Assembly (NCBI GenBank): GCA_007117035.1
Contig: SKHG01000029.1
Span: 1-34,346 of the forward strand
Direction of reading: 5' to 3'
Source of the DNA: Candidatus Campbelliibacteriota bacterium
Lineage (GTDB): Bacteria; Patescibacteriota; Minisyncoccia; Phycocordibacterales; CSBR16-193
Length of the DNA stretch: 34,346 nucleotides
The notes under the pieces were generated by a model that worked only from the letters and a program-made list of their open reading frames with translations, was not told the origin of the DNA and did not search any database. This document shows positions 1-34,346 of the stretch, one piece after another. Numbering within the stretch: position 1 is the first letter of the stretch; each line of letters begins with the position of its first letter. The translations under genes and the position numbers were made by a program.

Positions 1-72
1 TCCCTCCTATCACCCAAAAAAAGAAATAAACACAAAGTGTTTAGTGACTAAGTTTTTTGGTGTGATAGGGGA
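1..72. repeat. Long imperfect inverted repeat (tccctcctatcacccaaaaaa / ttttttggtgtgatagggga) with inner hairpin AAACAC..GTGTTT
   Basis: Direct reading: reverse complement of 53-72 is TCCCCTATCACACCAAAAAA, nearly identical to positions 1-21; inner palindrome at about 28-41. Confidence 0.6.
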
Positions 73-180
73 TTTGAACCGAGAGTGCGCGTAGCCCGGC
101 AAGGCCGGAGCACTCGAGTGGAGGTCGAGGGAGTGAGATATTTTAGAGTAGTAGATTTTTGTGCGACAAGAGATTTGAAC
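60..180. repeat. Two copies of a ~21-nt tRNA-3'-end-like motif (GTGYGAYARGRGATTTGAACC) exactly 100 nt apart, with a GC-rich palindromic spacer
   Basis: GTGTGATAGGGGATTTGAACC at 60-80 and GTGCGACAAGAGATTTGAACC at 160-180 (17/21 identical); the spacer contains GAGTGC...GCACTC around CCGG..CCGG. The reverse complement resembles a T-loop (GGTTCAAATCCC) but no tRNA folds. Confidence 0.55.
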
Positions 181-301
181 CTAGGGTAGGTAATGCAGTT
201 CGAAGAGTAATATATTAAAGTTGACAGAAAAAAAAATTAAAAGTATATTTGTTCGGGATTTCGAATTACCGAAATAAAAACAAAAAAAGAAAGGAATAGT
301 T

Positions 302-799
302 GTGTTGATAACAGAAGAAAATAATACAGATGAAGAAGAGTCATTAGTCCGGTCAAAACTTTTAAGCGAGTTCTGTGACTGGGATATTGATCCAAAAATA
401 CTTGAATCTAACTTTATCAATAAAGTTAGATTGTTTTCTAAAAGACAACAAATAACCGATAAAGTAAATTTTGAGGTTGTGGAAAGTATTGACGAGAGCA
501 AAGTTAATAACCTTATTTCCTTAAATGAGGTTTATGGTTTTGCAGAAAAAAATAAATTAATACTTTGTCCACAAAGTATTTTGTTGTTTCTTCCAGAAGT
601 AATTGATGGTATAAAATTACCCACTTATCCAAAGCATCTGCATATCGCTACGATAACTTTTGCTTTCGGTTCTGGGTGTGCAAGATTTGTCCTAACAGTT
701 AGCTGTTCGCACTCTAGAAAAAAACGAATCTCCCTGGTTTCAGCAGATCGGAGCTTCGAGTCTAACAACTCGTGGCTCTTTAGAAAAACTGTTGTTTAA
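302..799 (+). CDS. Hypothetical protein
   Basis: 165-aa ORF from GTG with a purine-rich upstream region, followed by a strong terminator; no family recognised. Confidence 0.5.
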   Translation: MLITEENNTDEEESLVRSKLLSEFCDWDIDPKILESNFINKVRLFSKRQQITDKVNFEVVESIDESKVNNLISLNEVYGFAEKNKLILCPQSILLFLPEVIDGIKLPTYPKHLHIATITFAFGSGCARFVLTVSCSHSRKKRISLVSADRSFESNNSWLFRKTVV

Positions 800-805
800 A
801 TACAC

Positions 806-840
806 CCCCCTGATTATTTAACGGTAATCAGGGGGTTTTT
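806..840 (+). terminator. Rho-independent terminator
   Basis: CCCCCTGATTA-tttaacgg-TAATCAGGGGG-TTTTT. Confidence 0.9.
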
Positions 841-941
841 ACTTAATTTTTTGAATCATGTTATAATCATTATTGATTAATTCGTAACCTGTTTAGCTTA
901 GGTTGCGAGGTAATATTTATTAGTAATATAAATAAATAACT

Positions 942-1628
942 ATGAATGAACAAAACACTACGGAAGTGAGTACTTTTATGGAAGCACTGGAGAAGTCTTT
1001 CGTGGAGGTTGGTACGCAGATTTCCGCTATCTTGCCCCAAATATTATTAGCTTTACTGGTCTTTATAATTGGTTTGATTGTTGCTCCCGTTCTTGGCAAT
1101 ATTGCTAGGAAGTTGGTAGCTATGGCTCAGATTGATAAACTTTCAGACCGAGTTGGTCTTTCAGAGACCTTACGAAATATTGGTTTCTCTTTTTCTTTTT
1201 CCAAGGTTATTGGAATTTTAGTTAAATGGTTCTTTATTATTGTCTTTCTTCTGGCCACAGTTGAGATATTGGGTTGGACAACTTTAACTGGTTTGATCTA
1301 TGACATTGTGTTGTATATTCCAAATGTAATTGTTGCGGTTATTATAATTGCTTTTGGTTTGATCGCTGGTAGTTTGGTTGAACAGTTAATTCTTAAAAAG
1401 ATTGAAGTAACAAAAGTACCAATCAAAAGTCCACAGATTCTTGGTAAGATTGCTCGTTGGGGAATAGTTGTGTTTGCTTCTCTAGCAGCTCTTTCACAGT
1501 TGCAGGTGGCTCAAGAATTGGTCCAAATTTTGTTTGCTGGTACTGTACTAGCTCTAGCTCTAGCTTTTGGTTTAGGAGGTCGTGAAAAAGCTGCTAAGCT
1601 TTTGGACAACCTAGACGGTTCTAACTAA
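942..1628 (+). CDS. MscS-like conserved TM-helix (mechanosensitive ion channel family) protein
   Basis: Multiple TM segments and C-terminal 'ALALAFGLGGREKAAKLLDNL', typical of the conserved TM helix family. Confidence 0.75.
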   Translation: MNEQNTTEVSTFMEALEKSFVEVGTQISAILPQILLALLVFIIGLIVAPVLGNIARKLVAMAQIDKLSDRVGLSETLRNIGFSFSFSKVIGILVKWFFIIVFLLATVEILGWTTLTGLIYDIVLYIPNVIVAVIIIAFGLIAGSLVEQLILKKIEVTKVPIKSPQILGKIARWGIVVFASLAALSQLQVAQELVQILFAGTVLALALAFGLGGREKAAKLLDNLDGSN

Positions 1629-1650
1629 GTCTCTAAAAATAGAGAACCTT

Positions 1651-1677
1651 AAAAACAACCCCTAAGGGGTTGTTTTT
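1651..1677. terminator. Bidirectional terminator hairpin
   Basis: Perfect AAAAACAACCCC-TAA-GGGGTTGTTTTT between convergent genes. Confidence 0.85.
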
Positions 1678-1725
1678 AATTAACTTAATAGAATTTATAA
1701 ACAAAACTTAATTATGTTTATGTGT

Positions 1726-2718
1726 TTAGAAAATAAAATAATTGGAGATATTTGTCGGCAAATACGCTAAAAATAAAATAGCTAGAACAAAAGCGATTAA
1801 AGCTGACAGATAAACATACTTCAAGGTTGCTTTGAGTTCGGATTCGTTGTAGTTAATTTTATTTCCTCCAACAAAAGGAATCTCTATCTGGCTACCTTCA
1901 AATGTAAAACACGGTCCACCTAATTTTATATCTCTCGCACCAGCATAAGTTGTTATAGGTATGCCACCGTTTGGTGAAGGACCTAACTGACTATCTCTGT
2001 ACCAAGCAATAACAGAACCTCGAACACTATCTCCTAGAATAAGTGCAATAAAAATAAGTATGAGGCCAGTTATTCTGGCAGGGACGTAATTTAATATGTC
2101 ATCCATTCGAGCAGAAGCCCAACCAAAATCTACGTATTTTAAATTACGGTACCCAACCATTGAGTCAAGAGTGTTTACTGTCTTGTAAAACACCATCAAG
2201 ACGGGTCCACCTAAGGTGTAGTAAAAGATTGGAGCAACTATTCCGTCAGAAATATTTTCAGTTGCAGTTTCTATTACAGCTCGGATAACCCCTGTTTTAT
2301 TTTCTTTGGATAGGTCGCGACTAACCATACCTTGAGCTCTTATTTTTGCTTTGGATAGGTTTCCGGATTTTATAAATTTTAATACAGAATATATTTCATG
2401 GGTCAGTGAGCCGACAGCCAAGAGGGAATAAACCAAATAGATTGTAAATATGTATAACAATATTTGGCTATGTAGATAAAAAATATTTAGAATAAAGACT
2501 GTGATTCCTGTCCACAAAACCACTTGCAGTATTAAAAAAACAACACCAGCTATTTTTAGATGACTTACAAAAAGTAATCTAGTATATTTTTCCAAAACAA
2601 TAACAGAGTATCCAATTGCCTGAACTGGATGGTATAGCCATCTAGGATCTCTAAATAACAGGTCTAGCAAAAAACCTGCTACTAGTATGATGTCTATAAG
2701 ATAAGTTGTTTCAAACAT
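1726..2718 (-). CDS. cbiB: Adenosylcobinamide-phosphate synthase CbiB/CobD
   Basis: Co-linear with E. coli-type CbiB motifs: 'DLLFRDPRWLYHPVQAIG', 'ETATENISDGIVAPIFYYTLGG', 'YKTVNTLDSMVGYRNLKY', 'SARMDDILNYVPAR', 'LGGP'. Confidence 0.93.
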   Translation of the reverse strand: MFETTYLIDIILVAGFLLDLLFRDPRWLYHPVQAIGYSVIVLEKYTRLLFVSHLKIAGVVFLILQVVLWTGITVFILNIFYLHSQILLYIFTIYLVYSLLAVGSLTHEIYSVLKFIKSGNLSKAKIRAQGMVSRDLSKENKTGVIRAVIETATENISDGIVAPIFYYTLGGPVLMVFYKTVNTLDSMVGYRNLKYVDFGWASARMDDILNYVPARITGLILIFIALILGDSVRGSVIAWYRDSQLGPSPNGGIPITTYAGARDIKLGGPCFTFEGSQIEIPFVGGNKINYNESELKATLKYVYLSALIAFVLAILFLAYLPTNISNYFIF

Positions 2719-2771
2719 AATTTTGATTTTTGTTTTGTTTTTATGGTACCATTCTTTCTAGACTAATATAA

Positions 2772-2884
2772 CAAGAGGTGAAGTGAGGTATATTCCTCCA
2801 CTGTCGCGCAACGGTGTTTATCTACTTTTTAAGTAGATGCAAGTCCGAACCCTCTTATATATAAATACCAGCTCGCGTCAAGCT
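2772..2884 (+). promoter_or_regulatory. Cobalamin riboswitch aptamer
   Basis: P1 AAGAGG/CCTCTT, core GTGAGGtatattCCTCCACTGTCGCGCAACGGTG (P5 CACTG/CGGTG, loop TCGCGCAA), perfect hairpin ATCTACTT/AAGTAGAT, 'GCAAGTCCGAACCCTCTT' 3' core, then AGCT-CGCGTCA-AGCT hairpin whose CGCG can kiss the CGCG in L5. Confidence 0.87.
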
Positions 2885-2900
2885 ACTCTCATTTATTAAA

Positions 2901-2934
2901 AAGAGTGTGGCCTAGACCACGCTCTTTTAAAAAC
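2901..2934 (+). terminator. Riboswitch expression-platform terminator
   Basis: AAGAGTGTGG-CCTAGA-CCACGCTCTT-TT between aptamer and SD; upstream ACTCT (2885-2889) can pair with AGAGT (2902-2906) as an anti-terminator. Confidence 0.7.
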
Positions 2935-2961
2935 AAAAAATCAAAAACACAGGAGGTAAAA

Positions 2962-3621
2962 ATGTATAAAGTTGAAACCGAATTTGAAACTACGGTTATT
3001 AAATTCTCTAGACCGATGAGATGTATAAGCTCTGCAATCTTTGGTGGAGGTATTCGTACTATAAAATCAATAGTCAACTACACCTTACAAGAAGGTGAGT
3101 GCCCCGACATTTCAGAGATGAAAATGTTTTGTCACCAGATACTTATAAATTTTGGTCTGGACCCCAACTTTGGAGTGGTTCTCTTAACAACCGTTCCACA
3201 GTGTTCTGGAGTTTGGTCAAAGGATTGTTTAGTAACTGCTGGCTTGGGTAATGCTGTGCCGATAGAATCTGAACCAGTCTGGGACGAAGAAAAATCTGAA
3301 TATGTATATAACCCGGGAACCATTAACTGTATTCATATTGTTTCGCAAAACCTCTCTGATCAAGCGCTGGTTGAGGCCAACGCTATGGTAAGAATGTCGA
3401 TTGCGATGCAGATGATTGAATGGAGTTCTGTTTATTCCAACCAAGTCTGTGTTGGAACACCGACGGACTGTACAGCTGTCATCTCACCAATCGAGGGGCC
3501 TTCTTTACAGTTTGCTGGGTTAGCTACTAAAGTTGGTTTTGATTTGGTCAGAAATACTAGGTTGGCTTTTAAACGAGCTTTGGCTCACAAATATCCAATC
3601 AAACAACAACCGGTCGCCTGA
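2962..3621 (+). CDS. cbiZ: Adenosylcobinamide amidohydrolase CbiZ
   Basis: CbiZ-like motifs: 'CISSAIFGGGIRTIKSIVNY', 'CLVTAGLGNAVPI', 'GTINCIHIVSQNL', 'ALVEANAM', 'GTPTDCTAVISP', 'LATKVGFDLVRNTRLAF'. ATG at 2962 preceded by AGGAGGT; the listed GTG start at 2905 lies inside the terminator hairpin. Preceded by a cobalamin riboswitch. Confidence 0.88.
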   Translation: MYKVETEFETTVIKFSRPMRCISSAIFGGGIRTIKSIVNYTLQEGECPDISEMKMFCHQILINFGLDPNFGVVLLTTVPQCSGVWSKDCLVTAGLGNAVPIESEPVWDEEKSEYVYNPGTINCIHIVSQNLSDQALVEANAMVRMSIAMQMIEWSSVYSNQVCVGTPTDCTAVISPIEGPSLQFAGLATKVGFDLVRNTRLAFKRALAHKYPIKQQPVA

Positions 3622-3638
3622 GGCGACCGGTTTTTTTA
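3609..3638. terminator. Terminator with the cbiZ stop codon as its loop
   Basis: ACCGGTCGCC-TGA-GGCGACCGGT-TTTTTT. Confidence 0.9.
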
Positions 3639-4442
3639 TTTCTTTATCAACAGTGATGATAAAAAGACAGCTAGAAGAATTAAGACGATAGCACCACCAG
3701 ACGGTATATCTAAAAAATATGAAAGTAAAATACCACCATAAACTGATATCAATGACAGAACTATGGAGAGTAGGATAGTCATTTTAAAGTTTAGCTTAGC
3801 TTGCATGGACGCTATCACTGGAATAACTATAAGGGCACCAAGAAGTAAAATACCAACAATCTTCATAGCTAATGCGATAACTGTGGCCGTCAAAAAAAGT
3901 AAGACAAAAGTCAGTCTTTTGGTCGGTAGACCACTAGCTGAGGCGAGATCTTCATCAAAAGATATTAAGAAAAGTTCTTTGTATAAAGCTACAATTGAGA
4001 CGACAGTCACTACTCCCAATATTAAGATAACCCAGACATCAGTAGTTGTTATGGTGGAGATACTTCCAAACAAAAATCCTAGAGCAGTGGTGTCTAGGTT
4101 CTGCCCAAGACTTAAGGCTATAGTTGCTATAGCCAAACTACCCGACAGGAATATAGCCAATGCAGCCTCACTAAAAATACCCGTTCTTTTTCTGAGTGCT
4201 TCAATACTTATAGTCGATAGAACTGCTACAGTTAGTGCAGTTAAAATTGGGTTCCATGCAAAAAGTAATCCTAAGGCAACACCAGCAAATGAGACATGGG
4301 CTAGGGTATCTGGCATCATGGCATAACGTTTCATTATTAAAAAAACACCAACCAGAGGAGAAACTATTGCAATCACTGTTCCAGCAATAAATGCTCGTTG
4401 CATAAAACCGTATTGAAAAATTTCAGGTATAAGATCAAGCAT
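3636..4442 (-). CDS. znuB: Metal (zinc-type) ABC transporter permease, ZnuB family
   Basis: 'MKRYAMMPDTLAHVSFAGVALG', 'GILLLGALIVIPVIAS'; internal ATG at 4442 overlaps the end of znuC, more likely than the extended ORF start at 4487. Confidence 0.85.
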   Translation of the reverse strand: MLDLIPEIFQYGFMQRAFIAGTVIAIVSPLVGVFLIMKRYAMMPDTLAHVSFAGVALGLLFAWNPILTALTVAVLSTISIEALRKRTGIFSEAALAIFLSGSLAIATIALSLGQNLDTTALGFLFGSISTITTTDVWVILILGVVTVVSIVALYKELFLISFDEDLASASGLPTKRLTFVLLFLTATVIALAMKIVGILLLGALIVIPVIASMQAKLNFKMTILLSIVLSLISVYGGILLSYFLDIPSGGAIVLILLAVFLSSLLIKK

Positions 4443-5205
4443 GTTGGTGTATTTTTTGTTCAGTAAAATCTTTAGTGTGTCCGTCAAAAAGAATTTGATT
4501 ATCTAGATAGATAATTCTTTCAGCCTGTCCTGCTACAGTTTCGATGTCATGAGAGACCAAAATGACAGTTAGGTTCAGATCCCGGTTTAAACCCTTCAGA
4601 AGTTTATAAAACTCTTCTCTTGAGTTGGAATCTATGTCTGTTGTTGGTTCATCTAGAATCAGGATTGTTGGTTGACCTGCCAGAGCTCTGGCAATAAAAA
4701 CTTTCTGTCTTTCACCACCTGATAAGTCGGTTATCAGTCGGTTTGTGTAAGTAGAAAGACCAACTACTCGTAAGGCGTCCAAAGAGGCTTGCTTATCTTC
4801 TTGACCTAGAGGTTTAAACAATCCTCTACGAACGACCCTGCCGGAAAGTACCACCTCAAGAACTGTAGCCGGAAAGGATCTGTGCGAACTTCCGCTTGAT
4901 TGTGGAACATATCCGATGTGAGCTCTGGCAGAATGTTCGTCTGAGCAACAAAGCTCTATTGATCCACTGTCTGGTTTAACAAGACCTGTTATAGCTTTTA
5001 GGAGAGTTGTTTTACCTCCACCGTTTGGCCCTAGTAGAGCAACATATTCTCCGGAGCCTATGGTTAGAGAAATCTTCTCAAGGGTGTTTCTTTCTGCTGA
5101 TGGGTAGCGGAAAGACAGATCATTAATAGTCACACAAGGAGAATGCGAGACAGATTTATGTTCTTTGGATCTGATGCGCGATGTTATGTCTTCCAGAGCA
5201 TTCAT
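4435..5205 (-). CDS. znuC: Metal ABC transporter ATP-binding protein, ZnuC family
   Basis: Walker A 'LLGPNGGGKTTLLK', signature 'LSGGERQKVFIARAL', Walker B 'ILILDEPTTDID'. Confidence 0.9.
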   Translation of the reverse strand: MNALEDITSRIRSKEHKSVSHSPCVTINDLSFRYPSAERNTLEKISLTIGSGEYVALLGPNGGGKTTLLKAITGLVKPDSGSIELCCSDEHSARAHIGYVPQSSGSSHRSFPATVLEVVLSGRVVRRGLFKPLGQEDKQASLDALRVVGLSTYTNRLITDLSGGERQKVFIARALAGQPTILILDEPTTDIDSNSREEFYKLLKGLNRDLNLTVILVSHDIETVAGQAERIIYLDNQILFDGHTKDFTEQKIHQHA

Positions 5206-5237
5206 ATTTTAATTATCCTGATTGTATCAGAAAAAAA

Positions 5238-6284
5238 CTAATTACAACGAAGTGCAGTTTTTAGGTTCTTCAGATTGTTCTCCATCACAGTTAGGTAGTT
5301 TTCTCCGGAGTTAAGTTCTGCTCGAGTAAGACCCTCGATTGGATTTAAAACAAGTGTCCCAGCTCCAACTTCATTAGCAATAGATTCTGCAACTTTAGGT
5401 GAAGTTAGTGTTTCAAAAAAGATATATCTGATATCGTACCCTTTAGTTTTCTCAGTTATTTCCCTCATCTTGTTTAAAGATGGTTCAGTCCCTGTTGATA
5501 GTCCAGCGATAGCAACCATCTCCAGATTATATCTTTGGGTTAGATAATGAAAAGCTGCGTGAGAAACTACTATAGTTCGTATTTCACACTGAGCTAAACT
5601 TTGCTCGTATTCACTGTGAAGCATCTCTAGCTCCTGGATATATTCTTCAGCGTTTCTGATATATGTTTCAGTGTTTTCTGGATCAATAGAAATTATCGCA
5701 TCTCGTATTATCTCAACCTGTCTGATTGCCATCAAAGGGTCTAACCAGATGTGTGGGTCGTATTCATGACTGTGGTCGTGTGAGTGGTGATGCTCGTGAT
5801 CGTCATCATGTCCATGACCATCTTCATTATGGTGATCACTTTCGTGCTTATGATCGCTGTGACCGTGATCGTCATCATGTCCGTGACCGTGCTCATCGTG
5901 GTGGTCGTGGTCATGTTCAAATTCGTCTAATTCAAAGTTTTTAGTCATTTCGATAACCAAAACACCGTTTTTTCTGGCTTCATCTGCAATTCGCTCAGCC
6001 CATGTATCTATTCCAGCTCCGTAGTAGATAAATATGTCTGAATTTAAAATTCTAGTAATGTCCCTAGGTGTTGGTTCAAAACTGTGTGGGTCGGATCCAG
6101 GTGGGTTTATGTTCACAACAGAAAGTAACTCTCCTCCAATAACCTGAGCAAAATCAGCTGGCGGGTAAAAGCTAGTGGTGACAGTCAGTCCTTTATTTTC
6201 ATCTGTTTTTATAAAATATGTAGAAACTATTAAAACAACAATCACTAAAATGGCTATGTATATAATTTTTTTATTTTTCATCAT
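5238..6284 (-). CDS. znuA: Metal ABC transporter substrate-binding protein (ZnuA-like) with His/Asp-rich loop
   Basis: N-terminal signal/anchor, 'PGSDPHSFEPTPRDI', long H/D/E-rich segment, 'DPHIWLDPLMA', 'VVSHAAFHYLTQRYNL'. Confidence 0.9.
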   Translation of the reverse strand: MMKNKKIIYIAILVIVVLIVSTYFIKTDENKGLTVTTSFYPPADFAQVIGGELLSVVNINPPGSDPHSFEPTPRDITRILNSDIFIYYGAGIDTWAERIADEARKNGVLVIEMTKNFELDEFEHDHDHHDEHGHGHDDDHGHSDHKHESDHHNEDGHGHDDDHEHHHSHDHSHEYDPHIWLDPLMAIRQVEIIRDAIISIDPENTETYIRNAEEYIQELEMLHSEYEQSLAQCEIRTIVVSHAAFHYLTQRYNLEMVAIAGLSTGTEPSLNKMREITEKTKGYDIRYIFFETLTSPKVAESIANEVGAGTLVLNPIEGLTRAELNSGENYLTVMENNLKNLKTALRCN

Positions 6285-6371
6285 GGGTTAGTTAATGATA
6301 AATGCAAGTAAGTTGCATATTTGTATATTACAGAATTAAAATAAACTGTCAAACGTGATATTATTTAGATC

Positions 6372-6833
6372 ATGAAAAATATCTTAAAAGAGTTTAAGAC
6401 GTTTGCCCTCAGGGGTAGTGTAATTGATCTGGCTGTTGGTATTATCATTGGTGCAGCCTTCAATAGTATCGTTCAGTCTTTAGTTAATGATGTAATAATG
6501 CCACCGATTGGTTACTTTACTGGTAATGTTGATTTCAGTAATTTGTATATTAATTTGAGCAACGAAAGTTTCGAAAGCCTCTCAGCCGCCAAAGAAGCTG
6601 GGGTCGCTACTATAAATTATGGTCTTTTTATTAACAGTGTTATAAGTTTTGTTATTGTAGCTTCTGTGGTTTTCTTTTTAGTCAGATCAATAAATCGTCT
6701 TCGAGAAAAACAAGAGCAGTCACCTCAAAAGACCAAAACCACAAGACCATGCCCATACTGCCTGCAAGATGTTTCTAGAAAAGCTACTCGTTGTCAGTTC
6801 TGTACGTCTTCGATTTCGTCCGACTCCAAATAA
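6372..6833 (+). CDS. mscL: Large-conductance mechanosensitive channel MscL with C-terminal zinc ribbon
   Basis: 'LKEFKTFALRGSVIDLAVGIIIGAAFNSIVQSLVNDVIMPPIG' plus C-terminal 'CPYCLQDVSRKATRCQFC'. Confidence 0.93.
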   Translation: MKNILKEFKTFALRGSVIDLAVGIIIGAAFNSIVQSLVNDVIMPPIGYFTGNVDFSNLYINLSNESFESLSAAKEAGVATINYGLFINSVISFVIVASVVFFLVRSINRLREKQEQSPQKTKTTRPCPYCLQDVSRKATRCQFCTSSISSDSK

Positions 6834-6922
6834 TTTATATACAAAAATTCTAAAAACAAAGATACAAAAATCTAAACTGTTTGAGGCTTGTACTGTTTTG
6901 TATTTACAGTATTATTGACTAC

Positions 6923-7762
6923 ATGATACTAGATGGAAAAAAAGCGAGAGAATCCTTGTCTCAGCGTTTAGAGAAACGTTTAGAGAATTTAGGATTTAAA
7001 CCTAAGTTAGTTATTTTCCAAATTGGAAATGATGAGCAATCTTCTTTGTATATTGAAAAGAAGAAGCAGTTTGCTAAAAAGATTGGGGTTGAGGTGGAAT
7101 GTAATAGATTAGCAAATGATATTTCAACCGAGGAAGTTATTTCCGAGATTAAAAAAGCAAACATCGATCAAAGCACTCAAGGGATTATTGTTCAACTACC
7201 TGTACCAAAACACCTAGATACCACTGATGTAATCGAGGCTATATCTCCACAAAAAGATGCAGACGGATTAACTTCTCATAATTTGAAACTTCTCTGGGAG
7301 GGATCGAGCAAAGCAATAGTACCAGCGACCGCGTTGGGGATTTTTACCCTACTTGATTTTTACGGGATTGATGTTAGTGGTAAACATGTAGGTGTTATTG
7401 GACGTTCTAGTTTGGTTGGTAAGCCGACTGCTCTTTTGGCTTTGAAAAAAAACGCAACAGTAACTGTCTGTCACAGTAAAACCAAAGATCTAGATTCTTT
7501 GTTACCAACTTTTGATATATTAATCTCAGCTACTGGCTACCCTGGTTTAGTCACAGTTAAATCTGTTCGAAAAGGTCAGACTGTTATAGATGTTGGTATT
7601 TCAGTTGACTATCAAAACGGTGAAAGGGCAGTCAGTGGCGATGTTGATTTTTCTGTAGTTCAGCCGATTGTCGAGAATATATCTCCAGTACCTGGGGGAG
7701 TTGGTCCGATGACAGTCTACTCACTGTTTGAGAACTTGATCAACCTAAGCGAAGATTCTTAG
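6923..7762 (+). CDS. folD: Bifunctional methylenetetrahydrofolate dehydrogenase/cyclohydrolase FolD
   Basis: 'GIIVQLPVPKHLD', 'PQKDADGL', 'GVIGRSSLVGKPTALLAL', 'PVPGGVGPMTV'; ATG 6923 preferred over TTG 6881. Confidence 0.95.
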   Translation: MILDGKKARESLSQRLEKRLENLGFKPKLVIFQIGNDEQSSLYIEKKKQFAKKIGVEVECNRLANDISTEEVISEIKKANIDQSTQGIIVQLPVPKHLDTTDVIEAISPQKDADGLTSHNLKLLWEGSSKAIVPATALGIFTLLDFYGIDVSGKHVGVIGRSSLVGKPTALLALKKNATVTVCHSKTKDLDSLLPTFDILISATGYPGLVTVKSVRKGQTVIDVGISVDYQNGERAVSGDVDFSVVQPIVENISPVPGGVGPMTVYSLFENLINLSEDS

Positions 7763-7817
7763 AATTATAAAAAATAAATCGTAAGGGTGATATAATTAGT
7801 ACCATAATAAAAATAAT

Positions 7818-8627
7818 ATGAATGATCAAAAACAAAGTCTTCCGTTGGAGTTTCGTCGCTTGATAATAGTTTCAGTTGTTGTGCTTTTAGTTTTAGCACT
7901 CTTTTTGATAATGATGTTCTTTAATGCAGCCAAAGAGAACCGTTATATCGGTAGAGATGTGGCTCCACAAACAACCCTAACTTTTCAAGGGCAGGGGGAA
8001 GTGGTTGTTGTTCCTGATGCGTCTGAGTTTAGTTTCTCTGTTCAGTTCGAAAGTTTAGAGGTTTCAGAGGCCCAAGACGAAGTCGCTAGTCTGGTTAATG
8101 AGATAATCGAATATCTTAAACAATCTGGTGTGTCTGAAGAAAAGATAAAAACAGTTAGCTACTCTGTTTTTCCTCGGTATGAAAACCGACCTGTTTCAGC
8201 TATTTATGATGAAAGAATCATTTGGCCAAACAGTGAGCGTGTTTTAGTGGGATACGAAGTTGTCCATACTACCAGAGTAGTGGTTGATGAACTGGAGCGT
8301 TCCGGAGAATTAGTTGGTGGAGTTGGAGAACGTGGCGCAACCAACATCAGCGGTATTATTTTCACTGTTTCTGACGAAAAAGAGATTAAAAATGTAGCCA
8401 GACGTCTAGCTATAGAAGAAGCTAAGCGCGAGGCTGAGGTTGTGGCCAAAGACCTAGGAGTTAAACTTGTTAGAGTTGTCAGTTTTAGTGAAAACCAACC
8501 TGGATTCTTTACAAGAATGGAGATGTCTAAAGACTCAATGCAAGATTATTCAGTTGATCAACCTGTTTTCTCACCAGGTGAAGAAAAAATAATTTCTACT
8601 GTGATTATAACTTACGAGATTAAATAG
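7818..8627 (+). CDS. SIMPL (DUF541) domain membrane-anchored protein
   Basis: N-terminal TM, 'GQGEVVVVPDASEFSFSVQFESLEVSEAQDEV', 'SYSVFPRYE', 'AKREAEVVAKDLGVKLVRVVSFSE'. Confidence 0.8.
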   Translation: MNDQKQSLPLEFRRLIIVSVVVLLVLALFLIMMFFNAAKENRYIGRDVAPQTTLTFQGQGEVVVVPDASEFSFSVQFESLEVSEAQDEVASLVNEIIEYLKQSGVSEEKIKTVSYSVFPRYENRPVSAIYDERIIWPNSERVLVGYEVVHTTRVVVDELERSGELVGGVGERGATNISGIIFTVSDEKEIKNVARRLAIEEAKREAEVVAKDLGVKLVRVVSFSENQPGFFTRMEMSKDSMQDYSVDQPVFSPGEEKIISTVIITYEIK

Positions 8628-8658
8628 TTACCCCTATTAAACACAGAAAGTGTAAAAC

Positions 8659-8686
8659 TTGACATTTATTTTAATAGATGTATTAT
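8659..8686 (+). promoter_or_regulatory. Sigma70-type promoter for structured RNA/tRNA unit
   Basis: TTGACA (8659-8664), 16-nt spacer, TATTAT (8681-8686). Confidence 0.65.
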
Positions 8687-8692
8687 ATTCGG

Positions 8693-8920
8693 AGCATTGT
8701 TTACTAATCCGCAGTAAACACACAGGCGTTGATGTGTTTAATTAGTATATAACCGTACAATGTTAGAGTCGTGAAGGTATAGCAAGTCCTTCGTCTTCGT
8801 ATATTTCCTTAATTTTTAAAGGAAAATAAGGAAAACCCTAGCGAAGTAACTCCCCTCGTTATCTTCTAGCGTTCCAAATATCGTGAACAGGAAGAGAGAG
8901 GGTGCTTGGTTTTGTTCCTC
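8693..8920 (+). ncRNA. Unidentified structured RNA leader upstream of a tRNA
   Basis: Noncoding region with GTTTACT-aatccgc-AGTAAAC (8699-8719), ACACA..TGTGT, TTCCTTA..TAAGGAA and other hairpins, between a good promoter and tRNA/terminator; no recognised RNA family. Confidence 0.5.
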
Positions 8921-8921
8921 A

Positions 8922-8992
8922 TAACTCGTAGTTCAATAGGTAGAACACTCATCTCAGGATGAAAGATTCGGGTTCAATTCCCGACGAGTTAG
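8922..8992 (+). tRNA. tRNA with abnormal anticodon arm (isotype uncertain, possibly tRNA-Trp derivative)
   Basis: Acceptor TAACTCG/CGAGTTA (7 bp perfect), D-arm GTTC-AATAGGTA-GAAC with GG, T-arm TCGGG-TTCAATT-CCCGA; anticodon arm CTCAT-CTCAGG-ATGAA has a 6-nt loop and C-A mismatch. No encoded CCA. Confidence 0.72.
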
Positions 8993-8996
8993 CTCC

Positions 8997-9034
8997 CCAC
9001 CCAATGTTTTGTCTAAAACATTGGGTGGTTTTTT
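8997..9034 (+). terminator. Terminator of the ncRNA/tRNA unit
   Basis: Perfect 14-bp CCACCCAATGTTTT-GTCT-AAAACATTGGGTGG-TTTTTT. Confidence 0.93.
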
Positions 9035-9035
9035 G

Positions 9036-9064
9036 TTGACAACTTTATTTAAAAGGAGTAATGT
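9036..9064 (+). promoter_or_regulatory. Putative promoter for secE-nusG-rplK
   Basis: TTGACA, 17-nt spacer, TAATGT. Confidence 0.45.
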
Positions 9065-9077
9065 AATGAAATAAGAG

Positions 9078-9098
9078 AGCCCCGGGAAGGGGTTTTTT
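9078..9098 (+). terminator. Terminator-like hairpin in the secE leader (attenuator candidate)
   Basis: AGCCCC-GGGAA-GGGGTT-TTTT immediately before the secE start. Confidence 0.5.
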
Positions 9099-9110
9099 AA
9101 TAAAAAAATT

Positions 9111-9296
9111 ATGAATAGATTAAAAAAATATCTAAAGGCTACCAAAGGGGAGATGGAGCATGTTAGTTGGCCTTCTCGTAAGCAGGCTATCATCTTTACT
9201 CTACTTGTCATTGCTGTTTCTATAGTAGCAGCACTCTTTTTGGGATTTTTTGACTTCATTTTTTCTGAAGTGATAGTTGAAAATATTTTTCTTTAA
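9111..9296 (+). CDS. secE: Preprotein translocase subunit SecE
   Basis: 61 aa, 'EMEHVSWPSRKQAIIFTLLVI', next to nusG. Confidence 0.93.
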   Translation: MNRLKKYLKATKGEMEHVSWPSRKQAIIFTLLVIAVSIVAALFLGFFDFIFSEVIVENIFL

Positions 9297-9309
9297 TTAA
9301 TAAACAAAC

Positions 9310-9876
9310 ATGACTGAAGAACAACTAAAACAGCAAAAACAAAGAATACAAGAAGGTCGTAATTGGTATGTTATCCATACCTATTCTGGTTATGAAGAAA
9401 CAGTTCGTAAAAACCTAAAGCAACGTATTGAGTCTTTAGGTATGCAGGACAAAATATTTGATGTAATCGTTCCAACTCAAAAAAAGATCAAGATTAGAGG
9501 AGGAAAAAGAATTGAAGATTCTGAGAAAATTTATCCTGGTTATATTTTAGTTAACATGGTCGTGACCGACGATTCTTGGTTTGTGGTTCGAAACACTCCA
9601 CGAGTAACTGGTTTTGTCGGGACCGGAGTTTACCCTGTTCCAATTCCTCAAAAGGAAGTTGATGAATTAATCGGTCGAATGGAGAGTGATACACCAACAC
9701 ACAAGATAGATTTGTTGGTTGGAGATCATGTTGTCATTACAGATGGTCCGTTTAAGGAGTTGGAGGGTAAGGTTAATGAAGTTGATGAGAATCACGGAAA
9801 AGTTCAGGTTTTGGTGGCTATGTTCGGACGAGAAACTCCAGTAGAGCTAGATTTCTTGCAAATCAGAAAGTTATAG
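9310..9876 (+). CDS. nusG: Transcription termination/antitermination protein NusG
   Basis: 'NWYVIHTYSGYEETVRKNL', 'YPGYILVNM', 'VGDHVVITDGPFKELEGKVNEVD'. Confidence 0.97.
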   Translation: MTEEQLKQQKQRIQEGRNWYVIHTYSGYEETVRKNLKQRIESLGMQDKIFDVIVPTQKKIKIRGGKRIEDSEKIYPGYILVNMVVTDDSWFVVRNTPRVTGFVGTGVYPVPIPQKEVDELIGRMESDTPTHKIDLLVGDHVVITDGPFKELEGKVNEVDENHGKVQVLVAMFGRETPVELDFLQIRKL

Positions 9877-9905
9877 GTTAATCTTACAAATCACTACTAT
9901 ATATT

Positions 9906-10328
9906 ATGGCAAAACAAGCAGAAAAAAAATTAAAACTTCAAATTCCAGGTGGCGCAGCTAATCCAGCTCCTCCGGTTGGTCCAGCACTAGGACAAGCTGG
10001 AATTAATATTGGTGAGTTCGTGACTCGATTTAACGAGGCTACTAAAGATATGCGGGGTGATATAATTCCGGTTGTGATATCTGTCTATAAGGATCGAAGC
10101 TTCGATTTCGTTTTAAAGACCCCACCAGCTTCTCGTCTAATCCTAAAAGCAATTGGTAAGGATAAGGGTTCTGGTAAGAATTTGGTCAGTAAGGCTGGTA
10201 CTATAACCAAGGCGCAGATTAAAGAAATTGCTGAGAGAAAAATGCAAGATCTTAACGCCAACGATATTGAGTCCGCTTCTAAGATAATCGAGGGAACCTG
10301 TCGCTCAATGGGTGTAGAGGTTAAATAA
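9906..10328 (+). CDS. rplK: 50S ribosomal protein uL11
   Basis: '[30 protein letters not shown]', '[11 protein letters not shown]'. Confidence 0.97.
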
Positions 10329-10340
10329 ATAATATAAATT

Positions 10341-10371
10341 AAAACCGGTCGCATAAAGCGACCGGTTTTTT
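10341..10371. terminator. Bidirectional terminator between rplK and folA
   Basis: AAAACCGGTCGC-ATAAA-GCGACCGGTTTT. Confidence 0.9.
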
Positions 10372-10462
10372 GTTTAAGTAGAAATCTTTTTTCAGACAGA
10401 GTTTAGGAGAAATATATAAATAAGGTTTGTGTTTTAATATTATGTTTATCTGGCCTGTTCTT

Positions 10463-10951
10463 TTATCCTCTCTCCAAAGTAAGAAATGTATATCTAAAAC
10501 CGTTAGATTCTTTATCCTCTCTATAAATTTCTTTTTTAAACTCACTATATTCTGGAAAAGAAGTGTCTGTCTCTAGATTAGCATCAATTATTGTAAGGTA
10601 TAGTCTGTCGGTGTGGGGAAGAGCTTGTTTATATATTTCTCCTCCTCCTATTATAAAAATCTCCTCACCACCTTCTAAATTTTTTGCAGTATCAATTGCC
10701 TGTTCAATTGATTCCCCTGTCTTAGCACCTGAAGCACTGTAATCAGTGTTTCTGCTTATTATTATATTTTCTCTGTTCGGTAAAGGTCTGAATTTTTCCG
10801 GTATCGACTCCCATGTTTTTCTACCCATTATTACAGGGTGTCCTGTTGTTAAATCCTTAAACCTTTTTAGGTCTTCTGGAATATCCCAAGGAATAGAGTT
10901 GTTTTTACCAATCCCTAGGTTTTTATCCACCGCAACGATAATAGATATCAT
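10463..10951 (-). CDS. folA: Dihydrofolate reductase
   Basis: 'IIVAVDKNLGIGKNNSIPWDIPEDLKRFKDLTTG', 'VIMGRKTWESIP', 'IFIIGGGEIYKQAL'. Confidence 0.95.
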   Translation of the reverse strand: MISIIVAVDKNLGIGKNNSIPWDIPEDLKRFKDLTTGHPVIMGRKTWESIPEKFRPLPNRENIIISRNTDYSASGAKTGESIEQAIDTAKNLEGGEEIFIIGGGEIYKQALPHTDRLYLTIIDANLETDTSFPEYSEFKKEIYREDKESNGFRYTFLTLERG

Positions 10952-10952
10952 T

Positions 10953-11600
10953 TTATACTTTAAATTTTTCTTTTAACTCTTCGATTTCACCTTTTTGAAT
11001 CATTTCTATCTCAACCTCGTCGTGTTTTTTCTCAGATTTTGATCTAATAAAACCTTCTACTATATCCTTTTTGTGGTATCTACTTTTTTCTATATCTACC
11101 ACTTCATCTAGTCGGTCAAAGACAACCTGCGCAAAACGTTCCCCTGGGTACATTCTAATTGTCTGACCACTTGTGTTGTTTCTAACTGGAATTGCTAACT
11201 GTCCTTCATAACCCGAATCAATTATTCCAGTTAAGTCTACTGACAGACCCCTTCGATTGGTTGATGATCGCGGATAGAGAACAGCCATTAAATCATTTGG
11301 TACTTTTATACTTTCCAAGGTCGAAACCAAAACATATTCTTGTGGTAGAAGATCAAAGTGTTGACCTTTTTCAAGTTCTAAAACATCAAAATATTGTTGG
11401 TTTTTTTTGTCGAAGTGATCTATGTGTAGAGCCTCTCTCCCGTTTTCTGTTAGATGCCAGTGTTTAGGAATTATAAAAGTGTAACCCAGTCTTAGGTCAA
11501 CTGCGTGAGACTGCATTTGAAACTGGTCTAACTCAGGTTTAAACTCGACATCACCTTTTTTGATTCTATCTATGATTTGGTTTTTTGTTAGAATGGCCAT
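10953..11600 (-). CDS. dcd: Dcd/dUTPase superfamily protein (dCTP deaminase-like, dUTPase-like catalytic half)
   Basis: 'SHAVDLRLG', 'YPRSSTNRRGLSVDLTGIIDSGYEGQLAIPVRN', 'YPGERFAQVVFDRL'; the deaminase Glu position is Pro138 by manual alignment. Confidence 0.8.
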   Translation of the reverse strand: MAILTKNQIIDRIKKGDVEFKPELDQFQMQSHAVDLRLGYTFIIPKHWHLTENGREALHIDHFDKKNQQYFDVLELEKGQHFDLLPQEYVLVSTLESIKVPNDLMAVLYPRSSTNRRGLSVDLTGIIDSGYEGQLAIPVRNNTSGQTIRMYPGERFAQVVFDRLDEVVDIEKSRYHKKDIVEGFIRSKSEKKHDEVEIEMIQKGEIEELKEKFKV

Positions 11601-11604
11601 TTTT

Positions 11605-12441
11605 TTATAAAGCTATTTTTAAATTTTTAATTGCAGGAAGTGGAGAATACTGTTTTTCTAAGTCTTCTATTATTTTATCAACTGTTTTTTTGTCTTTTTT
11701 CTCCATCTTATCAAAAGCGTTTTTGGGTAGATTTAATTTTATCTTTTTATGTTTAACTTTCCTTTTCATAATCTCTTTTGCTCCTGTGTAATGGTTTTCG
11801 TAAATATGAGCGTTGGATATTGATTGAGAATATATACCAGGACTTACGTTGAGTTTCTGAGCAAGAACACATTGAAGTAGGGCAAAGCCCGCAACGTCAT
11901 GAGGAAATCCCAAAATCATATCATTTGATCTGACAATACTGTGCATATGCAGTTTTCCGTTTATTATGTTTACTGTAAATGTAAAAGGGCAGGGCACGTT
12001 TTTCTTTTTAACAAGACTTAGTCCATCTGTAGCTGGATCCCAAGCCATAACCACACCATGCCTACTCGAAGGCTCTTTCTTTAGAAGGTCCACCAAACAT
12101 TTTATCTGATCTCTTCCAAAGTGTTTTCTCCACCTATAACCATAAGCTACAGTAACTACATCGTTTGGATTGGTAAAGTAGTCCCAGATTTTTGTGTAGT
12201 CTCGCAAAAAGTCTTCAGGTTTTCTGGATCCAGCCAGAAACCATGCTTGTTCGGCAACAAAAATCTTAATCGGTATTTTTCTTAAAGTTAGGAGTGGAAA
12301 ACCATCTTTTTCTATGTCTATCGAGAAGTGCATTCCAGGAACTGCTGAAGTTTCAAGACCTGTCCTTTCAGACTTTTCTCTGAGACCTTTTTTCATAATC
12401 TCAGATATCATATCTTTATATATTTGGTCAAATTTTGCCAT
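11605..12441 (-). CDS. thyA: Thymidylate synthase/(deoxy)cytidylate (hydroxy)methyltransferase family protein
   Basis: ThyA-fold motifs: 'ERTG', 'DGFPLLTLRK', 'AEQAWFLAG', 'VPCPFTFTV' (Cys151), 'RSNDMILGFPHDVAGFALL', 'NAHIYENH'. Asp182 aligns with E. coli Asn177. Confidence 0.88.
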   Translation of the reverse strand: MAKFDQIYKDMISEIMKKGLREKSERTGLETSAVPGMHFSIDIEKDGFPLLTLRKIPIKIFVAEQAWFLAGSRKPEDFLRDYTKIWDYFTNPNDVVTVAYGYRWRKHFGRDQIKCLVDLLKKEPSSRHGVVMAWDPATDGLSLVKKKNVPCPFTFTVNIINGKLHMHSIVRSNDMILGFPHDVAGFALLQCVLAQKLNVSPGIYSQSISNAHIYENHYTGAKEIMKRKVKHKKIKLNLPKNAFDKMEKKDKKTVDKIIEDLEKQYSPLPAIKNLKIAL

Positions 12442-12513
12442 TTAGGTATTATATTATCTTTTTTAATAAAAAACCAATTATTATTTTTTGTAGTATTTTG
12501 CTATTATTACTTA

Positions 12514-13002
12514 ATGGAAAAAATTAATTATCCATATATTCCTGCGGGTCGGGAAATAAAGTTTGTTCCTTTGGAAAATTCATTTATGCGAGAGGCAAAA
12601 GATTTTGCTAAAAAGTATTCACTGGATAAAACAATGCCAAACGCTGTGGTTATTGTTAAAGAAAATGAAATTATATCTCGAGGTGCTAACGGTAGTGACT
12701 ATCACAATCACCACGAATGTGAACGTGTAAAACAAAACGTTCCTTCAGGAGAAGGTTATGAACTCTGTGAAGGTTGTCATCCTAAAAATCATGGAGAGCA
12801 ACAGGCAATCAGAGATGCTGTAGATAACAAAAAAGAAACTACTGGAGCAGATGTATATCTTTGGGGTCATTGGTGGTGTTGCGAGTCATGTTGGAACGCT
12901 ATGATGAAAGCCGGAATTCGTGATGTTTACCTATTAGAAGGTAGTGAAATATTTTTCAACAAAAACCACTCGGATAATGTTGTTGGAAGGCAGTTCGAAT
13001 AA
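12514..13002 (+). CDS. Cytidine/deoxycytidylate deaminase family zinc-dependent protein
   Basis: 'NHGEQQAIRDAV' (HxE) and 'WWCCESCWNAMMKAGI' (CxxC) zinc/catalytic motifs; ATG 12514 preferred over 12424. Confidence 0.82.
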   Translation: MEKINYPYIPAGREIKFVPLENSFMREAKDFAKKYSLDKTMPNAVVIVKENEIISRGANGSDYHNHHECERVKQNVPSGEGYELCEGCHPKNHGEQQAIRDAVDNKKETTGADVYLWGHWWCCESCWNAMMKAGIRDVYLLEGSEIFFNKNHSDNVVGRQFE

Positions 13003-13007
13003 TTTTG

Positions 13008-13041
13008 AAACGCAAGAAGGTTAAATCTCTTGCGTTTTTTT
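13008..13041 (+). terminator. Terminator between deaminase gene and glyA
   Basis: AAACGCAAGA-aggttaaatc-TCTTGCGTTT-TTTT; also shows the M at 13005 is not the glyA start. Confidence 0.85.
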
Positions 13042-13085
13042 ATATCTCGCCGTCTTTATTTTTTTTTGCTACAATTGGAAGTATT

Positions 13086-14252
13086 ATGAATGATCCAGAA
13101 ATAAACAAACTTATAGCCGAAGAAAAAAAACGTCAAAAGAAAGTTATAAATTTAATTGCCTCAGAAAACTATGTTTCGAAAGATGTTCTAAAGGCTCTGG
13201 GTTCAGAGTTGACCAATAAATATGCAGAAGGGTACCCAGGTAAACGATACTATGGCGGAAATGAAATAGTGGATAAGATAGAGAGATTGGCGCAGAAAAG
13301 AGCTAGGGAGGTTTTTAAACTTTCTCCAAAAAAATGGCATGTTAACGTCCAAGCTCTTTCTGGATCACCAGCCAATCTTTCGGTCTATACTGCTTTGATA
13401 CCACAAGGAGGAAAGATAATGGGAATGAGTCTGGATCATGGGGGACATCTGACTCACGGACACAAGGTCTCAGCGACTGGTAAGTTTTGGAAGCAAGTTC
13501 CGTACGGAGTAGATAGAAAGACCGAAAGACTAGACTATGAGGTTTTAATGAAAATAGCAAAGAAAGAAAAACCCAACATTATTGTTGCTGGTTTTACAGC
13601 CTACCCAAGAAAAATAGAATGGAAAAAGTTTAGAGAGATTGCGGATTCTTGTGGCGCATATTTAATGGTAGATATGTCACACATTGCAGGTCTGGTTGCG
13701 GGTGGGGTTCATTCATCACCTTTTAAGTATGCAGATGTTGTAACTACTACAGTTCACAAGACTCTTCGAGGACCAAGAAGCGCAATAATTTTCTCAAAAG
13801 ATGATGAGAGAGAGTTGGGTAAAAAGATAGACAAAGCAATTTTTCCAGGGCTTCAGGGAGGGCCACATATAAATCAGATTGCTTCTGTTGCAGTAGCACT
13901 AAAAGAAGCAAAGAGTCCAGAGTTTAAAAAATATGCTAAGCAAATATTAGCTAATGCAAAATCTCTTTCTGATGAACTAAAAAAATTAGGTTGGAGAATA
14001 GTCTCAGGTGGAACAGATAATCATCTTTTACTTGTTGATACATTTAAGAACGGAGTTACCGGAAGTGAAGCGAGTGATAAGCTGGAAAAAGAGGGTATTA
14101 TTGTAAATAAAAATACAATTCCCAACGACCCTCGTTCTCCAATGGATCCGTCTGGTATAAGAATAGGTACAGCAGGCGAAACTACTCGAGGAAAAAAGGA
14201 AAAAGATATGATAAATATCGCTCGGAGAATCGATAATATTTTAAAAAAATAA
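13086..14252 (+). CDS. glyA: Serine hydroxymethyltransferase
   Basis: 'LIASENYVSKDVLKALGSELTNKYAEGYPGKRYYGG', 'MVDMSHIAGLVAGG', 'VTTTVHKTLRGPR', 'FPGLQGGPH'. Confidence 0.97.
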   Translation: MNDPEINKLIAEEKKRQKKVINLIASENYVSKDVLKALGSELTNKYAEGYPGKRYYGGNEIVDKIERLAQKRAREVFKLSPKKWHVNVQALSGSPANLSVYTALIPQGGKIMGMSLDHGGHLTHGHKVSATGKFWKQVPYGVDRKTERLDYEVLMKIAKKEKPNIIVAGFTAYPRKIEWKKFREIADSCGAYLMVDMSHIAGLVAGGVHSSPFKYADVVTTTVHKTLRGPRSAIIFSKDDERELGKKIDKAIFPGLQGGPHINQIASVAVALKEAKSPEFKKYAKQILANAKSLSDELKKLGWRIVSGGTDNHLLLVDTFKNGVTGSEASDKLEKEGIIVNKNTIPNDPRSPMDPSGIRIGTAGETTRGKKEKDMINIARRIDNILKK

Positions 14253-14254
14253 AT

Positions 14255-14875
14255 ATGGAACGAGGAAAGTTTATCGTTATTGAAGGAGGAGAGGGTGCAG
14301 GAAAGAGTACACAAATAAATGAACTAAAAAAAATACTTGGAGAAAGTACCATCTTTACTCGTGAGCCAGGAGGTTCTGTTTTGGCTGAGAAGATAAGAGA
14401 GGTTATTTTATCTCCTCAAGCAAAGGAGGCTGACGGAAAAACACAGTTTGCTCTTTTTTGGGCATCACGTGCTGACCATATGAGAGAGACTGTTATTCCA
14501 GCACTGGAAAGAGGAATGAATGTTGTAACAGACAGGTTTGATTCATCAAGTTACACCTATCAAATTTATGGACAAGAAGATTCTTCCTTGAAGGATCTTT
14601 TTTATAGTATGCGTGATATATATTTGGGTGATTTTAAACCAGACCTATATATATTTATGGACATTGATCCAAAAGTCGGACTAGAGAGAAAAGCAGAACA
14701 AAGAGGTGTTCAGTTAAATCATTTTGATGACAGAGATATTGATTTTCACAGCAGAGTACGGAGTGGTCTTGCAGAATTTTTTAAGACAGTACCTGTAATC
14801 ACAGTAGATGCCAATAAAGATTTTGAGTCTGTAAAAAAAGAATTATTAAAAGTGATTGAGAAGGAGATAAAATGA
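14255..14875 (+). CDS. tmk: Thymidylate kinase
   Basis: 'FIVIEGGEGAGKSTQI', 'FTREPGGSVLAEKIR', 'VVTDRFDSSSYTYQ', 'DLYIFMDIDPKVGLER'. Confidence 0.95.
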   Translation: MERGKFIVIEGGEGAGKSTQINELKKILGESTIFTREPGGSVLAEKIREVILSPQAKEADGKTQFALFWASRADHMRETVIPALERGMNVVTDRFDSSSYTYQIYGQEDSSLKDLFYSMRDIYLGDFKPDLYIFMDIDPKVGLERKAEQRGVQLNHFDDRDIDFHSRVRSGLAEFFKTVPVITVDANKDFESVKKELLKVIEKEIK

Positions 14876-15294
14876 AGATAAAGATAAAAAAAATATATCC
14901 CAACACCAAACTTCCTTTTTATGCCAAAGAGGGAGATGTGGCTCTTGATATGTTCTCTCGTGAAGAAGGAGTTATTGATCCAGGAGAGAGGGCAGTTTTT
15001 CATACTGGTTTTGCTTTAGAGTTTCCAAATGGATACGCAGCAGTTGTTAAAGACAAGAGTGGAGTTGCAAAAAATGGAATTGCTACAATAGGTGGTGTTT
15101 TTGATGCAGGGTACAGGGGAGAATATAATGCTCAACTTATAAATTTAAGTGATAAACCATACAAGGTTGAAGTTGGAGATAAGGTGGCACAATTGATGAT
15201 TATTCCAGTTGAAATTGTAGAACTTGAAGAAGTGGATGAGTTAAGTGAAACAGAAAGAGGGGAAGGTAGATTTGGTAGTACAGGACTAAAATAA
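14872..15294 (+). CDS. dut: dUTP diphosphatase
   Basis: 'GDVALDMFS', 'KDKSGVAKNGI', 'GGVFDAGYRGEYNAQLIN', 'GDKVAQLMIIP', 'RGEGRFGSTG'. Confidence 0.93.
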   Translation: MKIKIKKIYPNTKLPFYAKEGDVALDMFSREEGVIDPGERAVFHTGFALEFPNGYAAVVKDKSGVAKNGIATIGGVFDAGYRGEYNAQLINLSDKPYKVEVGDKVAQLMIIPVEIVELEEVDELSETERGEGRFGSTGLK

Positions 15295-15372
15295 ATTTAT
15301 ATTAATATTCAGCATCAAAATTTATTTTGTGAAGTTTTTCTTTTTACTGTCTTTGAGATAAGATAGATAAAT

Positions 15373-17058
15373 ATGGATATTAGACAGATTATTAAAGAAA
15401 CTATAAATAAATCTCTAACGAAACTTTCACTTCGAACAGAGAGTGTTTTGTTAGAACACCCTAATGATATTGATCACGGTGACTACTCAAGTAATGTAGC
15501 TATGGTTTTAGCTAATGATATTTCTGAGAATCCTAGACAGTTAGCAGAAAAGATAGTTTCAGAAATCGAAAAAGATCTACCAAAAGAGATTGAGAAGGTT
15601 GAAATTGCTGGTCCAGGTTTTATTAATTTCTACCTTTCATCTGATTTTTTTCTTGAATCTCTTCAAGAAATTAAAAAGGTTGGAAATAAATATGGACAGA
15701 ACGAGACACTAAAAGGAAAGAAATTGATAATAGAGCACAGCCAACCCAACCCTTTCAAAGAGTTTCATATTGGTCACTTAGTCAACAATATTATTGGTGA
15801 GTCTCTCTCCAGAGTTATTCGTCAGCAGGGTGCAGATCTTAAGGTGGTTTCCTATCATGGTGATGTTGGTTTGCATGTAGCTCAAGCCATCTGGGCCATT
15901 GTTAAAAAAGAACTCCCGTCGGAGACAGTTGTAGATCTAGGAAAGGCCTATGCTTTGGGAGCCAAAGCTTACGCTAACGACGAGCAAGCCAAAAAGGAAA
16001 TAACCGATATAAACAAAAAGATATACACAGAAAGTGACCAAGAGATAAGCAAGATACACAAACTAGGTCGAGAGATTTCTCTCGAGCATTTTGAAGAGAT
16101 ATTTACCCGGTTGGGTAGTAAATTCGATCATCGTTTTTTGGAAAGCCAGTCTGCTTTGGTTGGTAAAAAAATAGTTTTAGATAATGTTGGAAAAGTTTTC
16201 GAGGAAAGCCAGGGGGCTATAATTTTCCCAGAAGCCCACTCCGGACTTCATACTAGAGTCTTTTTAACTTCGGAAGGTATCGCCCCATATGAAGCAAAGG
16301 ATTTAGGATTAATTAAATTAAAGAGGGATTATTTCTTGTTTGATCTTTCTATAAACATCGTTGATGTTGAACAAGGTGAGTATTTCAAAGTTGTGAACTG
16401 TGCAGCCGAACAAGTTTCACCCGACCTTAAAGGAAAACTTCTGCACATTCCTCATGGTCGCCTACGCCTTACAACCGGACGAATGTCCTCGCGAGACGGT
16501 AATATTCTTTCAGGTGAAGATGTTTTGAACCGCCTTACTTCTTTAGCTCTTGAGAGGATGCAGGATCGGGAAATTGATAACCGAGAGGAGGTAGCTGAGA
16601 AAGTAGCAATAGCGGCTATCAAGTATGCTGTGCTACGCCAAACAGCTGGAAAGAATATTGTTTTTGATGAAGACAAATCGCTTTCTTTTGAAGGTGACTC
16701 TGGTCCATATTTGCAGTATTCATTGGTTCGAGCCCGCGCTGTTCTTGCTAAGGCCAAAAAAGAAGATCTTTTGGCTAAACTATCTGAAACACCAGTAAGT
16801 GGAGTTGGTAATCTAGAACGTGAGGTATACAAATTTCCGGAAATAGTTCTGAAGTGTTTGGAAGATTGGTCAACTCACCATATGGTCACTTATCTAACCG
16901 AACTTTCTTCAGTCTTCAATACTTTTTATGCAAACGAAAGGATAGTCGAAAAAAATGACCCAGACTGTCCGTACAGAGTTGCCTTAACAGAGTGTTTTGA
17001 ACAAGTAATGGTAAACGGACTAAATATTCTAGGTATTCCAGACCTAAAAGAGATGTAG
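15373..17058 (+). CDS. argS: Arginyl-tRNA synthetase
   Basis: 'HSQPNPFKEFHIGHLVNNIIGESLSR', 'TTGRMSSRDGNILSGEDVL', C-terminal DALR region. Confidence 0.96.
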   Translation: MDIRQIIKETINKSLTKLSLRTESVLLEHPNDIDHGDYSSNVAMVLANDISENPRQLAEKIVSEIEKDLPKEIEKVEIAGPGFINFYLSSDFFLESLQEIKKVGNKYGQNETLKGKKLIIEHSQPNPFKEFHIGHLVNNIIGESLSRVIRQQGADLKVVSYHGDVGLHVAQAIWAIVKKELPSETVVDLGKAYALGAKAYANDEQAKKEITDINKKIYTESDQEISKIHKLGREISLEHFEEIFTRLGSKFDHRFLESQSALVGKKIVLDNVGKVFEESQGAIIFPEAHSGLHTRVFLTSEGIAPYEAKDLGLIKLKRDYFLFDLSINIVDVEQGEYFKVVNCAAEQVSPDLKGKLLHIPHGRLRLTTGRMSSRDGNILSGEDVLNRLTSLALERMQDREIDNREEVAEKVAIAAIKYAVLRQTAGKNIVFDEDKSLSFEGDSGPYLQYSLVRARAVLAKAKKEDLLAKLSETPVSGVGNLEREVYKFPEIVLKCLEDWSTHHMVTYLTELSSVFNTFYANERIVEKNDPDCPYRVALTECFEQVMVNGLNILGIPDLKEM

Positions 17059-17080
17059 TTTAAAAGTTTTCAGTACTAAA

Positions 17081-17557
17081 CTATTTAGAAGCTTTCTGAC
17101 TTCCAATATTTTTTAGAGACTTCTCAACCTCTTTTAGAAAAAGGGAGTGAAAATCTTTTCCTTCTTTAGAAAGACCTAGAACTTTTTCCTCAGAGATAGT
17201 TTCGGCAACACCTTCAATCAGACTCCAGTGAACCAAAGCAGCACCCTCAAAGAAACCGTGCCACTCCATTAATTCTGCTGGATCTTGCCAGTCATCTTCT
17301 TTTATATATATCTCACGCATTGCGCGAAGTTTTTCTCCAGTGGCTTTAGCTTTGGTCTCAACCACATCTAAAACATCATAGCTTTTTGCTAAGCTCTTAA
17401 TATCCTCTCCGTGTTTTTTGTTCTGTGCGACGAAATTTTGTTGGTTCTGTTCACCGACAGCCTCCTTAATCCCAACCTCACCTTTTTCTAGACTCTCTAA
17501 TCCCACTTCGGCAAATGCCAAAACTTCCCCTAATTTTTTTGCTGTGTATTCATTCAT
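17081..17557 (-). CDS. Hypothetical helical protein
   Basis: 158-aa ORF, mostly predicted helical, 'MEWHGFFEGAALVHWSLIEGVAE'; no family recognised. Confidence 0.65.
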   Translation of the reverse strand: MNEYTAKKLGEVLAFAEVGLESLEKGEVGIKEAVGEQNQQNFVAQNKKHGEDIKSLAKSYDVLDVVETKAKATGEKLRAMREIYIKEDDWQDPAELMEWHGFFEGAALVHWSLIEGVAETISEEKVLGLSKEGKDFHSLFLKEVEKSLKNIGSQKASK

Positions 17558-17668
17558 ATTTATTAACTATAACAAAAATTCATACCTGTTAAAAGATTTT
17601 TAAAGACTCTAAAAAAAAGAGCATAATTTTTTGGATTACTTTAGGAAAAATGGTAAGATATCGAAATA

Positions 17669-20600
17669 ATGAACAAAAAAGAACGATTAAAAAGTACGGA
17701 GTCTGAGAGCAACAACTCTTCACACTCTGAAAGAGAAACAAAAATTTTGGCTTTTTGGGAGAAGGAAAATATTTTTCAAAAAACATTAGAGAAACCGTCA
17801 CCGAACGGCAACTTTGTTTTTTACGATGGACCACCGTTTGCTACAGGTTTACCACACTATGGTCATGTCTTACCTGGAACAATAAAAGATATAATCCCAA
17901 GATTTGAAACTATGCGCGGAAAATTTGTGCGTCGTGTTTGGGGGTGGGATTGTCATGGTCTACCAGTTGAAAACCTGATTGAAAAAGAGCTTGGCTTGAA
18001 GAGTAAAAAAGATATTGAAGAGTATGGAGTCGAAAAATTTAACCGAGCCGCTAGAGAAAGTGTTTTGCGTTACGACAAAGATTGGAAAGAGATAGTTCCG
18101 CGACTAGGTCGTTGGATTGATATGGAAAAAGCTTATCTGACCATGGATACAAACTACACCGAGTCTGGATGGTGGGCTTTTAAAGAGTTATACAACAAAG
18201 GTTTGGTGTATAAGAGTTTTAAGTCTATGCATATTTGTCCAAGGTGTGAGACAACTCTTTCAAACTTTGAGATAAATCAAGGTTATAAAGATATACAAGA
18301 CATCTCGCTTACAGCTAAGTTTAGGTTAACTGATCCGCAGAAGGTTGTTGAGACCGATAAGGTAGTTTCTTTTTTAGCTTGGACTACTACACCATGGACT
18401 CTTCCAGGTAATGTCGCTTTAGCTGTGGGTAGTGACATCTCTTACAGTGTTTTGGAGTCTGAAGGCGAATGTTTTATTTTGGCTACCGAGTGCTTGGAGA
18501 AAGCAATGAAAGAAAAAGAGTACAAAAAGATAAAAGAACTTAAAGGCCAAGACCTTGTTGGTCTTTCCTACACTCCGATTTTTGATTATTACTTTGATAA
18601 GGTTGAGAATAAAGAGAACGGTTGGCAAGTTTATTCGGCAGATTTTGTGAACACCGAAGATGGAACCGGTATTGTGCATATTGCTCCAGCTTTTGGTTCA
18701 GATGACTTTGATTTACAGGTAAAGCACGAACTACCTTTTGTCCAACATGTTGGGTTCAACGGAAAGTTTAACGACGAAGTATCTGATTTCAAAGGTCTTT
18801 TTGTAAAGCTAAAAGAAAATCATCAAGTAGCTGATATTGAAGTTATAAAAAACCTGGCTGGACGAGAACTACTTTTCTCTAAAGAAAAGATTAGTCACTC
18901 CTACCCACACTGTTGGCGTTGTGATACTCCACTTCTAAACTACGCAACAGACTCTTGGTTTATTGCTGTAACCAAATTCCGAGACACTCTAATCGAAGAA
19001 AACAAAAAAGTTAGTTGGGTGCCAGAGCATGTCGGCCGAAATCGTTTCGGTAAATGGTTAGAAGAGGCTCGAGACTGGTCTATCTCCCGAAGTCGTTTTT
19101 GGGGATCACCAATTCCTGTTTGGCAATGTGATTCATGTGATGATGTTCAGGTTATAGGTTCAGTAAAAGAGATTAGACAAAAAAGTAACAACCAGTATGA
19201 AGTTATGCGACACGGTCAGGCAGAGAACAATGTTTCTATGATTTTGAATTCGGATCCTGAGTTCGAACACCATCTAACTGAGACTGGAATTGAGCAGGTT
19301 AAAAAAACAGCCAAAGAGTATAAACAAAAAAAACCAGATATTATTATCAGTTCAGACTTTGTTAGAACTCGAGAGACTGCAGAATTGTTTGCTTCTGAGA
19401 TTGGATTACCTAAAGAATCTATTTTGTTCGATAAACGGCTTCGAGAGATGGATTTTGGAGAACTTCATCTTCAGTCAGTTGAAAAATATCGAAATTATTT
19501 TCCTAACTGGCAAGATCGATTTGAGAATCCTTTACCTAAAGGTGAAAGCTTTAATGATATAAAAATCCGCATGGGAGATTTGCTTGATGATCTGGAAGAA
19601 AAATATAAAGATAAAAAAATTCTGTTAGTTTCTCACGAGACTCCCATCTGGCTTCTGTATTCGGTTGGGGAGTCTGCTGACAAAAATCGTTGTATAGATA
19701 TTAGGGGAGACAAAGAGGACTTTGTTAAAAATGCTGAGATTTGTGAACTTCCGTTTTATAAATACCCACATAACGAAAAACGCGAATTAGATCTCCATAG
19801 ACCATACATTGATCAGGTTAAGCTTCCTTGTAAGTGTGGGGGAGAGATGAAAAGAATTCCCGAGGTTTTCGACACTTGGTACGATTCTGGCTCGATGCCT
19901 TTTGCTCAAGCTCATTATCCTTTTGAAAACAAAGCTGAGTTTGAAAAAGAGAAAAGCCCGCTATTTCCAGCCAACTTCATTGCCGAAGGTCAGGATCAAA
20001 CACGAGGTTGGTTCTACACACTCCTAACACTTTCATCAGTTCTTTTTGGATGTTCACCATTTAAAACAGTGGTGGTTAACGGAACAATCTTAGCTGAAGA
20101 TGGTCGAAAGATGAGTAAGAGATTGAAAAATTATCCCGAAATAATGGATGTTGTAAATCGTCATGGAGCTGACGCATTGAGGTATACCTTGATGTCTATG
20201 CCGGCAGTTAAGGCTGAGGACGTTGCTTTTTCTGAATCCATGGTCGAAGAGTCAGTTAAGAAGGTTATTGGTCGGGCTTTAAATGTCTTGTCTTTCTTCG
20301 AGATGTATCAAGGTCAAGATGTTGAATCCTCTCGTGAATCAGATAATGTTTTGGACAGATGGATTATTTCAGAAGTCGATCGTCTTGGTCAGGGTGTTAC
20401 CGAAAACATTGAAGGTTATCAGATTGACAAAGCAACTCGTCTTTTTGGTGATTTTGTTGATAACATCTCAACTTGGTATCTTCGTCGTTCTCGTGACCGA
20501 ATCAAGAGTCAGGGAAAAGACAGAGAGCAGTCTCTGGGTACCCTTCGTTATGCACTAAATCGTTTTGCTTTGCTTTCTGCACCGTTTATTCCATTTCTGG

Positions 20601-21190
20601 CGGAGCATATATATCTAAAGGTAAGAAAAGATAACGATCCACAGAGTGTTCATCTAGAAAGTTGGCCAACAGAATTCAATCAAGAGTTGGGTCTTCTTAA
20701 AGACATGGTAGAAGTTCGAACAGCAGTTTCTTTGGGTCTGGAACAAAGATCAAGAAACCGAATAAAAGTTCGACAACCTTTAAAGAGTGCCTCCTTCAAG
20801 AATCTTTCAGAGAGTATTGTTAAAGATAGCGATATGCTTGAATTAATTCGTGACGAACTCAATGTTAAAGAAATCATTGTCAAAAAAGACCTTCTAGAGG
20901 AAGTTGAGCTGGACACAAATATCACAGAAGATCTAAAGCAAGAAGGTTATGTTAGAGAAATTGTTCGTAAACTTCAAGACAGTAGAAAAAATGCTGGTCT
21001 ACAACCAACTCAGAAAGTTATTCTTTCTGTTGAGAGTTCTGATGAAGCTAAACTAATAATGAGTCGAGCTGAAGAAATTCTTAAAGAGAGAGTTGCTGTT
21101 AGTGAGATTAAATTTATAGACGAACTACTAGAGTCTGAAGAGCTCAATCTAGAAAACCTAAACCTAAAACTTCAAATTGATGTTTTGTAA
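17669..21190 (+). CDS. ileS: Isoleucyl-tRNA synthetase (type 2-like) with inserted histidine phosphatase domain
   Basis: 'PFATGLPHYGHVLPGTIKD', 'GWDCHGLPVE', 'WTTTPWTLPGN', 'DWSISRSRFWGSPIPVWQC', 'KMSKRLKNYPE'; insertion of ~190 aa with RHG, RTRETA and SHE motifs. Confidence 0.97.
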   Translation: MNKKERLKSTESESNNSSHSERETKILAFWEKENIFQKTLEKPSPNGNFVFYDGPPFATGLPHYGHVLPGTIKDIIPRFETMRGKFVRRVWGWDCHGLPVENLIEKELGLKSKKDIEEYGVEKFNRAARESVLRYDKDWKEIVPRLGRWIDMEKAYLTMDTNYTESGWWAFKELYNKGLVYKSFKSMHICPRCETTLSNFEINQGYKDIQDISLTAKFRLTDPQKVVETDKVVSFLAWTTTPWTLPGNVALAVGSDISYSVLESEGECFILATECLEKAMKEKEYKKIKELKGQDLVGLSYTPIFDYYFDKVENKENGWQVYSADFVNTEDGTGIVHIAPAFGSDDFDLQVKHELPFVQHVGFNGKFNDEVSDFKGLFVKLKENHQVADIEVIKNLAGRELLFSKEKISHSYPHCWRCDTPLLNYATDSWFIAVTKFRDTLIEENKKVSWVPEHVGRNRFGKWLEEARDWSISRSRFWGSPIPVWQCDSCDDVQVIGSVKEIRQKSNNQYEVMRHGQAENNVSMILNSDPEFEHHLTETGIEQVKKTAKEYKQKKPDIIISSDFVRTRETAELFASEIGLPKESILFDKRLREMDFGELHLQSVEKYRNYFPNWQDRFENPLPKGESFNDIKIRMGDLLDDLEEKYKDKKILLVSHETPIWLLYSVGESADKNRCIDIRGDKEDFVKNAEICELPFYKYPHNEKRELDLHRPYIDQVKLPCKCGGEMKRIPEVFDTWYDSGSMPFAQAHYPFENKAEFEKEKSPLFPANFIAEGQDQTRGWFYTLLTLSSVLFGCSPFKTVVVNGTILAEDGRKMSKRLKNYPEIMDVVNRHGADALRYTLMSMPAVKAEDVAFSESMVEESVKKVIGRALNVLSFFEMYQGQDVESSRESDNVLDRWIISEVDRLGQGVTENIEGYQIDKATRLFGDFVDNISTWYLRRSRDRIKSQGKDREQSLGTLRYALNRFALLSAPFIPFLAEHIYLKVRKDNDPQSVHLESWPTEFNQELGLLKDMVEVRTAVSLGLEQRSRNRIKVRQPLKSASFKNLSESIVKDSDMLELIRDELNVKEIIVKKDLLEEVELDTNITEDLKQEGYVREIVRKLQDSRKNAGLQPTQKVILSVESSDEAKLIMSRAEEILKERVAVSEIKFIDELLESEELNLENLNLKLQIDVL
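19190..19780 (+). other. Histidine phosphatase (phosphoglycerate mutase-like) domain within IleRS
   Basis: 'YEVMRHGQAENNVSM', 'DIIISSDFVRTRETAELFA', 'DKRLREMDFGELH', 'ILLVSHETPIWLLY' in frame between 'VIGSVKEI' and 'LDLHRPYIDQV' of the synthetase. Confidence 0.92.
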
Positions 21191-21195
21191 AAAAT

Positions 21196-21792
21196 ATGAG
21201 GTCATATCGACAGTATATTACCGAAGCTGTGGTCCTTCGTTCGTACCAACATCGAGAGTCTGACAGCTCTGTTGTTATCTGGAGTAGGGAACTCGGAAAA
21301 CTAACGGCCACTGCAGGTGGGGTTCGAAAAATAAACTCCAAACTTCGTTTTGGTCTAACACCATACTCTTTGTCACTTATAACTCTACTATACGGCAAAG
21401 GAGGTTGGAGGATAACTAACTCTGTGCCAATTCAAAATCTTTATTTCTCTACTACTGGCCCCAAGAACATTTCGAGAGTAATAGCAAGGGTAATTGCTTT
21501 CTGTGATAAATATCTTGACGAAGGTCTTGGTTACGAAGATGTTTTTGATACGGTTTTTAACGGCCTTGATTATATTTCTAAAAATGTAAAAACCCTTTCA
21601 GAGTGCCGAAGTGCTGAGAGAATAATTGTTCTGCGGGTGATGTATATGCTTGGTTTTTTAGACCAAGAGAGTTTCTTGGAACCATTTTTATCTGAAAAGG
21701 TTATTACGGATCAACATATTTTTAAAATGCAGCCACTTTTGAAAGAAACCACAAAGGTTATTAACCGATCCTTGCATAAAAGTAGTATCTAG
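21196..21792 (+). CDS. recO: DNA repair protein RecO
   Basis: 'TEAVVLRSYQHRESDSSVVIWSRELGKLTATAGGVRK'; no C-terminal zinc-finger cysteines. Confidence 0.85.
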   Translation: MRSYRQYITEAVVLRSYQHRESDSSVVIWSRELGKLTATAGGVRKINSKLRFGLTPYSLSLITLLYGKGGWRITNSVPIQNLYFSTTGPKNISRVIARVIAFCDKYLDEGLGYEDVFDTVFNGLDYISKNVKTLSECRSAERIIVLRVMYMLGFLDQESFLEPFLSEKVITDQHIFKMQPLLKETTKVINRSLHKSSI

Positions 21793-21882
21793 TATTTCTT
21801 GTTTTGGTATGTGTATAACCCCTCTAATTTTTTGAAAGTAGTTTATTAAATCTCTTAAGATGTTTGTGTTATAATTTTCAAT

Positions 21883-23634
21883 ATGAATTCAAATAATAAA
21901 GGTAAGAAGATAATCATTGCTGGTTTTATTGTCGCAGTCCTTTTCTTTTTAGGAGCGATTGGTTTTGCAGTGTATACATTCTTAAAAGGGGACATATTTA
22001 TTTCGTCCAGTAACATAGATGTTACTTTTTTAGGACCAGATGAAATCGAGAGTGGGCAGGAGGTTGAGGTGACAGTTCAAATATACAACAACAATAACAC
22101 AACCTTAAAAAATGTTGATCTGATTGTAAACTACCCGGAAGGAGCTCGCGAACTAAATGATCTTTCGAAAAAATTAAACCGTGTTCGCCTAGAGGTGGGT
22201 GATGTGGGTGTTCGTCAGCAAGCAGAAGTTAATCTAAGTTTTATTCTCTTTGGTGATGAGGGTCTAAACCAAAGGTTATTTTTTGAACTCGAGTATGGTG
22301 TTGAAAGGTCTAATGCTCGGTACACTCACCAAAGTGATTACGATATTTTAATTGGTAGTTCTCCAATATCGATCTCTGTTAGTTCATTAAGAGACATCTA
22401 CGCAGGACAAGATGCAGAGTTTTTTGTAAAAATTGATTCGTACAGTTCTGAAGTACTAAAAAATGTGGTTTTGATAGCTGAATATCCTTCAGGTTTTACT
22501 CCTCGTGAGTTTAGTGTAGAACCAGACAGAGACAATAGTGAATGGATATTTACTGACTTTGAAGCAAATGAAAGAAAAGAGATTTCCTTGAAAGGTTTTT
22601 TTGAAGGAGATGCTGGTCAGGAGCGAACAGTTCGTTTTTCTGTTGGCGTTTTAGACGATAACAATAGGCTCATGGCTATCTATTCATCAGATTCGTACTC
22701 AGCCATACTTCGTTCACCACAGTTAGTACTGAAGTCATCTTTGTCTGGACGTACAGGAGATATTACTATTTCTCCGTTGGGTGTAGTTGAGGGTGTGATT
22801 CGAGTTCGGAATGGTCTTTCGGTTGAAATTAAAGATGTTGAGATTCAGATAGATTTGGGTGATAAAATAATTGACCCAGACAGTATCCAAACTCGAAGAG
22901 GTGGTTTCTTCGACCCCAACAACAATCTTTTAATATGGAGTCATATTGACCAGACTCGCCTTGCAGAGATTCCTGCGGGCCGAGAAGAAATTTTTGAGTT
23001 TTCTTTTTCTTTCTTAGATAGTTCTGTTTTAAGGAATCTGCCAGAACCAAGTGAGTTGATAACCACGCGAGTGACAGCGCGTCAGACTCGAGAAGAGGGG
23101 GTTTCTGAAAATCTGCAATCGACAGTTCGACAAAATATCGAACTTTCAACTACAGCTGGTGTTTCTTCCAGAGGTTTGTACAGTATTGGACCTTTTAATA
23201 ACTCTGGACTACTTCCTCCACGAGTTGGTGAGCCAACTACCTATACCGTAGTCTTAGGTTTGACCTCGTCGGTTAATGATTTGCGAGATGTTGAGGTTAC
23301 TGCAACTCTTCCAGATTTTGTTGAATGGATGGGAATGACTGCTCCAGATGGAGTCAACATTAGATACAGTGAATCTAGTCGTCAGATTACTTGGAGACTA
23401 AACCGTCTAGAAGCAGGTCGAGGTTTTGAGCGTTCACCACTAGAAGCTGCTTTCCAGGTTTCTTATGTTCCAAGGATACCGCACCGTGGTTCTTCGAGAT
23501 CTATAGTTGAAAACATTTCTATTAGAGGAATTGACTCATTTACTGAGGAAGTCATAACTGCTAAAGGTTCAAACATCACAACTTTAATAGACTCTGACCC
23601 TGCTTTTACTTTTGGGCAAGAAAGGGTACAATAA
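21883..23634 (+). CDS. N-terminally membrane-anchored extracellular protein with DUF11/CARDB-like Ig-type repeats
   Basis: TM at aa 8-33, then repeated segments of the type 'xxGQEVEVTVQIYNNNNTTLKNVDLIVNYPEG'. Confidence 0.7.
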   Translation: MNSNNKGKKIIIAGFIVAVLFFLGAIGFAVYTFLKGDIFISSSNIDVTFLGPDEIESGQEVEVTVQIYNNNNTTLKNVDLIVNYPEGARELNDLSKKLNRVRLEVGDVGVRQQAEVNLSFILFGDEGLNQRLFFELEYGVERSNARYTHQSDYDILIGSSPISISVSSLRDIYAGQDAEFFVKIDSYSSEVLKNVVLIAEYPSGFTPREFSVEPDRDNSEWIFTDFEANERKEISLKGFFEGDAGQERTVRFSVGVLDDNNRLMAIYSSDSYSAILRSPQLVLKSSLSGRTGDITISPLGVVEGVIRVRNGLSVEIKDVEIQIDLGDKIIDPDSIQTRRGGFFDPNNNLLIWSHIDQTRLAEIPAGREEIFEFSFSFLDSSVLRNLPEPSELITTRVTARQTREEGVSENLQSTVRQNIELSTTAGVSSRGLYSIGPFNNSGLLPPRVGEPTTYTVVLGLTSSVNDLRDVEVTATLPDFVEWMGMTAPDGVNIRYSESSRQITWRLNRLEAGRGFERSPLEAAFQVSYVPRIPHRGSSRSIVENISIRGIDSFTEEVITAKGSNITTLIDSDPAFTFGQERVQ

Positions 23635-23642
23635 TTTTTTAT

Positions 23643-25001
23643 ATGTCTGAAAAAGCAACAATGGAAAAAATCGTGTCATTAGCCAAAAGGAGAGGTTTTA
23701 TTTTCCCTGGCTCGAATATCTATGGTGGTCTAAGTGGTTTCTGGGATTATGGTCCTTACGGAGTAATGTTGAAAAATAACATCACTCGTCTTTGGTGGAG
23801 AATTTTTGTGGAAGAAAGAGAAGATGTCCATGGTCTAGATTCAGCTATTTTAATGCGACAGGATGTTTGGCAAGCAAGTGGTCATGTTGGTGGTTTTGTT
23901 GATGCTGTCGTCTCGGACACTGTAAACGGTCGACAGTTTAGAGCTGACCATCTTTTGGAGGATCAAGGTTATGATCCAACTGGTATGTCTATTGAGGATA
24001 TCTCAAACCATATTAAAGAGAATAATATAAAAAGTCCTAACGGAAATCCTCTTTCCGAAGTTTCAACTTTCAATATGATGTTTGAGACATGTATTGGTGC
24101 AGGAAAAGGGGAGGAATCCAAGTCTTATCTTAGACCAGAAACCGCTCAAGGAATTTTTGCTAATTTTAAAAACATTATGGACTCTGTTCACCCACAACTA
24201 CCGTTTGGTATTGGACAGATTGGTAAAGCCTTTCGAAATGAGATTGCTCCACGTGATTTTATCTTTCGAGCTCGAGAGTTTGAGCAGATGGAACTAGAAT
24301 ATTTTGTACACCCAGACGAGTGGGAGAAGTGGTTCGATCATTATCGCGAAGAGATTTGGCGTTGGATGGATATGATTGGATTAGATAGGGATTCGATTCA
24401 TGAACTAGAAGTACCTGCCGAAGATCGAGCACACTACTCTAAAAGAACTATTGATTTTGAGTTTGATTATCCTTTTGGCCGTAAAGAACTGTATGGTCTA
24501 GCTTACAGAACTGATTTTGACCTAAAAAGTCACGCCTCAAAAAGTGGTCAGGAATTGAGCTACTTGGATCAAGAAAAAAACGAACGCGTAGTTCCTCATG
24601 TCATTGAACCTTCTTTGGGTGTGGACCGAACCCTTCTGGCTGTTTTGGTTAGCGCCTACAGGGAAGATGAGATGAATGGAGAGAAAAGAGTTTTCTTGTC
24701 TTTGCCGGTTGCAATTGCTCCGGTCCGTGTTGCAGTCTTTCCACTTATGAAGAATAAATCAGACCTTGTTTCTAAAGCGCGAGAAGTATTCGAGATCTTA
24801 AAAAAGGAAATTCCTAGAGTCATCTATGATGAATCTGGTAGTATCGGTAAGCGTTATCGTAGACAAGACGAGATCGGTACACCCCATTGTGTAACCGTTG
24901 ATTTTGATACTCTAGATGATCAGACAGTAACTGTTCGTGATCGAGATAGTGGTGAGCAAAAAAGACTAAAAATAGAAGACCTTTTAGCAGAACTTAAGTA
25001 G
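23643..25001 (+). CDS. glyS: Glycyl-tRNA synthetase (alpha2 type)
   Basis: 'GFIFPGSNIYGGLSGFWDYGPYG', 'YLRPETAQGIFANFKNI', 'FGIGQIGKAFRNEIAPRDFIFRAREFEQMELEYF', 'PHVIEPSLGVDRTLLA'. Confidence 0.97.
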   Translation: MSEKATMEKIVSLAKRRGFIFPGSNIYGGLSGFWDYGPYGVMLKNNITRLWWRIFVEEREDVHGLDSAILMRQDVWQASGHVGGFVDAVVSDTVNGRQFRADHLLEDQGYDPTGMSIEDISNHIKENNIKSPNGNPLSEVSTFNMMFETCIGAGKGEESKSYLRPETAQGIFANFKNIMDSVHPQLPFGIGQIGKAFRNEIAPRDFIFRAREFEQMELEYFVHPDEWEKWFDHYREEIWRWMDMIGLDRDSIHELEVPAEDRAHYSKRTIDFEFDYPFGRKELYGLAYRTDFDLKSHASKSGQELSYLDQEKNERVVPHVIEPSLGVDRTLLAVLVSAYREDEMNGEKRVFLSLPVAIAPVRVAVFPLMKNKSDLVSKAREVFEILKKEIPRVIYDESGSIGKRYRRQDEIGTPHCVTVDFDTLDDQTVTVRDRDSGEQKRLKIEDLLAELK

Positions 25002-25078
25002 TTTATTGAGACTCATGTAACAGGTTTAGATTACCTGAATTTTACTTATTAATATTTTTTACTGTATACTGTTTTCTT

Positions 25079-26353
25079 ATGATAAAACACAAAAAAATAA
25101 CAACAAAAAATGGTTTGCGGATAGTCCACATTCCTATGAAAGATAATCCAGCAACCACTGTTTTGGTTCTGTCGGAATCGGGATCAAAGTATGAGAGTAA
25201 GGAACAAAACGGAATCTCTCATTTTTTGGAGCACGTCTGTTTCAAAGGTACTGCCAAAAGACCTGGAGCATTCAAGATAAGTGAAGAGCTCGACAGTATT
25301 GGAGCACAGTACAATGCTTTCACTTCTCATGAATTTACTGGCTACTATGCCAAAGCACCAATTCGTCAGTTCGAAAAAATTTTAGATGTAGTTTCTGATT
25401 TGTATCTAAACCCATCTCTGCCAGCTAAAGAGCTAGAGAAAGAGAAGGGCGTAATTTTAGAAGAAATAAATATGTACGAGGATCTTCCACAGAGAGTTGT
25501 TATGGATATGTTTATGTCTTTGCTTTACGGTGATCAACCAGCAGGCCGAAATATTTTGGGAACCAAAGAAACCGTCTCATCGTTTAGTAGGGAAGATGTT
25601 GTAAACTATCGCTCAAAGCATTATGTCTCGGAAGGAACCTTAGTGTTAGTTTCCGGAAACCTTCCCAGCAAAGAGGTTTTCAAAAAAGTTGAGTCAGCTT
25701 TTGCTGGTATTTCGGAAACCAAAAAGTCTGGTAAAAAAAGAGTTGCACAAAAACAAACAAAACCTGCACAAGTGCATCGACAGCGCAAGGTAGATCAAGC
25801 ACATCTGGTTTTAGGTTTTAGAACCTTTCAAGCTAACCACAAAGACTCAGCAACCCTTCAGATAATTAATGGCGTTTTGGGTGGAGGTATGAGTTCAAGA
25901 CTTTTTCAAAAGCTTAGAGATGAGATGGGAGTCGCTTATTATGTTAGGTCATTCGAGGATCTTTATACCGACCATGGATACATGGCTGTTCGAGCCGGAG
26001 TCACACAAAACCGATTAAAAGAAATTGTCTCTGTAATTTGCGAAGAATTTAAAAAACTAAAAGAAGAAAAAGTTAGTCCTAAAGAGTTAAAAAAAGTTAA
26101 AGAGTATATCACAGGCTCAATGCTTTTGGGTCTGGAAACCTCAGATTCAGTTGCAGAGTTTTATGCAGAACAAGAGATACTGGAAGGCAAGATGCGTGAT
26201 CCTAAATCAATCACTAGGGAGATACAGTCGGTAACAGCAGAAGACGTTCAGCGAGTAGCACGAAAGATATTTTGTAACAAAAATCTAAACCTATCATTTG
26301 TAAACAAAGACAAAAATTCTCCTAACCTCGGATCAGTTTTGTCAGTCGAGTAG
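25079..26353 (+). CDS. M16 family metallopeptidase (insulinase/processing peptidase-like)
   Basis: HxxEH motif 'GISHFLEHVCFKGT', 'LGGGMSSRLFQKLRDEMGVAYYV'. Confidence 0.93.
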   Translation: MIKHKKITTKNGLRIVHIPMKDNPATTVLVLSESGSKYESKEQNGISHFLEHVCFKGTAKRPGAFKISEELDSIGAQYNAFTSHEFTGYYAKAPIRQFEKILDVVSDLYLNPSLPAKELEKEKGVILEEINMYEDLPQRVVMDMFMSLLYGDQPAGRNILGTKETVSSFSREDVVNYRSKHYVSEGTLVLVSGNLPSKEVFKKVESAFAGISETKKSGKKRVAQKQTKPAQVHRQRKVDQAHLVLGFRTFQANHKDSATLQIINGVLGGGMSSRLFQKLRDEMGVAYYVRSFEDLYTDHGYMAVRAGVTQNRLKEIVSVICEEFKKLKEEKVSPKELKKVKEYITGSMLLGLETSDSVAEFYAEQEILEGKMRDPKSITREIQSVTAEDVQRVARKIFCNKNLNLSFVNKDKNSPNLGSVLSVE

Positions 26354-26465
26354 AGTTATATTTAATTTTTTAAACAAACTCATCTAGAAATTATTTTGTG
26401 TACATAATCTGTATGTATTTTTTGGGTGGATAAGAAATGTTGGATTATGTTAGTATGTACCTAAT

Positions 26466-27566
26466 ATGTTAAATAAGAATTCAGGAGATCAAGTTGTTCG
26501 TATCAGCCCTTCGATATTAGTCTGGGCAGTGGTCATTGCGCTTATTTTGACCGGCTTGTTTGTGGTATATGAGCTTGTTTTGGTAGTTATAACCGCAGTT
26601 GTAATCGCAGCAGCTATTGCTCCAATGGCTCGCTGGTTTGTTGATAGAAAATTTCCTAGAGTGGTAGCAGTGGTTATAATTTATTTTGGTATTATCTCAG
26701 TCTTGATAATGATGTTCTATTATTTCCTCCTACCTTTGATGGTTCAGATTGTAAACTTCAGTAACGATCTTCCTCAATACGTTGAAATAATTGAAGACTG
26801 GAATCCTTTAGCAGAAGGTGGTTTATTAGATCGTTATCCAATCCTGCACGACGTAACTTCATCTTTTACAATTCAGGACATTGTTAAAGATATAAATAAA
26901 GCAATCAGTGGTTTGGCTACTGGTTTTATTGGAAGTTTGATGGCTGTCTTCGGTGGTATACTGAACCTTGTTTTGATTATGGTTCTTTCTTTCTATATGG
27001 CAGTCCAAGAAAACGGAGTCCGAAAATTTCTTTCATTGGTTACACCCGATAAAAGTCGAGGTTATGTTTTAGATCTCTGGAAAAGAGCTGAAACCAAGAT
27101 TGGTCTGTGGCTCCAGGGGCAGATAATTCTGGCCGTCATTGTTGCTGTTTTGGTCTATCTTGGTCTAACATTGTTGGGCGTACCACATGCTCTGTTGCTT
27201 GCTGCCTTAGCTGGAGTGATGGAGTTGATTCCTATTTTCGGTCCGATTATTGCCGGTATCCCAGCTGTAATCATTGCTTTTGTGGAAGGGGATTTAACTT
27301 TGGCTTTGTTAGTTTTGGGTCTTTATTTAGTGATTCAACAGTTTGAAAGTCAGTTAATCTATCCATTGGTTGTTCGTAAAGTTGTTGGCCTCTCACCGAT
27401 AATTGTGATTATCGCGCTTATTGCTGGTTATCAACTTGCAGGATTTTTAGGTATCTTGCTTTCAGTTCCACTGGCCGCAGTTCTTCTGGAATTCCTAAAC
27501 GATATTGGTAAGGAACATGAAGAAATAGATACCAATATTTCAGAAGACGAAAACCCAAGTACTTAA
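26466..27566 (+). CDS. AI-2E family transporter (PerM-like)
   Basis: Multiple TMs, 'LAGVMELIPIFGPIIAGIPAVIIAFVEG', 'QQFESQLIYPLVVRKVVGLSPIIVIIALIAG'. Confidence 0.9.
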   Translation: MLNKNSGDQVVRISPSILVWAVVIALILTGLFVVYELVLVVITAVVIAAAIAPMARWFVDRKFPRVVAVVIIYFGIISVLIMMFYYFLLPLMVQIVNFSNDLPQYVEIIEDWNPLAEGGLLDRYPILHDVTSSFTIQDIVKDINKAISGLATGFIGSLMAVFGGILNLVLIMVLSFYMAVQENGVRKFLSLVTPDKSRGYVLDLWKRAETKIGLWLQGQIILAVIVAVLVYLGLTLLGVPHALLLAALAGVMELIPIFGPIIAGIPAVIIAFVEGDLTLALLVLGLYLVIQQFESQLIYPLVVRKVVGLSPIIVIIALIAGYQLAGFLGILLSVPLAAVLLEFLNDIGKEHEEIDTNISEDENPST

Positions 27567-27574
27567 GTAGTCTT

Positions 27575-29020
27575 ATGTCCGAAAAGAAATTCTATATCAC
27601 AACCACTTTGCCGTATGTTAATGCAAAGGCTCACATGGGCCATGCTATGGAGTTTGTGCGTGCAGATATCATTGCTCGCTTTAAAGAGTGGTTGGGATAC
27701 TCAGTATTTTTTAATACCGGAACAGATGAACATGGCCTAAAGATCTATCGCAAGGCTTTAGAACAAGGCAAAGATCCGCAACAGTATGTCGATGAAGTAT
27801 CCAAGTTGTTTAAAGACTTAACGCAGAAACTTGGAATGAAGTCGGACTTAAATTTTGTTCGGACAACCGACGAAAAGCATATGAGAGCAGCACAGGAGTT
27901 TTGGCGCCGTTGTGAAAAAAACGGTGATATTTATAAAAAGAATTATAAAATTTTGTACTGTGTTGGTTGTGAACTAGAAAAAACCCATAGTGATCTTGTA
28001 GAGGGACGTTGCCCCGAACACTTCGACCGAGAGCTCGAAGAGATTGAAGAGGAAAACTATTTTTTTCGTTTTTCAAAGTATACCCAGAATCTTTTGGAGA
28101 TATACAAAAAAAATCCTAATTTTGTTAGACCCGACTTTCGTCTAAAAGAAATATCCTCTTTTGTTGAACGTGAGCTAGAGGATTTTAGTATCTCTCGCCT
28201 GCGAGAGAAACAACCTTGGGGTATACCGGTTCCAGGTGACGAGGATCACACAATGTATGTTTGGTTTGATGCTTTGGTTAACTATGTTTCAGTCATTGGA
28301 TGGCCCGAGAATATGGATGTTTTCGATAATTGGTGGCCTGTAACGCAGTATGCAGGAAAGGACAATCTTCGACAACAGTCGGCGATGTGGCAAGCGATGC
28401 TACTCTCGGCCGGGTTATCACCATCACGACAGATTATCATAAACGGATTTGTTATAAGTGATGGACAAAAGATGAGTAAATCTATTGGTAATGTTATAGA
28501 TCCTTTGGTGTTGATAGAGGAGTACGGACTTGATGCACTGAGATACTACATTGCTCGAGAGATACATCCTTTTGAAGACAGTGATATGACAGAGGATAAA
28601 TTTAAAAACTGCTATAACGCTAACCTAGCTAACAGTTTGGGAAATACTTTAAGTCGAGTCATCAAAATGTATTCAAGTTATGAAGTTGAGTCTAGGGACT
28701 TTCCGAGTTTACAAGAAATACAAAAAGATAGAGAAGTCGAAGAAAATTTCATCTCTGCCTTAAATGAATTCAATATTCAAAAAGCCACTGACTATATCTG
28801 GAAACGCATTGCTAATATGGAAAGATTTATCCAAGACCAACAGCCTTTTAAAACAATAAAAACCTCTCCCGCCAAAGCCAAAGAAGACGTGGCGTATTTA
28901 ATGCAAGAACTTTGGGTGGTCTCACAACTTTTGCAACCAATAATGCCAAACTCAGCAATACTTATCGAGAAGGCTCTACGCACAGGTCTTTTAGACAGCC
29001 CTTTGTTTTTGAGGAAGTAA
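27575..29020 (+). CDS. metG: Methionyl-tRNA synthetase
   Basis: 'TTLPYVNAKAHMGHAMEFVRADIIAR', 'FNTGTDEHG', 'NGFVISDGQKMSKSIGNVIDP'. Confidence 0.97.
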   Translation: MSEKKFYITTTLPYVNAKAHMGHAMEFVRADIIARFKEWLGYSVFFNTGTDEHGLKIYRKALEQGKDPQQYVDEVSKLFKDLTQKLGMKSDLNFVRTTDEKHMRAAQEFWRRCEKNGDIYKKNYKILYCVGCELEKTHSDLVEGRCPEHFDRELEEIEEENYFFRFSKYTQNLLEIYKKNPNFVRPDFRLKEISSFVERELEDFSISRLREKQPWGIPVPGDEDHTMYVWFDALVNYVSVIGWPENMDVFDNWWPVTQYAGKDNLRQQSAMWQAMLLSAGLSPSRQIIINGFVISDGQKMSKSIGNVIDPLVLIEEYGLDALRYYIAREIHPFEDSDMTEDKFKNCYNANLANSLGNTLSRVIKMYSSYEVESRDFPSLQEIQKDREVEENFISALNEFNIQKATDYIWKRIANMERFIQDQQPFKTIKTSPAKAKEDVAYLMQELWVVSQLLQPIMPNSAILIEKALRTGLLDSPLFLRK

Positions 29021-29203
29021 AAAGTTTTAATCTTTTTACTAAACTTTACAAAATTTTTTTTGTAACTTCTGAATTTTAATATTACCAGAAGAGGGGATTA
29101 CTCTGTTGGTGAATATTAAAAAATTTTAAAAAGAGATGTTATAATTAACTCATTGTTAGTTATACAAATTCACAATTAACTAATTACAAGAAATAAAATT
29201 ACT

Positions 29204-30031
29204 ATGCCTCAATATTTTGATATTCACACACACATGAATTTTTCGGTTTTTAAAGATCGCTACCATGATTTAATAGAGGATAGTCTTAAACAGAGCGTCT
29301 GGATGAACAATGTTGGAACCACCTACGAGACCTCTGCTAGAGCAGTTAAGATTGCCGAAGAGTTTGACGAGGGCGTCTATGCCACAATCGGTCTCCATCC
29401 GATTCATACTAGCCAAGGTGATCGTTTTGACGAAGACAGTGGAAAGACTCTAAAAACAAAAGACCGAGAGTTTTCCGTCGAGGACTTCCGAAGTTTGGCA
29501 TCGTCTGAAAAAGTTGTTGCGATTGGTGAGTGCGGACTAGATTATTTTCATGTCACTGATGAAGATGAAAAAAAGAAAGAACGTGAACAGTTTGCTTTGC
29601 AGATTGATCTGGCTAATGAGTTAGGTAAACCCCTAATGCTTCATATTCGTAATGGTGACGGTGGTAATGCCTATCAGGACGCTATAGAGATATTGGAAGA
29701 AAGCACTACTGTTCCAGGTAATGCTCATTTCTTCTCTGGTACTGTTGATGATGCTCGAAAGTTGTTATCTTTGGGTTTTTCATTGTCTTTTACAGGCGTT
29801 GTAACCTTAACCAAAGACTATGATGAGCTTATAAAGTTTCCGCCACTTGATATGATAATGGCTGAGACAGACGCTCCGTATGTTGCACCAAAATCTATAA
29901 GAGGAAAAGAGAATCTGCCAATTTATGTGAAGGAGGTAGCAGATAAGATTGCTCAGGTTCGGGAAGAGGATAGTGAAGAGGTTCGGCAGGCCCTGGTTGA
30001 TAATGCCAAAAGATTTTTTAACATTAACTAA
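29204..30031 (+). CDS. tatD: TatD family metal-dependent hydrolase
   Basis: 'FDIHTHMNF', 'ATIGLHPIHT', 'AIGECGLDYFH', 'MLHIRNGDG', 'AETDAPYVAP'. Confidence 0.9.
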   Translation: MPQYFDIHTHMNFSVFKDRYHDLIEDSLKQSVWMNNVGTTYETSARAVKIAEEFDEGVYATIGLHPIHTSQGDRFDEDSGKTLKTKDREFSVEDFRSLASSEKVVAIGECGLDYFHVTDEDEKKKEREQFALQIDLANELGKPLMLHIRNGDGGNAYQDAIEILEESTTVPGNAHFFSGTVDDARKLLSLGFSLSFTGVVTLTKDYDELIKFPPLDMIMAETDAPYVAPKSIRGKENLPIYVKEVADKIAQVREEDSEEVRQALVDNAKRFFNIN

Positions 30032-30042
30032 ACTTACATTTT

Positions 30043-30702
30043 ATGGAAGAGCTTTACTCACGCATTGCTCCTGTTTGGGACGCAACTTTGACCTTTAGTA
30101 GATTTAAAAAAGGTTTGTGTAATTACATAAAGAGGGTAACCAAAGACATTGAAATAAAGGATCCAAAGATTTTGGATGTTGGTTGCGGAACTGGTCTTTT
30201 GAGTTTCTCCTTACTTAAAACTTTTCCAAAATCAAGTATAGTCGCAACTGATCTAAATCGCGATATGCTCTCTCAAGCTAGACGCTTAGCTAGAAAGTCT
30301 AAGATATCAACTAAAAGGTTGGTGTTTGTTAGATCTGATGTAAACTCCGCTAGCTCAATTGAGCTTTATAGTGGTAAAACAATGAAGTTACCAAAAGAAT
30401 CTTTCGATGTGGTAATTGCAAGTGGTGTTTTAGAGTATGCCTCACTAGATTTAGCTGTTCCAGAACTTTTTAACCTTTTAAAACCAGGAGGGTTTTTGAT
30501 TGTAATATCTGTAAAACAGAATACCCCAACCGGTCGTCTGTGGGGTAAAATATACCATTTTAAACCGATTTCAATTAAAAAAATGAAGGATTCCCTTACA
30601 AAGCATGGTTTTGAAGGTATAGACTCAGTTCCTCTCTCTGTTAAGGAGTTTCCAGCTAATCTGACTCGTGTAGGAATGGTTGCGCGAAGGCCTCTTGAGT
30701 AA
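30043..30702 (+). CDS. SAM-dependent class I methyltransferase
   Basis: 'KILDVGCGTGLLSFSLLK', 'LFNLLKPGGFLIVIS'. Confidence 0.88.
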   Translation: MEELYSRIAPVWDATLTFSRFKKGLCNYIKRVTKDIEIKDPKILDVGCGTGLLSFSLLKTFPKSSIVATDLNRDMLSQARRLARKSKISTKRLVFVRSDVNSASSIELYSGKTMKLPKESFDVVIASGVLEYASLDLAVPELFNLLKPGGFLIVISVKQNTPTGRLWGKIYHFKPISIKKMKDSLTKHGFEGIDSVPLSVKEFPANLTRVGMVARRPLE

Positions 30703-30783
30703 AGTTGAGACATTATCCTTTTTGGAGAAAACTCTTCTTTCAGGACTTGCATAACCTTCTTTTTCGTGATAACCTTTCACTTT

Positions 30784-31305
30784 ATGGCTGACGAAAAAAC
30801 AACAGAAGAAATAAATAATGAAGATGAGGTTCGGGTTGTGTACGAAGCTGGTTTTTTGCTTTTACCCAATCTTTCAGATGAAGAGTTGAACGCAAAGATC
30901 GATTCTTTCAAAGCTATTATATCTGAGTCTGATGCAGAGTACATTTCTGAAGGTTCTCCAAAGATGCAACCTTTGGCATATGTAATGGATAATAAAACCA
31001 CTACCTCAAAAGATAAATACGACCACGCCTACTTCGCTTGGATAAAGTTTTGTTCAACAGTTGAGGTGATGGAAAAAATTAAATCTACTCTTACATCCGA
31101 TAACACAGTCATCCGATTTTTACTTATCAAAACATCACGCGAAGACACACTAGCTAAGCCGGTTCGCCGAAGAGCAACTCCTGCTAAAGAAAGTCCAAAG
31201 AAGGATGTTTCTGAACCCAAAAAGAAGGAAGAGAAAGAAGAAGATAATTCTCGTCCACTACCAGATGACATTGATAAAAGTATAGACGAGTTAATAGTCA
31301 CCTAA
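30784..31305 (+). CDS. rpsF: 30S ribosomal protein bS6 with extended charged C-terminus
   Basis: S6-like fold 'VYEAGFLLLPNLSDEELNAKIDSFKAII', 'PLAYVMDNKT..YFAWIKF', 'VIRFLLIKT'; near ssb and rpsR. Confidence 0.83.
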   Translation: MADEKTTEEINNEDEVRVVYEAGFLLLPNLSDEELNAKIDSFKAIISESDAEYISEGSPKMQPLAYVMDNKTTTSKDKYDHAYFAWIKFCSTVEVMEKIKSTLTSDNTVIRFLLIKTSREDTLAKPVRRRATPAKESPKKDVSEPKKKEEKEEDNSRPLPDDIDKSIDELIVT

Positions 31306-31327
31306 TCTAATAATTTTCTTATAATAA

Positions 31328-31357
31328 AAAAACGCAAACTCGAGAGTTTGCGTTTTT
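31328..31357. terminator. Bidirectional terminator after rpsF
   Basis: AAAAACGCAAACT-CGAG-AGTTTGCGTTTTT. Confidence 0.9.
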
Positions 31358-31380
31358 GTTATTCTAGACTAACTGTCGCC

Positions 31381-31626
31381 TTAATTAGTCCGTCTAACTA
31401 AATGGAGTCGAATATTGTAAGTGATATCACCAGCAATATTTGTTATCTCCGAAAGAGTGTACGACACCCAGTAGGCAACTCTTTTACCCAGTAGCATGGA
31501 CAACACACCAAAGATAATTAGAGGAACAGAGAGGAGTATCGTCAGCACATCTCCGATAAAGACTGTCATTTTGATTAAACCAGTCATTGTTTTATACAGA
31601 ACACTGTTTCCGTTTTCTTTTTTCAT
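31381..31626 (-). CDS. Small putative membrane protein
   Basis: 81-aa ORF with hydrophobic 'VFIGDVLTILLSVPLIIFGVLSMLLG'; sits opposite a terminator. Confidence 0.5.
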   Translation of the reverse strand: MKKENGNSVLYKTMTGLIKMTVFIGDVLTILLSVPLIIFGVLSMLLGKRVAYWVSYTLSEITNIAGDITYNIRLHLVRRTN

Positions 31627-31835
31627 TTTATCTCAATGGTTTCATTCAGTCAGAACGAGCTGAATTCTTTTAAAATTTTAATACAGATATTTAATTATGT
31701 CAATAAAAAAAAGACAAAATATCATTTTAAATTAGCCTTGCATATCAACCTTTCGTGCGATAAAGTATTAGGTATAACAGTAACCTTGTAATGGGCGGAA
31801 TATTTTTAGAAATAGTAACGTCTTTTAAAATAAAA

Positions 31836-32291
31836 ATGTATTATAACAAAGCAGTAGTTGTTGGAAATTTAACCAGAGATCCCGAGCTTCGTTCACTACC
31901 ATCAGGAGCAAAGCTTTGTACTTTTTCTGTTGCTACCAATCGGGTCTGGAAAGACAAGGATGGAGCAAAACAAGAATCTACCGACTATCACAACATTGTT
32001 GTTTTTGGTAGACAGGCTGAGACTAGTGCGCAGTATCTTAAAAAAGGTGCTTCAGTTTTGGTCGAGGGGCGAATGCAGACAAGAAGTTGGGACGATCAAA
32101 GTACTGGTCAGAAGAAATACCGAACCGAGATTGTAGCTGATAGAGTTCAGTTTGGTACTCGATCAGACAATTCTGGTGCTGGACAGAAGCCCGCAGGGGA
32201 CTCATCCAGTTCTTCTGAACAACAATCTGATCAAAATGAGGATATAAACTACCCAGACGAAGAAATCAACCCAGAAGATATACCTTTTTAG
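31836..32291 (+). CDS. ssb: Single-stranded DNA-binding protein
   Basis: 'YNKAVVVGNLTRDPELRSLPSGAKLCTFSVATNRVW', C-terminal acidic tip 'EEINPEDIPF'; ATG 31836 preferred. Confidence 0.96.
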   Translation: MYYNKAVVVGNLTRDPELRSLPSGAKLCTFSVATNRVWKDKDGAKQESTDYHNIVVFGRQAETSAQYLKKGASVLVEGRMQTRSWDDQSTGQKKYRTEIVADRVQFGTRSDNSGAGQKPAGDSSSSSEQQSDQNEDINYPDEEINPEDIPF

Positions 32292-32437
32292 GCACATCTA
32301 CCTCACTGTCTTAATTTTCTAGGTATTTCAATTAACCCAAGTCTCGGTTGACCAGATTCCTAAACTCTGCTACTATACTTGAGTCTTTGAGTAGACATTT
32401 TTTAATTTAAATAACGATTATAATCAACAATTAATAT

Positions 32438-32638
32438 ATGGCACAGTGTTACTTCAAACAAAATAACATCAAACACATTGACTATAAGGATGTAGAACTC
32501 CTTAAAAGGTTTTTGAATCCTCATGGTAGAGTGTCTGGAAGAAAGCACACAGGAGTTTCAGCACTAAATCAGCGAAAATTAGCCTTGGCTATTAAAAGAG
32601 CTAGATTTATGGGTCTTTTACCTTACATTTCGTACTAG
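32438..32638 (+). CDS. rpsR: 30S ribosomal protein bS18
   Basis: 'HIDYKDVELLKRFLNPHGRVSGRKHTGVSALNQRKLALAIKRARFMGLLPY'. Confidence 0.96.
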   Translation: MAQCYFKQNNIKHIDYKDVELLKRFLNPHGRVSGRKHTGVSALNQRKLALAIKRARFMGLLPYISY

Positions 32639-32662
32639 TCTTTTGAAAAAGATATCCACACA

Positions 32663-32691
32663 AAAAACAACACCACAAGGTGTTGTTTTTG
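32663..32691. terminator. Terminator after rpsR
   Basis: AAAAACAACACC-ACAA-GGTGTTGTTTTT. Confidence 0.88.
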
Positions 32692-32706
32692 TTATACTTA
32701 CTTGAT

Positions 32707-33234
32707 ATGGAAAATCAAAATTTTGAGCAAAATAATAATTCTAAACCTCGTTCAGTTTGGCAGTCAGTCGTTTTTATATTTTTAATCATTGCAGTCATAG
32801 TGATTCTTTTTTGGGTTTTTGTTGAAAATTCACAGAACGGTGAAGAAAACCTAGAAGATCAAAACTCTTCCGAAAATTTAGTCAAAAAACTTGATCCATC
32901 CGAGATAGAACCTTCAGAACGACAAGAGATTGTCGATTCAATATTTGAAGTTGGGGAACTATACAGTAGAGGTGATGTTTCCGAGATACGAGAATATCTA
33001 GATTTTATATACACCAAAGGACGACAGGAGTTGTTGACTCAAATTAAAAATCTTACAGATGATGAGATTATGTTGGGGTCTGTGATATATCTTTCTGAAC
33101 TAGAGCTGGTCACACCAGAGTACTTGCTTTCAGATGAAGGGGAGTGGCACTCACTAAACAACCTAATGGAACTCTCTGTTCCTGAGGCTAGTTTTGTATT
33201 AATAAATATAGAGGGTAATTGGTACGCCCTCTAG
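32707..33234 (+). CDS. Hypothetical single-TM protein
   Basis: N-terminal TM 'SVVFIFLIIAVIVILFWVFV' then acidic domain; ATG 32707 lies after the terminator. Confidence 0.65.
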   Translation: MENQNFEQNNNSKPRSVWQSVVFIFLIIAVIVILFWVFVENSQNGEENLEDQNSSENLVKKLDPSEIEPSERQEIVDSIFEVGELYSRGDVSEIREYLDFIYTKGRQELLTQIKNLTDDEIMLGSVIYLSELELVTPEYLLSDEGEWHSLNNLMELSVPEASFVLINIEGNWYAL

Positions 33235-33254
33235 ATCTTGTAAAATTAAATAAC

Positions 33255-33824
33255 TTAATTTTTCTCAACCCGTTCTACATATTCGCCGGTCTCTGTGTTT
33301 ACTCGTACAATATCTCCGACATTTATAAACAAAGGGGTTGTAACCGAAGCTCCTGTCTCTAGGATCACTCTTTTGTCTCCACCTTGGGCTGTGTTACCTT
33401 TTGTGGCTGGTGGAGCCTCGGCAACTTCAAGATCGACCTTAATAGGTATACGAAAAGCAATTATTTTTTCATCAAAGATCAAAGCTTCGGTTTCGGAGCC
33501 TTCCTTTAAGAATTGTTTTTTATTTCCAATTACATCTTCGGAGACACTAAATCTCTCCGATCTGTTTCCAGAGGTATGGAACCAGCATTCATTTTGACGA
33601 GAGTAGATAAAGACCACCTTTTTACTGGACAAATCAGCTTCTTCAGCCTTATCTGACTGCTGAAAAGTTCTTTCAACCACCTTACCAGTAATTAGGTTTT
33701 TAAGTTTAGTCTGATTAACTGGTTTCCTCATCTGCTTTCGAAAGATGTGTGAATCCAAAACCTCGTAAGGCTGACCATCTAAGACTATGTGTGTTCTAGG
33801 TGAAATTTTATTGTAATCAATCAT
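33255..33824 (-). CDS. efp: Elongation factor P with non-canonical loop
   Basis: Co-linear three-domain EF-P, 'VLDGQPYEVLDSHIFRKQMRKPVNQTKLKNLITGKVVERTFQQSDKAEEADL', C-terminal 'ILETGASVTTPLFINVGDIVRVNTETGEYVERV'. Confidence 0.95.
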   Translation of the reverse strand: MIDYNKISPRTHIVLDGQPYEVLDSHIFRKQMRKPVNQTKLKNLITGKVVERTFQQSDKAEEADLSSKKVVFIYSRQNECWFHTSGNRSERFSVSEDVIGNKKQFLKEGSETEALIFDEKIIAFRIPIKVDLEVAEAPPATKGNTAQGGDKRVILETGASVTTPLFINVGDIVRVNTETGEYVERVEKN

Positions 33825-33963
33825 AACGTGAGTTATTTTAGCATAATATAAGCCCTTTTTCTATTATTTTGTAATTTTCTGTTAAATTATGATTCGGACA
33901 GACACTTATTTTCTTTTTGCATTTTAGATTCTTGAGGAGTACAATAAAGGTATTATGAAAGGT

Positions 33964-34323
33964 ATGGAAAACATCGAAAACTTCTCGTTTGAAGAAAAAG
34001 AAACTCAAGAACAGAGTCCGTTGGATTCTTATCTAGAAAGTATGGACAGCAACAGTCCGCTTGTTGCTCGATTACAAGAAGCTGGTCTTGAGGTAAAGAA
34101 CGCATTGTTTTATATAATTAACGAGCGTGGACTTTCTTTTGGAGCGATAGAAGAAGATGTCGAAGATGAAAGTAATGCCGAAAATATTATTGGTGAACTC
34201 GAAGCCTGGATCGAGAGTGATCCAAACAAAGTCAGTGGTGATCGCGAAATAGCTAGAATGAAAGAAGAGCAGGAGGCAATCGCTGTTCGAATCGAGTTTC
34301 TTTTTTCACAGGATATTTCCTAA
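33964..34323 (+). CDS. Hypothetical acidic protein
   Basis: ORF 'MENIENFSFEEKETQEQSPLDSYLESMDSNSPLVARLQEAG...'; ATG at 33955 or 33964. Confidence 0.55.
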   Translation: MENIENFSFEEKETQEQSPLDSYLESMDSNSPLVARLQEAGLEVKNALFYIINERGLSFGAIEEDVEDESNAENIIGELEAWIESDPNKVSGDREIARMKEEQEAIAVRIEFLFSQDIS

Positions 34324-34346
34324 CAAACTCTAAAGTGAATTAAAAA

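Follow-up and report, generated by a model that had tools for sequence, protein, structure and literature searches.

The isoleucyl-tRNA synthetase (IleRS) of a Paceibacteria-like patescibacterium carries a complete branch 1 histidine phosphatase (HP) domain inside its second zinc ribbon, and the most probable reading of this architecture is an active phosphomonoesterase permanently tethered to a working type-2 IleRS. The gene lies in the window, the whole stretch of 34,346 nucleotides that was analysed (Table 1), and its carriers are tiny, mostly uncultured bacteria (Patescibacteria). The reading is supported by the invariance of the catalytic residues across inserts with a median identity of 38%, by a confident autonomous fold that matches known HP folds, by wide retention in the family, order and class of the host, and by recurrence at other IleRS sites, in tandem pairs and in a loop of valyl-tRNA synthetase (ValRS). 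Both domains are known; as far as checked, what is undescribed is that the phosphatase is inserted within the synthetase, that this arrangement is conserved across a class and that it has spread to ValRS. Searches of open-access papers yielded no account of a phosphatase inside IleRS or ValRS.

The host synthetase

The IleRS frame is uninterrupted over its 1173 aa, as the initial annotation had proposed, and its product scores 880.1 bits against the NCBIfam model TIGR00392 (curated cut-off 621.4), which assigns it to the type-2 IleRS. Pfam places tRNA-synt_1, PF00300 (His_Phos_1), Anticodon_1 and DUF5915 in that order along the product, a HIGH-like PHYGH motif lies near aa 62 and KMSKR at aa 814, and both the editing domain and the C-terminal DUF5915 extension are present by Pfam and by alignment with PDB structures. 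The best Foldseek matches of the product are Priestia IleRS2 (8c9d) and T. thermophilus IleRS (1ile), and AlphaFold2 models the whole protein with a pLDDT of 91.3 and a pTM of 0.83. The catalytic, editing, zinc, anticodon and C-terminal parts of Priestia megaterium IleRS2 (8c8u/8c9d) and 1ile align with the host enzyme, but these structures have a short turn where the host IleRS has about 197 phosphatase residues. It is the sole IleRS found in the host genome (812,790 bases, 96.6% complete) and is therefore presumably functional, a working type-2 enzyme by its sequence. Between 13005 and 29017 the window groups glyA, tmk, a dUTPase gene, argS, ileS and a RecO-like gene, together with genes for a class II synthetase (proS-like) and an M16 peptidase and metG. 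ARAGORN predicts, at 8922-8993, a tRNA that has a two-base anticodon and no determined identity.

Table 1. Features of the ileS gene and of its inserted phosphatase domain, in window coordinates.
Feature	Position	Strand	Evidence
ileS, type-2 isoleucyl-tRNA synthetase with internal histidine phosphatase, 1173 aa	17669..21190	+	Open frame; TIGR00392
N-terminal IleRS part: PHYGH, editing domain, first zinc site, first half of second zinc ribbon	17669..19180	+	Pfam, PDB alignment, cysteine columns
C487, C490 (first half of second zinc ribbon)	19127-19138	+	Cysteine columns
Inserted histidine phosphatase (branch 1), aa 505-705	19181..19783	+	PF00300; AlphaFold2; Foldseek; empty site in relatives
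M513 of RHG region	codon from 19205	+	Coordinates
R514-H515, RHG motif, nucleophilic histidine	19208..19213	+	Invariant in 56-row and 57-row alignments; 148/148 aligned inserts
R566 of RTRETA motif	19364..19366	+	149/149 aligned inserts
E593 of LREMDFGE, presumed proton donor	19445..19447	+	148/149 aligned inserts
H656 of SHE	19634..19636	+	149/149 aligned inserts
C-terminal IleRS part: zinc-ribbon second half, KMSKR, anticodon-binding domain, DUF5915	19784..21187	+	Pfam, cysteine columns, coordinates
C721, C723 (second half of second zinc ribbon)	19829-19837	+	Cysteine columns

Position and fold of the insertion

The phosphatase-like domain suspected within the synthetase is matched by Pfam PF00300 at aa 513-667 (E 2.7e-33, 115.7 bits, gathering cut-off 21.7). 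It had been placed just before the zinc ribbon, which proved slightly off, as the insertion lies inside the ribbon, between C487-x2-C490 and C721-x-C723. The expectation that only a short linker is normal at this point held: the spacing from the GSxxEL helix to DLH(R/K)xxxD is 197 residues in ileS versus 0-9 residues in insert-free IleRS from the host order and phylum, with the exception of one locus (L102, genome G697) that has about 75 unrelated residues at the site. The linker of this exception looks low-complexity and is perhaps a remnant or another insertion. GC content is 35.8% in the insert and 39% in the flanks, with GC3 at 29% and 29-33% respectively, and values so close to those of the flanks do not point to a recent foreign origin.

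The insert is predicted to fold independently, since AlphaFold2 models the excised domain (to 19792) with a pLDDT of 96.6 and a pTM of 0.92. The predicted three-layer alpha/beta fold is matched by Foldseek to the metal-independent phosphoserine phosphatase 4ij6 (TM about 0.75), Rv2419c, the riboflavin-pathway phosphatase 9mmh, PhoE and CobC, and a profile search likewise puts the phosphoserine phosphatase/Rv2419c/riboflavin-pathway/PhoE/CobC group on top. Fold and catalytic residues are thus common to the insert and to the named branch 1 enzymes (4ij5/4ij6, PhoE 1h2e, CobC 6nru/6e4b, HFP 9mmh and Rv2419c), but these are free proteins of about 200-230 aa, whereas the host domain is internal to another enzyme and only about 21-25% identical to them. 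The insert falls below the NCBIfam equivalog cut-offs for dPGM_arch (82 of 225 bits), CobC (69.5 of 162.9) and PspA (58 of 350), and the last of these scores leaves a PspA-type phosphoserine specificity unsupported.

Conservation of the active site

All the catalytic elements named by the initial annotation (the motifs that hold R514, H515, R566, E593 and H656) are present, with the codon positions as it stated them, and their conservation in relatives, on which the claim could have failed, is essentially complete in about 149 aligned inserts (Table 1). The lone deviation at E593 is probably that of L105, whose domain match is split, and in a set of 79 inserts each of the five residues is kept in 79/79. 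N508, S562 and R634 are likewise invariant in the 57-row alignment. This invariance accompanies a pairwise identity among inserts that falls to a minimum of 22%, with a median well below the 51% of the synthetase core. The catalytic residues are also better kept than the zinc cysteines of the host ribbon that surrounds them, which are retained in only about 34/56 of the insert-bearing IleRS. The active site is, to judge from these alignments, under strong constraint, and invariant catalytic residues, diverged inserts and frequent loss of zinc cysteines are not the combination expected of a domain that serves just as a spacer. We infer that the predicted phosphatase domain is active and that selection maintains the activity, beyond the fold alone. 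Of the proposal that a catalytically competent phosphatase sits in an essential synthetase, the insertion and the complete set of catalytic residues are thus confirmed, and the activity itself is a prediction from sequence. Its suggested consequences, a link between aminoacylation and the metabolite state or protection against a phosphorylated inhibitor, are conjectures.

The insert is best read as a complete, self-folding phosphatase of the PhoE/CobC/phosphoserine-phosphatase kind, carried on the second zinc-ribbon hairpin. In the HP superfamily, catalysis proceeds through a phosphohistidine, with an acidic proton donor and phosphomonoesterase activity as the outcome. By this mechanism a small phosphomonoester would most likely be hydrolysed, with H515 taking up the phosphate to form the phosphohistidine, E593 acting as proton donor, and R514, R566 and H656 binding phosphate. 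The synthetic and editing parts of the synthetase are kept, and the phosphatase would be their permanent tethered partner. A nucleoside 5'-monophosphate, for example AMP set free during aminoacylation or an NMP that has been damaged, is a fairly unlikely guess at the substrate. This guess draws on a few neighbourhoods, in which free HPs of the phylum, only distantly related to the insert, adjoin Ham1-family, weakly NUDIX-like or deaminase genes.

Distribution and history

A search across genomes for IleRS with an internal His_Phos_1 domain found the architecture widely in the host class and scattered elsewhere in the phylum. The insert is present in 4/4 genomes of the host family, in almost every one of 148 genomes of the host order and, among the matches listed for the host class, in most. 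Six genomes of the order appear to be without it, five of them confirmed by direct reading, and their existence implies that the job of the domain is dispensable or replaceable. Across a phylum sample of 145 genomes the insert occupies the zinc-ribbon site in 20, comprising 9/9 class members and 11/136 genomes outside the class. Named carriers belong to Parcubacteria-type lineages (Nomura-, Zambryski-, Taylor-, Kaiser-, Adler-, Yanofsky-, Colwell-, Wildermuth- and Doudnabacteria).

On a tree of the IleRS core (fasttree), presence and absence of the insert change about nine times, which points to frequent gain, loss or gene exchange; the L092 row of this tree is void because the longest frame taken was not the synthetase. 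A single origin of the zinc-ribbon-site inserts is not rejected (AU p 0.26, leaving out L172-L175, whose IleRS frames are truncated or broken), and several independent gains at this site are therefore not claimed. Inserts at other sites are necessarily separate events. Three apparent carriers outside the phylum were rejected. Loci labelled Spirochaetia (L111) and Burkholderiales (L184) encode IleRS that share 60% and 73% identity with the patescibacterial enzymes and probably come from mislabelled MAGs, and the neighbouring frames of an Actinomycete locus (L183) show a free CobC in a cobalamin cluster preceding ileS rather than an insert.

Recurrence at other sites and in other enzymes

Histidine phosphatases occur in IleRS at two sites beyond the zinc-ribbon site, and also as tandem pairs. 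Family f230 (L094, L095 and L096) has two per IleRS, in proteins of 1466-1530 aa, the second located after DLHKxxVDxI and the motifs of both looking intact. The IleRS of genomes G760 and G466 carries the phosphatase between the KMSKS region and the anticodon domain, in G466 (L188/L189 loci) accompanied by a GNAT domain, and the same genome encodes a ValRS with two tandem histidine phosphatases. ValRS of three genomes bears one or two phosphatases in the loop homologous to the zinc-ribbon site of IleRS. The phylum sample of 145 genomes thus contains the domain in IleRS (20 at the zinc-ribbon site, one at another site) and in ValRS (three), and none was seen there in any other synthetase. In one ValRS insert (L191, genome G464) the second catalytic His is replaced by Ser (VTSEII) and the Glu by Asp. 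Judged by its residues, phosphatase activity is not universal among the ValRS copies, and the loss of the second catalytic His makes a non-catalytic role possible in some.

Elsewhere in the phylum HPs form end-to-end fusions with pyruvate kinase and with a 2-hydroxyacid dehydrogenase, metabolic enzymes for which a partner of the phosphoglycerate mutase (PGM) type makes sense. The host genome has a free, phosphoglycerate-mutase-like HP gene (208 aa, G000:C21) whose product groups with these fused HPs. This separate gene rules out the idea that the insert is the only phosphoglycerate mutase, or PGM-type enzyme, of the cell.

Two IleRS (L098 of genome G764 and L106 of G321) contain another stretch of roughly 185 aa inserted into the editing domain, for which no confident family was found. 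That of L106 is weakly serine-hydrolase-like, and a CYTH assignment for that of L098 has no Pfam support. Several leucyl-tRNA synthetases (LeuRS) of the order (e.g. in genomes G052, G016 and G053) are encoded by open frames no longer than about 640-720 aa, which suggests that their editing domain is partly or wholly missing.

Alternative readings

The tethered phosphatase could be a passenger: a surface loop may simply tolerate a phosphatase that does an unrelated household job, the link with isoleucine being accidental. This is a sub-case of the preferred reading, a tether without meaning, and is plausible at roughly one chance in three. The host LeuRS (1117 aa; L107:699-4052, G000:C21 about 45198-48548) itself holds serine-hydrolase (PF06821) and NUDIX (PF00293) inserts around its editing domain, and match extents across the LeuRS of the order place a NUDIX insert in about a quarter and the hydrolase in 3/78. 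Class Ia synthetases therefore seem generally receptive to inserted enzymes in these bacteria. The GNAT domain in the IleRS of G466 and the fusions of HP to enzymes other than synthetases point the same way. IleRS with GNAT is also described by a family model (NF040702) and resembles the host enzyme in having an extra enzymatic domain, but the type of domain differs, and the host IleRS, at 303 bits against a cut-off of 1999 and with no GNAT, is not a member. A further parallel is the mycobacterial RNase HI-CobC protein (MSMEG_4305/Rv2228c), in which a CobC-type phosphatase is likewise joined to a nucleic-acid enzyme, although by end-to-end fusion and in Actinomycetales only, whereas that of the host is an internal insertion. 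The domains of MSMEG_4305 are separable in vivo and their fusion has been ascribed to drift (PMC7466739). However, the HP insert is retained far more widely than the other inserts, and its recurrence in IleRS and ValRS is not random.

That non-random placement is what a local quality-control role would explain, since a phosphatase acting on a molecule that arises at or near the synthetase (a tRNA with a phosphate on its 3' end, an inhibitor in phosphorylated form or a side product of Ile/Val activation) would be needed in IleRS and ValRS in particular. The restriction of HP to these two synthetases in the phylum sample (n=145), the insertion loop that they share, and the use of several different sites and of tandem pairs are consistent with it. 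However, no residue and no gene context hints at a tRNA or an inhibitor as the substrate, and the domain is predicted to fold alone. This role is unlikely, at about one chance in five.

A regulatory domain whose target is the phosphorylated synthetase or some other phosphoprotein, for instance after attack by a kinase on the KMSKS region, is improbable. The insert does lie within the ribbon preceding KMSKR, and some HPs target phosphoproteins, as SixA is reported to do with NPr (PMC7948535), but the closest folds are mostly small-molecule phosphatases. An assembly chimera, raised at the outset as a way in which the finding could fail, or a degenerate remnant can be dismissed almost entirely, as no support for either was found, the frame is continuous, the catalytic residues are invariant, and the same architecture in many independent assemblies rules out the chimera.

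Significance

Few enzymes are as conserved in living organisms as synthetases, and here an essential one keeps, through a large bacterial class, a further active site that is strictly conserved. Such class-wide retention strongly hints at an activity not yet described, in translation or in nucleotide metabolism. The presence of the domain at several sites and in ValRS offers natural replicates, and the insert-free relatives natural controls. As the hosts are hard to culture, a soluble, separately expressible bifunctional enzyme would also be a direct route to their biochemistry. More speculatively, and with rather low probability, these proteins may form a distinct patescibacterial class of bifunctional branched-chain synthetases, in which the phosphatase of IleRS and ValRS dephosphorylates a product, an inhibitor or a damaged tRNA end arising at the synthetase. 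If true, translation in these bacteria would include a quality-control or control step directed at phosphate for which no counterpart is known.
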